From Mucilaginibacter sp. PPCGB 2223 (GTDB lineage Bacteria > Bacteroidota > Bacteroidia > Sphingobacteriales > Sphingobacteriaceae), in the NCBI RefSeq assembly GCF_001705515.1, contig NZ_MDJS01000003.1, forward strand, positions 1 to 64,000: 64,000 nt of DNA, given 5' to 3'. Positions 1 to 64,000 of the stretch are shown here, one piece after another. Both the position numbers and the translations under genes were made by a program. Numbering within the stretch: the stretch's first letter is position 1; each line of letters opens with the position of its first letter. The notes under the pieces were generated by a model. The model saw only the letters and a list, made by a program, of their open reading frames with translations, was not told the DNA's origin and did not search any database.

Positions 1-185
1 GGCTTCTCTTTATATCTTACCTTTCGGCTTGATTATCTTGTCTTGTCCCCTCCGGAATCGCTCCGTCGGTAAGCGAGATTCGCATCTCCCTTTTTGTTCA
101 GCCTTCCGGCCCCTTTCCCATCTTCTCACTCTCCAACTTCAAGCTTCCTGCTCTCCGCTTTTTCCCTCTCTCCGTTTTGGGACTG

Positions 186-216
186 CAAAGGTAAGAACCT
201 TTTTGCTACTTCCAAA
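186..216 (-). promoter_or_regulatory. Leftward promoter P1 (Bacteroidota type)
   Basis: Read on the minus strand, TTTG (213-216), a 19-base spacer and TACCTTTG (186-193) match the Bacteroidota consensus TTTG-N19-21-TAnnTTTG exactly. It is followed by GCAGTCCC. It is the most downstream of three tandem promoters. No gene start lies between it and base 1, so the transcript leaves the window; the purine-rich, ORF-poor leader suggests an rRNA operon (inference). Confidence 0.75.
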
Positions 217-277
217 AATAATTTTATTTATTTTTCGGAACCCTTTTTAAAGAATTCGCTTCTTCTGATCGGGGCTG

Positions 278-307
278 CAAAGGTAATAATCTTTCAATTA
301 TTGTCAA
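278..307 (-). promoter_or_regulatory. Leftward promoter P2
   Basis: On the minus strand TTG(ACA) (TTG at 305-307), a 19-base spacer and TACCTTTG (278-285), followed by GCAGCCCC. It lies 92 bases upstream of P1, with the same -7 box and nearly the same initially transcribed sequence. Confidence 0.75.
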
Positions 308-387
308 GGAAAATATTTTTATTTTTTTCACCTGATTTTAGCCTTTGCTTATTTCAAAAAACGCTTCCCTTTTTCGATTTGGGACTG

Positions 388-420
388 CAAATGTAAAGAG
401 AAAACGCCTATCGCACCAAA
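388..420 (-). promoter_or_regulatory. Leftward promoter P3
   Basis: On the minus strand TTTG (417-420), a 21-base spacer and TACATTTG (388-395), followed by GCAGTCCC. It lies 110 bases upstream of P2. The remaining bases to 583 hold no recognisable gene; the short ORFs on both strands of 1-562 look like chance. Confidence 0.7.
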
Positions 421-583
421 CAAAAAATAAAGTTTTTTGTATAGATGTTGTAACTCGTTGTTTTATAGGCAGACACAACGAATATCCCGTAAGGAATACC
501 GGCAGGAAAGATCGATCTAAACTGTAGGAATGTCTACCCATGAGCAAGCGAGAGCCACTCATCCGAGAAGAAAATTCCTAAAA

Positions 584-949
584 TCAATACTGGCCGGTAG
601 ACAATAACACCAGGGTGCAGGCCTCTAAAGTTTCTATCCCGCGCTCATTTGCCATACGTTCTAATTCCAAATTTTCTGTGCCGGGATTAAAAATGATGCG
701 TTTGGGATGTGTCTTAAAGATATAATCGTATAACGCGGGTTGGTTTTGGGGACCTACATACAGCGTCACGGTATCGATATCGTGGTGTATGGTTTCGGGC
801 TTTTCGATAGGCACGCCGGCAACTTCGCCATTTTTTATCCCTACATTAACTATAGTATGTCCCCTGCCTGCCAGACGGTTTGAGGCAAGGTTGGCATAAC
901 GGCTTTCATCGGGCGTAGCGCCCAGCACTAAAGTTTTTTTATTGGCCAT
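584..949 (-). CDS. CoA-binding domain protein (YccU-like)
   Basis: A 121-residue protein made of a single Rossmann-like CoA-binding domain (CoA_binding_2 family). The N-terminus TLVLGATPDESRYAN carries the nucleotide-binding loop, and FNPGTEN near residue 90 is the family's conserved late motif. It is last in a three-gene operon, with its start overlapping the end of the DinB gene by 11 bases. The family is small and cytosolic with no settled reaction; ligand binding is inferred from the fold. Confidence 0.85.
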   Translation of the reverse strand: MANKKTLVLGATPDESRYANLASNRLAGRGHTIVNVGIKNGEVAGVPIEKPETIHHDIDTVTLYVGPQNQPALYDYIFKTHPKRIIFNPGTENLELERMANERGIETLEACTLVLLSTGQY

Positions 950-1427
950 TGCTCAGTTTATTAATTAATACAATTTGCCCGGCATGATAGATGTGATGCT
1001 CAATCAAACCAACAACCAGTGCCTCATAACTTGCTTCGTAGCCTGAATATATTCTGCGCGGGTCGTTAACAGGTGTGCACCATTTATCTTCCGGGTAGTC
1101 GTTGATCAATTGCAATAACGCTACATTGGCCAGTTTAAAGTCGCTCACCAATTGCTGCAGCGCCTGTTCGCCGGGTTGCCCCACATCCGGCCAATCGCCC
1201 GGCGCAGGTTCGGCAGCTATGTTGCCCTGCATCCGGCTGGTGACTTCCTGCGTCCACGAAAGCATGTGCATCAAAATTGCTGCAATACTGTGCGAAGCGC
1301 CGGGCAATGTTTCGTAGGCTGATTCAAAAGACAGGCCATCTATAATATGATAAACTGGCTCGCCGTACCAGGCATGCCCGTACAAGGCGGTAGTTAATTG
1401 ATTATATAATCGTTCGGAATTGGTCAT
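939..1427 (-). CDS. DinB family protein
   Basis: A 162-residue helical protein of the DinB/YfiT metalloenzyme superfamily. It has the spaced histidines expected for the metal site: H46 and H54 in ASHSIAAILMHML, and the late EHHIYHAGQI motif near 145-154. The ATG overlaps the stop of the upstream FAD gene as ATGA, implying translational coupling. Characterised relatives are thiol-dependent transferases or of unknown function, so no substrate is assigned. Confidence 0.85.
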   Translation of the reverse strand: MTNSERLYNQLTTALYGHAWYGEPVYHIIDGLSFESAYETLPGASHSIAAILMHMLSWTQEVTSRMQGNIAAEPAPGDWPDVGQPGEQALQQLVSDFKLANVALLQLINDYPEDKWCTPVNDPRRIYSGYEASYEALVVGLIEHHIYHAGQIVLINKLSNGQ

Positions 1428-2974
1428 GATAATATTTTAAACGCAGCCGAAGCACAGTTAATCCCATCAATCGCAGCAGAAATTATGCCACCTGCATAGC
1501 CGGCACCTTCGCCGCATGGAAATAGCCCTGTAATTTGCGGATGTTGCAATGTCTCTTTATCACGCGGTACTTTAACCGGCGATGAAGTGCGCGACTCTAC
1601 TCCCACCAAAATAGCCTCGTTGGTAAAATAGCCTTTCATTTTTTTACCAAATACCGGTAAAGCTTTGCGCAAGCGTTCGTTGATCCATCCGGGCAATACT
1701 TCTTTTAACTCTACACTTTTTGCGCCGGGCAGGTACGAGTTAACCGGCAGATCGGCCGAAAGGCGACCCTCAAAAAAGTCGACCATACGTTGTGCCGGAG
1801 CAACGAGCTTACCGCCGCCGGCTTCGAAGGCAACCCGTTCGACCTGGGTTTGAAAGTTCAGCATCCTGAAGGGGTCACCCACTTTGCCCGGAACATCTTC
1901 CAGGTTTACCTGTACAACCGTGCCCGAATTGGCGAAAGGGTTATTCCGTTTAGATGGGCTCCAGCCATTCACCACGATCTCGTTATGATCGGTAGCGCAG
2001 GGTGCGATGATGCCGCCCGGGCACATGCAAAACGAGAACACTCCACGATCGTCCACCTGTTCAACCAAGCTATAATACGATGGCGGTAAAAACTCACCAC
2101 GGTTTTCGCAGTGATATTGTGCCTGATCGATGATCTGTTGCGGGTGCTCGATACGTACACCTAACGCAAATGGCTTAGCTTCTATTAATACCCCGCTGCT
2201 GTGAAGCATTTCGAAAACATCGCGTGCCGAGTGCCCGGTAGCCAGGATCACCGCTTTAGCTTTAATCTGTTCTCCTGCCTGCGTTTTAACACCTTCTATT
2301 TTATCGAAGTTGATGACGAGCCCGGTTACTTTGGTATCGAAGTGTATTTCGCCGCCGGCATTGCGGATGGTATCGGCAATCGCGGTAATAATTTGCGGTA
2401 ATTTATTGGTACCGATATGCGGCCGGGCATCGATTAATATATCTGCAGAAGCGCCATGGGCAACAAAGGTTTTCAAAACCTCGTTCACATCGCCCCGTTT
2501 GGTTGAGCGGGTGTATAATTTTCCGTCGGAATATGTACCTGCACCGCCTTCGCCAAAGCAATAGTTCGACTCCGGGTTAACAACACCTTGTTTATTGATA
2601 TCGGCCAGATCGCGACGGCGCCGTTTAACATCTTTGCCCCGCTCCAATACTATCGGTTTCAGGCCTGACTGAACGCATTGCAATGCTGCGAACAACCCGG
2701 CCGGACCCGCACCTATAATAATTACCGGTTTGGCATTGCCAACGTTTTGATAATTTACCGGGTAAACATCGGGCGAAGGGTGTTCATCAATAAACGCCCT
2801 CAGCTGCATGCGGTAAATAACTTTTCGTCCGCGGGCATCGATAGAGCGCTTGAGGACTCTGATTGCCGATAGTTTATTTAAAGGGATTTTCAATGCTGAT
2901 GACGTTATCCTCTTTAAAGCGGCTTCGTCTTCATGCTCGTGCGGCAGGCAGGTAATTTCGATTTCTTTGATCAT
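1424..2974 (-). CDS. FAD-dependent dehydrogenase (COG2509-type)
   Basis: About 516 residues. A small N-terminal alpha/beta domain (roughly 1-70) is followed by a dinucleotide-binding Rossmann motif IIIGAGPAGLFAALQ, then the YCFGEGGAGTYSDGKLYTR block, and a C-terminal GLFPCGEGAGYAGGI FAD-contact motif. This architecture is that of uncharacterised FAD dehydrogenases. An upstream in-frame start at 3007 is rejected because it lies inside a -7 element (TATCTTTG on the minus strand, 3005-3012); starting at 2974 leaves a short leader. First gene of the operon with DinB and the CoA-binding protein; electron acceptor unknown. Confidence 0.85.
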   Translation of the reverse strand: MIKEIEITCLPHEHEDEAALKRITSSALKIPLNKLSAIRVLKRSIDARGRKVIYRMQLRAFIDEHPSPDVYPVNYQNVGNAKPVIIIGAGPAGLFAALQCVQSGLKPIVLERGKDVKRRRRDLADINKQGVVNPESNYCFGEGGAGTYSDGKLYTRSTKRGDVNEVLKTFVAHGASADILIDARPHIGTNKLPQIITAIADTIRNAGGEIHFDTKVTGLVINFDKIEGVKTQAGEQIKAKAVILATGHSARDVFEMLHSSGVLIEAKPFALGVRIEHPQQIIDQAQYHCENRGEFLPPSYYSLVEQVDDRGVFSFCMCPGGIIAPCATDHNEIVVNGWSPSKRNNPFANSGTVVQVNLEDVPGKVGDPFRMLNFQTQVERVAFEAGGGKLVAPAQRMVDFFEGRLSADLPVNSYLPGAKSVELKEVLPGWINERLRKALPVFGKKMKGYFTNEAILVGVESRTSSPVKVPRDKETLQHPQITGLFPCGEGAGYAGGIISAAIDGINCASAAFKILS

Positions 2975-3004
2975 GCGGGGCCGGGTTTTTATCCCGGATG
3001 ACAG

Positions 3005-3012
3005 CAAAGATA
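3005..3012 (-). promoter_or_regulatory. -7 element of the FAD/DinB operon
   Basis: TATCTTTG on the minus strand, about 30 bases upstream of the ATG at 2974. No clear -33 TTTG is seen at the right distance, so the call rests on the -7 box and its placement. Confidence 0.5.
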
Positions 3013-3055
3013 ATAATGATTACACTGATTTAAACCCGATAATACCGATTAAGGT

Positions 3056-3063
3056 TATATTTG
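3056..3063 (+). promoter_or_regulatory. Possible -7 element before NUDIX gene
   Basis: TATATTTG only 8 bases before the ATG, so a transcript from it would be nearly leaderless. No convincing -33 box. Confidence 0.3.
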
Positions 3064-3071
3064 ACCCGTAT

Positions 3072-3623
3072 ATGAAAGATTTAACCTGGAAAACGCTCTC
3101 TTCGACATACGAACATACCGGCCCATGGGCCACGTTGCGCCGCGACCGCTGCGAAATGCCCGACGGACGAATCAAAGACCCTTATTATGTGTTGGAATAC
3201 CCCAACTGGAGTAATGCCGTAGCGATAACCGAAGAGGGCAAAGTTTTATTAGTTCGGCAATACCGCCATGCAGCCCAAATCGTTTCGCTCGAACTGCCCG
3301 GGGGCGTGATCGAAAAAGGCGAAGATCCTAAAGATGGTATCAAACGCGAGCTGCTTGAAGAGACAGGTTACCTGTTTGATGATTTTGAGCAGATAGCTAT
3401 TGTTTATGCCAACCCGGCTACTGGTGATAACCATACCTACTGCTACCTGGCCAAAGGTGGTAAAAAGGTACAGGAACAAAGTTTGGATGAACACGAGGAC
3501 ATTATTGTTGAGCAGTACACCATTGCCGAGGTGAAGCAATTACTGACTGAAAACAAAATTGCACAGGCCCTGCATTGCACTAATTTGTTTTATGCGTTGA
3601 TGAAGTTAGGTGAGTTGAAATAA
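3072..3623 (+). CDS. NUDIX hydrolase (ADP-ribose pyrophosphatase-like)
   Basis: 183 residues from ATG 3072; an open frame continues upstream but would overlap the divergent FAD gene. A complete Nudix box is visible: G-x5-E-x7-REL-x-EE-x-G, written GVIEKGEDPKDGIKRELLEE then TG. The preceding TEEGKVLLVRQYRHA strand and the overall size resemble ADP-ribose/nucleoside-diphosphate sugar pyrophosphatases (NudF-like), which cleave NDP-X to NMP and X-phosphate with Mg2+. Divergent from the FAD operon. The exact substrate cannot be read from sequence. Confidence 0.88.
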   Translation: MKDLTWKTLSSTYEHTGPWATLRRDRCEMPDGRIKDPYYVLEYPNWSNAVAITEEGKVLLVRQYRHAAQIVSLELPGGVIEKGEDPKDGIKRELLEETGYLFDDFEQIAIVYANPATGDNHTYCYLAKGGKKVQEQSLDEHEDIIVEQYTIAEVKQLLTENKIAQALHCTNLFYALMKLGELK

Positions 3624-3669
3624 ACACATTTTCAATTTTAGCGTTTTATAGTTAAATTAGCTTTTGTTT

Positions 3670-4197
3670 ATGAAGCATATAACCGATATACCACGTACAG
3701 CCATAGAAGTATTCAATATGCTTCCGGAAGGAACGCGTTGCGAGGTTATTGATAATACACTGTACATGTCGCCATCGCCAACCACTAACCACCAGGATAC
3801 ACTTGGTGACATTTTTTATAAGATCAAGCAACATCTTATTCATAATCAATCAGGGAAAGTTTTTATAGCTCCGCTGGATGTTTACCTGGATAATGAGCTT
3901 GACGTGGTTCAGCCGGATTTGATTTTCATTAAAGCCCTGCATCAGAATCTAATACAACAAAAGGGCATTATTGGCTCACCGGACATGATTATTGAGATAC
4001 TATCTTCAAATATGGCTTATGACATGACGAAAAAATTTGAGTTATATCAACGGAATCTTATTCCAGAGTATATCATTATTAATCCTGACACAAAAGAAGT
4101 ATTGCATTATTTAATTAGTAGTGGCAAATACGAACAAGTTCCATCTGAAAAGGCGAAGCTGGATTTAAAGATCCTGGATTTGCAAATTACTTTTTAA
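3670..4197 (+). CDS. Uma2 family (DUF820) PD-(D/E)XK-fold protein
   Basis: 175 residues from ATG 3670 (a TTG at 3664 is less likely). It carries the Uma2 pattern: RCEVIDNTLYMSPSPT near the N-terminus, VQPDLIFI (catalytic-type Asp) near 80, and SPDMIIEILS near 107, matching the PD-(D/E)XK nuclease-fold core of this family. Uma2 proteins are abundant in Bacteroidota and Cyanobacteria; nuclease activity is predicted but their role is unknown. Single gene, convergent with dnaA and separated from it by a strong hairpin. Confidence 0.85.
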   Translation: MKHITDIPRTAIEVFNMLPEGTRCEVIDNTLYMSPSPTTNHQDTLGDIFYKIKQHLIHNQSGKVFIAPLDVYLDNELDVVQPDLIFIKALHQNLIQQKGIIGSPDMIIEILSSNMAYDMTKKFELYQRNLIPEYIIINPDTKEVLHYLISSGKYEQVPSEKAKLDLKILDLQITF

Positions 4198-4210
4198 GAC
4201 TGGTTCATTA

Positions 4211-4256
4211 AAACTAAAGGGCCCTTGCCTCGAATGAGACAGGGGCCCTTTAGTTT
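4211..4256. terminator. Bidirectional terminator between uma2 and dnaA
   Basis: A perfect 14-bp stem: AAACTAAAGGGCCC (4211-4224) pairs with GGGCCCTTTAGTTT (4243-4256), with an 18-base loop. It sits between two convergent genes and can end both transcripts. Confidence 0.88.
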
Positions 4257-4272
4257 ATAGCGGTAACGTCAA

Positions 4273-5700
4273 TTACGACATTTTTAATTTTTTCTGGATA
4301 TCGGCAACATAGCCTTTAAATTTCTTATCGGTATCGATCAGGTCTTCTACAGTCTGGCAGGCGTAGATCACGGTGGAGTGATCGCGGCCGCCGAAGAAAC
4401 TGCCTATCGATTTTAATGAGCTTTTGGTGTGTGCTTTTGCAAGGTACATCGATATCTGTCGGGCCTGTACAATTTCGCGTTTGCGGGTCTGCGATTTTAC
4501 CATCTCAATAGGAACCTCAAAATATTCGCAAACCAGGCTTTGGATATACTCCATCGAAATCTCCTTAGTAGAGTTTTTGATGAAGTTCTTCAGCATCTGC
4601 TTGGCCAGGTTCAGGTCGATTTCTTTACGATTAAGCGTTGATTGAGCCAATAAGGACACCATCGCACCTTCCAGCTCACGAACGTTATTGTCGATATTGT
4701 GGGCAACGTATTCAACTACCTCGTTTGGCAGTTCGATACCGTCCTGATAAATCTTGGTTTTGAGGATGGCCATGCGGGTTTCCAGGTCCGGCACCTGCAG
4801 ATCGGCCGAAAGGCCCCATTTAAAACGTGATAATAAACGCTCTTCCAAACCCGCCAGATCCTTCGGTGCCTTATCTGAGGTAATGATCAGTTGCTTGCCC
4901 GATTGATGCAGATGATTGAATATATGGAAAAAGAAATCCTGTGTTTTTTCTTTACCGGCAAAGTTGTGCACGTCGTCCATAATCAGCACGTCGATGGCCT
5001 GGTAAAAATTCACAAAGTCGTTAATGTTATTATGCTTTAAAGCGTCGACAAACTGCTGGGTGAATTTTTCGCACGATACATACAATACCAGCTTATCGGG
5101 CAGGGTGCGTTTAATTTCGTTGCCGATGGCCTGAGCCAGGTGGGTTTTACCTAAACCTACCCCGCCATAGATCATTAAAGGGTTAAACGATGTGCCCCCG
5201 GGTTTAGCTGCCACGGCATAACCGGCCGAACGGGCCAGACGGTTGCAATCGCCCTCGATAAAACTATCGAAGGTATAATTACGGTTGAGTTGCGGGTCAA
5301 CCTGCAGTTTCTTCAGGCCCGGTATTACAAATGGGTTCTTGATATCCTTGTTGATAGAAATAGGGACAGGCATTGATTGATTTTTACCTTCGGCCCCATT
5401 TCCGTTAGATGGCATATTGGTGGTATATGGCTTAGCCGAAGATGATTGCTCAACAACGATATTGTATTCCAGCCTTCCGTCTTCGCCCAACTGCTTTTTG
5501 ATGGTTTTACGTAATAAACCTACGTAATGCTCTTCGAGCCATTCGAAAAAGAACAAACTTGGCACTTGTATGGTAAGCACGCTTCCTTCAAGACGCAAGG
5601 CTTTTATAGGCTCGAACCAGGTTTTAAAACTTTGGGCCGGGATGTTGTCCTTGATGATCTGCAAGCAGCTATTCCAAACATTTGTACAAGTTTTTTCCAT
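4273..5700 (-). CDS. dnaA: Chromosomal replication initiator DnaA
   Basis: 475 residues with the full DnaA layout: domain I (about 1-85), a low-complexity linker (about 90-125), the AAA+ domain with Walker A GGVGLGKTHLA and Walker B VLIMDDVHNF, and the C-terminal domain IV helix-turn-helix with the DnaA-box-binding signature GGRDHSTVIYA. It binds DnaA boxes and melts the origin. dnaN is not adjacent; the next gene on this strand is an acyl-CoA mutase, so the gene stands alone between the terminator and a 500-base AT-rich upstream region. Confidence 0.98.
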   Translation of the reverse strand: MEKTCTNVWNSCLQIIKDNIPAQSFKTWFEPIKALRLEGSVLTIQVPSLFFFEWLEEHYVGLLRKTIKKQLGEDGRLEYNIVVEQSSSAKPYTTNMPSNGNGAEGKNQSMPVPISINKDIKNPFVIPGLKKLQVDPQLNRNYTFDSFIEGDCNRLARSAGYAVAAKPGGTSFNPLMIYGGVGLGKTHLAQAIGNEIKRTLPDKLVLYVSCEKFTQQFVDALKHNNINDFVNFYQAIDVLIMDDVHNFAGKEKTQDFFFHIFNHLHQSGKQLIITSDKAPKDLAGLEERLLSRFKWGLSADLQVPDLETRMAILKTKIYQDGIELPNEVVEYVAHNIDNNVRELEGAMVSLLAQSTLNRKEIDLNLAKQMLKNFIKNSTKEISMEYIQSLVCEYFEVPIEMVKSQTRKREIVQARQISMYLAKAHTKSSLKSIGSFFGGRDHSTVIYACQTVEDLIDTDKKFKGYVADIQKKLKMS

Positions 5701-6197
5701 TAGTAGTATTATAATTTATTGATTTACAAACTCCAGCACAAGCTTTCACTTAACCGGTTTCAGAACATCGAATATTGAAAAAATAACCTGATAAAAAAAT
5801 TAAATTTTCACTTTTCGCCGTTCAATTTTTTAACATTCTCGCTGGCACATTGTTAGTTTATTTCTCACTTAAAAATGTAATTATTAATTAATTATAAGCG
5901 CAAAACTAAAAAGGGCGTACCTATCAATCCCCAACTATTGTATGCCTATTTTTGCTATCAGGCTATACCCTAATTGAGACAATTTAAATCCCCAAAAAGT
6001 TAGTTAATTATTGGCTCCCACTCCACAGTTTATCAACACTTCTCTTTATGATAAACTATCCTTCAAATTGTATTGCTCCCTTAAAAATTAAAGCTAACAA
6101 AAATATTACATCGCAGCCAAAGTTTATAAGTTTTTTTCAACTTTTTGCTCTTGACTGTGTGTTAGCAAGATACGTTATCAACAACAACGATTAGGGC
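5701..6197. other. AT-rich region upstream of dnaA with DnaA-box-like sites
   Basis: About 500 bases without a gene. Two same-orientation TTATCAACA nonamers (6030-6038, 6175-6183) differ by one base from the DnaA box TTATCCACA. A candidate dnaA promoter -7 element, TAGTTTTG on the minus strand (5902-5909), lies about 200 bases upstream of the start codon. The region could be dnaA autoregulation or part of an origin; only two imperfect boxes make an origin call weak. Confidence 0.35.
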
Positions 6198-7748
6198 TTA
6201 ATGTTCGCCAAAAACATGGCGCATGGTATCGGCAATTTCGCCGAGTGTAGCATAGTTTTCCACAGCGTTTAAAATATACGGCATCAAATTTTCTTCGCTG
6301 CGGGTTGCTTCTTTAAGCTGTTGTAAAGCCAGGTCAACCGCCTGGTTGTCGCGCTCGGCTTTCAATTTTTGTAATTTGGCAGTTTGCTGCAGGCGAATGG
6401 AATCATCTACCCTGAAAACCTCGACAGATTGCTCCTGCTCCTGCACAAACTGGTTTACACCTACCAAAACCTGTTCGCCGCTCTCAATCTCCAACTGGTG
6501 CCGATAGGCAGATTTGGCAATTTCCTGCTGGATATAATCTTCCTCAATGGCTTTCACTGAGCCGCCCATTGCATCTATCTGATCAATATACAACTGTGCA
6601 GCGGCTTCCAGTTCATCCGTTAACGACTCGATAAAGTACGAACCGGCCAGCGGGTCGACCGTAGCGGTAACACCGCTTTCAAAAGCGATAATCTGCTGGG
6701 TACGCAAAGCGATCTTTGCAGCGGCCTCGGTAGGCAATGATAAAGCCTCATCATAACCGTTGGTATGGAGCGATTGCGTACCGCCTAATACCGCAGCCAT
6801 TGCCTGGTTGGCTACGCGTACAATATTGTTCATAGGCTGTTGCGCCGTCAGCGTCGATCCACCGGTTTGGGTATGGAAGCGCAGTTTTTGCGCACCTGCA
6901 TCGGTAGCGCCCAATTCTTTGGTGATATGCGCCCACATCCGCCGGGCAGCGCGGAACTTACAGATCTCTTCGAAAAAATTATTATGGCAGTTAAAAAAGA
7001 ACGACAGCCGTTTGGCAAAGACGTTAATATCTAAACCTTTGTCCATTGCCGCTTTCAAATAGGCCTTGCCGTTGGCCAGCGTAAAGGCCAGTTCCTGTAC
7101 AGCTGTCGACCCTGCTTCGCGGATATGATAGCCTGATATGGATATGGTGTTCCATTTGGGAAGCTCTTTACTGCAATACTCAAACACATCGGTAATCAGC
7201 CGCATCGACTGGCGGGGCGGGTAAATATAAGTACCGCGCGCAGCGTATTCCTTTAAAATATCGTTTTGGATGGTTCCGGATATCAGCTTCAGATCAGCTC
7301 CCTGCTTTTTAGCCAAGGCAATGTACATGGCCAGCAGTATCGGGGCGGTGGCATTGATGGTCATAGAGGTGGTTACCTTTTCCAGCTCGATGCCATCGAA
7401 TAAAATTTCTATGTCTTTTAACGAGTCGATGGCTACACCAACCTTCCCTACCTCACCTTCGGCAAGTGCATGATCAGAATCATAACCTATTTGCGTAGGC
7501 AGATCGAAGGCTACCGATAAGCCCATAGTGCCCTGGCTCAATAAATAATGGTAGCGTTTGTTCGATTCTTCGGCAGTTGAGAAACCTGCATATTGCCGCA
7601 TCGTCCAAGGGCGCCCACGATACATGTCCTTCTGTATACCCCGTGTGTACGGAAACTCGCCGGGCAATTCGTTCATTGGCGAAGGTACCGAGGTATAAAC
7701 CTCTTTAATTTCGATTCCCGATGATGTGGTATACTTTTTTCCTGACAT
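6198..7748 (-). CDS. Methylmalonyl-CoA mutase family, large (catalytic) subunit
   Basis: 516 residues covering the TIM-barrel catalytic domain only. Family motifs are clear: [48 protein letters not shown] and [16 protein letters not shown]. The Tyr in RQYAGFS is what methylmalonyl-type mutases have, where isobutyryl-type enzymes have Phe (family knowledge). The C-terminal cobalamin-binding domain (DxHxxG...) is absent, so a separate small B12-binding subunit must be encoded elsewhere. Isomerises acyl-CoAs by radical chemistry, probably succinyl-CoA/methylmalonyl-CoA. Ten bases downstream of the membrane-anchored protein gene. Confidence 0.88.
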
Positions 7749-7758
7749 TTTTTGGTTG

Positions 7759-8286
7759 TTATAATATATCGTCCAGGTCTCTCCTCACCATCACTGCAGC
7801 TATATCGTATGGGTTTTCCTCGAGTGTGCTCAGGTGGGTCAGTATCGTCCGGCTCAGGTCGAGGCCGCTTGCATCTTCGGGCAAACCCTTAACCGCATTG
7901 GTAACAATGCTGGTGGTATCATCTTTAATACGTTTTACCACGGCCCAGGCTGATGGCGAAACATAAATTTGCTGGGTAACGTTATGCTGATATTCGTTGC
8001 GTATTTCGGCAACCACTATACTGTGCAGCTCGCTTGCCGAATATTCGTTGGCATTAAGCCGGATGAGCATATTAGCCGGGTTAACACGTTCGATAAACAA
8101 AACAACACGTTCGTATGCCTGCAGTTTTAGCGGCAGGGTTTGGTTAGTAACTGCTTTACGCAGATCCAGCAGCTGGAATTTTTCGGCGCGGTCGAGATGA
8201 GGCTTGATCAGATAATAAGTAAGCGCCACAACACACAGCCCGGCAACTGTGTATTTAATTACATCCATCAACAAAGGGTATATCAT
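7759..8286 (-). CDS. Conserved membrane-anchored protein of unknown function
   Basis: 175 residues from ATG 8286 ([16 protein letters not shown]); a longer frame starts at 8343 but would reach the divergent promoter. One N-terminal transmembrane helix (about 6-27), then a soluble mixed alpha/beta domain rich in charged residues, ending [11 protein letters not shown] recognise it only as a Bacteroidota-restricted family commonly found beside acyl-CoA mutase genes. It likely shares a transcript with the mutase 10 bases downstream; no function is assigned. Confidence 0.7.
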
Positions 8287-8350
8287 AGCTATAAATGTTA
8301 GGCCGGTGTCATTAAACTTACGGCGAGCAACAAAAATGTACATTTTGCCT

Positions 8351-8358
8351 TATATTTG
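8351..8358 (+). promoter_or_regulatory. -7 element of iscA/sufA-like gene
   Basis: TATATTTG, 20 bases before the ATG at 8379; a typical Bacteroidota spacing. The -33 box is not obvious. Confidence 0.5.
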
Positions 8359-8378
8359 TATATCAAATTAAAAATAAC

Positions 8379-8732
8379 ATGAGTACTGTTGTTGAAAATG
8401 CTACCGCACCCGTTTCCTTTACCGAAGGGGCGGTGAAAGAACTACATAAATTAAAGGACCAGCAGGAATTAAGCGATGATTTTGGCCTGCGTGTTGGCGT
8501 GGAAGGCGGCGGTTGTGCCGGAATGAACTATGTTTTAGGTTTCGATCAGAAAAAAGATGGCGACCAGGAATATAGCATCGAAGGCATCCGCGTGTTTATG
8601 CATAAAGCACACGGTTTATATTTAGCCGGTATGCAGGTGGATTTTCAAGATGGATTAAATGCCCGCGGTTTTACTTTCAGCAATCCTAATGCGGCAAGCA
8701 CCTGTGGCTGCGGCAGTTCGTTTTCGGTATAA
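8379..8732 (+). CDS. Iron-sulfur cluster assembly A-type protein (IscA/SufA/HesB)
   Basis: 117 residues, the standard A-type carrier length. The three cluster-binding cysteines are present: one in GGGCAGMNY near residue 47 and the CGC pair in ASTCGCGSSF at the C-terminus. These proteins accept Fe-S clusters from scaffolds and pass them to apo-enzymes in the cytosol. No isc or suf neighbours; the gene is monocistronic between a divergent promoter and a terminator. IscA and SufA cannot be separated by sequence here. Confidence 0.93.
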   Translation: MSTVVENATAPVSFTEGAVKELHKLKDQQELSDDFGLRVGVEGGGCAGMNYVLGFDQKKDGDQEYSIEGIRVFMHKAHGLYLAGMQVDFQDGLNARGFTFSNPNAASTCGCGSSFSV

Positions 8733-8751
8733 AGATATTTACTATATTTAT

Positions 8752-8784
8752 AAAGCGTTTTGTTGTCCACAGAGCGCTTTTTTT
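8752..8784 (+). terminator. Rho-independent terminator
   Basis: AAAGCGTTTTGT pairs with ACAGAGCGCTTT (two G-U pairs) around a five-base loop, followed by a T run. Ends the iscA/sufA-like transcript. Confidence 0.75.
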
Positions 8785-8862
8785 ATGCGTTTAACTTTTA
8801 GTAGCCAACGATGTAACAAACACACCTGTCCGATAGTCTAAAATACTAAAACTACCCGGCCC

Positions 8863-10104
8863 ATGTCTGTACAGATGAATTATAAAGAGAATGTTGCGGT
8901 TGCCCTGCAATCTATTGGTGGCAACAGGTTACGCACATCGCTCACCGCATTGATCATCGCTATAGGCATTATGGCTTTGGTAGGTATTTTAACTGCTATC
9001 GAAGGCATCAAGCAGTACACCAATGATGCTTTTTCGAGCATGGGTGCCAACTCGTTTACTATACGTAACCGGGGTGGCGGCATCCGTATTGGCGGCGGTG
9101 GCCGCCGTAAAGTATTTCAATCCATCAGATACGAAGAAGCCGACCACTTTAAACAAGCCTTTAAATTACCTGCGCTTATCTCGGTCAATACGGTCGCATC
9201 CTACCAGGGCACGGCAAAGTACGGGGATAAAAAAACCAATCCGAATCTCACCATATTCGGAGGTGATGAAAATTATTTGGCGACAGGTGGTTATAAGCTG
9301 GCTTCGGGGCGCAGTTTTTCGCACGCCGAACTGGAATACGGCGCTAACGTGGTAATTATAGGTGATGAAATAAAAAACAAGTTATTTAAAGGCGAAAACC
9401 CGCTTGATAAGGAGTTAACCATCGGCGCCAGTAAGTTTAAAGTAATCGGCACTTTAGCCTCAAAAGGCTCGAGCGTGGGCGGCCCCGGCGATAAGATCTG
9501 CATTATCCCTGTATTTAAGGCCAAGCAGATATCCACCAATCCCAACCCTTCTTTTACGATCGGTATTATGGTAAGCGAACCGGCTGCGCTCGACGAAACC
9601 ATTGGCGAAGCTACATCGCTTTTCCGTAATGTACGCCGCCTGCCCATCAACCGCGAAAACAACTTCGAAATAACCCGTAGCGACTCTATACAGCAGGAAC
9701 TGGCAGGTAATTTGGCCGGTGTAACGGCAGCGGGCATTGTTGTGGGGCTTATCACCCTGATCGGCGCATCTATTGGTTTAATGAATATTATGCTGGTATC
9801 GGTTACCGAGCGCACGCGTGAAATCGGTATCCGGAAAGCTATCGGCGCAACCCCGGCAGTGATCCGCAAGCAATTCCTCATCGAATCGATCGTGATCTGT
9901 TTTATCGGCGGTGCGGGCGGTATTGTATTGGGTATGGGTATCGGCAACCTGATAGCTGTACAGATCAGCGGTACTTTCGTAGTGCCCTGGGCATGGTTGT
10001 TTATGGCCGTTGTGCTGTGTACGATAATTGGCCTGGGATCGGGCTTTTACCCGGCCAGCAAGGCTTCAAAACTCGACCCGGTTGAAGCGCTCAGGTACGA
10101 ATAA
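8863..10104 (+). CDS. ABC transporter permease, MacB/FtsX type
   Basis: 413 residues. An N-terminal transmembrane helix (about 24-45), a large periplasmic MacB_PCD domain (about 50-280) and three C-terminal helices of the FtsX fold containing the conserved TERTREIGIRKAIGATP loop. Such permeases act in macrolide/peptide export or lipoprotein handling with a separate ATPase and often a membrane-fusion protein. Neither partner is adjacent, so the substrate is unknown. A second in-frame ATG at 8875 is possible. Confidence 0.9.
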   Translation: MSVQMNYKENVAVALQSIGGNRLRTSLTALIIAIGIMALVGILTAIEGIKQYTNDAFSSMGANSFTIRNRGGGIRIGGGGRRKVFQSIRYEEADHFKQAFKLPALISVNTVASYQGTAKYGDKKTNPNLTIFGGDENYLATGGYKLASGRSFSHAELEYGANVVIIGDEIKNKLFKGENPLDKELTIGASKFKVIGTLASKGSSVGGPGDKICIIPVFKAKQISTNPNPSFTIGIMVSEPAALDETIGEATSLFRNVRRLPINRENNFEITRSDSIQQELAGNLAGVTAAGIVVGLITLIGASIGLMNIMLVSVTERTREIGIRKAIGATPAVIRKQFLIESIVICFIGGAGGIVLGMGIGNLIAVQISGTFVVPWAWLFMAVVLCTIIGLGSGFYPASKASKLDPVEALRYE

Positions 10105-10106
10105 GC

Positions 10107-10844
10107 TTAAAGCAATGCCTTATTACAAAGGTAGCCGCCGGCTAACAGCCTTTGTACATAAGGCATTTCCAGCGACCGCACAAATGCGTCGGCATGGCGG
10201 GTGGCATGCATATCGCTCGAAATAAAATCAACCAGTTGGTTATCAACCAATTCTTCGGCACATAGTTTTGTCTCGCGGCCATAATAACCGGTTAGCGATA
10301 TGGTGTTCAACTGCAGCATACAGCCCCACTGTTTGAGGTTTTTATATTGGTCGAGCGTATAATAAGGGTACCTTTCGGGATGAGCCAAGATCGGTATATA
10401 GCCCATATCTTTTAATTTAATGATGGTCGGGATAAATACCGGCGGCGGGCTAACGAACGAAAACTCGAACAGGATGTAGTTCTTCCCCATGGGCAACAGT
10501 TCGTTCTTCTCAACCAGCTCCATAAAAACTTCATCGAAAAAGTACTCGGCCGAAGCTTCTACCGGGATATCGATCTGCTGTTCGGCCAGTTCGGCTTTTA
10601 AAACGGCTAAAGCACTTTTAATACTTTCGGGCGTGTTGCGGTAATAATCATTCATCACGTGCGGCGTGGCGATGATTTTTTTGATACCTGCCGACATCAT
10701 GGTTTTAATCAGCTCGATAGACTCCTGCGGATTTTGCGCGCCATCGTCAATACCCGGCAGCACATGCGAATGCATGTCGACCGCGATAGCTTCAAAATTT
10801 AGTTTTGGCTGTTCGTCTCTCCGTTTTTTAAAGAGCCCGAACAT
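10107..10844 (-). CDS. CpsB/CapC-type metal-dependent protein-tyrosine phosphatase
   Basis: 245 residues of the PHP-fold phosphatase family that dephosphorylates bacterial tyrosine kinases in capsule/EPS export. The metal ligands are visible: DMHSHVLPGIDDG, ATPH, EASAEYF, LAHPERYPYY and SSDMHA. It is the last gene of the nucleotide-sugar operon, one base after rfbB. The cognate tyrosine kinase (Wzc/CpsD type) is not in the window. Confidence 0.92.
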   Translation of the reverse strand: MFGLFKKRRDEQPKLNFEAIAVDMHSHVLPGIDDGAQNPQESIELIKTMMSAGIKKIIATPHVMNDYYRNTPESIKSALAVLKAELAEQQIDIPVEASAEYFFDEVFMELVEKNELLPMGKNYILFEFSFVSPPPVFIPTIIKLKDMGYIPILAHPERYPYYTLDQYKNLKQWGCMLQLNTISLTGYYGRETKLCAEELVDNQLVDFISSDMHATRHADAFVRSLEMPYVQRLLAGGYLCNKALL

Positions 10845-10845
10845 A

Positions 10846-11898
10846 TTAGCGGTTGGTGTATTGGCCTTCGTAGTATTGCTGATACTGGCCCGATGTTACG
10901 TGATCCAGCCATTCCTGGTTAGCCAGGTACCAGTCGACGGTTTTTTCGAGGCCCTGTTCAAAAGTGATGCTTGGTGTCCACCCTAACTCTTCTTTCAGCT
11001 TTGTGGCATCGATCGCATAACGCAAATCGTGCCCTGCCCTGTCGGTAACGAAGGTAATCAGTTTGGCAGATTCGCCTTCGGGGCGACCGAGTTTTTTATC
11101 CAGGATACTACACAGCAAACGGATCAGGTCGATATTCTTCCACTCGTTATGGCCGCCAATGTTGTACGTTGTACCCGATTTGGCTTTATGAAAGATCACA
11201 TCGATAGCGCGGGCATGGTCTTCAACCCACAACCAGTCGCGCACGTTTTCGCCTTTACCGTAAACCGGGATAGGTTTTGATTGCTTGATGTTATGAATAG
11301 AAAGCGGTATCAGTTTTTCGGGAAAATGGTATGAGCCATAGTTATTCGAGCAGTTGGAGATGACGGCGTTCAAGCCATAGGTATCCTGGTAAGCGCGCAC
11401 AAAATGGTCAGAACTTGCTTTTGATGCCGAATAGGGCGAATGCGGGTCGTAAGCGGTTTCTTCGGTAAACATGCCGGTTTCGCCCAGAGTACCGTATACC
11501 TCATCGGTTGATACATGGTAAAAACGGGTGTTTTCGTAATTACCTGCCCAGTATTTTTTGGCGGCGTTCAACAGGTTTACCGTGCCGATCACATTGGTCA
11601 TCACAAACTCCAAAGGGTTGGTGATCGATCTGTCCACATGCGATTCGGCAGCCAAATGAATAACAGCATCGGGTTTTTCGTTTTTGAAGAGCTCATCGAT
11701 AAAAGCTGCGTCGACAATATCGCCTTTAACAAATTTATAGTTAGAGTTATGTTCAATGTCGCGCAGGTTTTCCAGGTTACCAGCGTAAGTGAGTTTATCG
11801 AGGTTAACGATCTGATACCCGGGATAGGTTGTTACAAACCTGCGTACCACGTGCGAGCCAATAAAACCTGCCCCTCCTGTGATGATGATCTTCTTCAT
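10846..11898 (-). CDS. rfbB: dTDP-glucose 4,6-dehydratase
   Basis: 350 residues, an extended SDR: NAD-binding GGAGFIGSH at the N-terminus, the active-site Thr-Asp-Glu in HVSTDEVYG, and catalytic Tyr/Lys in YSASKASSDH. Converts dTDP-glucose to dTDP-4-keto-6-deoxyglucose, the entry to dTDP-rhamnose and related sugars. rfbA, rfbC and rfbD are not adjacent, so the operon groups nucleotide-sugar enzymes from different routes. Confidence 0.95.
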   Translation of the reverse strand: MKKIIITGGAGFIGSHVVRRFVTTYPGYQIVNLDKLTYAGNLENLRDIEHNSNYKFVKGDIVDAAFIDELFKNEKPDAVIHLAAESHVDRSITNPLEFVMTNVIGTVNLLNAAKKYWAGNYENTRFYHVSTDEVYGTLGETGMFTEETAYDPHSPYSASKASSDHFVRAYQDTYGLNAVISNCSNNYGSYHFPEKLIPLSIHNIKQSKPIPVYGKGENVRDWLWVEDHARAIDVIFHKAKSGTTYNIGGHNEWKNIDLIRLLCSILDKKLGRPEGESAKLITFVTDRAGHDLRYAIDATKLKEELGWTPSITFEQGLEKTVDWYLANQEWLDHVTSGQYQQYYEGQYTNR

Positions 11899-11909
11899 AA
11901 AAACGTTTT

Positions 11910-12935
11910 TTAGAAAGGCTTTTCAGCCAGGTATTTTTCCCAGTTCCAGGCCGAAAGCATCATATCGGCAATGCCTAATTCTGCCGTCCAGCCCAGTACT
12001 TTGGTCGATTTGGTGACATCGCCCCAAACCTGCTCCACATCGCCGGGGCGACGCGGGCCGATTTTATAGTTTAATTTTTCGCCGGTAGCTTCTTCAAAGG
12101 CATGTATTACCTCGAGCACCGAGTTACCGTTACCGGTACCTAAGTTAAACATATCATATCCAATGGCATAACCTTCGGTCGCCATCAGTTTCAAAGCAGC
12201 CACGTGTGCTTTGGCCAGATCAACTACGTGGATATAGTCGCGGATACAGCTACCGTCGGGCGTATTGTAATCGTTGCCGAAGACAGTGATCGGGCCACGT
12301 TTGCCAATAGCGCTTTGTGTGATGAAAGGCACCAGGTTTTGCGGTACGCCGATGGGCAACTCTCCAATTAAAGCCGAATCGTGGGCCCCAACCGGGTTAA
12401 AGTATCGTAAGGAAATAACCTTGCATTTACTACCCGAATGAACGGTGTCCTGCAATATTTCTTCGGCCACCTGTTTGGTATTACCATAAGGCGATTGCGC
12501 GGGTTGTACGGGCGCGTCCTCGGTTACCGGCAAATGCTCCGGCTGGCCGTAAACCGTACAACTTGATGAGAAAACAAAGTTTACAGGCTTATCGTAATAA
12601 GTCTCCAGCAGGTTTACCAGCGAATAGAAATTGTTATGATAGTATTTTAAGGGATTGGCTACCGATTCGCCAACCGCTTTATAAGCTGCAAAGTGTATTA
12701 CTCCCGAAATATCGGGTTCGGCTGCAGCCAGCTCTTTAACCGCCAGTTCACTACACAAGTCTACCTGGTAAAATTTGGGTTTATAACCGATGATCTTAGC
12801 GATCTGATCCTGTATCTTGATATCCGAGTTCGACAGGTTGTCGACGATAACAGGCTCATAACCGGCGTTAACCAACTCCACTACTGTATGCGAGCCGATG
12901 TACCCTAAACCGCCGGTAACCAATATTTTTGCCAT
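11910..12935 (-). CDS. galE: UDP-glucose 4-epimerase
   Basis: 341 residues with GGLGYIGSHT at the N-terminus, the SSSCTVYG serine motif and YGNTKQVAEE as the YxxxK active site, plus the late RPGDVEQVW motif. Interconverts UDP-glucose and UDP-galactose. Eleven bases upstream of rfbB and three downstream of the UXS gene; co-transcribed in the exopolysaccharide-precursor operon. Confidence 0.95.
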   Translation of the reverse strand: MAKILVTGGLGYIGSHTVVELVNAGYEPVIVDNLSNSDIKIQDQIAKIIGYKPKFYQVDLCSELAVKELAAAEPDISGVIHFAAYKAVGESVANPLKYYHNNFYSLVNLLETYYDKPVNFVFSSSCTVYGQPEHLPVTEDAPVQPAQSPYGNTKQVAEEILQDTVHSGSKCKVISLRYFNPVGAHDSALIGELPIGVPQNLVPFITQSAIGKRGPITVFGNDYNTPDGSCIRDYIHVVDLAKAHVAALKLMATEGYAIGYDMFNLGTGNGNSVLEVIHAFEEATGEKLNYKIGPRRPGDVEQVWGDVTKSTKVLGWTAELGIADMMLSAWNWEKYLAEKPF

Positions 12936-12938
12936 GTT

Positions 12939-13922
12939 TTATTTGTTGTAGTTAGTGAAATCCTTATGGTGAATTTCTTTGTCCGGTAACGATTTGAAGT
13001 ATTCGTAAGTGATCTTTAACCCCTCGGCACGTGATACCTTGGGCTCCCAGCCTAAAATGGCTTTGGCCTTGGTAATATCCGGGCGGCGTTGTTTCGGATC
13101 ATCTACCGGCAGGTCTTTACAAACCAGTTCCTGGTCGGTACCGGTCAGTTTAATGATCTCTTCACCAAACTCACGGATGGTGATCTCATCGGGGTTACCG
13201 ATATTCATTGGCTGTACATAATCACTGAACAGCAAACGATAGATGCCTTCAATCAAATCGTCAACGTAGCAGAACGAACGTGTTTGCGAACCATCGCCAA
13301 AAACGGTAAGCGGTTCGCCGCGTAGAGCCTGGCCGATGAATGCAGGCAATACACGGCCATCATTCAGGCGCATGCGCGGTCCATATGTGTTGAATATACG
13401 TACAATACGGGTTTCCAAACCATGAAAGGTGTGGTAGGCCATCGTGATGGCTTCCTGGAAACGTTTAGCTTCATCGTACACACCACGTGGCCCAACGGGG
13501 TTAACGTTGCCCCAGTATTCTTCGGGTTGCGGGTTGACGTTAGGGTCGCCATATACTTCGGATGTCGAAGCAATCAGCATGCGGGCGCCTTTGGCACGTG
13601 CCAAACCTAACAGGTTATGGGTACCGAGCGAACCTACTTTCAAAGTTTGGATAGGTATCTTTAAATAATCGATGGGGCTGGCCGGTGATGCGAAGTGCAG
13701 TATGTAATGCAGATCGCCTGCCACGTGCACAAATTTGGAAACATCGTGATTGTAGAACTCAAAATTTTCGAGTTTAAACAGGTGTTCGATGTTACGCAAG
13801 TCGCCGGTTATCAGGTTATCCATGCCGATAACTTGGAAATCTTCTTTAATAAACCTGTCGCACAGGTGCGATCCTAAAAAGCCGGCAGCGCCGGTGATAA
13901 GTATACGTTTTCTTTCAGCCAT
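12939..13922 (-). CDS. UDP-glucuronate decarboxylase (UDP-xylose synthase family)
   Basis: 327-residue SDR with [15 protein letters not shown], the [10 protein letters not shown] motif, YDEAKRFQE (YxxxK), and [13 protein letters not shown] and RSFCYVDDL stretches typical of UXS enzymes. It would decarboxylate UDP-glucuronate to UDP-xylose. Its ATG overlaps the stop of ugd by one base (TAATG); ugd makes its substrate, which supports the assignment. The family also contains dTDP-glucose dehydratase-like members, so specificity is inferred from context. Confidence 0.9.
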
Positions 13923-15238
13923 TATTTGTTTTCAACTATTTTACGTCCGATACTGTTGTAATAGAACCCGCATTCTGCCATTTTTTGCAGATCGTACAGG
14001 TTACGTCCGTCAAAAATAACTTTGTTTTTTAATAAACCAGCAACCTGATCAAAATCCGGCGTGCGGAACAGCGACCATTCGGTAACGATCAGGAGTGCAT
14101 CGGCACCATGCAGCGCGCTGTAAGCATCGGCAGCGTAGCTGATTTTCGAGCCCAGCAAGTTGCGTACGTTGTTCATCGCTTCGGGGTCGAAAGCGGTAAC
14201 CGAGGCGCCGGCTTTCAATAATTCGTCGATAATATATAAAGCCGGAGCCTCGCGGATGTCGTCGGTTTCAGGCTTAAATGCCAATCCCCAAAGAGCAAAT
14301 TTTTTGCCTTTTAAACTACCGCCGAAATATTTTTTAACCTTTTTGAAAAGGACCTTTTTCTGGGTTTCGTTAACATCGATAACCGAGTTTAATATCTTGA
14401 AATCGTATTTAGCTTCGTCGGCCGATTTTACCAGGGCCTGTACATCTTTCGGGAAACAGCTGCCGCCATAACCTACACCCGGGAACAGGAAGCGGCGGCC
14501 GATACGCTCGTCTGAGCCTATACCGCGGCGCACCATATCGACATCGGCTCCAACCAGTTCGCAAAGATTGGCCACCTCGTTCATAAAGGTGATTTTTGTT
14601 GCCAGGAATGAGTTGGCGGCATATTTTGTTAATTCAGACGAACGCTCGTCCATAAAAATGATCGGGTTGCCCTGGCGTACGTACGGGCCGTAAAGTTCGC
14701 CCATCAGTTTCTGTGCACGCTCGCTTTTGGTACCAACTACCACACGGTCGGGCTTCATAAAATCTTCAACCGCAACACCTTCGCGTAAAAACTCAGGGTT
14801 CGATACTACGTCAAACTCAACCGTTGTTTCGGCGCCTAAGGCGGCTCTTACTTTATCGGCAGTGCCTACCGGTACAGTTGATTTGGTTACGATAACCTTG
14901 TAATCTTTGATCAGTTTACCAATGTCTTTAGCTGCGCCCAGTACATAGCTCAAATCGGCAGCGCCATCTCCGCCGGGAGGAGTTGGCAGCGCTAAAAAGA
15001 TGATCTTGGCTTCTTCAATAGCCTCGGCAAGGCTGGTGGTAAAATGCAACCTGTTTTGCGCAATGTTACGGAGGAACAGGATATCCAATCCTGGCTCGTA
15101 GATGGGCATCTTGCCATCCTGCATCATTTTTACTTTTTCGGCGTTAATATCAACGCAAATTACCTGGTTTCCGGTTTCGGCCAAACATGTGCCTGTTACC
15201 AAACCTACGTACCCTGTACCAACTACAGCTATTTTCAT
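13922..15238 (-). CDS. ugd: UDP-glucose 6-dehydrogenase
   Basis: 438 residues. N-terminal NAD-binding [15 protein letters not shown], catalytic cysteine in [12 protein letters not shown] (about residue 260), and the C-terminal UDP-binding domain with [14 protein letters not shown]. Oxidises UDP-glucose to UDP-glucuronate. First gene of the ugd-uxs-galE-rfbB-cpsB operon; 71 bases separate it from the divergent Kdo transferase gene. Confidence 0.96.
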
Positions 15239-15309
15239 ATTTTGATGTTCGGTTTAATTTAATTTTCATTTACCTTCGGACTGACGAAGATAATAATTCA
15301 AATCCTATA

Positions 15310-16521
15310 ATGTTATTAATTTACAATTTATTCCTACGAATTTATTTAATTTTAATATTAATATCTTCATTTTTTAACAAAAAAGCAAAAAAATGGATAA
15401 AAGGGCGCAGCGGCGTTAGCCTCATACGCTGCGAATCGTCCTTTTGGTTTCATTTCGCCTCGCTGGGCGAGTTTGAACAGGGCAGGCCGGTGCTCGAAAA
15501 AATGCGCCAGCTGCATCCTGATCAAAAAATTGTAATAACATTCTTCTCCCCGTCGGGGTACGAGGTGCGTAAAAATACACCTTTAGCCGATTATATTTAC
15601 TACCTGCCCTTAGATACGGCAAAAAATGCCCGGCATTTTATCGATAACATCAACCCAACCCTTGCTGTTTTTACCAAATACGAATATTGGTACCATTACT
15701 TTAACGAGTTGAATAAAAGGCAGATACCGCTGTATGTTATTTCGGGGATATTCCGGCCGGGGCAGGTGTTTTTTAAATGGTACGGCGGCCTGCACCGACG
15801 GATGTTAGGCTTTGTAACGCACTTTTTTGTGCAGGATAAGGAATCTCAAAACTTACTGCAGACGCTTAATATCACCAATATCACCGTTACTGGCGATACC
15901 CGGTTTGACCGTGTTTGGGAAAATTCCCAATCGCCGAAACGGATTGAAACCATCGAAAAGTTTAAAGCCGGGAAACCTGTTTTTATTGGCGGCAGCACCT
16001 GGCCGCAGGATGAAGAACTGATCACATCGCTTATTCCGAAGTATCCGGATTGGAAGTTCATTTTTGCACCACACGAGATTACCGAAGTTAAGATACAGGC
16101 ATTATTAAAACTCATCCCGCAGGGTAAAGTCGTCCGTTTTTCAGAAATAAACGAAACAACCACACTCAGCAACTGTCAGGTTCTGATCATAGATAACATT
16201 GGGATGTTGTCTTCGCTGTATCAATACGGTGATATTGCCTTTATCGGCGGCGGTTTTGGGGCGGGTATTCATAATACGCTCGAAGCTGCAGCTTTCGGGT
16301 TGCCGGTGATCTTCGGGCCCCGTTATCAAAAATTTAAAGAAGCGCGTGATATTGTTGAACAGCAACTGGGTTTTTCGGTTGTGAATGCAGAAGAGCTGCA
16401 GGAAATTGCTGATATATTAATATCCGATAAGGCTTATCGCGACGAGGTTGGGATAAAGATTAAAGCTTATGTAAAAGCTAATACCGGGGCAACGGGGAAG
16501 TTTTTGGAAGAGATAGATTAG
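15310..16521 (+). CDS. waaA: 3-deoxy-D-manno-octulosonic acid (Kdo) transferase
   Basis: 403 residues from ATG 15310 (the frame is open upstream into ugd, which is not credible). An N-terminal membrane anchor (LIYNLFLRIYLILILISS) precedes a GT-B glycosyltransferase: SLGEFEQGRPVLE contains the conserved acidic residue, SPSGYEVRKN follows, and the C-terminal half has FIGGGFGAGIHNTLEAAAFG and PVIFGPRYQKF. Transfers Kdo to lipid A at the inner membrane. Divergent from the sugar-nucleotide operon. Confidence 0.93.
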   Translation: MLLIYNLFLRIYLILILISSFFNKKAKKWIKGRSGVSLIRCESSFWFHFASLGEFEQGRPVLEKMRQLHPDQKIVITFFSPSGYEVRKNTPLADYIYYLPLDTAKNARHFIDNINPTLAVFTKYEYWYHYFNELNKRQIPLYVISGIFRPGQVFFKWYGGLHRRMLGFVTHFFVQDKESQNLLQTLNITNITVTGDTRFDRVWENSQSPKRIETIEKFKAGKPVFIGGSTWPQDEELITSLIPKYPDWKFIFAPHEITEVKIQALLKLIPQGKVVRFSEINETTTLSNCQVLIIDNIGMLSSLYQYGDIAFIGGGFGAGIHNTLEAAAFGLPVIFGPRYQKFKEARDIVEQQLGFSVVNAEELQEIADILISDKAYRDEVGIKIKAYVKANTGATGKFLEEID

Positions 16522-16590
16522 TTATTTTGTGTGATCTTTATTTGAGATATACAAAAAAACTATATTTATGAATTATAATCAGTCGAAATC

Positions 16591-17574
16591 ATGACCCTCA
16601 AAGAAGCCGTTTTAAAAAGCTTAGAAGATATTAACGACGTAACAAATCATTTAGCCGTTCTAAACAAAATACTAGAAGAAAAGTACTATGACTTTGGCAC
16701 AGCAAAAACACCTGCTCAAACTGTGTCGGCTCTCCTCGGCGACTACATAAGAAACGGCGATACACGAGTGAAGCGAATAAAACAACCCGGAGGGACGTAC
16801 TCTTACTACCTTACAAAAAATGAATCAAACCTGAGTGCTGATGTTCTGAATGGAGTAGCCGAACCTTCTATACGGATAGCTAAAAATTCGGAAAAAACTA
16901 AAACATATGACGAAAGAAGCTTACATAAGCTTTTAAGTAGCTATTTAAAAAATGCAGGTACTTATTCAAAAACAATTTTTCATGAGCAATCAACTTTTGG
17001 TAAAGACAATAATCAAATTTGGACTCATCCAGATATGGTTGGGGTTCGACTATTAAATTTACAATCCAAAGCAAGTCAAACATTTATCAAGTCAATTAAC
17101 CGACTTGATGCGTTGAAAATAAGCTCCTATGAAATAAAAAAAGAGATTAATAATGATGGTGATTTAAAAAAAGCATTTTTCCAAGCTGTCTCGAACTCCA
17201 GTTGGGCTAATTATGGGTATTTGGTCGCGTTCGAGTTTGGGAGTAGCTTAATGAGCGAGATTGAACGTTTAAACCAATCATTTGGAATAGGTGTAATTCA
17301 ACTTAGAGCCAATCCTTATAAAAGCACGGTTTTATATCAACCAAGGTATCGAGATTTAGATTTTGCGACCATTGATAAATTGTGTCAAATAAATAAGGAT
17401 TTTGAAAAATTCATTGAGCAGATTGAGAAACTTCTTACTGCAGAAGAGCGATATTACAAATCGACCGAGAAAGAATTAGACGAGTTTTGTGATAGATATT
17501 TCCTAAATGATACCGATTTCGTAGATTATTGTAATCAGCAATACATTCCTATAGATATAGAAACACTCGTTTAG
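16591..17574 (+). CDS. HARE-HTH plus PD-(D/E)XK-like protein (COG2958-like)
   Basis: 327 residues. Residues 1-75 read as a winged HARE-HTH domain (TLKEAVLKSLED... KTPAQTVSALLGDYI... YSYYL). The middle has a nuclease-like arrangement: HE at 131-132, HPD at 146-148 and EIK at 181-183, i.e. a candidate E...PD...ExK site. The C-terminus (about 255-327) is charged and helical. No methyltransferase or other defence gene is adjacent. Codon use is clearly more A/T-rich than in waaA and hemH, suggesting horizontal acquisition. Nuclease activity is inference; the family is uncharacterised. Confidence 0.75.
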   Translation: MTLKEAVLKSLEDINDVTNHLAVLNKILEEKYYDFGTAKTPAQTVSALLGDYIRNGDTRVKRIKQPGGTYSYYLTKNESNLSADVLNGVAEPSIRIAKNSEKTKTYDERSLHKLLSSYLKNAGTYSKTIFHEQSTFGKDNNQIWTHPDMVGVRLLNLQSKASQTFIKSINRLDALKISSYEIKKEINNDGDLKKAFFQAVSNSSWANYGYLVAFEFGSSLMSEIERLNQSFGIGVIQLRANPYKSTVLYQPRYRDLDFATIDKLCQINKDFEKFIEQIEKLLTAEERYYKSTEKELDEFCDRYFLNDTDFVDYCNQQYIPIDIETLV

Positions 17575-17600
17575 TTATTATAACTTAAATATTTTAACAG

Positions 17601-18620
17601 CTATGCCCCTACCACCATCCGCTTTAGCGATTTGATAAACGTAGGCGAATCATTCAAACTTTCGACCAGTTGCATGTGCTCGCCGCCACCGGCTTTAAAT
17701 TCCTCGTGATATTCAACCGTCACTTCGTACACCGTTTCGAGGCAATCGGCAACAAAGGCAGGGCAAAATACCAGGACACGTTTTTTACCTTCGGCAGCCA
17801 GTTTAGCTACTACCTCGCTGGTATAAGGCTGCACCCATGGGTCGCTGCCCAGCCGCGACTGAAAGCAAATAGTGTATTTTTCCTTAGGGATACCCAGCTC
17901 GGCAGCGATGAGTTTAGCCGTATGGTGCGATTGGGCCGAGTAGCAGTTTTTGTTGACATCCGTTAACGTATCGCAGCAACCGGCCGCTTTAAGGCAATGG
18001 CTGTGGGTATGATCGGCTTTGATGAGCTGCCTTTGCGGCAAACCGTGAAAACTGAATAAAATATGGTCGTACGTTTCGGGCTTGTACTTGCGGGCATTAT
18101 CGGCAAACGTAGCGATCATCAGGTCGTCGTCGTGAAACGAGTTGATGAACGAAATATTGGGTTTTGTTGGCCAGGTACCGATCACCTCCATCACTTTATC
18201 GTAAACCGACCCGGTACTTGCCGAAGCATATTGCGGAAACAACGGGATAACCAGGATATCGTCGACAAGCGCTTCTTTAAATTTGTCTAAAACCGACTGA
18301 ATAGAGGGGCTCTGGTAACGCATCGCCAGCTCTACCTGATAGCCGTCGCCAAGGCTTTCACGCAGCAAATCGCGCTGTAAAATGCTGTAATGCATCAAAG
18401 GCGAACCGGTTTTATCGCTCCATATCTCGCGGTACAGCTTCGCCGATTTGGGGCTGCGGAACGGAACAATAAGCCCCTTAACCAGAAAAGTACGCAAAAC
18501 GGGGTTTACGTCAATCACGCGTGGGTCCATCAAAAACTCGTTGAGATACTTACGCACGTCGGCTGTCGACGGGCTGTCGGGCGTACCCAGGTTGATTAGT
18601 AAAACTCCTTTTTTGCTCAT
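17601..18620 (-). CDS. hemH: Ferrochelatase
   Basis: 339 residues from ATG 18620 (MSKKGVLLINLGTPDSP). The active-site His is in LFSFHGLPQRQ and the conserved Glu in FVADCLETVYEV. Inserts Fe2+ into protoporphyrin IX, the last step of haem synthesis. An upstream in-frame codon at 18659 is rejected because a -7 element (TATCTTTG on the minus strand, 18639-18646) lies between the two. Single gene. Confidence 0.94.
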   Translation of the reverse strand: MSKKGVLLINLGTPDSPSTADVRKYLNEFLMDPRVIDVNPVLRTFLVKGLIVPFRSPKSAKLYREIWSDKTGSPLMHYSILQRDLLRESLGDGYQVELAMRYQSPSIQSVLDKFKEALVDDILVIPLFPQYASASTGSVYDKVMEVIGTWPTKPNISFINSFHDDDLMIATFADNARKYKPETYDHILFSFHGLPQRQLIKADHTHSHCLKAAGCCDTLTDVNKNCYSAQSHHTAKLIAAELGIPKEKYTICFQSRLGSDPWVQPYTSEVVAKLAAEGKKRVLVFCPAFVADCLETVYEVTVEYHEEFKAGGGEHMQLVESLNDSPTFIKSLKRMVVGA

Positions 18621-18638
18621 GTTTGTTAATTCGGAGTG

Positions 18639-18646
18639 CAAAGATA
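18639..18646 (-). promoter_or_regulatory. -7 element of hemH
   Basis: TATCTTTG on the minus strand, 18 bases upstream of the hemH ATG, leaving a leader of roughly 12-15 bases. The 190 bases further right (18660-18835) hold nothing recognisable. Confidence 0.5.
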
Positions 18647-18835
18647 ATGTTGCAGGCAATGTATTGGTAATTAAAATGTCAGTTGGGTGTTAAATAGATT
18701 GACGGTTTGGTATTTTATTGGTTTTGTAATGTGTTAGTGAGAGTGATTGTGGTAATTGACTTTAAAGCGTATATAGTATCAGATGAATGAGTTGGTGAGC
18801 TTGGTTTTAATATAATTGTTAATTACAGAAGATTT

Positions 18836-18932
18836 GGGCGTTCCCTGCGGGCCGGGCTATCCGTTTATACTGCGCAGGCATTAGCCACGGCCCGCCCTAA
18901 ACCCCGGGCACGGCCGGTATCCACTTCTATCC
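18836..18932 (+). repeat. REP-like repeat, copy A (left part, split by IS110)
   Basis: Begins GGGCGTTCCCTGCGGGCC, contains GCATTAGCCACG and GGCCGGTATCC, and stops at TTCTATCC where the IS begins. The missing end, CTAACGC, is found at 20125-20131. Joined across the IS, the tail has the same length as copy C (34277). Copies B (29591) and C are intact. Confidence 0.85.
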
Positions 18933-18949
18933 ATTAGGTTTGTTTTAGA

Positions 18950-19118
18950 TTTGAAAGATATCGCAAGCCAGAGGTGAACCATGTTCTATCGTAGGTGTAG
19001 AGACCTAATTAGGGATTCGGTCCTCTGACTCTGCTATGCTCAGGGCTTTAATAGAAATTCAGGCATCAGGGCCTATTATCATGGATATAAGCGATAAGCA
19101 TAACTGCGATACTCTCTA
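18950..19118 (+). ncRNA. IS110 bridge RNA
   Basis: Noncoding stretch before the transposase. A closing stem pairs TATCGCA (18959-18965) with TGCGATA (19105-19111). Inside, CAGAGG (18969-18974) pairs with CCTCTG (19022-19027), closing a loop that contains TTCTATC (18984-18990), identical to the left target flank, and TTAGGGAT (19009-19016), the reverse complement of the right target ATCCCTAA. The second loop contains ATAGAAAT (19051-19058), identical to the right end of the IS (20115-20122), and ATGGAT (19081-19086), the reverse complement of ATCCAT at the left end. This is the target-loop/donor-loop layout described for IS621; the ends of the RNA are approximate. Confidence 0.85.
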
Positions 19119-19138
19119 ACAACTCAAAATTAAACATT

Positions 19139-20107
19139 ATGAAGCAGTTTTCTTTTTTTACAGGTATCGATGTGTCTAAACTATGGCTGGATATTGCAGT
19201 TCTAAGCGCTACCGATGGTATCGTTTATCAGGCCAAGATCAATAATAACGCAAAAGATATCCGAATCTTTCTCAGAGAACTTAAAAAGCTCTTGAAAACC
19301 GAAATAACCCAACATCTTTTCTGCATGGAACATACCGGTAAATATGGCAACGCTTTTCTTGCTGTAGCTGCAGTTGCCGGTGCGGAAGTTTGGGTAGAAC
19401 TACCTCTCCAGATCAAGAGAAGCCAGGGACTGGTCAGAGGTAAGACAGACCAGTGGGACGCAGTTCGCATTGCCAAATATGCACTCCGGTTTGCTGATAA
19501 AGCAGTCTTTTGGAAACCTGCCGATCAAACCATTCTGGACATCAAGGAGCTTCAGGTAAAAAGGAACCGGCTGGTCAAAGCACATTCACAACTTGTTCAG
19601 GAGAACAAGAACGATCCTTTGTTCAAAAAGCCTTTACTGGCCCTGAAACAAGCCATTGAAGCTATTGAACTAAAGATGGAACAGCAACTTGAACAAAATG
19701 AAGATGCCTGCCATCAATACAAATTACTAAAAACAGTACCAGGCATCGGTAAACAAACAGCGCTGGCATTGATCGCCGTTACCAATGGCTTTACCAGGTT
19801 AACCGAGAGCAGAAAGCTAAGCTGTTATGCCGGTCTTGCTCCATTTCCTTATAGTTCGGGAAGCTCTGTTAAAGGCAGAACCAAAGTCTCTAAAATGGGA
19901 GATATGAAGCTCAAGGTATTGCTAAACCTTTCAGCATGGAACGCTATTCGTTCCATCAGTGCTTTTAAAGATTATTTCAAAAGAAAGGTCGGCGAGGGTA
20001 AACATAAAATGTCCGTTATCAATGCTATTCGAAACAAACTGCTTGCACTGGCTTTAGCTGTCATTAAAAGAAACAGTCCTTTTGAAAAAAACTACACTTT
20101 TTCTTGA
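19139..20107 (+). CDS. IS110 family transposase (RNA-guided recombinase)
   Basis: 322 residues. The N-terminal RuvC-like DEDD domain has D11 (GIDVSK), E64 (CMEHTGKY), D104 and D107 (KTDQWDA), nearly the spacing known from IS621. A coiled helical linker (about 135-190) leads to the C-terminal Tnp domain with TVPGIGKQTALAL, LSCYAGLAP and the candidate nucleophile Ser239/240 in PYSSGSS. Forms a tetramer that joins donor and target using the bridge RNA. The frame is intact and all acidic residues are kept, so it is probably functional. Confidence 0.96.
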   Translation: MKQFSFFTGIDVSKLWLDIAVLSATDGIVYQAKINNNAKDIRIFLRELKKLLKTEITQHLFCMEHTGKYGNAFLAVAAVAGAEVWVELPLQIKRSQGLVRGKTDQWDAVRIAKYALRFADKAVFWKPADQTILDIKELQVKRNRLVKAHSQLVQENKNDPLFKKPLLALKQAIEAIELKMEQQLEQNEDACHQYKLLKTVPGIGKQTALALIAVTNGFTRLTESRKLSCYAGLAPFPYSSGSSVKGRTKVSKMGDMKLKVLLNLSAWNAIRSISAFKDYFKRKVGEGKHKMSVINAIRNKLLALALAVIKRNSPFEKNYTFS

Positions 20108-20185
20108 TTATGCCATAGAAATCCCTAACGCCTCCTTCACACTCGTCCAAACTTTCGGACTTCCTGACTTTTCCGGCTTCCGGGA

Positions 20186-20863
20186 CTACTCTCCTTTTAT
20201 TTTCCACAACAGCCACCAGGGCGTACCGGGTGAATCGTGGTGTTCGTAGTGATAGCCGAAAAAATAACAACTTAAAAAGGCTGCCAGGTGGTTTTTGTGC
20301 TGACTACCCGATTGGTGTTGATTGCTATGCTCGCCCTTATGCGGTAAATAAGTGCCGAAATAAAACAGCTGTACCGTGCTTAACAGTGACGGTACCACCC
20401 AAAACAGGATAAGGTTTAGCTGTGGTATCCATATCTTCAAAACATTGAACAGGATCGCCATCAAAACTACCTGCCAGATTGCTAAATAATTGCGGATAAA
20501 GCTGATATACCAGGTTACGAAACCGCCCTGATGATAGTCGGGATCATCACCGGTATGCACATGTTTATGGTGCCGGTGGTGTTTTTTATAAAGCTTCGGG
20601 TACCAAAATGCTGCGTAAAGAAAGGTAACACTATAGCCAATACCGTTGTTGATCGTTCTATTGGAGGATATAGTGCCGTGCATAGCATCGTGAGCCGTGA
20701 TGAACAAACCCGTATACAAGTGCATCTGCAACAGCACAAAAAAGTACAGCAATGGATTTGTAAAATTTACCTGCCAGTGCATTAACAGGATTGTTGAGGT
20801 TAACCAGCCCACGAGAATAATCAAAGCGATAACTATACCGGTGTTTGAGGCTGGTCTGTGCAT
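20186..20863 (-). CDS. crtW: Beta-carotene ketolase, CrtW type
   Basis: 225 residues from ATG 20863 (MHRPASNT), 23 bases after ispH. A membrane fatty-acid-hydroxylase-like di-iron protein: TAHDAMHG, HHRHHKHVHTGDDPDYH, FGTYLPHKG and HYEHHDSPGTPWW match CrtW rather than general desaturases. Adds 4-keto groups to beta-ionone rings, giving canthaxanthin- or flexixanthin-type pigments. Last gene of the carotenoid run; upstream extensions to 20929 overlap ispH and are unlikely. Confidence 0.88.
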   Translation of the reverse strand: MHRPASNTGIVIALIILVGWLTSTILLMHWQVNFTNPLLYFFVLLQMHLYTGLFITAHDAMHGTISSNRTINNGIGYSVTFLYAAFWYPKLYKKHHRHHKHVHTGDDPDYHQGGFVTWYISFIRNYLAIWQVVLMAILFNVLKIWIPQLNLILFWVVPSLLSTVQLFYFGTYLPHKGEHSNQHQSGSQHKNHLAAFLSCYFFGYHYEHHDSPGTPWWLLWKIKGE

Positions 20864-20886
20864 GGTAGTAAAACGCTTTTGAAGAC

Positions 20887-21738
20887 TTAATAGTTTTCCA
20901 GTGCGGCCTTTACCTCTTCCATCAGCCACATTGGGGTTGAGGTGGCGCCGGCAATGCCTACGGTATCACCTTCGGCAAACAAGCTGTAGTCGATCTCATC
21001 GACCGATGAAATGAAATAGGTGTTGGGATTGTATTTGCGGCAAACCTCGAACAGCACCTTTCCGTTCGATGATTTTTTGCCCGATACAAACACTATCTTA
21101 TTAAACTTTACGGCAAACTCAGGCAGGTCGCGGTCGCGGTTGGATACCTGGCGGCAAATGGTATCGTTGGCCTTGATATCATAGCCCCGGTTTTGCAGTT
21201 CTTCCTTGATCTGGTAAAACTTGGCGGTACTTTTGGTAGTTTGGCTGTACAAGGTAAACCGCTGTGGCAACTCCATGGTATCCAGTTCGCTGATGTCCTG
21301 GAATACTAAAGCCCGGCCATCCGTCTGCCCTTGCAGGCCTATCACTTCGGCATGCCCGTGCTTACCGAAGATGACGATATCCTCATCCTGATCAAAAGAT
21401 GTTTTAATACGGTTTTGCAGCTTTAACACTACCGGGCACGAGGCATCAATAAGCGTAATATTATTTTCGAGGGCTATTTTGTAAGTTTCGGGAGCTTCGC
21501 CATGCGCCCTGATGAGCACCTTTTCGTTATGCAGGTTAACCAGGTCGGTATGCGCTATAATGCGCAGGCCCTTTGCCTTTAAACGGTCGACCTCTTCGTC
21601 GTTATGTACAATATCGCCCAGGCAATACAGATAACCGTCTTCGTTTAAAATATCTTCGGCCATGTCTATCGCATAAACAACCCCGAAGCAAAACCCCGAA
21701 TCCTGATCGATTGTTACCTTCAACTGATGCGCTCCCAT
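20887..21738 (-). CDS. ispH: 4-hydroxy-3-methylbut-2-enyl diphosphate reductase
   Basis: 283 residues. The three Fe-S ligands are in GFCFGV (C17), DASCPVV (about 100) and DTICRQVSNR (about 195); the conserved histidines of VHN and RAHGEAP and the Thr-Glu-like substrate pocket are present. Last step of the MEP pathway, making IPP and DMAPP. Its place between CrtW and CruF genes fits precursor supply for carotenoids. Confidence 0.95.
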   Translation of the reverse strand: MGAHQLKVTIDQDSGFCFGVVYAIDMAEDILNEDGYLYCLGDIVHNDEEVDRLKAKGLRIIAHTDLVNLHNEKVLIRAHGEAPETYKIALENNITLIDASCPVVLKLQNRIKTSFDQDEDIVIFGKHGHAEVIGLQGQTDGRALVFQDISELDTMELPQRFTLYSQTTKSTAKFYQIKEELQNRGYDIKANDTICRQVSNRDRDLPEFAVKFNKIVFVSGKKSSNGKVLFEVCRKYNPNTYFISSVDEIDYSLFAEGDTVGIAGATSTPMWLMEEVKAALENY

Positions 21739-21771
21739 ACTGCAAATTTAAAGTAAAAAGCCCGAATAATA

Positions 21772-22416
21772 TTATATCCAGTAAAGCAATAAAAAAAACA
21801 AGAATTGCGCCAGCAGCAATGCCCCGCCAACGGCATTTTGTTTTTTAAACCCGAATGCCTCAAAAACGCCCAGCATAACCGCGCCGACACCAAACCATGC
21901 TAAATAATTACCCAATGGGGCTGTCAGATATTCGCCGGGCGGTACCCAGTGCCAGTAATCATAACGGGTGGCATTGGGTTCGATAAAAACATCGAGCGTC
22001 ATCATCACAAACGCGCCGATAATGATACGCGCCGATGCGCTCCGCACATTGAGGTTTTGCATTACCGTACCGGTGGCATAAGTAAGCATTAACCAGTTAA
22101 CGGCAATAATTACCGGCACATTTTGCCATTTATAGCCCAGCGTTTGCCCGTAAGCGTAATGCCCGAAGAACAGGTGTTTATTTACGCCGAGCCACTCGAT
22201 GGTAAAGGCCAGCAGCGATATCACGACGATAAACAACACAAACTTCGGGTCGATATCCTGGTGGCTTAAAAACACCATCGCCAGCATGAGCAGCAAATGA
22301 AAAGGCACAAATTGCAGGAAGAATGGCTGCAAGGTTTCGACCGCGAAACCCGCCAAACCAACGGCGTGGAACAGGATGATGATAAAGATCAGGATGGTTT
22401 GCTTATCGGCCCTCAT
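21772..22416 (-). CDS. Carotenoid 1',2'-hydratase-like membrane protein (CruF/COG2324)
   Basis: 214 residues from ATG 22416, which overlaps the upstream glycosyltransferase stop as ATGA; longer starts are less likely. Seven or so hydrophobic helices, with the family motifs FTIEWLGVNKHLFFGHYAY and TLDVFIEPNA. The family hydrates the psi-end of carotenes, a step before glycosylation in monocyclic carotenoids. Together with CrtD and CrtW genes here this points to a flexixanthin-like product (inference). Confidence 0.82.
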   Translation of the reverse strand: MRADKQTILIFIIILFHAVGLAGFAVETLQPFFLQFVPFHLLLMLAMVFLSHQDIDPKFVLFIVVISLLAFTIEWLGVNKHLFFGHYAYGQTLGYKWQNVPVIIAVNWLMLTYATGTVMQNLNVRSASARIIIGAFVMMTLDVFIEPNATRYDYWHWVPPGEYLTAPLGNYLAWFGVGAVMLGVFEAFGFKKQNAVGGALLLAQFLFFLLLYWI

Positions 22417-23501
22417 ACCCTGCGTCCTTTCCATACATTGGTTTTGGTAAGATATTTTTGTATCGACAGAAAGGCGATGACCGTTAAGGCGCACATTTGC
22501 AGTGGATGCAAAACTGCATTGGTTAAAACCCTTTGGCCCGACAGGAGCGAGATCATTACCCGGTTAAGCACAATCAGCCCGCACATAAACAGCACCAGGT
22601 TAAAGTTTAAAGTGGAAATAATGATCAGCGGCCCGCCGATGATGAGTAGTAAAAACACCAGCAACCCTACAACGCTATAGTTAAAAGCAGCTAAAAAATT
22701 CTTGCTGAAGCCGGCTATGCTCTCGCCAAAGCCGGTATACATGCGGCAGCTGATCATTCCGTTAGCCAGCAGCGCTTCGCCGTTAAGGCCCCGGCTCTTT
22801 ACCTGCTTCATAATTTCCACATCCTCAACCACGGCTTCTTTTACCTGCCGGTGCCAGTTGTGGTGATGATAATCGGCGGCGTTAAACAACATAAACTGCC
22901 CGCTTGCTGCCGCAACCGATTTGTTTTTCGACAAAAAAACCAACTTTAAAGGCAGCAGGTTAAGCAATATAAAATGCATCAGGGGTATTACTATATTTTC
23001 GCCCAAGGTAAGCATGGTTTGGTTAGTAAACAAACTAAGCAGGCTCAAATTATTCATCTGCATGCGGTAAACAGCGCTATTGATCAAACCGTTGCTTATC
23101 TTTTCGTCGGCATCTAAAAACAACAGGTACCCGCCCCTGGCCTGCCGGGCCAGCTGGTGGCAGGCGTAGTTTTTCCCGAGCCAGTCAGGCGGCAGTTCGG
23201 CCCCTTTCATTACTTTAAAACGCGGGTCGCGCGAAGCAAAATCGCTGCATACCATAAAGGTTTCATCGGTTGAGGCATCGTCCAGGATGATCACTTCGTA
23301 ATCCTGGTAATCCTGGCTGGTAATTGATCGCAGCAAGGGTAAAATATTATGCTCCTCGTTGCGTACGGGTATCAATATGGATACCAGGGCCCCGGCATGT
23401 TTGCTTACCCGGCGCAGCTTCGGATCGGATATGAAATTGAACAGCGTTACACAGAAGCGCACAATCATAAAAAAAAGCACAAAACTGATGATGTAGCTCA
23501 T
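22413..23501 (-). CDS. Family 2 glycosyltransferase (CruC-like)
   Basis: 362 residues. N-terminal membrane anchor, then a GT-A domain: ILIPVRNEEHNILPLLRS, VIILDDASTDET and the DADE metal motif (LFLDADEKI), with AVVEDVEIMKQVKSRG downstream; the C-terminus has two or three membrane helices. In context it probably glycosylates a hydroxylated carotenoid, like CruC of green sulfur bacteria. Nine bases from the acyltransferase gene upstream. Confidence 0.8.
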   Translation of the reverse strand: MSYIISFVLFFMIVRFCVTLFNFISDPKLRRVSKHAGALVSILIPVRNEEHNILPLLRSITSQDYQDYEVIILDDASTDETFMVCSDFASRDPRFKVMKGAELPPDWLGKNYACHQLARQARGGYLLFLDADEKISNGLINSAVYRMQMNNLSLLSLFTNQTMLTLGENIVIPLMHFILLNLLPLKLVFLSKNKSVAAASGQFMLFNAADYHHHNWHRQVKEAVVEDVEIMKQVKSRGLNGEALLANGMISCRMYTGFGESIAGFSKNFLAAFNYSVVGLLVFLLLIIGGPLIIISTLNFNLVLFMCGLIVLNRVMISLLSGQRVLTNAVLHPLQMCALTVIAFLSIQKYLTKTNVWKGRRV

Positions 23502-23510
23502 TGATACGGC

Positions 23511-24131
23511 TTATGCGGTAATACGGGTTTGTTTCTCTCTGGCCAAGCGGTAATGCTCCCGGTACGCTCCGGGTAAACCGGCAACAGCAATTTCGGTATT
23601 TTGCAGCACTTTTAAGCCGACGTTTACTGCAGGTTTTTTATGCTGAAAGTTTTCGGTAAAAGCAGCGCTAAACAGGTACTGAAAGTGGGTTGTTGCCAGC
23701 TCTGCTATTTTGGCAGCCCCTTTTTCAAATACAACATCGTTAACAAAGTTAGAGTATAGTTTGCCCTGCGGAAAAATAACCACCAGGTTATCCGGATCGG
23801 TAAGCAGCTCCGCGGCGTAGACTAACGACCCGGTTACCTGCTTTGAGCTTTTATGGATGGAGAACGCGCCCAGGTACTTAAAGAACCGCACTTCGCGCAT
23901 GGTTTCTTCCAGAACCATAATCCTGAACTGTTTTTTAAAATGTATTTTGTTGAGATGGTACAACACAAAGCCGTCCCACCAGCTGTAATGGTTGGCAATA
24001 AGCAAAACAGCCTTGCCGGATTGCAGGTCTATCGGATTGAAATTTACCGAACGGAAATGACGTTTGACGATCCGGCTGATGTACCAGCTGAAGAATGGTG
24101 TAATGAGCCAGTGGCGTTGTGGTTTGATCAT
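23511..24131 (-). CDS. Lysophospholipid-type acyltransferase (PlsC superfamily), copy 2
   Basis: 206 residues. The catalytic H-x4-D is in ANHYSWWDGF, and FPQGKLYSN is the substrate block. Paralogous to the next gene upstream (24135-24758). Could esterify the carotenoid sugar (CruD-like role) or act on lipids. Three bases separate the two paralogues, so they are translated from one message. Confidence 0.82.
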   Translation of the reverse strand: MIKPQRHWLITPFFSWYISRIVKRHFRSVNFNPIDLQSGKAVLLIANHYSWWDGFVLYHLNKIHFKKQFRIMVLEETMREVRFFKYLGAFSIHKSSKQVTGSLVYAAELLTDPDNLVVIFPQGKLYSNFVNDVVFEKGAAKIAELATTHFQYLFSAAFTENFQHKKPAVNVGLKVLQNTEIAVAGLPGAYREHYRLAREKQTRITA

Positions 24132-24134
24132 AAG

Positions 24135-24758
24135 TTAATGCTCCACATTGATCTGATCTTTTAACGCCTGCGCGTGATAATTGTTGATGTTGCTGACCAA
24201 CTCCTCAAACGGCACTTCGCCCGCTGCGCCGCAATCGAACAAATGGATAAAGGCCGAAGGTTTGAGGCTCTCAAAATAGTCGATCAGCGTAGCGCAGTAT
24301 ACGATCTGGCATGGGCCCTTAATGTGTTTGATCAAACGCTCTATTCCCTTTTCGACACTGATATGCGTGGTATGATTGGAGACGAGTTGGCCTTGCGGGA
24401 AAACCACAACCAGGTTCTCCGGGTTGTTGAGCAGGTCGGCCGCATACCAGAGCGATTTGATCATCCCGCGGCTGCCGCGTTCGATAGAGAAACCTCCGAA
24501 CAGGTTAAACAGCATACGCTTTTCGAGGTGATCGTGCTGCATCATAATGTACAGGTAACGCTTCATGGTCCAGTACGCCAGGTAATTGCCGAAAAAGCCG
24601 TCCCACCAGCTGAAATGATTGCAGAGCAATAATACCGAGTGCCCGGGTTTGGGTGTAAAAGGCGTGATCACGATACGGTTGAAAGCCTTGTTCATGCGGT
24701 AGCGCATGTATCTGGCGAACATATTGCTCAGTATCTTATTGCGGCGGGCGGGTATCAT
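24135..24758 (-). CDS. Lysophospholipid-type acyltransferase (PlsC superfamily), copy 1
   Basis: 207 residues. H-x4-D in CNHFSWWDGFF and FPQGQLVSNH as the second block. Its ATG overlaps the stop of the hydrolase gene by one base (TGATG). Tandem duplication with 23511-24131; the moderate divergence suggests different acceptors or acyl chains. Confidence 0.82.
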   Translation of the reverse strand: MIPARRNKILSNMFARYMRYRMNKAFNRIVITPFTPKPGHSVLLLCNHFSWWDGFFGNYLAYWTMKRYLYIMMQHDHLEKRMLFNLFGGFSIERGSRGMIKSLWYAADLLNNPENLVVVFPQGQLVSNHTTHISVEKGIERLIKHIKGPCQIVYCATLIDYFESLKPSAFIHLFDCGAAGEVPFEELVSNINNYHAQALKDQINVEH

Positions 24759-25582
24759 CAGGACAAATTTATCAAATAAGTATCTAAAGCGTGCGTTACC
24801 AGCCAGTGCCCCATTGGTACTTCGTGCACCTGGGCGTTCTTTATTTGGTCGAGGATGGGGACTACCGTCTTCATCGGGAACAGCATATCATCTTTACCAA
24901 AAATAAATGTGCTTTTGATGTGGTACCGGTTTATGAGCTCAACAACTTTGGGGATATCGGGTTTGAGGTGTTTAATTAAATTGATGCTGTAATATACATC
25001 GTGCCGCTTTTTCGGGGTATCGATCTCGTTATAGGCAATGGTGTACAGGCTATCGTCGATAAAATTAAAGCGCCTTACCATTTTTAACAGCATCGGCGCC
25101 AGCCATTTGCTTTTGGTAGCCGTGCGAAACAGCAGCTTGCCCATCAGTTCGTGCTGTAAAAACTTAAACACTTTATAGCCCTCCAAACCGTCGGGCGCCA
25201 TTAGGATCAACTCGTCGATGAGCTCGGGGTACTCTTCAACCAGTATCAACGCCAGGTTAGCGCCGATGGAATAGGCCATGAGCGATATACGCTGACGACC
25301 GTGAATCTTAAACCATTCTTCAGCGTATTGTTTCACCAGTTCACGCGGCATGCCCGATAATATCTGCTTTTCCGACCAGCCTTCCAACTCGCTCCAGCCG
25401 TGAAAAAAATGATCGAAGCCGTAAACATGGTACAGGCTTAAAACCGACTGCTCCAATACATGGAACTGCCTGCCCGTCATCCCGTAACCGTGAAAGGCCA
25501 GCATGGGTTTATCGCCCGATCCGTATTCGTGGTAATGTACTTTGCCCAGGCCGGGTATTTGCAGGTAGCCCATAGGCGGCAA
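24758..25582 (-). CDS. Alpha/beta hydrolase
   Basis: 274 residues. Oxyanion-hole region LAFHGYGMTGRQF, nucleophile elbow MAYSIGANLAL (Ser near residue 109), Asp in FIFGKDDMLFP and His in VPMGHWLVTH complete the triad. First gene of the run with the two acyltransferases; a role in acyl-ester turnover is inferred only from context. A start at 25573 is also possible. Confidence 0.85.
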   Translation of the reverse strand: MPPMGYLQIPGLGKVHYHEYGSGDKPMLAFHGYGMTGRQFHVLEQSVLSLYHVYGFDHFFHGWSELEGWSEKQILSGMPRELVKQYAEEWFKIHGRQRISLMAYSIGANLALILVEEYPELIDELILMAPDGLEGYKVFKFLQHELMGKLLFRTATKSKWLAPMLLKMVRRFNFIDDSLYTIAYNEIDTPKKRHDVYYSINLIKHLKPDIPKVVELINRYHIKSTFIFGKDDMLFPMKTVVPILDQIKNAQVHEVPMGHWLVTHALDTYLINLS

Positions 25583-25615
25583 TATTAAGGAATTTGCCGG
25601 AAATGACGTTAGTTA

Positions 25616-25639
25616 ATCGTTGGTGACAACACCAACGAT
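25616..25639. repeat. REP hairpin (RAYT type)
   Basis: Perfect 10-bp stem ATCGTTGGTG / CACCAACGAT with a four-base loop. Same architecture as the hairpins around the RAYT gene at 46412. Confidence 0.7.
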
Positions 25640-25670
25640 GGCGGGATAAGGAATTTGTATCAAACCACCG

Positions 25671-25767
25671 TGTCATTGCAGGGGACGAAGCAATCTCTCA
25701 GGACAATCAATCTTGCTTTGCATAATGGACCTGCCTCAGTGCGATTGCTTCGTCCCTCGCAATGACA
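25671..25767. repeat. GTCATTGCGAG-type palindromic element, copy 1
   Basis: Starts TGTCATTGCAGGGGACGAAG and ends CTCGCAATGACA, with GAAGCAATCTC and GATTGCTTCG as inner arms; about 97 bases. Non-coding. Related copies at 34379, 35291 and 47971. Confidence 0.85.
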
Positions 25768-25779
25768 GGATAAAGGCAA

Positions 25780-27342
25780 TTATTGCACCCATTCACTCAC
25801 AATCTTAGCCGAAAGCAGCGACAACGGTATCCCACCACCCGGGTGCACGCTGCCGCCGCAGAAGTACAGGTTCTTAATTTTTGATGAACGGTTGGCGTGC
25901 CGCAAAAATGCCGCGAGCTGCCCGTTTGAGCTGGTGCCGTACAGCGATCCCTGATAGGATGAGGTTTTGCTTTCGATGGAGCGCGGGTCGAGGATGGCTT
26001 CGGTTTCGATCAATTGCTCGATGCAGACGCCCAGCTTACGCGATAAACCGGCTAAGATGCTTTTTTTAGCTGCCGCGATAAGCGTATCCCAGTCCTGCCC
26101 GGTGTTTGCAGGCACGTTGATCATCACGAACCAGTTTTCGCAACCGGCAGGCGCATCACCGGGTTTAAGTTTTGAGCTGATGTTAAGGTACACCGTCGGG
26201 TCGGCGCTCATGGTCTGCTGCTTCCAGATGGCGCCGAACTCGGCCTCGTAATCGGCACTGAAAAAGATATTATGTAAGCCGAGCTGCTCAAACTGCTTTT
26301 TGACGCCCCAGTAAAATATCAATGCCGAGCTGCTGCGCTCCTGTTGCAAAATGCGTTTGGGGTACAGTTCGGGATGTTGTTTGAGCAGCTTATGATACGT
26401 AAACCACACATCCATGTTGCTGATTACAATATCAGCTTCAACAAATTTATCTTTTAGCTTGATGCCTTTCGCTTTCAGCTTATCCAAAACTATTTCCTCA
26501 ACCGGGTAATTGTAATTGAACTTTACGCCCAAACTTTCGGCGAGTTTAACCAAACTGGTTGTGATACTGTACATCCCATCATCGGGAAAATAGGCGCCGA
26601 AATGTTGTTCGAGGTGCGGGATGACATTGAGCGTAGCGGGCGCCTGGTATGGGTTTGAACCGTTATACGTGGCATACCTGTCGGCGTACTGCACTATGCG
26701 TTTATCCGCAAAAAAACTTTGGTTTGCCTGGTGCATGGAGCGAAAAGCATCTATCTGTGATAAACGGAGTATTGATCTTACCGTATCCCAACGCAAATAA
26801 GTTTTCAGGCGGTGCAGCGAGCGTTGCAAAAATACATGATCGGTAATGTGATAAATCCTGGCGCTGTTGGCAAAGTAGTGTTTTACACTTGCCTTAGTGG
26901 TGTTTGTGCTTTGCGCGATGCTATCAGCCAGTTTATCTTCATCCGCATAAGCGGTAAAAACCGTCCCATCGGGATAAAAATAATTGCAGATGGCGTCGAG
27001 CTTTTGATAATTGAACTCGCTACGCGGGTTGCGCCCGGCCAGATCAAACAGTTCGTCGACATATTGCGGCATGGTGAACAGGCTTGGCCCGGCATCAAAA
27101 CGGTAGCCTTGCTGATTAATCTCGCTTAGTTTACCGCCGGGGTAACTGTTAGCTTCAAAAACCTGCACCTCGTAGCCTTTTACCGCCAGGCGAATTGCGC
27201 TGGCTATACCGGCTATGCCAGCGCCGATGATGATGGCAACAGCCCCCTCTAAATCTCCCCCGGAAGGGGAGACTTTTGATTTGCTATCTAAGGAATGCGC
27301 TTTAAAAGCCCTCCCTTCCGGGGAGGGTTGGGAGGGGCTCAT
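25780..27342 (-). CDS. Carotenoid desaturase, CrtI/CrtD family
   Basis: 520 residues. The FAD motif IIIGAGIAGIASAIRLAVKG starts only at about residue 37, followed by FEANSYPGGKLSE, and the late block FCGGSVHPGGGIPLSLLSAK is the family signature. Adjacent CruF suggests the 1'-hydroxycarotenoid 3',4'-desaturase CrtD rather than phytoene desaturase (inference). The ATG overlaps the glgB stop as ATGA. The first 34 or so residues (SPSQPSPEGRAFKA...SPSGGDLEGA) are encoded by an inserted palindromic repeat and have no counterpart in the family. Confidence 0.85.
   Translation of the reverse strand: MSPSQPSPEGRAFKAHSLDSKSKVSPSGGDLEGAVAIIIGAGIAGIASAIRLAVKGYEVQVFEANSYPGGKLSEINQQGYRFDAGPSLFTMPQYVDELFDLAGRNPRSEFNYQKLDAICNYFYPDGTVFTAYADEDKLADSIAQSTNTTKASVKHYFANSARIYHITDHVFLQRSLHRLKTYLRWDTVRSILRLSQIDAFRSMHQANQSFFADKRIVQYADRYATYNGSNPYQAPATLNVIPHLEQHFGAYFPDDGMYSITTSLVKLAESLGVKFNYNYPVEEIVLDKLKAKGIKLKDKFVEADIVISNMDVWFTYHKLLKQHPELYPKRILQQERSSSALIFYWGVKKQFEQLGLHNIFFSADYEAEFGAIWKQQTMSADPTVYLNISSKLKPGDAPAGCENWFVMINVPANTGQDWDTLIAAAKKSILAGLSRKLGVCIEQLIETEAILDPRSIESKTSSYQGSLYGTSSNGQLAAFLRHANRSSKIKNLYFCGGSVHPGGGIPLSLLSAKIVSEWVQ
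27239..27342. repeat. Palindromic repeat inside the 5' end of the desaturase gene
   Basis: Two imperfect inverted arms of about 36 bases, each a run of C, the core CCCCCGGAAGGGG or CCCTTCCGGGGAGGG, then a run of G, around a 30-base spacer. It is in frame and free of stops, and its right edge coincides with the ATGA of glgB/crtD. Similar GC-rich mini-elements are scattered between genes in Bacteroidota genomes (family knowledge). Confidence 0.75.
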
Positions 27343-29402
27343 TTCCCCTCCTTCAATACCACGGCGCCCAGCGGTGGTACGGTTATTAATATCGAATCAT
27401 TTTTACCGTGCCATTTTTCGGTACCGCTTTTCATGCCCTTGGGGTTGGTCAGGCCTGAGCCGTTGAACTTTTTATCGTCAGAGTTGAAGATCTCTTTCCA
27501 GGTTCCTTTTTTAGGCACGCCGATGCGGTAGCCGTGGCGGGGCACAGGTGTCATGTTCAGTACGATCACCAGGTCGTCTTTGGCATCGTTGCCTATGCGG
27601 CGGTATACCAAAACCGAGTCGTCGGCATTGCCCCCGTCTATCCATTCAAAGCCATTCCAGGTAAAGGTTTTTTCGTAAAGGGCGGGTTCGGTTTTGTAGA
27701 GCTTATTGAGTGCCTTTACCGTTTCGGATATGCCCCGGTGCGGTGCGTACTCGAGCAGGTGCCAGTCGAGCGATTTTTTGAAATCCCATTCTTCGCTCTG
27801 GCCGAATTCGCCGCCCATAAACAGCAGTTTGGTACCACTGTGGGTGTACATATAGCTGTACAGCAAACGCAGGTTAGCAAATTGCTGCCAATCGTCGCCG
27901 GGCATTTTGCGTAGCAGCGAGCGTTTGCCGTACACTACCTCATCATGCGAAAGCGGCAGCATAAAATTCTCGGTAAAGCCGTACACCGTGCTGAAGGTGA
28001 TCTGGTTATGATGGTATTTGCGGTTTATCGGGTCTTCTTTAAAGTATTTCAGGGTATCGTTCATCCAGCCCATCATCCATTTCATACCAAAGCCCAGGCC
28101 GCCGGTAAAAGTCGGGCGGCTTACACCGGTGAACGAAGTCGATTCCTCGGCGATGGTTTGCACGTCGGGGTAATAGCTGTAAACGGTTTCGTTAAACTCT
28201 TTCAGTAAGGATATCGCCTCAAGGTTATGGTTACCGCCGAAAACATTAGGTTCCCACTCGCCGTGCTTGCGTGAGTAGTCGAGATATAGCATCGATGCCA
28301 CGGCATCCACACGTAAGCCATCGGCATGGTAACGGTCCAGCCAGAACAAAGCGTTACTGATCAGGAAAGCTCTTACCTCGTTGCGGCCGTAGTTAAAAAT
28401 GTACGATTTCCAGTCGGGGTGAAAGCCTTTACGCTCGTCGGCATGCTCGTACAGGTGCGTACCGTCAAAGTTATACAGGCCATGTGCATCGCCCGGGAAG
28501 TGCGAGGGTACCCAATCCAAAATAACGCCTATGCCGGCTTTGTGCAGTTCTTCGATCAGATACATCAAATCCTGCGGACTGCCATATCGCGTCGAAGCCG
28601 CAAAGAAACCCACGATCTGATACCCCCAGCTTGGATAGAACGGGTGCTCCATGATCGGCATAAACTCTACGTGCGTAAAGCCCATCTCTACCACGTAAGG
28701 CACCAGCTTTTTGGCGATATCGCGATAGCCCAAAAACAGGTCGGGGTCTTCGGGGCTGCGGGCCCAGCTGCCCAGGTGTATTTCGTAGACGGACCATGGC
28801 TGGTTCAGCCCATTGATTTTAAAACGCTTCTTCATCCAATCCTGGTCGGCCCATTCGTAAAAAGTATGGGTAACGATGGATGCAGTGCGTGGCGGCTCTT
28901 CCCAGCGCAGGGCAAAGGGGTCGCTCTTTTCGAGGTCGGCGCCCGACGAGGAATTAATAAAATATTTATAACGCTCGCCATCGCCGATGTTCGGGATAAA
29001 ACCTTCCCAAATGCCCGAGCCGTCCCAGCGCACAAGCAGCTTATGCGAGCCTTTGTTCCAGCCGTTAAAATTACCTATGACTGATACGTACTGCGCATTC
29101 GGCGCCCATACGGCAAAATAAGTGCCCACCACACCCTTATGCTCCACCACGTGCGAACCGAACTTTTCGTAAAGCTTATAATGCTTGCCGCTTTTAAACA
29201 GGGCCACGTCGAAATCGGTAAACAAACTGTACGATTCGACGGGGTTCATCGGCTCGGTGGCCATAGTATCGATTTTAGCTTTTGAAGCAGCTTTTTTTGT
29301 GGTGGGTTTAATAGCTTTTTCGGTCGGTTTAGCCGTTTTTTTTAATTTGGTGGCTTTTACTTCTTCGTTAGGAGCAGGTTTGGGGGCAGCTTTTTTGGCC
29401 AT
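27339..29402 (-). CDS. glgB: 1,4-alpha-glucan branching enzyme
   Basis: 687 residues. A CBM48 domain (about 65-160) precedes the GH13 barrel with DWVPSHF, nucleophile DGLRVDAVASM, acid/base Glu in TIAEESTSF and the LPLSHDEVVYGK stretch. Introduces alpha-1,6 branches into glycogen. The first 46 residues are rich in Lys, Ala and Pro and absent from usual GlgB; M47 or M51 (MATEPMNPVESYSLF) are alternative starts closer to the family N-terminus. Confidence 0.95.
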   Translation of the reverse strand: MAKKAAPKPAPNEEVKATKLKKTAKPTEKAIKPTTKKAASKAKIDTMATEPMNPVESYSLFTDFDVALFKSGKHYKLYEKFGSHVVEHKGVVGTYFAVWAPNAQYVSVIGNFNGWNKGSHKLLVRWDGSGIWEGFIPNIGDGERYKYFINSSSGADLEKSDPFALRWEEPPRTASIVTHTFYEWADQDWMKKRFKINGLNQPWSVYEIHLGSWARSPEDPDLFLGYRDIAKKLVPYVVEMGFTHVEFMPIMEHPFYPSWGYQIVGFFAASTRYGSPQDLMYLIEELHKAGIGVILDWVPSHFPGDAHGLYNFDGTHLYEHADERKGFHPDWKSYIFNYGRNEVRAFLISNALFWLDRYHADGLRVDAVASMLYLDYSRKHGEWEPNVFGGNHNLEAISLLKEFNETVYSYYPDVQTIAEESTSFTGVSRPTFTGGLGFGMKWMMGWMNDTLKYFKEDPINRKYHHNQITFSTVYGFTENFMLPLSHDEVVYGKRSLLRKMPGDDWQQFANLRLLYSYMYTHSGTKLLFMGGEFGQSEEWDFKKSLDWHLLEYAPHRGISETVKALNKLYKTEPALYEKTFTWNGFEWIDGGNADDSVLVYRRIGNDAKDDLVIVLNMTPVPRHGYRIGVPKKGTWKEIFNSDDKKFNGSGLTNPKGMKSGTEKWHGKNDSILITVPPLGAVVLKEGK

Positions 29403-29590
29403 GGCAGTAAGGTTGTATATCTATTGTACAGCGATGGCAACAAATTGTTCTCAACGCCGGGATTGTTGGCACAAGTTAGTAAATGATGATTGATTTCGGA
29501 TTTTTTATTTTTAAGTAAAGCGATGGATTTTGTTGGAAGGTTGGATTGTTCAGTCTTGAGTCTTGATTCCTGACTCTTGATTCTATTTCA

Positions 29591-29694
29591 GGGCGTTTCC
29601 CTGCGGGCCGCGCTGTGCGCTCATACTACGCAGGCATTAGCCACAAGGCCGGTATCCCTGTCTGCCGACAGGCAGGCGCTGCCATCGCTAACGC
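29591..29694 (+). repeat. REP-like repeat, copy B
   Basis: GGGCGTTTCCCTGCGGGCC... GCAGGCATTAGCCAC... GGCCGGTATCC... ATCGCTAACGC. Differs from copy C by an internal small palindrome (CTGCCGACAGGCAG). Lies in a 430-base gene-free stretch (29403-29833) that otherwise holds CTTGATTCCTG direct repeats and a terminator. Confidence 0.8.
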
Positions 29695-29695
29695 A

Positions 29696-29730
29696 AAAAG
29701 CCCGGCATACTTTTAATTCCGGGCTTGATA
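29696..29730 (-). terminator. Terminator downstream of GH31 gene
   Basis: Stem AAGCCCGG (29698-29705) / CCGGGCTT (29719-29726), with a T run on the minus strand after it. Ends the GH31 message. Confidence 0.75.
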
Positions 29731-29833
29731 AAAATGCTGTGCTTATCGCTTACATAAGATTTCTCCTATTGTCGAAATGACAAGGCGAGGAAAAAATCCG
29801 GTGTAATCATACAAAATCAGTGTAATCCAAACA

Positions 29834-32284
29834 CTATTTAAATATCTGTATCATCCTGAAATTTTTGTTCGCTTTAAAGCGGTAGCGTTCCAGTTCGTCG
29901 AGGGTCACTTTAATTACGCTCTTGTTATCTACCAGCACCTTTGATGGTTTAAATGGCAGGCCGATGATCTTCATCTCGTAGTTTTCGTAACGCGGGGTGT
30001 ACAAACCTTCAACCGATTGGGTGATGGTCATGCTGTTATCGTCGCCCGTGGTCACGAATTTCTTTTCGAGGTAGATGTCCTGCTCGTAGGCAAAGGTTTC
30101 GCCGTAATCTTCAAAAAAGAAGGAATTAACCTCATACGGCGCATAGTATACCTGGAACAACAATTCGTCGATCTGTTTTTCGCCAACGTACTGCATTACC
30201 GGCGATTCGGGTATTACCGATCCTGCTTTCACAAATATCGGCATCGAATCGAGCGGGGTTTCCACCACCAGTTCGGCTCCGCCCTTCAATTTTTCGTGCG
30301 TCCAGTAATGGTACCAATCGCCTTTGGGCAAATAAACCTTGCGACTTTTAATACCGGGATCCATTACCGGGCAAACCAGTATTTTATCGCCAAAGGTAAA
30401 CTCATCTTGGCGGAAGTGGTTGATCTCTACATCCTGCTCCTGCATCACCAGCGGGCGCAGTATCGGGAAACCGTAGCGGTTATGCTCCCAGAACGCCGAA
30501 TAGAAATACGGCATCAGGCGGTAGCGCAGCTCAATAAACTTGCGGTTGATGTTGGTATAAGGTTCGCCAAAGCTCCATGGCTCGCGCTCGCGGGTATCGC
30601 CGGCAGAGTGGGCGCGCATAAAGGGCGAAAATACGCCCAGTTGTATCCACCGGGTAAACAGCTCGCCGTCGGGCTCGCCGCTAAAGCCGCCTATGTCGGT
30701 ACCTACGAAAGATACGCCCGATATCGATAAACGCTGGCACTGGATGTTGGCCAGCTTCAGGTGTTCCCACGAGGCCACGTTGTCGCCCGTCCACACGCAG
30801 GCATAGCGTTGCAGGCCCGAATAGCCTGCACGGGTTATGGTGAACGGACGTTTATTCTTCATCAGTTTGCGCAAACCCTCGTAGGTTGCGCGCACCATTT
30901 GCATACCGTAAACATTGTGCGCCTTGCGATGCGAGCCACGATGGCCATCATACTGGTGGCGCACATCATCGGGGAAAGTACCGGCACCAAAAACGGCAGG
31001 TTCGTTCATATCGTTCCAAACACCGGCTACACCCAGCTCAACCAGTTCGTCGAACAAGCCGCCCCACCATTCGCGTACCTCGGGGTTAGTAAAATCGGGG
31101 AACTGGCAGCGGCCCGGCCATACGTGGCCCTCCATAAAGTAATCATCGCAGCGGCGGCAGAAGTATTTCTTTTCCTTGCCTTCTTTAAAGACACCGTAAT
31201 TATCGTCGACACGGATACCCGGATCGATGATCACTACCGTTTTAAACCCCTGGTCGGAAAGGTCGCGGATCATCTTTTTCGGATCGGGGAAATATTTGCG
31301 GTTCCAGGTAAAACAGCGGTAACCATCCATATAGTCGATGTCGAGGTAAATGGCATCGCAGGGTATTTGATTTTTGCGGAAATTGGCAGCAACCTCCCTC
31401 ACTTTCGACTCGGGGTAATAGCTCCAGCGGCACTGCTGGTAGCCCAGCGCCCAAAGCGGCGGCATAGGGTGCATGCCGGTAAGCTGGTGGTAGCGTTTTA
31501 CCACGTCCATCATGTGCGGGCCGTGGATGTAGTAGTACTGCAGTTCGCCGCCATCGGCCCAGAAACTTGTTTTATTTTTATCCTCGGCACCGAAATCAAA
31601 GTGTGCCTTAAAAGTATTATCGAAAAAAATACCGTGCGCTATCCCATCGTGCAAACTGATATAAAAAGGGATGCTGCGGTATAAGGGGTCCTGGTCCTTA
31701 GCGAACGAGTAGGCATCGGTGTTCCAGTTTACGAGGCGCTTGCCCACCAGGTTAAGCTCGGTAGCTTTATCGCCAAGGCCAAAAAAGCTTTCGCCGGGGT
31801 GGCAAACCTTGGTACCGTAAACGTAGTAGCCGCCAAACTGCACGTTCTCTTCCCAGTGCATGGGTTTGGCATCAACGCTGGTGATATGGTTCTCGTTATC
31901 TGAAAATGAAATGTGGAAATCCTTTTTGCGGATGTGACAGTTAACGCGATTGGTTGATACCTGGTACTCGTCCTCCGTCTCGTTCAACGAAAATACCGAT
32001 ACGCGGTGTGATGTTTTACTGATCGCATAGCTAAACTCTTCGAGGAAAACACCATGAGGCGCCAAACGCACACGGATGATATCGTCGGTAACGACAATGA
32101 TCTCGACCTTGGCATCTGCATCCGAAAAATAAAACCTGTTGCTGTCCTGGGTTACTTTGAGCACCTGGCCCAGGTATTTTTTAACAATAGGCTTCAGGCC
32201 TACAACAGGGTTGTTTAAATGCTGGATCACCTCTTCTTCGATCACCACCTTGGCAGGTATTTCCGGGTCTTCGATCTTTTCCAT
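29834..32284 (-). CDS. GH31 alpha-glucosidase
   Basis: 816 residues. N-terminal beta-sandwich (about 40-270), then the GH31 barrel: DIDYMDGYRCFTW, nucleophile Asp in GVWNDMNEPAVF, TRAGYSGLQRYACVWTGDN with the acid/base Asp, and GTDIGGF. Releases glucose from non-reducing ends of malto-oligosaccharides. No signal peptide is seen, so it is probably intracellular and works with the GH13 enzyme encoded upstream. Confidence 0.94.
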   Translation of the reverse strand: MEKIEDPEIPAKVVIEEEVIQHLNNPVVGLKPIVKKYLGQVLKVTQDSNRFYFSDADAKVEIIVVTDDIIRVRLAPHGVFLEEFSYAISKTSHRVSVFSLNETEDEYQVSTNRVNCHIRKKDFHISFSDNENHITSVDAKPMHWEENVQFGGYYVYGTKVCHPGESFFGLGDKATELNLVGKRLVNWNTDAYSFAKDQDPLYRSIPFYISLHDGIAHGIFFDNTFKAHFDFGAEDKNKTSFWADGGELQYYYIHGPHMMDVVKRYHQLTGMHPMPPLWALGYQQCRWSYYPESKVREVAANFRKNQIPCDAIYLDIDYMDGYRCFTWNRKYFPDPKKMIRDLSDQGFKTVVIIDPGIRVDDNYGVFKEGKEKKYFCRRCDDYFMEGHVWPGRCQFPDFTNPEVREWWGGLFDELVELGVAGVWNDMNEPAVFGAGTFPDDVRHQYDGHRGSHRKAHNVYGMQMVRATYEGLRKLMKNKRPFTITRAGYSGLQRYACVWTGDNVASWEHLKLANIQCQRLSISGVSFVGTDIGGFSGEPDGELFTRWIQLGVFSPFMRAHSAGDTREREPWSFGEPYTNINRKFIELRYRLMPYFYSAFWEHNRYGFPILRPLVMQEQDVEINHFRQDEFTFGDKILVCPVMDPGIKSRKVYLPKGDWYHYWTHEKLKGGAELVVETPLDSMPIFVKAGSVIPESPVMQYVGEKQIDELLFQVYYAPYEVNSFFFEDYGETFAYEQDIYLEKKFVTTGDDNSMTITQSVEGLYTPRYENYEMKIIGLPFKPSKVLVDNKSVIKVTLDELERYRFKANKNFRMIQIFK

Positions 32285-32429
32285 AATAGTTTATACAGGG
32301 TTTGCGCTAATACAGTTCCAAAAAAAGTAAAATAATTACTAATAGGAAGCCAAAAATTAAAATTAAGCTTAATTTTCAACAGATAAACTTAAAATTTTGT
32401 ATATTTTTAAAAAAGCGCTGAAATATTTT

Positions 32430-34136
32430 TCAAAAACTCAATAAAAAACCGCCGGTTGCGGGTATAGCGATGTGCAGGCCCTGGGTAAAAATATCAGCAG
32501 TGTAGCTTTCATTACTCAACAGATCGGTAAAAGTGGTGATGGGGTCCATCCGCAATTCGCCTTCTATATCGCGGGGGAGTTTAACTGTCAATTGCCGTTC
32601 TTCGCGGTGGAAGTTAACTAAAACCAATATCCTTTCGTTTTCGGTATAGCGCAGGTAGGCGTATATCCGCTCGTCGAAACCGCTGCCTTCGCTGAGGTTG
32701 ATCAGCATCAGCTCGTAAAATTTGCCCGAAGTGATGGCCGCGCTGGTACCGGATGCGTTGAGCAGTTTGCTGTAGAATTCGCGCAGGTACTTTTGCGATT
32801 CGGACAGTTGCCCGCCATCGAATTTGCCGTTATTGAGCCATTTTTGATGTTCGGGCACGCCCCAATAGTCGAATATGGTGGTACGGCCGTTACCTTCGTT
32901 AAAACCAGGAACGCCCGCGGCGGGTTCGCCCACCTCCTGGCCCGAATAGATCATTACCGGGCCGGTCGACAGGGTTGCCGAAACGATCATACCCGGTACT
33001 GCCAGCCAGGCGTCGCCGGCAAAATGCGGCGAAGCAATACGTTCCTCGTCGTGATTTTCCAGGAAGCGCAGCATGTGCTCCGGAAAATCCTGGCTTTCGT
33101 GAAAAACACAACGGTTGATATCCCAGATGGTAGCATAAGTTTCGTTACGGATAAGGCGTTTCACCGAATCGTACAAACCAACCTTATCGTACAGGTAATC
33201 AAAATGCCCGTTAAAAATATAGTTGCGGTACTGGCCGTTGTTGTAAGCTTCACCCATAAAGATCATCCCGGGGTATTGCTTTTTCACTTCGGGGATCACC
33301 CAGCTCCAAAACTCTACGGGCACCATCTCCACCATATCGCAGCGGAAGCCATTTACGCCTTTTGCCGCCCAGAAACACAGGATGTGGTACATCTTTTTCC
33401 AGAGCACGTGCAGCGGGTCGAAGTGGGTTTGATGACCGGCGAGGTAATCCACACCGTAATTCAGCTTGATGGTTTCGAACCAGTCGGTAATGGAGGGTGT
33501 GGCGCTGAAAACATCGTTACCGGTAGCTTTGGCGGGATTCTCATCAAAATGCCCGTCTTTTAACGGACTGCTGAACCCATCGCCGCCGGGATTATACCAT
33601 GCCGGGACTTTGAATGGCTGCCCGGGAAAATAATAAAAATCGTTTTTCGGATCGAAATGCTTCGAGGTATCATCATCTTCGCCGAAATCGCGCACGCCTT
33701 CGGGTTTAGCGTCGGATCTGTAGGTACGTGCCACGTGGTTCGGCACCAGGTCAATAATAACTTTCAGGCCGTTGGCATGTGTGCGTCTCACCAGGGCCTC
33801 AAATTCGGCCATGCGGTTTGGCACGTCTACCGCCAGGTCGGGCGCTATGTCGTAATAATCGTTGATGGCGTACGGCGAGCCTGCCCTGCCTTTCACCACA
33901 TCCGGATCGTCGGGACGGATGCCGTATTGCGAATGATCCGTCATGGTGGCGTGTTCGATGACACCGGTGTACCAAACATGGGTAATGCCCATGGCTTTCA
34001 ATTCGCGCAAAGCAATATCGGTAATATCATTAAGCTTGCCCACACCATTCTCTTCGACCGAGCCGTATGTTTTGTTGGTAGTATTGGTATTGCCGAATAA
34101 GCGGGGTAAGAGCTGGTAGATGATATGTTTGTGCAT
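32430..34136 (-). CDS. GH13 alpha-amylase family enzyme
   Basis: 568 residues. The barrel motifs are visible: DLVPNHV, the nucleophile in GFRCDMVEMVP, the Glu in FMGEAYNNG and the transition-state Asp in FLENHDEER. The insertion after GIRPDDPDVVKGRAGSPYAIND and the C-terminal beta domain fit intracellular maltogenic or oligosaccharide-active enzymes. No signal peptide. 145 bases upstream of the GH31 gene. Confidence 0.9.
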   Translation of the reverse strand: MHKHIIYQLLPRLFGNTNTTNKTYGSVEENGVGKLNDITDIALRELKAMGITHVWYTGVIEHATMTDHSQYGIRPDDPDVVKGRAGSPYAINDYYDIAPDLAVDVPNRMAEFEALVRRTHANGLKVIIDLVPNHVARTYRSDAKPEGVRDFGEDDDTSKHFDPKNDFYYFPGQPFKVPAWYNPGGDGFSSPLKDGHFDENPAKATGNDVFSATPSITDWFETIKLNYGVDYLAGHQTHFDPLHVLWKKMYHILCFWAAKGVNGFRCDMVEMVPVEFWSWVIPEVKKQYPGMIFMGEAYNNGQYRNYIFNGHFDYLYDKVGLYDSVKRLIRNETYATIWDINRCVFHESQDFPEHMLRFLENHDEERIASPHFAGDAWLAVPGMIVSATLSTGPVMIYSGQEVGEPAAGVPGFNEGNGRTTIFDYWGVPEHQKWLNNGKFDGGQLSESQKYLREFYSKLLNASGTSAAITSGKFYELMLINLSEGSGFDERIYAYLRYTENERILVLVNFHREERQLTVKLPRDIEGELRMDPITTFTDLLSNESYTADIFTQGLHIAIPATGGFLLSF

Positions 34137-34276
34137 GGGATTGGTTGTAATGTCGAAAGGTTTGAATGTTTTAAAGTTGGTCGTCGGTTGTTTGACAGCT
34201 AATGCTGTTTTTCGTTTGAGGTTTGAATGCTATTGAATATCTTGATTCTTACTTCTTGGCTCCTGGTTTGCATTTC

Positions 34277-34360
34277 GGGCGTTCCCTGCGGGCCGCGCTT
34301 TCCGCTCATACTGCACAGGCATTAGCCACGAGGCCGGTATCCGCTGCAATCGCTAACGCG
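34277..34360 (+). repeat. REP-like repeat, copy C
   Basis: GGGCGTTCCCTGCGGGCC... GGCATTAGCCACG... GGCCGGTATCCGCTGCAATCGCTAACGC. Best intact example in the window and the comparison used to rebuild copy A. The gene-free stretch 34137-34487 holds this repeat and the next palindrome. Confidence 0.85.
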
Positions 34361-34378
34361 GGTATTCCGTTATTACAA

Positions 34379-34477
34379 CGTCATTGCGAGACACGAAGCA
34401 ATCTCTACACATACAGGTCCGATTTAATGCATCGATTGTCCTCCGTAGAGATTGCTTCGCTACCGCTCGCAATGACG
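34379..34477. repeat. GTCATTGCGAG-type palindromic element, copy 2
   Basis: Starts CGTCATTGCGAGACACGAAG and ends CTCGCAATGACG, with GAAGCAATCTCTAC and GTAGAGATTGCTTC arms. It follows REP copy C after 19 bases. Confidence 0.88.
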
Positions 34478-34487
34478 GGTGGAGAAT

Positions 34488-35138
34488 TTACAACTCTTCC
34501 AACCTCTCCAAAGTCATCTTATCCAAACCACTAACCACCAGGTCGGCCTCTCCCAAAACATCCGGCGAACCAATACCCACGCACTTCATGCCGCCGGCAA
34601 TGGCTGCTTCAACGCCGGCGATGGCGTCTTCAAAAACCACGCATCCGGCCGGGGTTACGCCTACGGCTTCGGCGCCTTTTAAAAATACTTCGGGGTCGGG
34701 TTTGGCCTTGGATACTTTGTTGCCATCGATCACGGCGTCGAACAAATGCTCAATGCCCACCTTTTGCAGGATGATACCGGCGTTCTTACTGGCCGAACCT
34801 AAAGCCGTTTTAATACCCGCGGCACGGCAGGCTTCTAAAAACTCTTTAGCTCCGGGTAGTATCTCATCGGGCTGCATTTTCGTAATCATATCCACATACC
34901 AGGTGTTTTTGAGTGTGGCCAGTTGTTCCTGCTCCGCTTCGGTTTTGGTAATGCCGCCTATGCCTAAGATGATCTGTAACGACCGTAAACGGCTTACGCC
35001 TTTTAACAGTTCGTTGTCGTGCTCGGTAAAATCAAATCCCAGCTGGGCGGCCAGGCGTTTCCAGGCTTTATAATGGTAAACGGCGGTATCGACAATAACG
35101 CCGTCGAGATCAAATATGCATGCTTTTATTGTACTCAT
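34488..35138 (-). CDS. pgmB: Beta-phosphoglucomutase
   Basis: 216 residues from ATG 35138 (MSTIKACIF). HAD superfamily: nucleophile motif FDLDGVIVDT, the beta-PGM signature KGVSRLRSL, LGSASKNA and the late EDAIAGVEAA. Converts beta-glucose 1-phosphate to glucose 6-phosphate. It sits with GH13, GH31 and glgB genes, but no GH65 maltose phosphorylase, the usual source of its substrate, is in the window. Confidence 0.92.
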   Translation of the reverse strand: MSTIKACIFDLDGVIVDTAVYHYKAWKRLAAQLGFDFTEHDNELLKGVSRLRSLQIILGIGGITKTEAEQEQLATLKNTWYVDMITKMQPDEILPGAKEFLEACRAAGIKTALGSASKNAGIILQKVGIEHLFDAVIDGNKVSKAKPDPEVFLKGAEAVGVTPAGCVVFEDAIAGVEAAIAGGMKCVGIGSPDVLGEADLVVSGLDKMTLERLEEL

Positions 35139-35290
35139 GTTTAGTTGCAATAAGGCAATAAATATAGGGCTTTTATGGGATTTGAGCCGGATTTTTGGTA
35201 AATTTACGTTTGGAGCGGGAAGCGCGATGCCGGAAGCCGGAAGCTTGAAAAGCGGAAAAATTTCTTACAATTTCCCCCCTGTTCTTTTAC

Positions 35291-35444
35291 GCGTCATTGC
35301 GAGGCACGAAGACAACCGAGCGATAGCGGGCTCATGGATACCAATAAAAAACAAATTATCAATCCATAATCTCTGCATACGCAGGTCCGATTGGGTGCAT
35401 CGATTGTCCTAAGTAGGGATTGCTTCGCTACCGCTCGCAACGAC
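35291..35444. repeat. GTCATTGCGAG-type palindromic element, copy 3
   Basis: Starts GCGTCATTGCGAGGCACGAAG, ends CTCGCAACGACG; about 154 bases, longer than the others because of an extra segment (about 35312-35370) in the left half. Fills most of the gap 35139-35533. Followed by the short AATACCCATGTG motif at 35486-35497. Confidence 0.8.
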
Positions 35445-35533
35445 GAATGGAAGAAACGTCTTTCACAAATCTAAAAATACCCATAAATACCCATGTGTTT
35501 TTAACTAACTTAGGCGTATAAACCATCACCCCG

Positions 35534-37987
35534 ATGAAATTAACCAAAGCCATCATTTCTACCCTGGTAACCCTATTGCTGATATGGGCGCTGCAAACCA
35601 AACATGGCGACTTGCCTCCGCTGGGCAAGCTGCTTAACCCGGCCACGGGCTTTTGGCAAAACGCCGAAAGCAAAAACATCACTGCCAACAGCAGTGTTAA
35701 ATTGAAAGGCCTTTACGGCAAAATTGTCATCAAATACGACGAGAACCGGATACCGCATGTTTTTGCAGAGAACGACCACGACCTGTACTTTGCCCAGGGT
35801 TATGTAACCGCTGCCGACAGGCTTTGGCAGATGGATATCCAGACCCGGTCGGCATCGGGCCGCCTATCCGAAATTGTAGGCCCCAAGGCTTTGGAACTCG
35901 ATCGTTACCACCGCCGCATGGGCATGGTTTACGGCGCCGAAAATACCCTGGCCGAGTGTATGAAGGATCCGCAGGTAAAAGAAGCGCTCGAAGCGTATAC
36001 CGCCGGAGTTAACGCCTATATTCACAACCTGCCTGCTAAGCATTACCCTCTCGAATTTAAATTACTGGATTACGCCCCCGAGGACTTTAAACCGATCAAT
36101 TGTGCGCTTGTGCTCAAACTGATGTCGGAAACGCTGGCCGGCGGATCGGACGATTTTGCCATGACCAATACGCTGAAGCTTTTCGGACCGAAGATTACCA
36201 ATGAGCTTTTCCCCGATCGTGCTTTTAAAGAAGAACCTGTGATCCCCAAAGGCACCAAATGGAATTTTAAAGCATTGCCGCTCCCTCCTGCTTCGAAAGG
36301 TTTTATTGCCGACATGACCGATACCATCAAAACCAAACCACCGGTTGAGGGCATAGGCAGCAACAACTGGGTAGTAGCCGGCAGCAGGTCGGCCAATGGT
36401 TACCCCATCCTGGCCAACGACCCGCACCTGGATCTGAGCTACCCCTCCATCTGGTACCAGATACAGCTCACAGCCCCCGGAGTGAATGTGTATGGCGTCT
36501 CTATTCCGGGCACGCCGACCGTGATCATCGGTTATAATCAAAAGATTGGCTGGGGCGTTACCAATGTTGATGCCGATGTGCTCGACTGGTACCAGGTTAA
36601 TTTTAAAGACCTGAGCAAGAACGAATATTGGTACGACGGCCGGTGGGTGCCCGTAAAAAAGCGCATCGAGGCAATCAAAATAAGAGGACAGGCCACCGTT
36701 TACGACACGGTATTATATACCCGGCAGGGCCCCGTGGTTTACCAGAACGCCAGTTTAAAACCCTCAAAATTAGGCGCGGCACGCATTGTGCCCGTGGGCG
36801 ATGCTTTGCGCTGGATAGCGCACGACCCATCGCTGGAGTTTAAAACCTTTTACCTGCTTAACCGTGGTAAAAATTACGACGATTACCGTGAAGCTCTGAA
36901 ATACTTTAGCGCGCCTGCGCAGAACTTTATCTTCGCCAGTGTTGATAAAGATATCGCGATAACCCCGAATGGCAAATTCCCGCTCAAGTACCGCGACCAG
37001 GGCAAGTTTATTTTAGATGGCAGCGACCCGGCCGACGAATGGCAAGGCTGGATACCTCCGGAGCAAAACCCTACGGTGAAGAACCCGGCACAGGGTTATT
37101 TAAGCTCGGCCAATCAGCCATCAACAGATGAAACCTATCCTTATTATATCAACTGGCGCTTTGCCTCGTACCAGCGTGCCAAGCGTATAGACGATAGGCT
37201 TGGCGCCATGCACAAAGCGACAGCAGACAGTTTGCGTGCTTTGCAGAACGACAACTACAGCATTTTTGCGCAGGATATTTTACCAACCATGATAGATGGT
37301 GTTGATGAAACCAAGCTCGACGAAAAACAAAAATCCGTTTACCGTCAAATAAAAAACTGGAACAGGGAGTATACTGCTTACAATGCCGGGCCAACCATTT
37401 TTGAAAACTGGTGGGCCAACCTGTACAAAGCCATCTGGGCGGATGATTTTGCTGTAAAAGGCGCCCTTGATGTACAGTTGAAATGGCCGAGCAACTACCG
37501 CACGGTACAACTGCTGGTTACCCAACAACAATCCAGATGGTATGACGATACCCGCACTATGGGCGTAGAAACACGCGATTACCTCATCCAGAAAACTTTT
37601 GAAGCTACCGTAGATAGTTTATATAAGCATTATGGCTCGCCGGGAAAAAGCTGGCAATGGGGCGTGGTAAAGGGTTCGCACATCTCGCACCTGGGTAAGG
37701 TTGAAGGGCTGGGATCGGGAGAGTTTGATGCGGATGGCTCGGGCGGGGTGGTAAACGCTTTGAGCGAAACACATGGCCCGTCGTGGCGGATGATCGTACA
37801 ATTCGGACCAACGGTACAGGGCTACGGCGTTTTCCCCGGCGGCGAATCGGGCAACCCGGGCAGCTTTTTTTACGACAATATGTTTCGCACCTGGAAAAAC
37901 GGCGAGTTGAACCCGCTCCTGTTTTTACAAAACCCCGCCGATCAGCAAAAACATATCACATCAACCTTAACCATCAACAATAAATAA
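35534..37987 (+). CDS. Penicillin acylase family (Ntn hydrolase) protein
   Basis: 817 residues. An N-terminal hydrophobic segment (about 5-20, signal or anchor) leads to the alpha chain with NDHDLYFAQGYVTAADRLWQMD. The predicted self-cleavage site is before the Ser in GIGSNNWVVAGSRS (about residue 275), whose N-terminal Ser would be the catalytic residue; NDPHL follows as in the family. Periplasmic amide hydrolase acting on acyl-amides or N-acyl homoserine lactones in characterised relatives; the substrate here is unknown. Confidence 0.92.
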   Translation: MKLTKAIISTLVTLLLIWALQTKHGDLPPLGKLLNPATGFWQNAESKNITANSSVKLKGLYGKIVIKYDENRIPHVFAENDHDLYFAQGYVTAADRLWQMDIQTRSASGRLSEIVGPKALELDRYHRRMGMVYGAENTLAECMKDPQVKEALEAYTAGVNAYIHNLPAKHYPLEFKLLDYAPEDFKPINCALVLKLMSETLAGGSDDFAMTNTLKLFGPKITNELFPDRAFKEEPVIPKGTKWNFKALPLPPASKGFIADMTDTIKTKPPVEGIGSNNWVVAGSRSANGYPILANDPHLDLSYPSIWYQIQLTAPGVNVYGVSIPGTPTVIIGYNQKIGWGVTNVDADVLDWYQVNFKDLSKNEYWYDGRWVPVKKRIEAIKIRGQATVYDTVLYTRQGPVVYQNASLKPSKLGAARIVPVGDALRWIAHDPSLEFKTFYLLNRGKNYDDYREALKYFSAPAQNFIFASVDKDIAITPNGKFPLKYRDQGKFILDGSDPADEWQGWIPPEQNPTVKNPAQGYLSSANQPSTDETYPYYINWRFASYQRAKRIDDRLGAMHKATADSLRALQNDNYSIFAQDILPTMIDGVDETKLDEKQKSVYRQIKNWNREYTAYNAGPTIFENWWANLYKAIWADDFAVKGALDVQLKWPSNYRTVQLLVTQQQSRWYDDTRTMGVETRDYLIQKTFEATVDSLYKHYGSPGKSWQWGVVKGSHISHLGKVEGLGSGEFDADGSGGVVNALSETHGPSWRMIVQFGPTVQGYGVFPGGESGNPGSFFYDNMFRTWKNGELNPLLFLQNPADQQKHITSTLTINNK

Positions 37988-37988
37988 T

Positions 37989-38330
37989 ATGTTATTTTTT
38001 ATCATACTGATCGCCGGCCTTATCGCAAGTTTTGTATTGCCCTGGTGGGTAGTGGCCATCATTTCGTTCCTGGCGGCATTGCTTATCGCAAAAAGTTCGG
38101 CGCATGCATTCTGGTCGGCTTTCGCGGCCATTTTTATCGTTTGGGTAGCCATGGCTTTATTTAAAAGCGTACCGAATAACCATATATTGGCTACGCGCAT
38201 GGCGCATGTATTCCCATTGGGCGGGCATTGGCTCATATTGTTACTGATCACAGGTATCATCGGCGGACTGGTTGCGGGTATGGCGGCCATGTCGGCACAT
38301 CTGATCAGGCGGGCAGCGGGTAAGCAATAG
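37989..38330 (+). CDS. Small integral membrane protein
   Basis: 113 residues with about four hydrophobic segments (2-20, 20-45, 45-62, 75-105), starting one base after the acylase stop. Not recognised. Its overlap-like spacing suggests co-transcription with the acylase and the methyltransferase. Confidence 0.75.
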   Translation: MLFFIILIAGLIASFVLPWWVVAIISFLAALLIAKSSAHAFWSAFAAIFIVWVAMALFKSVPNNHILATRMAHVFPLGGHWLILLLITGIIGGLVAGMAAMSAHLIRRAAGKQ

Positions 38331-38334
38331 GTAT

Positions 38335-38955
38335 ATGGAACAAGGCGAAAGAAAGGACGTCTACAAAGTCTATAATAAAATAGCCGGATGGTTCTATGAA
38401 AACCGTTACCGTGATTTAATGGAGCAGGACTATCTTGACGATCTGATCGCCCGTATCCCGGTCGGAGGTTCGGTATTAGATTTAGGTTGCGGTACAGGGA
38501 AACCGATCATGGAATATCTGCTTAGCAAAGGACTACAGGTGACAGGCGTTGACGCAAGCAGCGAAATGCTGAAGATAGCTAAGGCTAATTTTCCGGATGT
38601 CGAACTCATTTTGCAGGATATGCGGAAGCTCGATCTTAACAAAAAATTCGACGCTATTATTGCCTGGCATAGTTTTTTTCATTTGCCTGAAGACGACCAG
38701 CCGCTGATGTTCGGCATTTTTGAAAAGCATATCAATCCCAACGGCGTCCTGCTTTTTACTTCGGGGCCAAAACGCGGCGAAGCCTGGGGAATAAACGGCG
38801 GCGAAAACCTGTTCCATGCGTCGTTAGCGCCCGATGAGTATGAAAGTTTGCTGAATAAGCATCACTTCAAAGTATTGAAACATAAGGAAGAAGACCCGGA
38901 TTGCGGTGGCGCAACGGTATGGATGGCGCGATACAATGATTTAACAAATATCTGA
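38335..38955 (+). CDS. SAM-dependent class I methyltransferase
   Basis: 206 residues. Motif I VLDLGCGTGKP (about 43-52), acidic VTGVDAS at the end of strand 2, and IIAWHSFFHLPEDD as the post-motif region. The Met25-type fold is clear but the acceptor is not. Four bases after the membrane protein gene. Confidence 0.88.
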   Translation: MEQGERKDVYKVYNKIAGWFYENRYRDLMEQDYLDDLIARIPVGGSVLDLGCGTGKPIMEYLLSKGLQVTGVDASSEMLKIAKANFPDVELILQDMRKLDLNKKFDAIIAWHSFFHLPEDDQPLMFGIFEKHINPNGVLLFTSGPKRGEAWGINGGENLFHASLAPDEYESLLNKHHFKVLKHKEEDPDCGGATVWMARYNDLTNI

Positions 38956-38990
38956 CGGCCAAACAATCCGGATAGGCTATCTTTGTGCCG

Positions 38991-39977
38991 ATGAATATCC
39001 CCGGTAAACAACAGGTATTTGGTATTGAAAGTGAAGCGCAATTCGACACGGTTGCTTTGCAGGTATTTGGCCACCAGGCAAAGCACAATGCTGTTTATGC
39101 GCAGTTTTTAGAAGGATTGGGAACGGACATCGAAGCCATCACCGGCATCGCACAGATACCTTTTTTACCGATCGAGTTCTTTAAAAGCCATGAGGTGCTA
39201 AGTTCGGATAAACCGGCCGAAGTGATATTTACCAGCAGCGGAACAACGGGGATGATCACGAGCAGGCATTTGGTTGCCGATATTGGGTGGTATACCGAGA
39301 GCTTTCGTAAGGCGTTCGGCTTATTTTACGGCAATATCGAAGGTTATACCATTTTAGCCTTGCTCCCGTCCTATTTGGAGCGCGAAGGTTCGTCGCTCAT
39401 TTATATGGCTGACGACCTGATCAAACAATCGCAAAACCCGGACAGCGGCTTTTACCTGTACAACCACGAAGAGCTGTATCAGCAAATTCTCCGTCAGCAA
39501 CAGCTTAAAAAACCCACTTTACTGATCGGCGTTACTTTTGCTTTGCTCGATTTTACAGAGAAATACCAGATCGATTTCCCCGAGCTGATCGTGATGGAAA
39601 CCGGCGGGATGAAAGGGCGCCGTAAGGAAATGATCCGCGAAGAACTGCACGACACGCTTTGCAAAGGCTTCGGCGTAAAGCATATCCACTCGGAATATGG
39701 CATGACCGAGTTGCTCTCGCAGGCGTACTCCAAGGGCGACGGGATTTTTGAATGCCCGCCCTGGATGAAGATCGTTACCCGCGACACCAACGATCCGCTG
39801 GATAAGCTGGGCTTTGGCCGCACGGGCGGCATCAATATTATCGACCTGGCCAATATCAACTCCTGCTCATTCATCGCCACGCAGGACCTGGGCAAGGTAC
39901 AGCCCAACGGCAGGTTTGAGGTGCTGGGCCGGTTCGACCACTCGGACATACGCGGCTGCAACCTGTTAATTGGTTAA
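38991..39977 (+). CDS. LuxE-like acyl-protein synthetase/acyltransferase
   Basis: 328 residues from ATG 38991; the GTG at 38985 lies in the -7 element TATCTTTG (38978-38985). The AMP-binding loop TSSGTTGMITS is the ANL-family signature, and HSEYGMTELLSQAYSK matches LuxE. Such enzymes activate an acyl group as acyl-AMP and pass it on to a carrier. No lux or ACP gene is adjacent, so the substrate is unknown. Confidence 0.85.
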   Translation: MNIPGKQQVFGIESEAQFDTVALQVFGHQAKHNAVYAQFLEGLGTDIEAITGIAQIPFLPIEFFKSHEVLSSDKPAEVIFTSSGTTGMITSRHLVADIGWYTESFRKAFGLFYGNIEGYTILALLPSYLEREGSSLIYMADDLIKQSQNPDSGFYLYNHEELYQQILRQQQLKKPTLLIGVTFALLDFTEKYQIDFPELIVMETGGMKGRRKEMIREELHDTLCKGFGVKHIHSEYGMTELLSQAYSKGDGIFECPPWMKIVTRDTNDPLDKLGFGRTGGINIIDLANINSCSFIATQDLGKVQPNGRFEVLGRFDHSDIRGCNLLIG

Positions 39978-40042
39978 TTTAGAAGCGGTAAGTAACATAA
40001 TATTATTATTTTTGCGATACTGATACAAATTTTAAAACAACA

Positions 40043-40726
40043 ATGATCGAGAAATTTTTGAACGACCAGCAAGACCCTAAAGCGATAGAGAAAGTTTATT
40101 CGCGCCTGGTCGACCTGTTAACCGCAGGCGAAGAAATATTATATATAGCTGTACAAAAAAAGCCGATTGTTAACGTGCTGCCCGATTGCGTGGCGCTTAC
40201 CAACAAGCGCTTACTGTTCTTTACCCCGGCAAACCTGGGCCTGTCGATGAAGTTTGTCGATTTTGTTTGGAAAGATATTGTGGATGTACAGATCAAGGAA
40301 GAGATTTTAGGCGCAGTATTCAGCTGCAAAACCACCAACGGCGCCGAAATGGGCGTGGATTATCTGCCAAAGGTTCAGGCCCGTAAACTGTACCAGATAG
40401 CCCAGGCCCGTAAGGAGGAAGAGCGCGAAGCCCGCCGCCTGCGCGAGCTGGAAGAAAAACGCGCCGAATCGGGAGCTGTGCAATTTGAAAACCCGGCTGC
40501 TTTTGCACATACAGCAGCGCCGACACCACCTCCTGTTGCCGTAACTCCGCCGCCGGTACATATCCCCGAACCTGAACCAGAGCCTGTTAAACCGCCCGTA
40601 GTTGAGGCACCGAAACCGGACGAACTGACCGAGAAGCTGCAAAAGCTAAAAAAACTGTTCGATCATGGGTTGATATCGCAGGAGGAGTACAACCGCAAGA
40701 AGATGGACTTGCTGGAGGATTTTTAA
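40043..40726 (+). CDS. PH-like domain plus SHOCT domain protein
   Basis: 227 residues. Residues 20-115 form a bacterial PH-like domain (VALTNKRLLFFTP), followed by a charged helix (120-150), a Pro/Glu-rich linker (about 155-190, PEPEPEP) and a C-terminal SHOCT helix pair (LQKLKKLFDHGLISQEEYNRKK). A possible -7 element TATTTTTG is at 40007-40014. SHOCT domains mediate oligomerisation; cellular role unknown. Confidence 0.85.
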   Translation: MIEKFLNDQQDPKAIEKVYSRLVDLLTAGEEILYIAVQKKPIVNVLPDCVALTNKRLLFFTPANLGLSMKFVDFVWKDIVDVQIKEEILGAVFSCKTTNGAEMGVDYLPKVQARKLYQIAQARKEEEREARRLRELEEKRAESGAVQFENPAAFAHTAAPTPPPVAVTPPPVHIPEPEPEPVKPPVVEAPKPDELTEKLQKLKKLFDHGLISQEEYNRKKMDLLEDF

Positions 40727-40752
40727 GCAGGTCTGCCCGGTAATACAAATTC

Positions 40753-40839
40753 ATTTCGATTGAGCGAAAGAGAAATCTTCAGTAAGCGACTTGCAAAACG
40801 ATGAGCCGATAGCAGAAGATTTCTCCCGCTGGTCGAAAG
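40753..40839. repeat. Palindromic element with GAAATCTT/AAGATTTC arms
   Basis: TTTCGATTGAGCGAAAGAG then AAATCTT on the left; AAGATTTCTC then CCGCTGGTCGAAA on the right, as imperfect inverted arms around about 38 bases. A partial relative, GATTTCTCCTATTGTCGAAA, is at 29759-29778. Confidence 0.7.
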
Positions 40840-40896
40840 GACAATTTTATTTCGTTGCGTGTCTTGATTCCTGATTCTTGGCTCTTGATTCTATCA

Positions 40897-41781
40897 CTAC
40901 TTCTTCTCCGGCAACTCGATCGGGTTATTGATTACTATTTTAGATTCGGGTGCAGCCACAATATTAATGGATTTGATATCGGCCGGCGAGATACTGTTCA
41001 GCGGTGAGTCTGTACTGCGCTTTTGCCTGGCTCCGCTGCCCCGCATGGCCCTGGCAAAACCTCGCGGGTCGGCCAGCTGAGCCTGATGGAGCCGCTCCAG
41101 TTCGTCGACGCCGGCTTTGATATCTGTCGGGTCGATACTCACCATATCTGCCGACTGGCTGCGGTCCTCAAATCCCGCAAAGGAAAACACGACCTCTTTT
41201 CGGGCATCATAAGCTTCGACGATCAAGCCGGGCAAACCGTTCAGTTTCCATGGACCGTTACGGAATGGCAACTCAGGGCTAAACCAGGCAATGTAATCGC
41301 GCCCTTTGAAATGCGCCGTAGCCTTTTGGCAACGCTGGCCGGCAAAACTCATGGTATCGCCGGTAATTTTCCAGTTGATTGCCGGCATCGGTTCTTCGGT
41401 AACGTAGTAGTTGATGATCTTTTTTTCGGTGTAGAGTTTTTTATCGGCCAGATATTGGTAGTATTCGTCGGTAGTGGTTGCTGGCGTGCCGTGCAACGTA
41501 AGATCGACAGCATGCGGGTTAGCTGATGCCTTTACCTGGCTTGCGACCTCGTTAGCCACGGCCTGTTCATTCAGTTGCTTATCGAGACTGCGGTAAACAC
41601 TGGCGTTTTTGCCTAACAGTAACACAAATTTTTCGGTGTAAAGCTTCGCTCCATTTGTAGTGTCGGCTTTGTGGGTAAAATTGTAATGCACCAGCCAGAT
41701 ACCTTTATCGGGTGTTTGGGCATTTACAAAAGCGCTGATTATAAGCGCAACAGATAGCAGCAGTGATTTTTTCAGCCTCAT
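40897..41781 (-). CDS. GLPGLI family protein
   Basis: 294 residues. Signal peptide 1-21 (ending FVNAQ), then the domain with the name-giving KLNGLPGLIVEAYD motif at about 180 and ELPFRNGPW just before it. A Bacteroidota-specific secreted family of unknown function, often of TonB/outer-membrane context. Single gene. Confidence 0.9.
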   Translation of the reverse strand: MRLKKSLLLSVALIISAFVNAQTPDKGIWLVHYNFTHKADTTNGAKLYTEKFVLLLGKNASVYRSLDKQLNEQAVANEVASQVKASANPHAVDLTLHGTPATTTDEYYQYLADKKLYTEKKIINYYVTEEPMPAINWKITGDTMSFAGQRCQKATAHFKGRDYIAWFSPELPFRNGPWKLNGLPGLIVEAYDARKEVVFSFAGFEDRSQSADMVSIDPTDIKAGVDELERLHQAQLADPRGFARAMRGSGARQKRSTDSPLNSISPADIKSINIVAAPESKIVINNPIELPEKK

Positions 41782-41805
41782 TATTCACAATTGGGTTTAA
41801 AAAGC

Positions 41806-41839
41806 AACGCTCAAAACTAAACATTTAGTTTTGAGCGTT
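41806..41839 (-). terminator. Terminator of tyrS
   Basis: Stem AACGCTCAAAACTAA / TTAGTTTTGAGCGTT, nearly perfect over 15 bp, followed on the minus strand by GCTTTTT. Confidence 0.85.
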
Positions 41840-41878
41840 CGCAATATTTATTGTAATTTATTTGAGACTGACTTCAGG

Positions 41879-43162
41879 TTACTCCGCGATGATCAGGAAG
41901 TAGTTCCTCCTGCCCTTTTGGGCTATCAGGAATTTGCCGTTGATCAGTTGGTTATCATTGAATGTATCGTCAGGAGAGTTAATCTTAGCTCTGTTGACAG
42001 ACACGCCACCGCCCTGGATCATCTTTTTAGCCTCTCCTTTCGACGGGAACACAGCGGCTTTCGCAGCAAGCAGATCAACAATGTTCAGGCCTTCTTTCAA
42101 TTCAGCTAAGCTGATATTATAATTAGGTACGCCTTCGAACAGCCCGATCACTTCCTTATCGCTTAGTTCGCTCAAAAATTCGATGCCGGTATTTCCGAAT
42201 AAAAACTCGGTCGATTTGATCGCCTTTTCATAAGCAGCTTCACCATGCACACGGATGGTGATATCTTTAGCCAAAGCTTTTTGCAATACACGCAGATGTG
42301 GCGCGGTGAAATGTTCAGCTTCCAGTTGCGCTATTACTTCTTTATCGAACAGGGTAAATATGCGGATATAGCTTTTGGCGTCCTCATCGCTGGCATTGAG
42401 CCAGAACTGGTAAAACTGGTATGGCGATGTTTTTTCGGCATCCAGCCAGATATTGCCACCTTCGGTTTTGCCAAATTTGCTGCCATCTGCCTTTTTGATC
42501 AGCTGGGTGGTCAAAGCGTAAGCTTCACCAGCATCCTTACGGCGGATGAGCTCGGTGCCGGTAACGATATTACCCCATTGGTCGGAGCCGCCCATTTGCA
42601 GGGCGCAGTTATGGTGTTTCCACAGGTAGTAAAAATCGTAACCCTGCACCAATTGGTAGCTGAATTCGGTAAAGCTCATACCGGTATCGCCGCTGATGCG
42701 GTTCTTTACCGAATCTTTGGCCATCATATAGTTCACAGTAATGTGCTTGCCTACGTCGCGGATAAAATCGAGGAACGAGAAATCCTTAAACCAATCGTAA
42801 TTGTTCACCATCTGCGCACTGTTGCCGCCGCAGTCAAAATCCAGGAATTTTTCCAACTGGCTTTTTATCCCGTTAAGATTATGCTGTAAAACATCTTCGG
42901 ACAGTAAATTACGCTCGGCCGATTTACCTGATGGGTCGCCTACCATACCGGTAGCGCCGCCAACCAGGGCAAAAGGTTTATGGCCCGCGCGCTGAAAGTG
43001 GATCAGTGTCATGATCTGCGCCAGGCTGCCTACGTGCAGCGAATCGGCTGTAGGGTCGAAACCGATATAGCCAGACACCATGCCTTTGTTCAGCAGGTCC
43101 TCGGTTCCGGGCATAATATCGTGCAGCATACCCCGCCAGCGTAGTTCTTCAACAAAATTCAT
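41879..43162 (-). CDS. tyrS: Tyrosyl-tRNA synthetase
   Basis: 427 residues. The class I signature HVGSL (as [10 protein letters not shown]) and the KFGKT form of KMSKS are present, with [25 protein letters not shown] in the Tyr/ATP site and an S4 RNA-binding domain at the C-terminus (about 360-425). Charges tRNA-Tyr. A -7 element TATATTTG on the minus strand is at 43183-43190. Confidence 0.97.
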
Positions 43163-43182
43163 ATCTTAAAAATATCAGGCTG

Positions 43183-43190
43183 CAAATATA
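43183..43190 (-). promoter_or_regulatory. -7 element of tyrS
   Basis: TATATTTG on the minus strand, 20 bases upstream of the tyrS ATG. No clear -33 box. Confidence 0.5.
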
Positions 43191-43355
43191 GAAGAATCAA
43201 ACAAAAACCCGGTCGCGAACATTTCTTCGTTATGCATGTGGTAAAAATGCTGCTCCCCCGGGGCCTCCTTCAGAGCGATTTCCTGTTTCTTCATCAGTAA
43301 TTCATAAAATCTCCGTATCTTACCCCTAACTCAAAAGTACTGAGGAACACTGCCT

Positions 43356-44024
43356 ATGAATTTTTTATCGCATTTTTATTTCGACAGGCACAATACCGAT
43401 TCGTACCATGTTACCGGCACCGTACTGCCCGATCTGCTCAAAAATGCCGACAAAACCGCCAATATTCATCCCGAAAAAATAGAGCGGCACGAGCATCCGT
43501 ACGTTAACTCGTTATTGGATGGCTGGAAGCGGCATTTAGAGGTCGACAGGCATTTCCACTCATCGGATTTTTTTATCCATCATTCGCATCAGTTAAAAGA
43601 TACCTTAAAACCTGCTACCGAAGGCTCACCTGTAAAGCCTTTCTTTTTGGGGCATATCGCGTTGGAGCTGATACTGGATAACCTGCTCATCACAACACAA
43701 AAAATAAATGTCGACGCTTTTTATGCCCACCTCGAAAACACCAAGCAGGAGCACCTGCACAGTTTTTGGGCGGTGAGCAAATTGCATAACCCTGATGTTT
43801 TTTTCAAATTCTGGGCCGATTTTAAACGCCACCGTTATTTAAATACTTACGCCGAAGCAGCCCAGGTGGCCTATGCTCTGAAGCGGATTTGCATGCGGGT
43901 ATGGAAGGACCCGTTTACCCCCGAACAGGAAGCTATGCTGACTGAAGCTGTTTTAGATTATCGCGCCATGCTCCTGCCTTATTTTATGGGAATATTTGAT
44001 GAAATTGAGAGTTATCTGCTCTGA
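43356..44024 (+). CDS. ACP phosphodiesterase-like protein (AcpH/DUF479)
   Basis: 222 residues. N-terminal MNFLSHFYFDR and GTVLPDLLKN, histidine-rich HLEVDRHFHSSDFF, and LGHIALELILDNLL match the AcpH family, HD-like metal phosphodiesterases that strip phosphopantetheine from ACP. The metal-binding D in PDLL and the H-x-x-D-RHFH block are present. Single gene before rpsA. Confidence 0.85.
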   Translation: MNFLSHFYFDRHNTDSYHVTGTVLPDLLKNADKTANIHPEKIERHEHPYVNSLLDGWKRHLEVDRHFHSSDFFIHHSHQLKDTLKPATEGSPVKPFFLGHIALELILDNLLITTQKINVDAFYAHLENTKQEHLHSFWAVSKLHNPDVFFKFWADFKRHRYLNTYAEAAQVAYALKRICMRVWKDPFTPEQEAMLTEAVLDYRAMLLPYFMGIFDEIESYLL

Positions 44025-44160
44025 TTTTGCTGATGGTTTTGTCTTGCATGTTTACCTGGCAGCGCTTTCTGCGGCTTGGTTTTGCTGTTTTTTTAACAAA
44101 ACCGCTTAAAAATCAACAAATAACATTTAAAAATATTTTTAAGTACCAAAAATATATCCG

Positions 44161-44168
44161 TACCTTTG
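44161..44168 (+). promoter_or_regulatory. -7 element of rpsA
   Basis: TACCTTTG followed by GCAGTCCCAATTGG, i.e. the same -7 box and first transcribed bases as the leftward promoters at 186-395. It contains the in-frame TTG 44166, so translation must start later, at ATG 44208. The -33 region is degenerate. Confidence 0.7.
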
Positions 44169-44207
44169 CAGTCCCAATTGGATTGGGAAAAGGAGACAAA
44201 TTATTTA

Positions 44208-46193
44208 ATGGCAAAAAAACAAGAAGCAGAAAAAGAACTAAAGGCTAAAGAGGCCGAATTGGGCGCGATAACCGCGATCCCTAAAGAAAAAGAAAGCATT
44301 GAATCAGAAGCTGATTCATTGTCGATCGAAGACATCAAAAAATCAACCGTTACCTCGGCAGTTACCCCTGGCGATTTCGATTGGGATGCTGATGACAAAA
44401 AATTTGGTAACTACAGTGACTCTGACCGTGAACAGTTAGAAAAAATGTACGATGGTACGTTCAGTTCTATCAACAAAGGCGAGATCATCAGCGGTGTTGT
44501 AGTTAACATCAACAACAAAGACGTGGTATTGAACATCGGCTTTAAATCTGATGGTCTGGTATCGCTTTCTGAGTTCCGCGACACGCCTGACCTGAAGGTT
44601 GGCGACAGCGTTGACGTGTTTGTTGAATCGCAGGAAGATGCTAACGGCCAGTTGGTACTTTCGCGCAAACGCGCTAAAACCCAAAAATCATGGGAGCGTA
44701 TTAACAGTGCTTTAGATAACGATGAGATCATCACCGGTTTTGTAAAGAGCCGTACAAAAGGTGGTTTAATTGTAGATATAATGGGCGTAGAAGCCTTTTT
44801 ACCTGGTTCGCAGATCGATATCAAACCTATCCGCGATTACGATGTGTACGTAGGTAAAACAATGGAGTTTAAAGTTGTTAAGATCAACCACGAGTTTAAA
44901 AACGTAGTGGTATCGCACAAAGTGCTGATCGAAGACGATCTGGAAAACCAAAAAACCGAAATCGTTGCCAAACTTGAAAAAGGCCAGGTGTTGGAAGGTA
45001 CCGTTAAAAACATTACCGACTTTGGTGTATTCATCGATTTGGGTGGCGTTGACGGCTTACTGCACATTACCGACATTAGCTGGGGCCGCATAGAGCATCC
45101 GAAAGAAGTATTGGCGCTGGATCAGAAGATCAACGTTGTTGTTCTGGATTTCGACGACGAGAAAAAACGTATCGCCCTGGGCTTAAAACAATTAACACCT
45201 CATCCTTGGCAGTCGCTTGACGAAAACATCCAGGTTGGTTCGAAAGTAAAAGGCCGTATCGTAACTGTTGCTGATTACGGTGCTTTCTTAGAGATCATCC
45301 CGGGTGTTGAAGGCCTGATCCACGTATCAGAAATGTCGTGGTCGCAAAACCTGCGCAGCCCTCAGGAGTTCCTGAAAGTTGGCGACGAAGTTGAAGCACA
45401 GGTATTGACACTTGACCGCGACGACCGCAAGATGAGCTTAGGTATTAAACAATTAACGCCTGACCCATGGCAACATGCCGCCGAGAAATATGCAATCGGT
45501 ACTAAACACGTTGCTACAGTTAAAAACATGACCAACTTTGGCGTGTTTGTTGAACTGGAAGACGGCATCGATGGTTTGATCCACATCAGCGACCTGTCAT
45601 GGAGCAAAAAAGTAAATCACCCTAACGAATTCACTAAAGTTGGTGAGAAATTAGACGTGGTTGTTTTAGAACTCGACGTTGATAATCGCAAATTAAGCTT
45701 AGGCCACAAACAACTGGAAGAAAACCCCTGGGATACTTTCGAAACTATCTTCACTATCGACTCGATACACGAAGGTACCGTATTGAAAGTTACTGATAAA
45801 GGCGCCATTGTTGCTTTACCTTACGGTGTTGAAGGCTTTGTGCCAACCAAACACATGGTTAAAGAAGACGGCAAGAGCTTAAAAGCTGATGATACCGGCG
45901 AATTCAAGATCATTGAATTTAACAAGGAAAACAAACGTATTGTGATCTCTCACGCCCGCATCTGGGAAGAAGCCCGTGCCGAAGCAAGGGTACAAGAGTT
46001 TGAAAGCCGCAAAAAAGAAGCAAAAGTTGCCTCTAACGCTGTGAAAAAAGTGAAAGATTCGGTTGAGAAATCAACTTTGGGCGATCTGAGCGTTTTAGCA
46101 CAATTGAAAGAGCAAATGGAAGGCGCAGAGAGCAAAGCTCGTAAAGCACCGGCCGCTCCGAAAAAAGCTGAGGAAGCAGAAGAAGCAGAATAA
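44208..46193 (+). CDS. rpsA: 30S ribosomal protein S1
   Basis: 661 residues from ATG 44208, preceded by AAAGGAGA, one of the few good ribosome-binding sites here. Six S1 RNA-binding repeats can be picked out, e.g. GVVVNINNKDVVLNIGFKSD, GTVKNITDFGVFIDLGGVDG, GRIVTVADYGAFLEII, ATVKNMTNFGVFVELEDGID. The N-terminus and the Ala/Glu/Lys C-terminal tail are low complexity, as in Bacteroidota S1. Needed for mRNA loading on the ribosome. Confidence 0.96.
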   Translation: MAKKQEAEKELKAKEAELGAITAIPKEKESIESEADSLSIEDIKKSTVTSAVTPGDFDWDADDKKFGNYSDSDREQLEKMYDGTFSSINKGEIISGVVVNINNKDVVLNIGFKSDGLVSLSEFRDTPDLKVGDSVDVFVESQEDANGQLVLSRKRAKTQKSWERINSALDNDEIITGFVKSRTKGGLIVDIMGVEAFLPGSQIDIKPIRDYDVYVGKTMEFKVVKINHEFKNVVVSHKVLIEDDLENQKTEIVAKLEKGQVLEGTVKNITDFGVFIDLGGVDGLLHITDISWGRIEHPKEVLALDQKINVVVLDFDDEKKRIALGLKQLTPHPWQSLDENIQVGSKVKGRIVTVADYGAFLEIIPGVEGLIHVSEMSWSQNLRSPQEFLKVGDEVEAQVLTLDRDDRKMSLGIKQLTPDPWQHAAEKYAIGTKHVATVKNMTNFGVFVELEDGIDGLIHISDLSWSKKVNHPNEFTKVGEKLDVVVLELDVDNRKLSLGHKQLEENPWDTFETIFTIDSIHEGTVLKVTDKGAIVALPYGVEGFVPTKHMVKEDGKSLKADDTGEFKIIEFNKENKRIVISHARIWEEARAEARVQEFESRKKEAKVASNAVKKVKDSVEKSTLGDLSVLAQLKEQMEGAESKARKAPAAPKKAEEAEEAE

Positions 46194-46217
46194 GCTTTAA
46201 ATAATTTAAATCTCCCT

Positions 46218-46248
46218 AAAGCCCCGTCGGTAACGATGGGGCTTTTTT
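46218..46248 (+). terminator. Terminator of rpsA
   Basis: AAAGCCCC / GGGGCTTT stem followed by TTTT. A close copy of the terminator and its flanks recurs at 47013-47052. Confidence 0.9.
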
Positions 46249-46274
46249 GTGGGTCAAGAAGCTGTACGGGATTA

Positions 46275-46296
46275 ATGTCGGTGGGAACACCGACAT
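46275..46296. repeat. REP hairpin R1
   Basis: 9-bp stem ATGTCGGTG / CACCGACAT with loop GGAA, upstream of the RAYT gene. Confidence 0.8.
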
Positions 46297-46347
46297 AGGG
46301 AGACGTAAGTGAAGGTGTTGTAGTATGGAATCTCAAAACTCATATCC

Positions 46348-46371
46348 ATCGTCGGTGTCCCCACCGACGAT
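46348..46371. repeat. REP hairpin R2
   Basis: 10-bp stem ATCGTCGGTG / CACCGACGAT with loop TCCC, about 40 bases before the RAYT start. Confidence 0.8.
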
Positions 46372-46411
46372 TTCAAGATAATACCCAACGATATTTACTA
46401 TCTTGAACACT

Positions 46412-46933
46412 ATGGAATTAGGCGTTATATATTTCTACACAGCAACGATACTGCACTGGCAAAAACTATTAGAAACTGAAAAATATAAACAGATCATCAT
46501 TGAAAGTATAATTTATCTTATTCGTCATAGCAAAATAAAGGTTTACGGGTTCGTCATCATGCCTAATCATATTCATTTGCTATTCGAGAATACAGATATG
46601 AATGGTAAAGAAATGCCTTATGTAAGTTTGATGAAATATACTGCTCATCAATTTCTTCAACAATTAAGAAAAAATGATCCGGAACTTCTAAATAATTTCA
46701 AGGTTGACCGCAATACCCGAGTACATCAATTTTGGCAAAGAAATGCCTTGCCGGTAGCAATGTACGATAGAAAGATCTTCGAACAAAAACTGGATTACAT
46801 CCATCTAAATCCATTACAAGAACATTGGCAATTGGCGACCGATCCAAACGATTATCGTTATTCATCCTGCTCATTTTACGAAAAAGAAGATATACACTTT
46901 AATTGGCTAAGTCATTACAGGGATACTCTTTGA
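46412..46933 (+). CDS. REP-associated tyrosine transposase (RAYT, TnpA_REP)
   Basis: 173 residues from ATG 46412. The HUH motif is MPNHIHLLF (about 50-58), the likely catalytic Tyr is in SLMKYTAHQF (about 75), and HQFWQRNALPVAMYDRKIFEQKLDYIHLNPL matches the Y1_Tnp/RAYT C-terminus. These single-strand endonucleases cut at REP hairpins and are normally present as one intact copy. Three REP hairpins flank it. A/T-rich codons compared with rpsA and pyrR suggest transfer. Intact. Confidence 0.93.
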   Translation: MELGVIYFYTATILHWQKLLETEKYKQIIIESIIYLIRHSKIKVYGFVIMPNHIHLLFENTDMNGKEMPYVSLMKYTAHQFLQQLRKNDPELLNNFKVDRNTRVHQFWQRNALPVAMYDRKIFEQKLDYIHLNPLQEHWQLATDPNDYRYSSCSFYEKEDIHFNWLSHYRDTL

Positions 46934-46975
46934 TAATGACTTTGATGATGGTTCAAATATCAGCGTTTCATATTA

Positions 46976-46997
46976 ATGTCGGTTAGGACACCGACAT
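46976..46997. repeat. REP hairpin R3
   Basis: 8-bp stem ATGTCGGT / ACCGACAT with a six-base loop (TAGGAC), 43 bases after the RAYT stop. Confidence 0.8.
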
Positions 46998-47019
46998 TGG
47001 CGACAATTTCAATTTCCCT

Positions 47020-47049
47020 AAAGCCCCGTTGTTTCCGACGGGCTTTTTT
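47020..47049 (+). terminator. Second copy of the rpsA-type terminator
   Basis: AAAGCCC / GGGCTTT with a T run. The flanking CCCTAAAGCCCCGT and GGGCTTTTTTGTGG are shared with the rpsA terminator, making a direct repeat of about 40 bases around the RAYT-REP module. Confidence 0.8.
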
Positions 47050-47149
47050 GTGGCTAAACATTTGCAAAACCTGCAAATTTTGCGTATTTTGTAAGTTACT
47101 AAAGCGCGAGGCTCAGGTGTTAATGATTACCAATTTGGCCACACATGGC

Positions 47150-47184
47150 ATACCCATGAATACCCATGTGATACCGATGTGTTT
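47150..47184. repeat. Short AATACCCATGTG-type motifs upstream of pyrR
   Basis: ATACCCATGAATACCCATGT, then ATACCGATGTGTTT. A related pair is at 47254-47279 (AATACCGAAGAATACCTATG) and another at 35476-35500. The gap 47056-47411 contains these motifs and the pyrR promoter, plus a doubtful ORF. Confidence 0.5.
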
Positions 47185-47236
47185 ATGGGTACGAAATTAG
47201 CCAAAAGCGCCTTCGGAGTAAATTCAGGAGGTTTTT

Positions 47237-47419
47237 ATGAAAAACTTGTCAAAAATACCGAAGAATACCTATGTGTTCCGTTTGCTCAAAGCCGAAAGCA
47301 TAAAGCCAAGAGAAGCATTATCGATCAATTATCAGTCCTTAAAACTTTTCAACCTTAAAACTTTCCAACCTTCAACTAAATTATCTACTTTTGCCCAAAC
47401 CTACCCAAACGATGCTTAA
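47237..47419 (+). CDS. Doubtful 60-codon ORF overlapping pyrR start
   Basis: MKNLSKIPKNTYVFRLLKAE... preceded by CAGGAGG at an ideal distance, unusual in this genome. It ends 8 bases inside pyrR in another frame. Against it: the pyrR -7 element lies inside it and its second half is low-complexity (SLKLFNLKTFQPS). It could be a leader peptide, a relic or chance. Confidence 0.25.
   Translation: MKNLSKIPKNTYVFRLLKAESIKPREALSINYQSLKLFNLKTFQPSTKLSTFAQTYPNDA
47386..47393 (+). promoter_or_regulatory. -7 element of pyrR
   Basis: TACTTTTG, 18 bases before the pyrR ATG at 47412. It covers the in-frame TTG at 47391, ruling out that codon as the start. Confidence 0.55.
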
Positions 47420-47957
47420 TCCAACATTGCTCGACGGTCAGAAATTCCAGATCACCATCCAACGCTTGTGTCGGCAATTGATAGAAAACCATAACGATTT
47501 TTCAAATTCGGTCATCATCGGTATACAACCGCGGGGAATTTTCCTGGCTAAACGCATAGCCGAAGAATTGCGCAAGATTCTTCCGGGTAAAACAATTTTA
47601 CAGGGCGACCTGGATATTACCTTTTACCGTGACGATTTCCGCCGGCGCGAATCACCATTGGTGCCTAATTCAACTCATATCGACTTTATCATTGAAGGTA
47701 AAAAGGTGATCCTGATGGACGATGTATTGTGGACAGGTCGTACCATCCGTTCGGCCATGGATGCCATGCTGGCGTTCGGCCGGCCCGAAAAGGTTGAGCT
47801 GCTGGTGTTGGTCGACAGGCGTTACTCTCGCCATCTGCCCGTAGCGGCTGATTATATCGGCATAGCAGTGGATTCCATAGCATCGCAAAAGGTAGTGGTT
47901 AGCTGGAAAGAAACGGATGGGGAGGATAAGGTGGTTTTGCTATCTGACGGGAAGTAA
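47412..47957 (+). CDS. pyrR: PyrR: pyrimidine operon regulator/uracil phosphoribosyltransferase
   Basis: 181 residues from ATG 47412. The PRPP loop is VILMDDVLWTGRTIRSAMDA; GIQPRGIFLAKRI and DLDITFYRDDF(R) are PyrR-specific. PyrR binds pyr mRNA and UMP to attenuate transcription and has some UPRTase activity. pyrB follows after a palindromic repeat, so the two are likely one operon. No obvious attenuator hairpin other than the repeat was found between them. Confidence 0.94.
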   Translation: MLNPTLLDGQKFQITIQRLCRQLIENHNDFSNSVIIGIQPRGIFLAKRIAEELRKILPGKTILQGDLDITFYRDDFRRRESPLVPNSTHIDFIIEGKKVILMDDVLWTGRTIRSAMDAMLAFGRPEKVELLVLVDRRYSRHLPVAADYIGIAVDSIASQKVVVSWKETDGEDKVVLLSDGK

Positions 47958-47970
47958 ATAATATAACCAA

Positions 47971-48072
47971 GCGTCATTGCGAGCGGTAGCGAAGCAATCT
48001 CTATTTAGGACGATCGATATAGCAAATCGGACCTGTATAGCATAGAGATTGCTTCGTACCCCGCAATGACGC
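47971..48072. repeat. GTCATTGCGAG-type palindromic element, copy 4
   Basis: GCGTCATTGCGAGCGGTAGC ... GCAATGACGC, with GAAGCAATCTCTA and TAGAGATTGCTTC arms. It occupies most of the gap between pyrR and pyrB and would form a long hairpin in their mRNA. Confidence 0.88.
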
Positions 48073-48099
48073 GCTGAGATAAGTTTCGAAATATAAATT

Positions 48100-49026
48100 A
48101 TGGATACGTTAAGTACACGCCATCTCTTAGGAATAAAAGATCTGAACAAAAAAGATATCGAGCTGATATTTGAAACGGCCGATACTTTTAAGGATGTGCT
48201 GAACCGCCCGATCAAAAAAGTGCCTTCGCTGCGGGATGTGACCATAGCCAATATCTTTTTCGAAAACTCGACGCGCACGCGCCTCTCGTTCGAGCTGGCA
48301 GAGAAGCGCCTTTCGGCAGATATCGTCAACTTCGCAGCCTCATCATCATCGGTAAGCAAAGGCGAAACGCTGATCGACACCGTGAACAATATCCTGGCCA
48401 TGAAAGTGGATATGGTGGTGATGCGTCATCCTTATGCGGGCGCAGGCGTGTTTTTGTCAAAGCATGTCAAAGCACAGATCGTCAACGCCGGCGATGGCGC
48501 ACACGAGCACCCTACCCAGGCCCTGCTCGATGCTTTTTCCATCCGCGAAAAATATGGTGAGGTAGCCGGTAAGAAGATCGTTATCGTGGGCGATATCCTG
48601 CACTCGCGGGTAGCGCTATCCAACATCCTTTGCCTGAAACAATTAGGAGCCGAAGTAATGGTTTGCGGGCCGACGACGCTTATTCCCAAATATATCGGTT
48701 CGTTAGGCGTTAAGGTTGAGCATAACCTCATCAAAGCCCTTAACTGGTGCGATGTAGCCAATATGCTGCGCATACAACTGGAGCGCCAGGATATCAAATA
48801 CTTCCCTTCGCTGCGCGAGTATACGATGCTTTATGGCCTCAATAAACAAATATTGGATTCGCTCGACAAGGAGATCACCGTAATGCACCCCGGCCCTATC
48901 AACCGCGGCGTGGAGATCACCAGCGATGTGGCCGACAGTAAGCAATCCATCATCCTCGACCAGGTGGAAAACGGCGTGGCCGTGCGCATGGCAGTGCTTT
49001 ACCTGCTGGCCGGGCAAACGCAGTAA
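48100..49026 (+). CDS. pyrB: Aspartate carbamoyltransferase catalytic subunit
   Basis: 308 residues. Carbamoyl-phosphate site FFENSTRTRLSFELAEKRL, the HPTQALLDAFSIREK motif and HPGPINRGVE for aspartate binding. Second step of de novo pyrimidine synthesis. Downstream of pyrR; no pyrI regulatory chain is adjacent. Confidence 0.96.
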   Translation: MDTLSTRHLLGIKDLNKKDIELIFETADTFKDVLNRPIKKVPSLRDVTIANIFFENSTRTRLSFELAEKRLSADIVNFAASSSSVSKGETLIDTVNNILAMKVDMVVMRHPYAGAGVFLSKHVKAQIVNAGDGAHEHPTQALLDAFSIREKYGEVAGKKIVIVGDILHSRVALSNILCLKQLGAEVMVCGPTTLIPKYIGSLGVKVEHNLIKALNWCDVANMLRIQLERQDIKYFPSLREYTMLYGLNKQILDSLDKEITVMHPGPINRGVEITSDVADSKQSIILDQVENGVAVRMAVLYLLAGQTQ

Positions 49027-49108
49027 GCGTAGCTATCTTTCCTGCCCGGCAGCCAGCTTGTTTATTTCAGATATCGTGTTTATATTGAGGTATCTTATCA
49101 TTCTCTAA

Positions 49109-49603
49109 ATGAACAAATTTGTACTATACTTTAAACACAGGCCCGCGCGTTTATTGGGTCTGGTGATATTGCTGTTTATCAGCTCAAATTTTGCCAGTTT
49201 AGATCTATTTGCACTCGCTGTATTTATTTTTTACACTGTAGCAGAGTACCAGCAGCACAAATCTTACCGGAACTTTTTAGACAAGCAAGGGCTAACCGCC
49301 CAAGAATATACTGATAAGAAATTTATTGAAAACTGGACCGATACCAGGCAAGCTGGTTTAACCAGGTATTGCTTTTTTGATGGAGGCATTATCATCGGCT
49401 CCATTTTATCCATCTTTATTGGGGCGGCATTTTTTAAATCGGGTTTGTTGGGTGATATAACCAAAGACCTTAGCGGCATGATGGAACTGATCTGGAAAAG
49501 TTTCGTGCTGGGTTTTATGATTGCGGCTATATACTACTGGTTAAGATGGCCCTATAGAGAAAGACGTTTTACCAAATTAACCGGTAACTACCCGTCTATA
49601 TAA
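49109..49603 (+). CDS. Integral membrane protein of unknown function
   Basis: 164 residues with four predicted helices in two pairs (about 14-45 and 90-145), with a soluble loop YQQHKSYRNFLDKQGLTAQEY between. Not recognised. Three bases upstream of the lipoprotein gene, so probably co-transcribed. Confidence 0.75.
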   Translation: MNKFVLYFKHRPARLLGLVILLFISSNFASLDLFALAVFIFYTVAEYQQHKSYRNFLDKQGLTAQEYTDKKFIENWTDTRQAGLTRYCFFDGGIIIGSILSIFIGAAFFKSGLLGDITKDLSGMMELIWKSFVLGFMIAAIYYWLRWPYRERRFTKLTGNYPSI

Positions 49604-49606
49604 GTT

Positions 49607-50752
49607 ATGAAACTCCGAACTTTACTTGTCGTATCAATACTGTTTGTGCTGGCTTCATGCAAACGCAACGAATACCAACAAAAGATATTGGGTGATTGGA
49701 AGCTGGTTTCGTTGAACATAAAAGATAGCGGCCGTGTGAGAGTTCTTCAAGACTCGAACATCAGACCTTACCTGTACAATTCAGGCGGGTATGCCTTTCT
49801 TCAGGATAATGTATGTGAAAACAGGTCTGGCTATGTAAATTTTCAAAAAGAGAAGCAGTACCTGGGAACAAGAACCAAATACAAACTCGACGGCGACAGT
49901 GTTTCAATATTCAATCCGGCGAATAACAGCTGGCAAGGTTTCAGGATCCTCAATATCGATCATGATACAATGTATATTAAAAAAGCCCCGTGGCCAAACG
50001 ATACGGAATATATATCATCTAAATATGTAAAACGGCACTCAAAACCCGATCATCAATTCGAATTTGACGAGGTAATTATTTCGGATAATGGCGGATGGAG
50101 CCCGGGGCGCAACATACTGATACGCAAGGATGGAACTGTAATTTATCATAAGTACTCAAGCAAATCTATGGGGATCTATAAATCAAAAATAAGCATAGAT
50201 CAATTCAGCGAAATTCAAAGGGCGTTTTCAATGGCTGATGTTTTAAATCTAAAAAATGAGTACCACGACAACAGTGCCGATACGCCTAACTCAAGTATCA
50301 CCTTTATCAAGGATGGTAAGATCATAAAAACAATAAATGACCACGATGGCTCGGCACCGTTTGATCTGATTTGGGCCTATAAGCCTTTAGAGTATCTATA
50401 CCAGGATATTAAGTTGGATCTTATTGAAAAAAACGCTGAAAAACCGATTTTTGCAAGTTTCGGTTTTCAGCATGGCAACCAATACGGAAATATGGGAATG
50501 GCGAATGAATTCTATCTGTTAAGCTTAATTTGGAACGCTAAACAAACTAAACAATCATTTGTCAAAAGATTTGACATAAGATCAGTACCTTATTACGCAT
50601 ACCGGGCATCAAAAATGGAAACCGATGGACGATTTTATAAAGTATTTTGGAAACAAGGCGGTTCAACCACTTATGATATAGGGTTTAACTTTATCGATGT
50701 CAATAAAAAGTTCATAGAGTTTGAGACCTGGAATCCGAAATCCTATCAATAA
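49607..50752 (+). CDS. Lipoprotein of unknown function
   Basis: 381 residues. Signal with lipobox VLASC (Cys18) for membrane anchoring. The N-terminal part (KILGDWKLVSLNIKD) resembles lipocalin-like Bacteroidota domains; the rest (about 130-381) was not recognised. Ends one base from the convergent DUF4136 gene. Confidence 0.8.
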   Translation: MKLRTLLVVSILFVLASCKRNEYQQKILGDWKLVSLNIKDSGRVRVLQDSNIRPYLYNSGGYAFLQDNVCENRSGYVNFQKEKQYLGTRTKYKLDGDSVSIFNPANNSWQGFRILNIDHDTMYIKKAPWPNDTEYISSKYVKRHSKPDHQFEFDEVIISDNGGWSPGRNILIRKDGTVIYHKYSSKSMGIYKSKISIDQFSEIQRAFSMADVLNLKNEYHDNSADTPNSSITFIKDGKIIKTINDHDGSAPFDLIWAYKPLEYLYQDIKLDLIEKNAEKPIFASFGFQHGNQYGNMGMANEFYLLSLIWNAKQTKQSFVKRFDIRSVPYYAYRASKMETDGRFYKVFWKQGGSTTYDIGFNFIDVNKKFIEFETWNPKSYQ

Positions 50753-50753
50753 A

Positions 50754-51347
50754 TTACTGCATCGCCGATAACGGCAATTTATTGATGATCCCGTCCACAA
50801 CTTCGGGCAGGTCCCTTAACGATTGCTTCTGGCTATCCATTTCGCCTACGGCATAACCACGCCAAACCACGTGGCGGGTGTTACGGTCAATCAGGTCAAT
50901 CATCACGGTGCCTTGTTTGTAGGGCACGCGTTCAATCTCGCTGCCTACGTATACCGGGTAGGGGCCGGCGTAGCGATAATAAATGTTACCCCAGCGCGAG
51001 ACACGCGGATAAAAACCGCCGCCTACATACGTATACTGCGGATCATCGTAATAACGCACACGATCTTTAAACATAATGGCATAGCGCACCAGCAGATCAG
51101 GCCGGCGCGAATTGAGCACCAAACCTTTCTTTTGTAGCTGGGCCGTTGCCTCATCGCGGATGCTTTGGTCGGCCAGGTCGTTATAACCGGCATTGGTTGT
51201 GGTATCTACCGGCGGTAACCAGGCAAAAAAGTGATATTTACTCAAATTAGCATTCTTGCCTCCAATCGAATAATAAGTATAGTTTGAACAGGCCTGCCAG
51301 AGCAACATCCCAACAACAGCCAGGCCCAGGATTATAATCTTTTTCAT
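50754..51347 (-). CDS. DUF4136 domain lipoprotein
   Basis: 197 residues; lipobox LLWQAC (Cys20). The core YHFFAWLPP... IRDEATAQLQKKGLVL... RPDLLVRYAIMFKD and GTVMIDLIDRNTRHVVWRGYA match DUF4136, outer-membrane-associated and of unknown role. The 200 bases to its right are AT-rich with nothing recognisable. Confidence 0.88.
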   Translation of the reverse strand: MKKIIILGLAVVGMLLWQACSNYTYYSIGGKNANLSKYHFFAWLPPVDTTTNAGYNDLADQSIRDEATAQLQKKGLVLNSRRPDLLVRYAIMFKDRVRYYDDPQYTYVGGGFYPRVSRWGNIYYRYAGPYPVYVGSEIERVPYKQGTVMIDLIDRNTRHVVWRGYAVGEMDSQKQSLRDLPEVVDGIINKLPLSAMQ

Positions 51348-51546
51348 GGCTTAACTCTCTTAATAGTTTATAATTTATCTAACAGTTAAAATACAATCTG
51401 GTTTTTTAAAACTATGGTCAAATCCGGTTTCCGATTTGTTGGAATTTTAATTTAAACCTTCTATCCGAAACATTAGTCAATAGATAAAATAATAAACTCA
51501 AATAAAATTTCGTTTAACTATCAGTTTATTTAATCATACATCTATT

Positions 51547-52257
51547 ATGAATATCTATTCGAAAACGAAACGCTCTGGCTTAGTGAAACTGCTGATGCTT
51601 TTTGTCGTAGCGGCTATAGGGTTTACATCGTGCACCAAATACCACGACGGGTATTATTACGACCCGGGTCCGGTAGCCCAATTGAACGTGGTGAATGCAT
51701 CTCCTACTTCTGCCAGTTACAACTTTGCTTTAGGCAATAACTTTGTAAACGGCAGCCCGCTATTGTTTGGGCAGCGCAGCGGTTATATCAACGCCTATTC
51801 GGGCAAACGGTTGTTCTCGTTAACATCAGGGGGTACTACTAATGTGATAACTACCGATACGCTTAACCTGGCTGTAAACGGGTACTATTCGTTATTTATT
51901 ACGGGCGCTACCGGCACGCCTACCTTTTTCTTTACGCAGGACGATCTTTCGGCACCGCTTTTGGGCAAGGCTAAAGTCAGGTTTATCCAGTTAAGCCCTG
52001 ATGGCGGCCCGTTTGATCTTTCTATACAAAACGGCGCTACCTTATTTACAAACCAGGCTTATCAAACAGCCTCTGCGTTTACTAATATCGACCCGGGGAC
52101 CTATACTTTCCAGCTAAAAGCCGATCAGACAGGGGCGATAACCACACTCCCAGCCGAAACCATCAGCGCGGGCCGCATTTATACCGTTTGGGTTAAAGGA
52201 CTAGTTGACGGGTCGGGCGATTACGCAATAAGTGGAAAAGTGAATGTGAATAATTGA
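51547..52257 (+). CDS. DUF4397 domain lipoprotein
   Basis: 236 residues; N-terminal signal with lipobox GFTSC (Cys30), a Tyr/Asp-rich linker, then VAQLNVVNASPTSASYNFAL and KVRFIQLSPDGGPFDLSI, the two strands typical of DUF4397 (bacterial surface beta-sandwich). Role unknown. Confidence 0.88.
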   Translation: MNIYSKTKRSGLVKLLMLFVVAAIGFTSCTKYHDGYYYDPGPVAQLNVVNASPTSASYNFALGNNFVNGSPLLFGQRSGYINAYSGKRLFSLTSGGTTNVITTDTLNLAVNGYYSLFITGATGTPTFFFTQDDLSAPLLGKAKVRFIQLSPDGGPFDLSIQNGATLFTNQAYQTASAFTNIDPGTYTFQLKADQTGAITTLPAETISAGRIYTVWVKGLVDGSGDYAISGKVNVNN

Positions 52258-52293
52258 TATTGTGATTGACTGACCCGATGGCAGGGCGACTCG

Positions 52294-52452
52294 TTATTTG
52301 ATGTTGTCCTGCCTTTTTTTGGTCTTCTCCAATTCGTCGGTCAACTCCGGATCAATATCCTTTTCGTCCTTCATGTTGCGCCATATCAAAAAAAAGATGA
52401 TGGCCACAGCAATAATAATGACGATAATCGTTTCGGGCGTATTCAGGCTCAT
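52294..52452 (-). CDS. Small single-pass membrane protein (52 aa)
   Basis: MSLNTPETIIVIIIAVAIIF..., a transmembrane helix (about 8-24) followed by WRNMKDEKDIDPELTDEL and a charged C-terminus. The frame fits a coding pattern and has a single TM with a basic/acidic tail typical of small cell-envelope proteins. Too short for standard ORF cut-offs. Function unknown. Confidence 0.65.
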   Translation of the reverse strand: MSLNTPETIIVIIIAVAIIFFLIWRNMKDEKDIDPELTDELEKTKKRQDNIK

Positions 52453-52553
52453 TGGTTTGCGGATCTGTCGTTGAGATCAAATCCAACAAAACAACCATCG
52501 AGGGCAATAATAGTTTTACCCTTATCTAAACTTAAACCACGTTTAACTTTTGC

Positions 52554-53378
52554 TTAACTTTTCTTGTTGAAACAGGTGTGCATAAACAACAACTGGTACT
52601 TAATGGAATTTGACCAGTAAGGCCAGTTGTGCGCCCCGGGCCTGATGATGAAATCGTGGGGTATTTTTTGAGCCAGCAACTTATCGTGAAACTCACAGTT
52701 CACCTTGTAAAAAAAGTCGTCGCTGCCGCAATCGATGATCAGGGCCAGTTTACCGGGCGTAAGCAGGCCGATCATGTTGGTAACCGTATTTTTATCCCAT
52801 ACTTCTTTATTATCCTCGTAAGCGCCTAATTTTTCGGCTATCTTCCAGTTCTTCGGGAACGGTCTGAAATCTACACCGCCGCTGGTACTGCCTGCTGCGC
52901 CAAATACATCCTGGTGCTTAAATGCCAGGTACAAAGCGCCATGGCCGCCCATGCTCAAACCGGTTATCCCGCGGCCCGAACGGTCTTTAATAGTTTTATA
53001 ATGCGAATCGATCCAGTTTACCAATTCGGTAGCCACATAGGTTTCGTAACGCCAGTTCTTGTCCACCGGGCTGTCGAAATACCAACTGGTTACGTTGCCA
53101 TCGGCGCATACGATCATCATCTGGTACTGGTCGGCCAGATCCTTGATCTCGGGCACGTTATTTACCCAGTTATTGTAACTGCCACCGGCGCCGTGCAGCA
53201 AGTAAACTACGGGCATACTTTTCAGCTTGTTGTAGGCATCGGGGCGGATCACTACCGCTTTGATCTGCTTGTTCATGGCAGCGCTGTAGGTAGATACCGT
53301 GTCAACAGTAGCAGCAAAAGTTACATCGCGTACAAACGCGACCAGAAAAAACAGTACGATAGTTCTCAGATGTTTCAT
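52554..53378 (-). CDS. Secreted esterase (esterase D/feruloyl-esterase-like)
   Basis: 274 residues. Signal peptide about 1-22. MPVVYLLHGAGGSYNNW oxyanion region, GLSMGGHGALYLAFK nucleophile elbow, Asp in IDCGSDDFF and His in RPGAHNWPYW. Family members cleave acyl esters of sugars or S-formylglutathione. Its ATG overlaps the ThuA gene stop (ATGA), so the two secreted enzymes are translated together. Confidence 0.9.
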   Translation of the reverse strand: MKHLRTIVLFFLVAFVRDVTFAATVDTVSTYSAAMNKQIKAVVIRPDAYNKLKSMPVVYLLHGAGGSYNNWVNNVPEIKDLADQYQMMIVCADGNVTSWYFDSPVDKNWRYETYVATELVNWIDSHYKTIKDRSGRGITGLSMGGHGALYLAFKHQDVFGAAGSTSGGVDFRPFPKNWKIAEKLGAYEDNKEVWDKNTVTNMIGLLTPGKLALIIDCGSDDFFYKVNCEFHDKLLAQKIPHDFIIRPGAHNWPYWSNSIKYQLLFMHTCFNKKS

Positions 53379-54214
53379 TTACGGTTTTTATGCGTCCCCA
53401 TGTACAGGAGCGTATTGATGATCAGTTTGTCCTCGTATTCGTTCTCAAGCGTGTGCGAAAGATCTTTATTGGTATGATGCTCGTAATCGATATCATTATG
53501 CCCCATGTTCATATACAGCATCTTGTAATTTGTATTCGTCCAGGCAACGGGGTAATACCCGCTGTGCCATATCTCGCTTTGTTTTGGCCCTGTACCTAAA
53601 GGGAAACTTGCAGGATCGATTGAGAGCAGTATTTTGATGTTAGGATTATTACGCAGGTCTTTTTCCCACCGGTACCATTCATTGGGCGCCGATTTGAATG
53701 TTTCAGGCAAGCCTTTTACATAAGGTACTGAGGCATTCTCAACTTTCAATATAGCCGGGGTCGGCCGCCAGGTATTGCTCCCGTACTGGCCCGAACCTAA
53801 GAACTCGTTGTGGTACCAGTCCCAGTTCTGCTCGTAGCCCGACGGTGTTAATGCAAAAGCCGAAAAGTGGAAGCCTATCCATCCGCCGCCGTTCTCCATA
53901 TATTTTTTAAAAGCTTCGCGTTGCTCGGGTGCCTCGGGGCGGGTATCTAAAAACAACACGACCTGGTAATGCGACAGGTATTCGGCGTTCAGATTGCTCC
54001 ACACGTTGGTCGAATCGTAGGTAAAATTGTACTTCTTCGCCATCTCGGGGAACCATTTATTGGCCTCGTGCACAAAGCTGATGTGCGCCTGGTCGCTTTT
54101 AGCTGTATAGAACGCGATCACACGAAATTTAGGTTTGCCTTGTGCTCTTACTCCGCCACCTAAAAATAGCAGGGCAAGCATGGCAAACGCGGTTGCGGTT
54201 AGTTTTTTTATCAT
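53375..54214 (-). CDS. ThuA domain-containing secreted protein
   Basis: 279 residues; signal peptide about 1-24. RVIAFYTAKSDQAHISFVHEA, FLDTRPEAPEQREAFKKYMENGGGWIGFH and PVAWTNTNYKMLYMNMGHNDIDYEH are ThuA (class I glutamine-amidotransferase-like) features. ThuA proteins act in sugar metabolism in some bacteria; with the esterase, a polysaccharide role is plausible. Confidence 0.9.
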   Translation of the reverse strand: MIKKLTATAFAMLALLFLGGGVRAQGKPKFRVIAFYTAKSDQAHISFVHEANKWFPEMAKKYNFTYDSTNVWSNLNAEYLSHYQVVLFLDTRPEAPEQREAFKKYMENGGGWIGFHFSAFALTPSGYEQNWDWYHNEFLGSGQYGSNTWRPTPAILKVENASVPYVKGLPETFKSAPNEWYRWEKDLRNNPNIKILLSIDPASFPLGTGPKQSEIWHSGYYPVAWTNTNYKMLYMNMGHNDIDYEHHTNKDLSHTLENEYEDKLIINTLLYMGTHKNRK

Positions 54215-54307
54215 CGGTTATTGGGTTGGCAGGGTGTATAAAACTAAATATTCTTTTCCGATTTCAAAATTGAACCGCACAACAAAACCTATTCTGTTTA
54301 ATTCAGC

Positions 54308-54315
54308 TACATTTG
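54308..54315 (+). promoter_or_regulatory. -7 element before the SDR-like gene
   Basis: TACATTTG, 17 bases before the ATG at 54333. No clear -33 box. Confidence 0.45.
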
Positions 54316-54332
54316 TTTAACAAACAATAATT

Positions 54333-55010
54333 ATGATGAGCAATCCCGATATCAAAATACGCGCCATCGTTACCGGCAGCACAGGTATGGTTGGCGAAGG
54401 GGTTTTACAGGAATGCCTGCAACACCCACAGGTTGAAGCCGTTTTAGTGATCAACCGCAAGCCCTGCGGCGTAAGTCATCCAAAGCTTAAGGAAATTATC
54501 CATGCCGATTTTTTCGACATCTCTCCTGTCGCTTCACAATTAATCGGTTACAACGCCTGCTTTTTTTGCCTCGGTGTTTCGTCCATCGGGATGAAAGAGC
54601 CCGAATATTATAAGCTTACCTATACACTTACCATGCATATCGCACAAACATTAAGCAGTCTCAACCCGGGCATGACGTTTTGTTATGTATCCGGCGGCAG
54701 TACCGACAGTACCGAAAAAGGTAAGATGATGTGGGCAAGGGTAAAAGGTAAAACCGAGAACGACCTGGCAAAGCTCCCTTTTAAACAGGAGTACAATTTT
54801 CGCCCGGGTATGATGAAACCCGCCAAAGGAGCCAAAAATGTATTAAGGTATTATAAATACTTTAGCTGGCTGTACCCGTTGTTCAGGGCTTTAGGAATGG
54901 CCAGCACGATTGCCGAATTAGGCCGGGCCATGATCAATTCGGTATTATATGGTTATAAAACCCGGATACTGGAGATCAAAGATATTATCACTTTGGCTGG
55001 TGAAAACTAA
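54333..55010 (+). CDS. NAD(P)-binding Rossmann (atypical SDR) protein
   Basis: 225 residues. N-terminal TGSTGMVGEGVLQECLQ in place of the usual GxxGxxG, IGYNACFFCLGVSSIGM, and CYVSGGSTDSTEKGKMMWARVKGKTE (a Ser/Lys motif). Resembles the YybE/DUF4149-like epimerase relatives of unknown substrate. Its stop touches that of the convergent small lipoprotein gene. Confidence 0.8.
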   Translation: MMSNPDIKIRAIVTGSTGMVGEGVLQECLQHPQVEAVLVINRKPCGVSHPKLKEIIHADFFDISPVASQLIGYNACFFCLGVSSIGMKEPEYYKLTYTLTMHIAQTLSSLNPGMTFCYVSGGSTDSTEKGKMMWARVKGKTENDLAKLPFKQEYNFRPGMMKPAKGAKNVLRYYKYFSWLYPLFRALGMASTIAELGRAMINSVLYGYKTRILEIKDIITLAGEN

Positions 55011-55220
55011 TCAGCACCCGCAGGAAGAATTAGGTACCATTGTTTTCTGCCCCGTTGTGCCGTCGATATAATAGCAATTGCCATTGCTGTCTTTAAACAA
55101 CTGCTCGGTTACGTTTTGGTATTGATACGTGCCACAGGGCTGGTCTTTATTAACTTTAGTACAGGCGGTTACGGCTAAAAGCGCGATTGCGGGTATAAAA
55201 AAGAGTAATTTTGTCATCAT
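55011..55220 (-). CDS. Small Cys-rich lipoprotein
   Basis: 69 residues. Lipobox AVTAC (Cys20); mature part has Cys in DQPCGTY, GNCYY and the terminal SSCGC. A start at 55217 is equally possible. Not recognised. Confidence 0.7.
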   Translation of the reverse strand: MMTKLLFFIPAIALLAVTACTKVNKDQPCGTYQYQNVTEQLFKDSNGNCYYIDGTTGQKTMVPNSSCGC

Positions 55221-55306
55221 ATGAGGAATAATCCTGGTTAAAACATAGCTACGAAGATTAACAAATTTTATTGTGCATAGGCTATAAATTATTAGCTTTA
55301 TTTATC

Positions 55307-56275
55307 ATGAACCGAATCGACCGTATTACCGCCATATTGATACAACTTCAGTCAAAACGGGTTGTAAAAGCGCAGGATATCGCTTCGCGGTTCGACATCA
55401 GCTTACGTACCGTTTACCGCGATGTTAAAACGCTCGAGGAAGCCGGCATACCAATCATGGGCGAAGCCGGTATAGGCTATTCTATTATGGATGGTTACCG
55501 CTTGCCGCCGGTAATGTTTACGAAGGAAGAAGCTACAGCATTTTTAACAGCCGAAAAATTTATGGATAAGCTTACCGATACCCTTACCGGTGAAAGCTAT
55601 AAATCGGCCATGTATAAAATCAGGGCGGTTTTAAAAGCAGCCGAAAAAGACTTTTTAGAGCAACTGGATACCAGCATCGAGGTATTGAAGAGTAAAAAGG
55701 TACTTAGCCGCAATATAGATATCAGCCCTATCCAAAACATCCTGATCAAAGGCATTTCGGAGCGTAAGGTTTTATCGATACAATACTTCGCCAATCATAG
55801 CCAGGAAAGGACCAAACGCTCCGTCGAACCTATCGGTATTTTTTACCTCGATAACTTTTGGCACCTGATCGCCTGGTGCCGGCTGCGGAACGACTATCGC
55901 GATTTTCGGCTCGACCGGATATCCGATCTGGCTGTTACCGATATCGTTTTTAAGCAGGAACACCCGACCTTAAAAGAATATCTGAATAAGGTCACTGTGG
56001 AGAAGAGCCTGCAAACGGTGATTATCCGCGTCGATAAAAAGGCGTTGCCTTTTGTAAGCGAGCAGAAATACTACAGTGGCTTTATTTCAGAACGTGTGGT
56101 TGACGATAAGATGGAGATGACGTTTTTAACGGCCTCGATAGAAGGTTTTGCGCGATGGTATATGATGTTTGCCGATTATGCCGAAATTGTGAGTAACGAT
56201 CACCTCATCTATAAGATCGAAACCATCCTCACCAAGGTAAATATGCAGTTTGAGAAGAATGCGGCAATGAATTAA
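55307..56275 (+). CDS. WYL-domain transcriptional regulator (YafY family)
   Basis: 322 residues from ATG 55307 (MNRIDRITAILIQLQ); the frame is open to 55271. N-terminal HTH_11 winged helix (about 1-60), then the WYL domain with SVEPIGIFYLDNFWHLIAWCRLR, and a C-terminal WCX extension. WYL proteins sense ligands such as ssDNA/nucleotides and often regulate DNA-damage or defence genes; the target here is unknown. Confidence 0.92.
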   Translation: MNRIDRITAILIQLQSKRVVKAQDIASRFDISLRTVYRDVKTLEEAGIPIMGEAGIGYSIMDGYRLPPVMFTKEEATAFLTAEKFMDKLTDTLTGESYKSAMYKIRAVLKAAEKDFLEQLDTSIEVLKSKKVLSRNIDISPIQNILIKGISERKVLSIQYFANHSQERTKRSVEPIGIFYLDNFWHLIAWCRLRNDYRDFRLDRISDLAVTDIVFKQEHPTLKEYLNKVTVEKSLQTVIIRVDKKALPFVSEQKYYSGFISERVVDDKMEMTFLTASIEGFARWYMMFADYAEIVSNDHLIYKIETILTKVNMQFEKNAAMN

Positions 56276-56282
56276 CTTTATT

Positions 56283-56495
56283 TCACTGGCTATGCTTTTT
56301 CTTTTGATAATGTTCAGTCGGTGTTTCGGTATTATTGTATTTATCTCGTTTAGTCAAATACTTTAGTCGTAAAACAACTAAAGCCAGTATTACGAAAATT
56401 GTCAAACCAAAATATGGCGACATATTTTCATACGTCCTCGTAGGCCTTCCATAGTATCCTTTTGACGGATTAAGATCAATATTTTCCTGGGGCAT
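56283..56495 (-). CDS. Small membrane protein, paralogue 2 (70 aa)
   Basis: MPQENIDLNPSKGYYGRPTRTYENMSPYFG..., one transmembrane helix (about 27-44), then a charged tail. Shares the pattern P-T-x-T-Y-E-x-x-S-P-Y-x-G with the gene at 56635-56808. It follows the remnant at 56517-56618 just as its paralogue follows the intact ATPase gene. Confidence 0.7.
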   Translation of the reverse strand: MPQENIDLNPSKGYYGRPTRTYENMSPYFGLTIFVILALVVLRLKYLTKRDKYNNTETPTEHYQKKKHSQ

Positions 56496-56516
56496 AATAA
56501 ACTAAAAATACACTTT

Positions 56517-56618
56517 TTAGTTCGCAACTTTACCTTTTTCCAATCTCAAAACCGAATTCATACCATCCGGTGCTGCAAAACGTAACTCTATCAATATGGT
56601 ATTGACCGGGCTGCAGCA
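56517..56618 (-). pseudogene. Remnant of the ModF-like ATPase C-terminus
   Basis: Reads ...SPVNTILIELRF AAPDGMNSVLRLEKGKVAN and stop, resembling the intact C-terminus NTTLIYVTHYQHE IPDSVNLILRLDKGKRVE. An in-frame stop lies just upstream, so it is not a gene. It indicates a tandem duplication of the ATPase 3' end plus the small membrane protein. Confidence 0.7.
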
Positions 56619-56634
56619 AGAATGATGCTATGAA

Positions 56635-56808
56635 CTAAGGTTTAAACCACGTCCGGTAACGGGTGCCCGAAGCACGGTTTCTTGCTAACCACCTTAAACG
56701 GAAAATAATCATTGCAAAAACAAGCACAATACCCACACCTACATAAGGAGAGACGTGCTCGTATGTAGGTATCGGAGATGGCTGATAATAACCAGCATAT
56801 TGATCCAT
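56635..56808 (-). CDS. Small membrane protein, paralogue 1 (57 aa)
   Basis: MDQYAGYYQPSPIPTYEHVS then PYVGVGIVLVFAMIIFRL: a TM helix at about 22-37, then a basic tail. Starts 15 bases after the ATPase gene stop and pairs with the 70-residue paralogue. Below usual ORF length cut-offs; conservation of the P-TYE-SPY-G pattern between paralogues supports it as coding. Confidence 0.7.
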   Translation of the reverse strand: MDQYAGYYQPSPIPTYEHVSPYVGVGIVLVFAMIIFRLRWLARNRASGTRYRTWFKP

Positions 56809-56823
56809 ATCACTAAGTTAATA

Positions 56824-58323
56824 CTATTCCACACGTTTTCCTTTATCTAACCTTAAAATTAAATTTACACTATCCGGTATCTCATGCTGGTAATGCGTAA
56901 CATAAATCAGCGTGGTGTTACCTAAAATGCAAATCGCATCGACAACATGTTTAAAATGCAACTGCTGATGCGCATCCAATCCCTGGCAGGGTTCGTCAAA
57001 TATCAGCAGCGGCGGGTTTTTAACCAGTGCGCGCGCCAGCAGTACCAGGCGTTGTTTGCTTGCAGATATGCTTTTTAACGGTTTACGTGCATCGGCTTCC
57101 AGTTCGAGCAGCTTCATCCAGCGCAAGGCAATCTCCGCTTTCGCGGATTGGCTCGGCCTGAACAGGCCCAAAGTGTCGTAAAAACCCGATTCGATTACCT
57201 GCAGGCAGCTGTTTTCGGTGGGGAAATACTGGTGCAGCTCGGGAGAAACGAAGCCTATTTTGTTTTTGATGTCCCATATACTTTCGCCGCTGCCGCGCTT
57301 ACGGTCGAACAGCACGATATCATTGGCATAGGCCTGCGGGTTATCGCCGTTGATCAAACTTAGCAGTGTTGATTTACCGGCGCCGTTCGGTCCGAGCAAG
57401 GCCCAGTGCTCGCCTTGTTTGATGGTCCAGTCAACCTTATCCAGCACCTGGTTTTCGCCATACCTGATGCTCACCTGCTCCATCTTCACGATATGATCGA
57501 AGCTTTGGGCAGGCGTTGCCGAAAGCAGGTGCTGAAGTTCATCTGTATTAATTTTTGCCGTTTCGGCGATGTTTACCATTTCGGGCTTAAAATCGGCCTT
57601 AGGTAAACGATCAATAATTTTTCCCTGGTGCAGAATGGCTACGTTCGTAATGGTTCGTGGTATTTCGGCCGGCGAAGTTGCCATTACAATAGTAATTCCC
57701 GATCGGGCTATTTCGTTGATGATCTGGTCGAAGCCTGCCCTGCTGTGCACATCCAACCCGGTTAAAGGGTTATCCAGCAACAGCAAAACCGGGTGTTTAA
57801 GCAATGCCGCTGCAATCATCAAGCGTTTGGTTTCGCCGTTACTTAATTTAATAAGCTGCTTATCGCGAAGTGGCTGCAGGTTTAACCTGTCGATAACCCG
57901 CTCAATCGTCCAGAACTGACTGATATGGCTTACCGGTTCGATACCGTTCAGGTAAGCCTCAACAGTCGGAGCATCTTCCGAGTCGGACGAGTTAAAGCGT
58001 TGCTGGTAGTAAAAATCGGCCGTGTTCGATAGGTTGCGGAAACTGTGCTTGGGCGACACTATTGCAATCAGTTTATGATGGGTAAGATAAGCGTCCTGAT
58101 CCGGATTTGCCTTCAGCATGTTCTCAAAATACCAATGATGGATACTTCCTCCAACCACATTAAATTTACCTGCCATAGTTTGCAACAGGGCGCTTTTGCC
58201 CGAGCCGCTCTCGCCTACAAGTGCCCAGTGTTCGCCTTTGCTGATATCAAAATCAAGGTTAGTAAAAAGTGTTTGATCGAGGTAACGTACGGTGATATTC
58301 CGGATAGACAGCAGCTTATTCAT
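56824..58323 (-). CDS. ModF/PhrA-like ATPase with two ABC domains
   Basis: 499 residues. Two ATP-binding cassettes: Walker A GESGSGKSALL (about 37) and GPNGAGKSTLL (about 310); the first signature is LSNGETKRLMIA, the second is altered (ISASKQRLVLLARAL); Walker B LLLLDNPLTGLD and LLIFDEPCQGLD. No membrane domain. ModF-like proteins lack permeases and have roles in molybdate regulation or translation-linked functions; the exact role here is open. Confidence 0.88.
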   Translation of the reverse strand: MNKLLSIRNITVRYLDQTLFTNLDFDISKGEHWALVGESGSGKSALLQTMAGKFNVVGGSIHHWYFENMLKANPDQDAYLTHHKLIAIVSPKHSFRNLSNTADFYYQQRFNSSDSEDAPTVEAYLNGIEPVSHISQFWTIERVIDRLNLQPLRDKQLIKLSNGETKRLMIAAALLKHPVLLLLDNPLTGLDVHSRAGFDQIINEIARSGITIVMATSPAEIPRTITNVAILHQGKIIDRLPKADFKPEMVNIAETAKINTDELQHLLSATPAQSFDHIVKMEQVSIRYGENQVLDKVDWTIKQGEHWALLGPNGAGKSTLLSLINGDNPQAYANDIVLFDRKRGSGESIWDIKNKIGFVSPELHQYFPTENSCLQVIESGFYDTLGLFRPSQSAKAEIALRWMKLLELEADARKPLKSISASKQRLVLLARALVKNPPLLIFDEPCQGLDAHQQLHFKHVVDAICILGNTTLIYVTHYQHEIPDSVNLILRLDKGKRVE

Positions 58324-58373
58324 AGCAGTATGGTAACAGGCTGCTAAACTATGTTTTTAAAACTACCGGGCAT

Positions 58374-58404
58374 AAAAAAAGGCTGTTTATTTAGATAACG
58401 GCCT
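58374..58404 (-). terminator. Likely terminator of the 58428 lipoprotein gene
   Basis: Hairpin GGCCGTT / AACAGCC (one mismatch) followed on the minus strand by seven Ts. Confidence 0.5.
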
Positions 58405-58427
58405 TCTTCGTATTCTTTTATCGATGA

Positions 58428-58922
58428 TCAGTTCGAATTCGATTCTTCGTTAATTACCGGCGGAACGTAATACTCGCCATCTTTATAAAAATCAAAATTG
58501 AATAACTGCCCGTTAATGTATTCAAACTCGGCAAACTTGTTGTCTTTGTAATTGGTCGCTAACTTGTTATCTGCTGTCTGCTGAAAATCGCGGTCGAGGC
58601 CCGACCCCTTTTTATAAAACGTAAAATATACAGCCGGGTACCTTTTCAATTCGTTGTGTAACGAATCTCGTATAAAATCCTTTATCCTGTCTTTAGTCAG
58701 TTCGGTATAATCAACACTCTCGTTAATAAGGTAATATTTGATCTTGATGCCGTTACGGCGCTCTTTACCTACATCCTCATCTTTATCAAACTTTACACTA
58801 TCGATGTAAGGACTAAGCGGGTATATTTTGATGAGGTTGCGGCGTGAAGCCTTTAGCGTACAGCTATAAACAGTAATTATAAAAACAAACAGGGTAAAAA
58901 GGTAAAAGTATTTTCTCATCAA
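58428..58922 (-). CDS. Lipoprotein of unknown function
   Basis: 164 residues. Signal and lipobox TVYSC (Cys21); charged soluble domain with RRNGIKIKYYLINESVDYTE. Not recognised. A possible -7 element TATTTTTG lies on the minus strand at 59038-59045. Confidence 0.7.
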   Translation of the reverse strand: MMRKYFYLFTLFVFIITVYSCTLKASRRNLIKIYPLSPYIDSVKFDKDEDVGKERRNGIKIKYYLINESVDYTELTKDRIKDFIRDSLHNELKRYPAVYFTFYKKGSGLDRDFQQTADNKLATNYKDNKFAEFEYINGQLFNFDFYKDGEYYVPPVINEESNSN

Positions 58923-59106
58923 GTCAACAAAAGTTTAATTAATCAAGTGTCTACCGGTATACGGAAACAATACTGTTTTGGTTTAGCGCACAGTTACATT
59001 TTAAACGTAACTACATCAAATTCACCAAAATAAGCCGCAAAAATACAATTTAAAGTCGAAACCACACCTGGTACCGGCAGTTGTGAATAAATATTTTAGA
59101 TACCTG

Positions 59107-60771
59107 CTATAATAGCGGCAAATCGAAATAGAAAGTTGAGCCCTTGCCAAACTCGCTGATCACTCCGATATCTCCACTGTGTGCTTTGATGATCTCGGAG
59201 CAGATATAAAGCCCCATACCCAAGCCGCTGGCCAGAAATTTTTTATCCTCTACCCGGTAAAAACGCTCGAATATTTTATCTTTCTGTTCATCGGTTAAGC
59301 CGATGCCGAAGTCGGTTACAGATACACGTACATAATCATGATGGCATTGCCCGCTGATAATAATGTGTTTGCTATCCTGAGAATATTTCACCGCATTACT
59401 TATAAAATTCATCAACACCTGCTCTAACCGCTCGGTGTTGCCTTTTACAAAAACATCTTCAATGTTTTGGATTTCAAAATGGTGCAGCGGGTAAATATGG
59501 CGCGCGTTATCTATACAACTATCTACCAGCTCCCTAACCCCCACTCTATTCATCTGATACTCAAGCCGCCCGGCGTTTATCTTGCTTACATCAAGCAAAT
59601 CATTAACCAGGTATTGCAGTTTGCTTGCCGCATCGGTTGCTTTATTGATAAACAGTTTAACAGGCTTAGGTACTGTTTCGCCTTTATAGTTATCGATAAT
59701 TTGCAGATAACCTTTGAGGCTGGTTAAGGGCGTTTTTAATTCGTGGCTTGCAATGCCGATAAATTCGTCTTTCTTCTCCATCGCCCGTTTCTGGTCTTCG
59801 ATATCCGTAGCAGTTCCCACCCAAAGGGTGATCTCACCGTCCTCGTTATACAAGGGGATGCCCCGGTTAAGGTGCCAGCGGTAAGTACTATCGGATGCGC
59901 GTTTATAACGGTTTTCTATTTCAAAGGTATGGCCTGTTTGTAAAGCCGAACGATACCGTCTTAACGTTTCAGCTACATCATCGGGGTGTATAACCAGCTT
60001 CCAGCTAAACGCGCTTACAACATCAATATCTATGCCGGTATAGTCATACCATTGCTGATTGTTAAAATTGACCGAACCATCCGGCAAATTGGTCCATATC
60101 ATTTGCGGAATGTTATTGGCAAGGAACCTGAAATGCTCCCGGCTCGCGAAAAGCTCCTGAGTGCGTGCTCTTACCAGTGTTTCCAGTTCATTGTTAAGCT
60201 TTTCGGTCGCGCTGCGCGCTTCCTCTAACTGATCGTTCTTTATCCTTAATTGTTGCTGCGTTTCTTTTTGTGCCGAAAGGTCGGTAACAATGATACTAAG
60301 GGCCATACCCTCATCAAATTCGAGCGTTGTGCATGAAAGCAGGAAAGGTACTGCATTGCCGTTTGCGGTGTTAAGCACGATCTCATCTTTACAATCGGCA
60401 TCCCAACCGCGTTTAAACAAGTTTAAAAACTCCTCTTTAAGCTGCGGGTGTACAAAGGTCTCGAATGCAACCCCCATCACCTTTTCGAGCGACGAATCCA
60501 GCATTCGGGCAAAGCGCGAATTACTGTAAAGGATTATTCCGTCCTCGTTAAGCGTAACGGCCCCTTCGGCCATTTTTTCAATAAATACCCGATAGGTTTG
60601 GTCGGCGCTTTTTAAAGTATATAACTGGTTTTCGCCGTCCTCGCCCCGCACCACAAGGGTATCAACCTTACCGTTCCTTATCGCATCAATGGTTTCATTG
60701 GCTTCCTCCAGCCGGTGCTTCAGCTCCCGGTATTCGCTTAGTAATTGATCATATGCTTTCGGCTCGTTCAT
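59107..60771 (-). CDS. PAS-domain sensor histidine kinase of the kai operon
   Basis: 554 residues. An N-terminal coiled coil (1-40), PAS domain 1 (about 60-180), a second coiled coil (about 180-215), PAS/PAC domain 2 (about 220-335), then DHp with the phospho-acceptor His in IASHELKTPLTSLKGY, and HATPase_c with NFISNAVKYS, TDFGIGL and SGLGMGLYI. No receiver domain or membrane segments, so it is a cytosolic kinase. ATG 60771 overlaps the kaiB stop (TGATG) and is preceded by a strong GGAGG; probably the output kinase of the KaiBC module (inference). Confidence 0.93.
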   Translation of the reverse strand: MNEPKAYDQLLSEYRELKHRLEEANETIDAIRNGKVDTLVVRGEDGENQLYTLKSADQTYRVFIEKMAEGAVTLNEDGIILYSNSRFARMLDSSLEKVMGVAFETFVHPQLKEEFLNLFKRGWDADCKDEIVLNTANGNAVPFLLSCTTLEFDEGMALSIIVTDLSAQKETQQQLRIKNDQLEEARSATEKLNNELETLVRARTQELFASREHFRFLANNIPQMIWTNLPDGSVNFNNQQWYDYTGIDIDVVSAFSWKLVIHPDDVAETLRRYRSALQTGHTFEIENRYKRASDSTYRWHLNRGIPLYNEDGEITLWVGTATDIEDQKRAMEKKDEFIGIASHELKTPLTSLKGYLQIIDNYKGETVPKPVKLFINKATDAASKLQYLVNDLLDVSKINAGRLEYQMNRVGVRELVDSCIDNARHIYPLHHFEIQNIEDVFVKGNTERLEQVLMNFISNAVKYSQDSKHIIISGQCHHDYVRVSVTDFGIGLTDEQKDKIFERFYRVEDKKFLASGLGMGLYICSEIIKAHSGDIGVISEFGKGSTFYFDLPLL

Positions 60772-61103
60772 CACTCCTCCTGCTTCTTCAACTCAAGTCC
60801 GCGTAATACTTTGTCCGTGTCAGACATATCTCCGATCATCCGGCGCTCCGGCAAAGGGAACTTCCGCATTAACATGGGTATGGCTATCAGGTCTTCGCTG
60901 GCGGCTATAAAGGGCTGTTGATGAACATCAATTATCTCGAGCTCATAACGGCCGTTCAGATACTTTTCGCAAATATTTTTGGTGTTGGTTATTGCGCGTA
61001 TAGAATTAGGCGATGCTCCTGTAACAAATAACCTCAGGATGTATCTTTTTTCACCGCTCTCACCAAGCTTTAAATTATCGGGCACTACGGGTTGCTCATC
61101 CAT
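60771..61103 (-). CDS. KaiB-domain protein, second copy
   Basis: 110 residues. RYILRLFVTGASPNSIRAIT and EIIDVHQQPFIAASEDLIAI, PMLMRKFPLPERRMIGDMSD match the thioredoxin-like KaiB fold, with an N-terminal extension of about 15 residues. More divergent than the neighbouring KaiB. It may bind KaiC or act as the N-terminal sensory KaiB domain does in SasA, since the kinase next door lacks one (inference). Confidence 0.92.
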   Translation of the reverse strand: MDEQPVVPDNLKLGESGEKRYILRLFVTGASPNSIRAITNTKNICEKYLNGRYELEIIDVHQQPFIAASEDLIAIPMLMRKFPLPERRMIGDMSDTDKVLRGLELKKQEE

Positions 61104-61114
61104 TATCAGCTATT

Positions 61115-61405
61115 TTATAGCGGCCTGATATTCAGCCCTACCAGTACTTTTTCTTCGTTTGATAAATCCCCAATAATTTTCCGTATGGGTTCGGGTACCT
61201 TACGCACCAGGGTTGGGATAGCCAGTATCTGGTCGCCCTCGGCAAGCTGCGGGTTAACAAGCAGGTCTATAACCTCAATCTGGTACTGGCCCTTCAGGTG
61301 CTCTTCGCAATACTTTTTAAGGTTTTGCAAAGCAGTTACCGATTTGGCGGTTTTCCCGGCAATATAAAGCCTCAGCTCCCATGTAGTATCTTGTTGCTCT
61401 GTCAT
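61115..61405 (-). CDS. kaiB: KaiB
   Basis: 96 residues, normal KaiB length. [40 protein letters not shown] and [19 protein letters not shown] are very close to cyanobacterial KaiB in both ground-state and fold-switch segments. Three bases downstream of kaiC. Binds the CI ring of KaiC in the phosphorylated state in characterised systems. Confidence 0.95.
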
Positions 61406-61408
61406 GTT

Positions 61409-63124
61409 CTATTCCTGATTGGTGCCGTCGTTGCCTTTTCCTGTGCGCTTATCGGTCAGGTCCTGCCTGTTTTTATCCAATATCTCCTGCTTAAGCTGTT
61501 CTTCAACGTATGTCTTATTCAGTTCTTCCTCTACCGATTCAAACTCGGTTTGCAGGCTGGCAATCTTCGCTTCAAGCACCTTGCGTTTTCTTAGTATTTC
61601 GCGGTCTTTACTTGATACGGCATTGTTCTTAATTACTTCATTAGTGTGCTCTCTGAGCATCTCTGCTTCGCGGGCCGATCCGATCAGAACTCCCTCGGGG
61701 CCAAGGAACACGTCGACAAGGTCGAGCCCCTGGTCGGTTATCACAAATTCGCGCACCTGGTTGGAGTGTTTCATCCCGCGCGATTTCATGATATACATCC
61801 CGCGGTTACGCTCGCCGTTATATTCGATATCGCGCACGGCCATCCAGGCGTCCACTAACGATGATACCCCTTCGTCGGTCTGCTCGGTCACCGTATTGTT
61901 TAAGGTAAGTGCGGTAAACATTACAGTAATCTGTTCTTCCTGTAAAAAGTCAATCAGCCTGATCAGCATCGATTTCACCTCACTAACCGAACCGACTGTT
62001 ACCAGGTTTGTGATCGGATCGAGTACCACTGCGGCAGGCTTAAATCGTTTTATTTCTTTATATAAGCTAACCAGGTGCATTTCGAGACCATACATAGTTG
62101 GCCGCGCGGCGTGGAACTTTAATAAGCCCTGATCAATGTAAGGCTTAAGATCGACGCTGATTGACCGCATATTCCTGACGATCTGTTGCGGCGACTCTTC
62201 AAACGCGAAATAGATGCATTTCTCGCCGCGCTTACAGGTTTCGCTGGCAAAATAGGCGGCGATACTTGTTTTGCCCGTTCCTGCCGTTCCGGATACCAGC
62301 ACGCTGCTACCCCTGAAAAAGCCTTTTCCGTTGAGCATTTTATCCAGCGCCGGTATACCCGAAGATACCCTGTCGGATAAAACAGGTTTTTCGAGCGTGA
62401 GCGAGGTTACCGGTAATACCGAAATGCCTTCTTCATCAATCAAAAACGGATACTCATTGGTACCGTGCAAACTTCCCCGGTATTTAACGATCCGCAACCG
62501 GCGCGTTGATATCTGGTTGATAATCCGGTGATCAAGCAGGATCACACAGTCCGACACATATTCTTCGAGCCCCTGGCGCGTGAGCTGACCTTCGCCGCGC
62601 TCGCCCGTGATAATGGCGGTAACACCTTTTTCTTTAAGCCAGTGAAACATCCTGCGCAGTTCGGCCCGCAAAATGGTTTGATTCACTAATCCCGAAAAAA
62701 GGTTTTCAATCGTATCCAGAACCACCCTTTTAGCGCCTATGCTGTCAATTGCGTGGCCTAAACGAATAAATAAACCGTCCAGGTCGTATTCGCCGGTTTC
62801 TTCTATTTCACTTATCTCGATGTGTACGTGGTCAACCCTGATCTTCTTCTCATCCTGTAATTTCTGCAGGTCGAATCCCAGCGACCGTACGTTCATATAC
62901 AGTTCTTCGGCTTTTTCTTCAAATGCCATAAAAACACCGGGCTCATCATACTGCAAGGCTCCCCGTACAATAAACTCTGTCGACAGTAATGTTTTGCCGC
63001 TCCCGGCCTCGCCGCAAACTAAAGTTGGGCGACCTGTTGGAAGACCTCCGCCCGTGATCTGATCCAAACCGGCAATCCCGGTTGGCGTTTTAGGCAAGTG
63101 ATTTCCATTTCTTATTTCACTCAT
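61409..63124 (-). CDS. kaiC: KaiC-like circadian clock ATPase
   Basis: 571 residues. CI domain with Walker A GEAGSGKT (38-45) and catalytic EE (69-70); CII with GTAGTGKT (279-286) and EE (309-310). The CII phosphorylation region aligns as GVSSLVD, giving Ser421-Ser422 where Synechococcus has Ser431-Thr432. Residues about 485-560 form a coiled coil, and no KaiA-binding A-loop tail is seen. First gene of kaiC-kaiB-kaiB-kinase; no kaiA. Probably a KaiBC timer without KaiA (inference). Confidence 0.95.
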   Translation of the reverse strand: MSEIRNGNHLPKTPTGIAGLDQITGGGLPTGRPTLVCGEAGSGKTLLSTEFIVRGALQYDEPGVFMAFEEKAEELYMNVRSLGFDLQKLQDEKKIRVDHVHIEISEIEETGEYDLDGLFIRLGHAIDSIGAKRVVLDTIENLFSGLVNQTILRAELRRMFHWLKEKGVTAIITGERGEGQLTRQGLEEYVSDCVILLDHRIINQISTRRLRIVKYRGSLHGTNEYPFLIDEEGISVLPVTSLTLEKPVLSDRVSSGIPALDKMLNGKGFFRGSSVLVSGTAGTGKTSIAAYFASETCKRGEKCIYFAFEESPQQIVRNMRSISVDLKPYIDQGLLKFHAARPTMYGLEMHLVSLYKEIKRFKPAAVVLDPITNLVTVGSVSEVKSMLIRLIDFLQEEQITVMFTALTLNNTVTEQTDEGVSSLVDAWMAVRDIEYNGERNRGMYIMKSRGMKHSNQVREFVITDQGLDLVDVFLGPEGVLIGSAREAEMLREHTNEVIKNNAVSSKDREILRKRKVLEAKIASLQTEFESVEEELNKTYVEEQLKQEILDKNRQDLTDKRTGKGNDGTNQE

Positions 63125-63303
63125 AAATTATCTTAATAATTAATTTTTTAAATTTATACAAGAATCTCAACTTGCAAAATTTTTAATAAAACTTAACCGT
63201 TAATTCTTTTTTTTGTTTAAATCAATTTTCCAACAAGTTTGTGATCTTCAACACTTTTGCCTGATATAACCTTCTCCCGCAAACATTGTTGGATGTTTAT
63301 ATG

Positions 63304-63311
63304 TAAATTTG
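63304..63311 (+). promoter_or_regulatory. -7 element of the co-chaperone gene
   Basis: TAAATTTG, 25 bases before the GTG start at 63337. The shared upstream gap (63125-63336) with kaiC shows no clear promoter toward kaiC. Confidence 0.4.
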
Positions 63312-63336
63312 ATATGACAATCTAATACAGATAAAA

Positions 63337-64000
63337 GTGGATTATAAGGATTATTACAAAGTTTTAGGTGTTAAAAAAAACGCCTCGGCAGATGAAATAA
63401 AAAAGGCATACCGCAAGCTTGCCGTAAAATATCATCCCGATAAAAACCCCGGGGATAAGGTAGCCGAAGAAAAATTTAAAGGGGCCAACGAAGCCAATGA
63501 GGTTTTAAGCGACCCTGAGAAACGCAAAAAATACGACGAACTTGGCGAAAACTGGCACCAGTACGGCCAATATCAGCAATATGCAAACCCGAACCGCGGC
63601 GGGCGCGGCGGGGGGTTTAGCACCGAGGATTTTTATGGCGACGGCAGCCAGTTCTCCAGTTTTTTCGAATCGATATTTGGCAGTGGCGCCGGTTTTGGCG
63701 GGGCAAGGCAACGTAGTTCAAGGCCGCAGAAAGGCGATAACCAGGAGGCGACTATTACACTCACCCTCGATGAATCATTCCACGGCGCATCAAAACAGGT
63801 GACGCTTAATGGGGCCAAACTCAATCTAAAATTCAAGCCCGGCACCGCACAGGGGCAGGTTTTGCGGCTGAAGGGCAAAGGCGCGCCCGGTTATTTTGGT
63901 GGTGAAAACGGCGACCTGCTCATCACCGTAAACATCGCACCTAACCCACGCTATGAGGTTAAGGGTAACGACCTGTATTTCGATCAGCCGCTTGATATTT
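63337..64000 (+). CDS. DnaJ-type co-chaperone, CbpA class (runs off the right edge)
   Basis: At least 221 residues from GTG 63337, the only start compatible with the J domain (an ATG at 63314 is followed by a stop). J domain with HPD (KYHPDKNP), then a Gly/Phe/Asn-rich region (about 70-115, [11 protein letters not shown]), then the substrate-binding beta domain directly, with no CxxCxGxG zinc finger, as in CbpA. Stimulates DnaK and binds unfolded proteins. The 3' end lies outside the window. Confidence 0.92.

Follow-up and report, generated by a model that had tools for sequence, protein, structure and literature searches.

A complete IS110-group insertion sequence in Mucilaginibacter with a predicted bridge RNA that matches its target repeat and its own ends

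Mucilaginibacter sp. PPCGB 2223 carries what is very probably a complete insertion sequence of the IS110 group, in which a bridge RNA would guide recombination between target and donor at a TC core once the element has circularised. The evidence comprises the anatomy of the sequence, the fit of guides to targets and donors together with its covariation among relatives, an RNA structure obtained by comparison, intact catalytic residues, and the presence of two copies in the expected site. The element lies within a 64,000-nucleotide stretch of DNA (contig NZ_MDJS01000003.1), here called the window, and its features are collected in Table 1. It is a further bridge-RNA element of the IS110 group, whose mechanism has previously been described for a related element. 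An earlier note on the window had proposed a bridge RNA in an insertion sequence of the Bacteroidota, and the protein family, a covariance model built from relatives, permutation tests, covariation, the second copy and the empty target sites all agree with that proposal.

Table 1. Features of the IS110-group element and its surroundings (window coordinates)
Feature	Position	Strand	Details
IS110 insertion sequence	18932-20123	+	1192 bp, core TC counted once; second copy and relatives compared
Left part of interrupted palindromic intergenic repeat	18836-18931	+	GGGCG...GGGCTATCC...TTAGCC...CTTCTATC
Left target (LT) TTCTATC	18925-18931	+	ends in core TC; identical to LTG
Predicted -7 box TAGGTTTG	18935-18942	+	Bacteroidota-type promoter, completed only in excised circle
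Target-binding loop	18969-19027	+	stem CAGAGG/CCUCUG, apical hairpin AGGUGUAGAGACCU; folds, covariance model
Left target guide (LTG) TTCTATC	18984-18990	+	identical to LT, 18925-18931
Right target guide (RTG) TTAGGGAT	19009-19016	+	reverse complement of ATCCCTAA, 20121-20128
Donor-binding loop	19035-19102	+	stem UAUGCU/AGCAUA; folds, covariance model
Left donor guide (LDG) ATAGAAAT	19051-19058	+	identical to 20115-20122
Right donor guide (RDG) ATGGAT	19081-19086	+	reverse complement of ATCCAT, 18929-18934
IS110 recombinase ORF, intact	19139-20107	+	322 aa; Pfam, NCBIfam, solved structures, residues
TTG (-33-like), right end of IS	20104-20106	+	20 nt upstream of -7 box once circular
Left donor (IS right end) ATAGAAATC	20115-20123	+	matches LDG
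Core and right target TCCCTAACGC	20122-20131	+	junction recurs at other insertions in three species

The element, its target and its recombinase

When copies were compared to fix the ends, and relatives were set alongside, the core dinucleotide was placed at TC, at 18930-18931 and again at 20122-20123, and the limits of the element therefore follow as given in Table 1. The junctions described in the earlier note were broadly right, with the exact ends being shifted by the TC core; placement of the junction is ambiguous within the sequence ATCC. So delimited, the element has a non-coding left end of 207 bp upstream of the recombinase and a right end of 16 bp. A second copy is found in the same genome (C3:178493-179713), and the two are 100% identical over 1205 bp (18927 to 20131) and divergent outside that interval. 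Both have identical junctions, so that insertion around the short core is sequence-specific.

The target is the end of an interrupted palindromic repeat. The family comprises the window copy (18836-18931 plus 20124-20131) and the loci L007-L027, and its members end in CTATCCCTAACGC, which occurs unoccupied at 21 exact sites in the genome, against none for the reversed control; at 20 of these 21 sites the same repeat body can be recognised upstream by eye, in whole or in part. Joining TTCTATC to CCTAACGC restores the unoccupied repeat end, the target sequence of the window element in its rebuilt form being TTCTATCCCTAACGC. The second copy lies inside another such repeat, where its left target, TGCTATC, has one mismatch to the LTG. 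The claim that the choice of target can be read from the guide was thus borne out, as the loop spells the repeat end, which is present at the exact empty sites, and the second copy is in such a repeat. The window copy has a ferrochelatase-like gene on one side and a hydroxylase/ispH-like cluster on the other (both named by inspection), and no gene is disrupted by it; since the target is where a palindromic intergenic repeat ends, gene hits by insertion should be rare. IS110 elements that target palindromic repeats were already known (PMC11208160). The repeat superficially resembles Rfam Flavo-1 (RF01705) on the opposite strand, an identity that was rejected, the interrupted repeat scoring 17.9 bits against a gathering threshold of 42 and the model giving no match at E 0.5 to 18 empty repeats and the second copy.

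The recombinase contains both PF01548 (DEDD_Tnp_IS110) and PF02371 (Transposase_20) above the Pfam cut-offs, and scores 167 bits against the NCBIfam model NF033542 ('IS110 family RNA-guided transposase'; cut-off 140); its score of 27.8 bits against TIGR_Tas_endo falls below the cut-off of 100. The catalytic residues D11, E64, D104, D107 and S240 are all present and align with D11, E60, D102, D105 and S241 of IS621 (PMC11208158). By sequence, the closest solved protein is the ISCro4 transposase (PDB 9t56; E 2.7e-29), and the IS621 protein is only distantly similar (phmmer E 4e-26).

One might ask whether the window copy is an inactive relic, retaining bridge-RNA anatomy but no longer transposing. 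There are just two copies despite 21 exact empty targets, and Pedobacter kyungheensis and a second species of the genus both contain truncated remnants of the same element. Nevertheless, the ORF is intact with all its catalytic residues, the four guides are intact as well, and the identity of the two copies over 1205 bp points to recent movement, so that we regard loss of activity as unlikely, although it is the most serious of the alternatives considered here.

Loop structure and guide matches

On folding, the RNA forms two arms 5' of the recombinase, the target loop preceding the donor loop. As a whole, the RNA folds no more stably than shuffled sequences (z ~ 0), thermodynamic z-scores being uninformative for this RNA, and a comparison with Rfam gave no credible family match to the bridge RNA in 18700-20400. 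A covariance model built only from 15 relatives (~40% identity), with the window element excluded, matches the window at 18958-19098 over its full length (30.5 bits, E 2.5e-4); this is the best match in the 64 kb, the next best having an E value of 2.3. The target loop is kept in the 15 relatives, with compensatory changes at nine pairs, six in the outer stem and three in the apical hairpin. Folding and covariance modelling were the checks suggested in the earlier note, and both recovered the expected structure.

Within these arms, all four guide strings reported in the earlier note were verified in place. Their strand pattern is that of IS621, the 5' guide being sense and the 3' guide antisense in both loops, with the core included; the LDG pairs with the second core base only by way of a U-G wobble.

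Guide variation cannot be shown within this genome, because it holds only two copies in near-identical targets. A search of the genome contigs for close relatives of the window element yielded only Pedobacter kyungheensis, whose element shares 82% protein identity with the window recombinase. Its left flank, CTTACAATC, is accompanied by the LTG ACTGCAATC, whereas the window has ACTTCTATC with TGTTCTATC; the RTG and right flank are the same as in the window, so that the left guide and left target have changed together. No exact unoccupied CWATCCCTAACGC site was found in P. kyungheensis. The right junction, AAATC followed by CCTAACGC, recurs at three places in that species, one of them a truncated remnant; a further species of the genus retains it in a remnant of 27 nt (locus L004). 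An unchanged loop beside unrelated targets had been named in advance as evidence against a bridge RNA; what was found is an unchanged loop in the same repeat family for the second copy, and a changed loop with the changed target in P. kyungheensis.

Related elements from the genus and family (~31-42% protein identity), with ends set by comparing copies, extend this comparison. Among 17 elements, guides matched to their own targets gave a sum of 247, against a mean of 197.8 and a maximum of 228 when targets were swapped (0 of 100,000 permutations); for donors, in 11 elements, the corresponding values were 153, 132.5 and 151 (again 0 of 100,000). As some of the elements are interrelated and several have similar targets, these counts are not probabilities and overstate the significance somewhat. 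The RDG likewise tracks the left end, the window having CATTAG with ATGGA and relatives CTTTAG with AAGGA, CCTTAG with AAGGG, and CCTTTGG with AAAGG. Loop changes therefore do track target changes, as the earlier note had proposed to check, in that own targets and own donors fit better than swapped ones and the P. kyungheensis element covaries.

The matches are short, which would suit a recombinase that reads its target and ends as protein-DNA sites, the guide-like strings being leftovers or operator copies. This is very improbable, as the arrangement of sense and antisense guides in both loops is that of a bridge RNA, the stems show compensatory changes, and, among relatives with similar proteins, the targets are entirely different and the guides change with them.

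The guide matches were also compared with chance expectation, the LTG, RTG, LDG and RDG being taken in that order, tied to the junctions and scored together. Their sum of 29 nt was reached once when this 171-nt RNA was shuffled 60,000 times with its dinucleotides preserved (mean 14.9); 3,113 stretches elsewhere in the window all fell short of it, the highest scoring 23. The matches are thus beyond chance, as had been claimed, but they are not the wholly independent set of four that the earlier note took them for, because ATCC is common to both junctions. That the matches are accidental, or a by-product of this common sequence, is hardly credible: most segments do contain ATC or ATCC and the junction is ambiguous within ATCC, yet the shuffles had the same freedom in these respects, and both swap tests and the independent covariance-model match speak against it.

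Proposed mechanism and known relatives

At the junction of right end and left end (RE-LE) formed by circularisation, a TTG would lie exactly 20 nt upstream of TAGGTTTG, an arrangement of sequence motifs that is absent from the integrated copy. It fits the Bacteroides promoter consensus of TTTG at -33 and TANNTTTGY at -7 (quoted in PMC8748976). Taken as circles, 15 of 17 elements have the same type of arrangement, the -7 box of some deviating at one position; as integrated copies, one of 17 has it. IS621 forms its promoter at the RE-LE circle junction (PMC11208160).

From the sequence we infer transcription, RNA-protein binding, promoter use and present-day activity for the window element. In the excised circle, the joining of the right end to the left end would complete the promoter, from which the left end would be transcribed into a bridge RNA of ~170 nt. 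This RNA would be bound by the recombinase; its first loop would pair with both target strands through the LTG and RTG and its second loop would pair with the donor junction through the LDG and RDG, leading to strand exchange at the TC core. The junction motif suggests that circularisation may switch on bridge RNA expression via a predicted Bacteroidota-type promoter.

The proposed system closely parallels IS621, an IS110-group element of E. coli (PMC11208160, PMC11208158). Both have a recombinase of the DEDD plus serine type, a bridge RNA in the left end with the target loop before the donor loop, sense LTG and LDG with antisense RTG and RDG, a circle-junction promoter (predicted in the case of the window), and insertion into palindromic intergenic repeats. 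They differ in the core, which is CT in IS621 and TC here, in the guides and target repeat, and in the promoter, which is of the sigma-70 type in IS621 and predicted to be of the Bacteroidota type in the window; these differences are ordinary variation within the family. ISCro4 (PDB 9t56) is a different element, likened to the window element by protein sequence alone. In the seekRNA systems of IS110 and IS1111 (PMC11187229), the IS110 type resembles the window element in that a non-coding region upstream of the transposase gives rise to an RNA with both target strands, whereas the IS1111 type has its RNA downstream and subterminal inverted repeats. TIGR-Tas (PMC12045711) shows a distant Nop-domain relation to the window recombinase, but it is no transposon and its 36-nt guides come in arrays, in contrast to the single two-loop RNA of the window element.

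Tandem loops at related recombinases

In the same genus, tandem hairpins resembling bridge loops flank several IS110-like recombinases for which no insertion sequence ends can be recognised. At the clearest such locus, L061 (L061:3910-6024; G063:C1, in the window's genus), twelve bridge-loop-like hairpins lie directly upstream of a single-copy recombinase that has no recognisable insertion sequence ends; within 3923-4900 they alternate as six A/B pairs, each having TC as the core of both guides, and the right guide TTAAGTGGA is common to all A units. In a descriptor scan, the surroundings of 30 loci yielded 72 loop units, compared with 20 when the flanks were shuffled, and the units cluster at this same locus (listed as L043 in the scan) and at L045, L052, L055, L056 and L057. 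These last five, from other species of the genus, have several similar hairpins beside apparently stationary recombinases. In the window's own genome (L060, C1), two oppositely oriented IS110-like recombinases (6101-7117, + strand; 10523-11530, - strand) are accompanied by one bridge-loop-like hairpin each (6026-6094 and 11566-11635) and enclose a patatin-like gene, near apparent phage tail-fibre genes. Tandem units also occur in IS110 elements whose left end has two target-loop units, namely L126 (G026), L128/L129 (G063) and L111/L112 (G480).

The targets of the array loops were sought in several places. Self-targeting was rejected, no composite target lying within 40 kb on either side; a search through parts of its genome did not turn up the predicted targets of the L061 array, exact CGTTCCACTTAA was absent from the genome of the array locus, and targets predicted from the two L060 loops occurred in the window's own genome at about chance level. 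Viruses gave 101 matches against 10 for a control pattern, a candidate explanation that was also set aside, as most of these are one conserved phage gene and so are no evidence for targeting.

We put at about even the chances that the window element belongs to a Sphingobacteriaceae lineage with modular bridge RNAs, expressed both as tandem target loops, as in L126, and as arrays at stationary recombinases, most clearly at L061. If so, the array loci would be multiplex RNA-guided recombinases rather than insertion sequences. They merit a study of their own, because the TIGR-Tas paper describes the IS110 bridge RNA as a single two-stem unit (PMC12045711).

For the Bacteroidota, the window element means that the target of an IS110 element can be legible from the raw sequence, and the 17 elements compared here offer a natural series of guide and target pairs with which guide rules could be tested. 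The element itself is a candidate RNA-guided recombinase native to the Bacteroidota.
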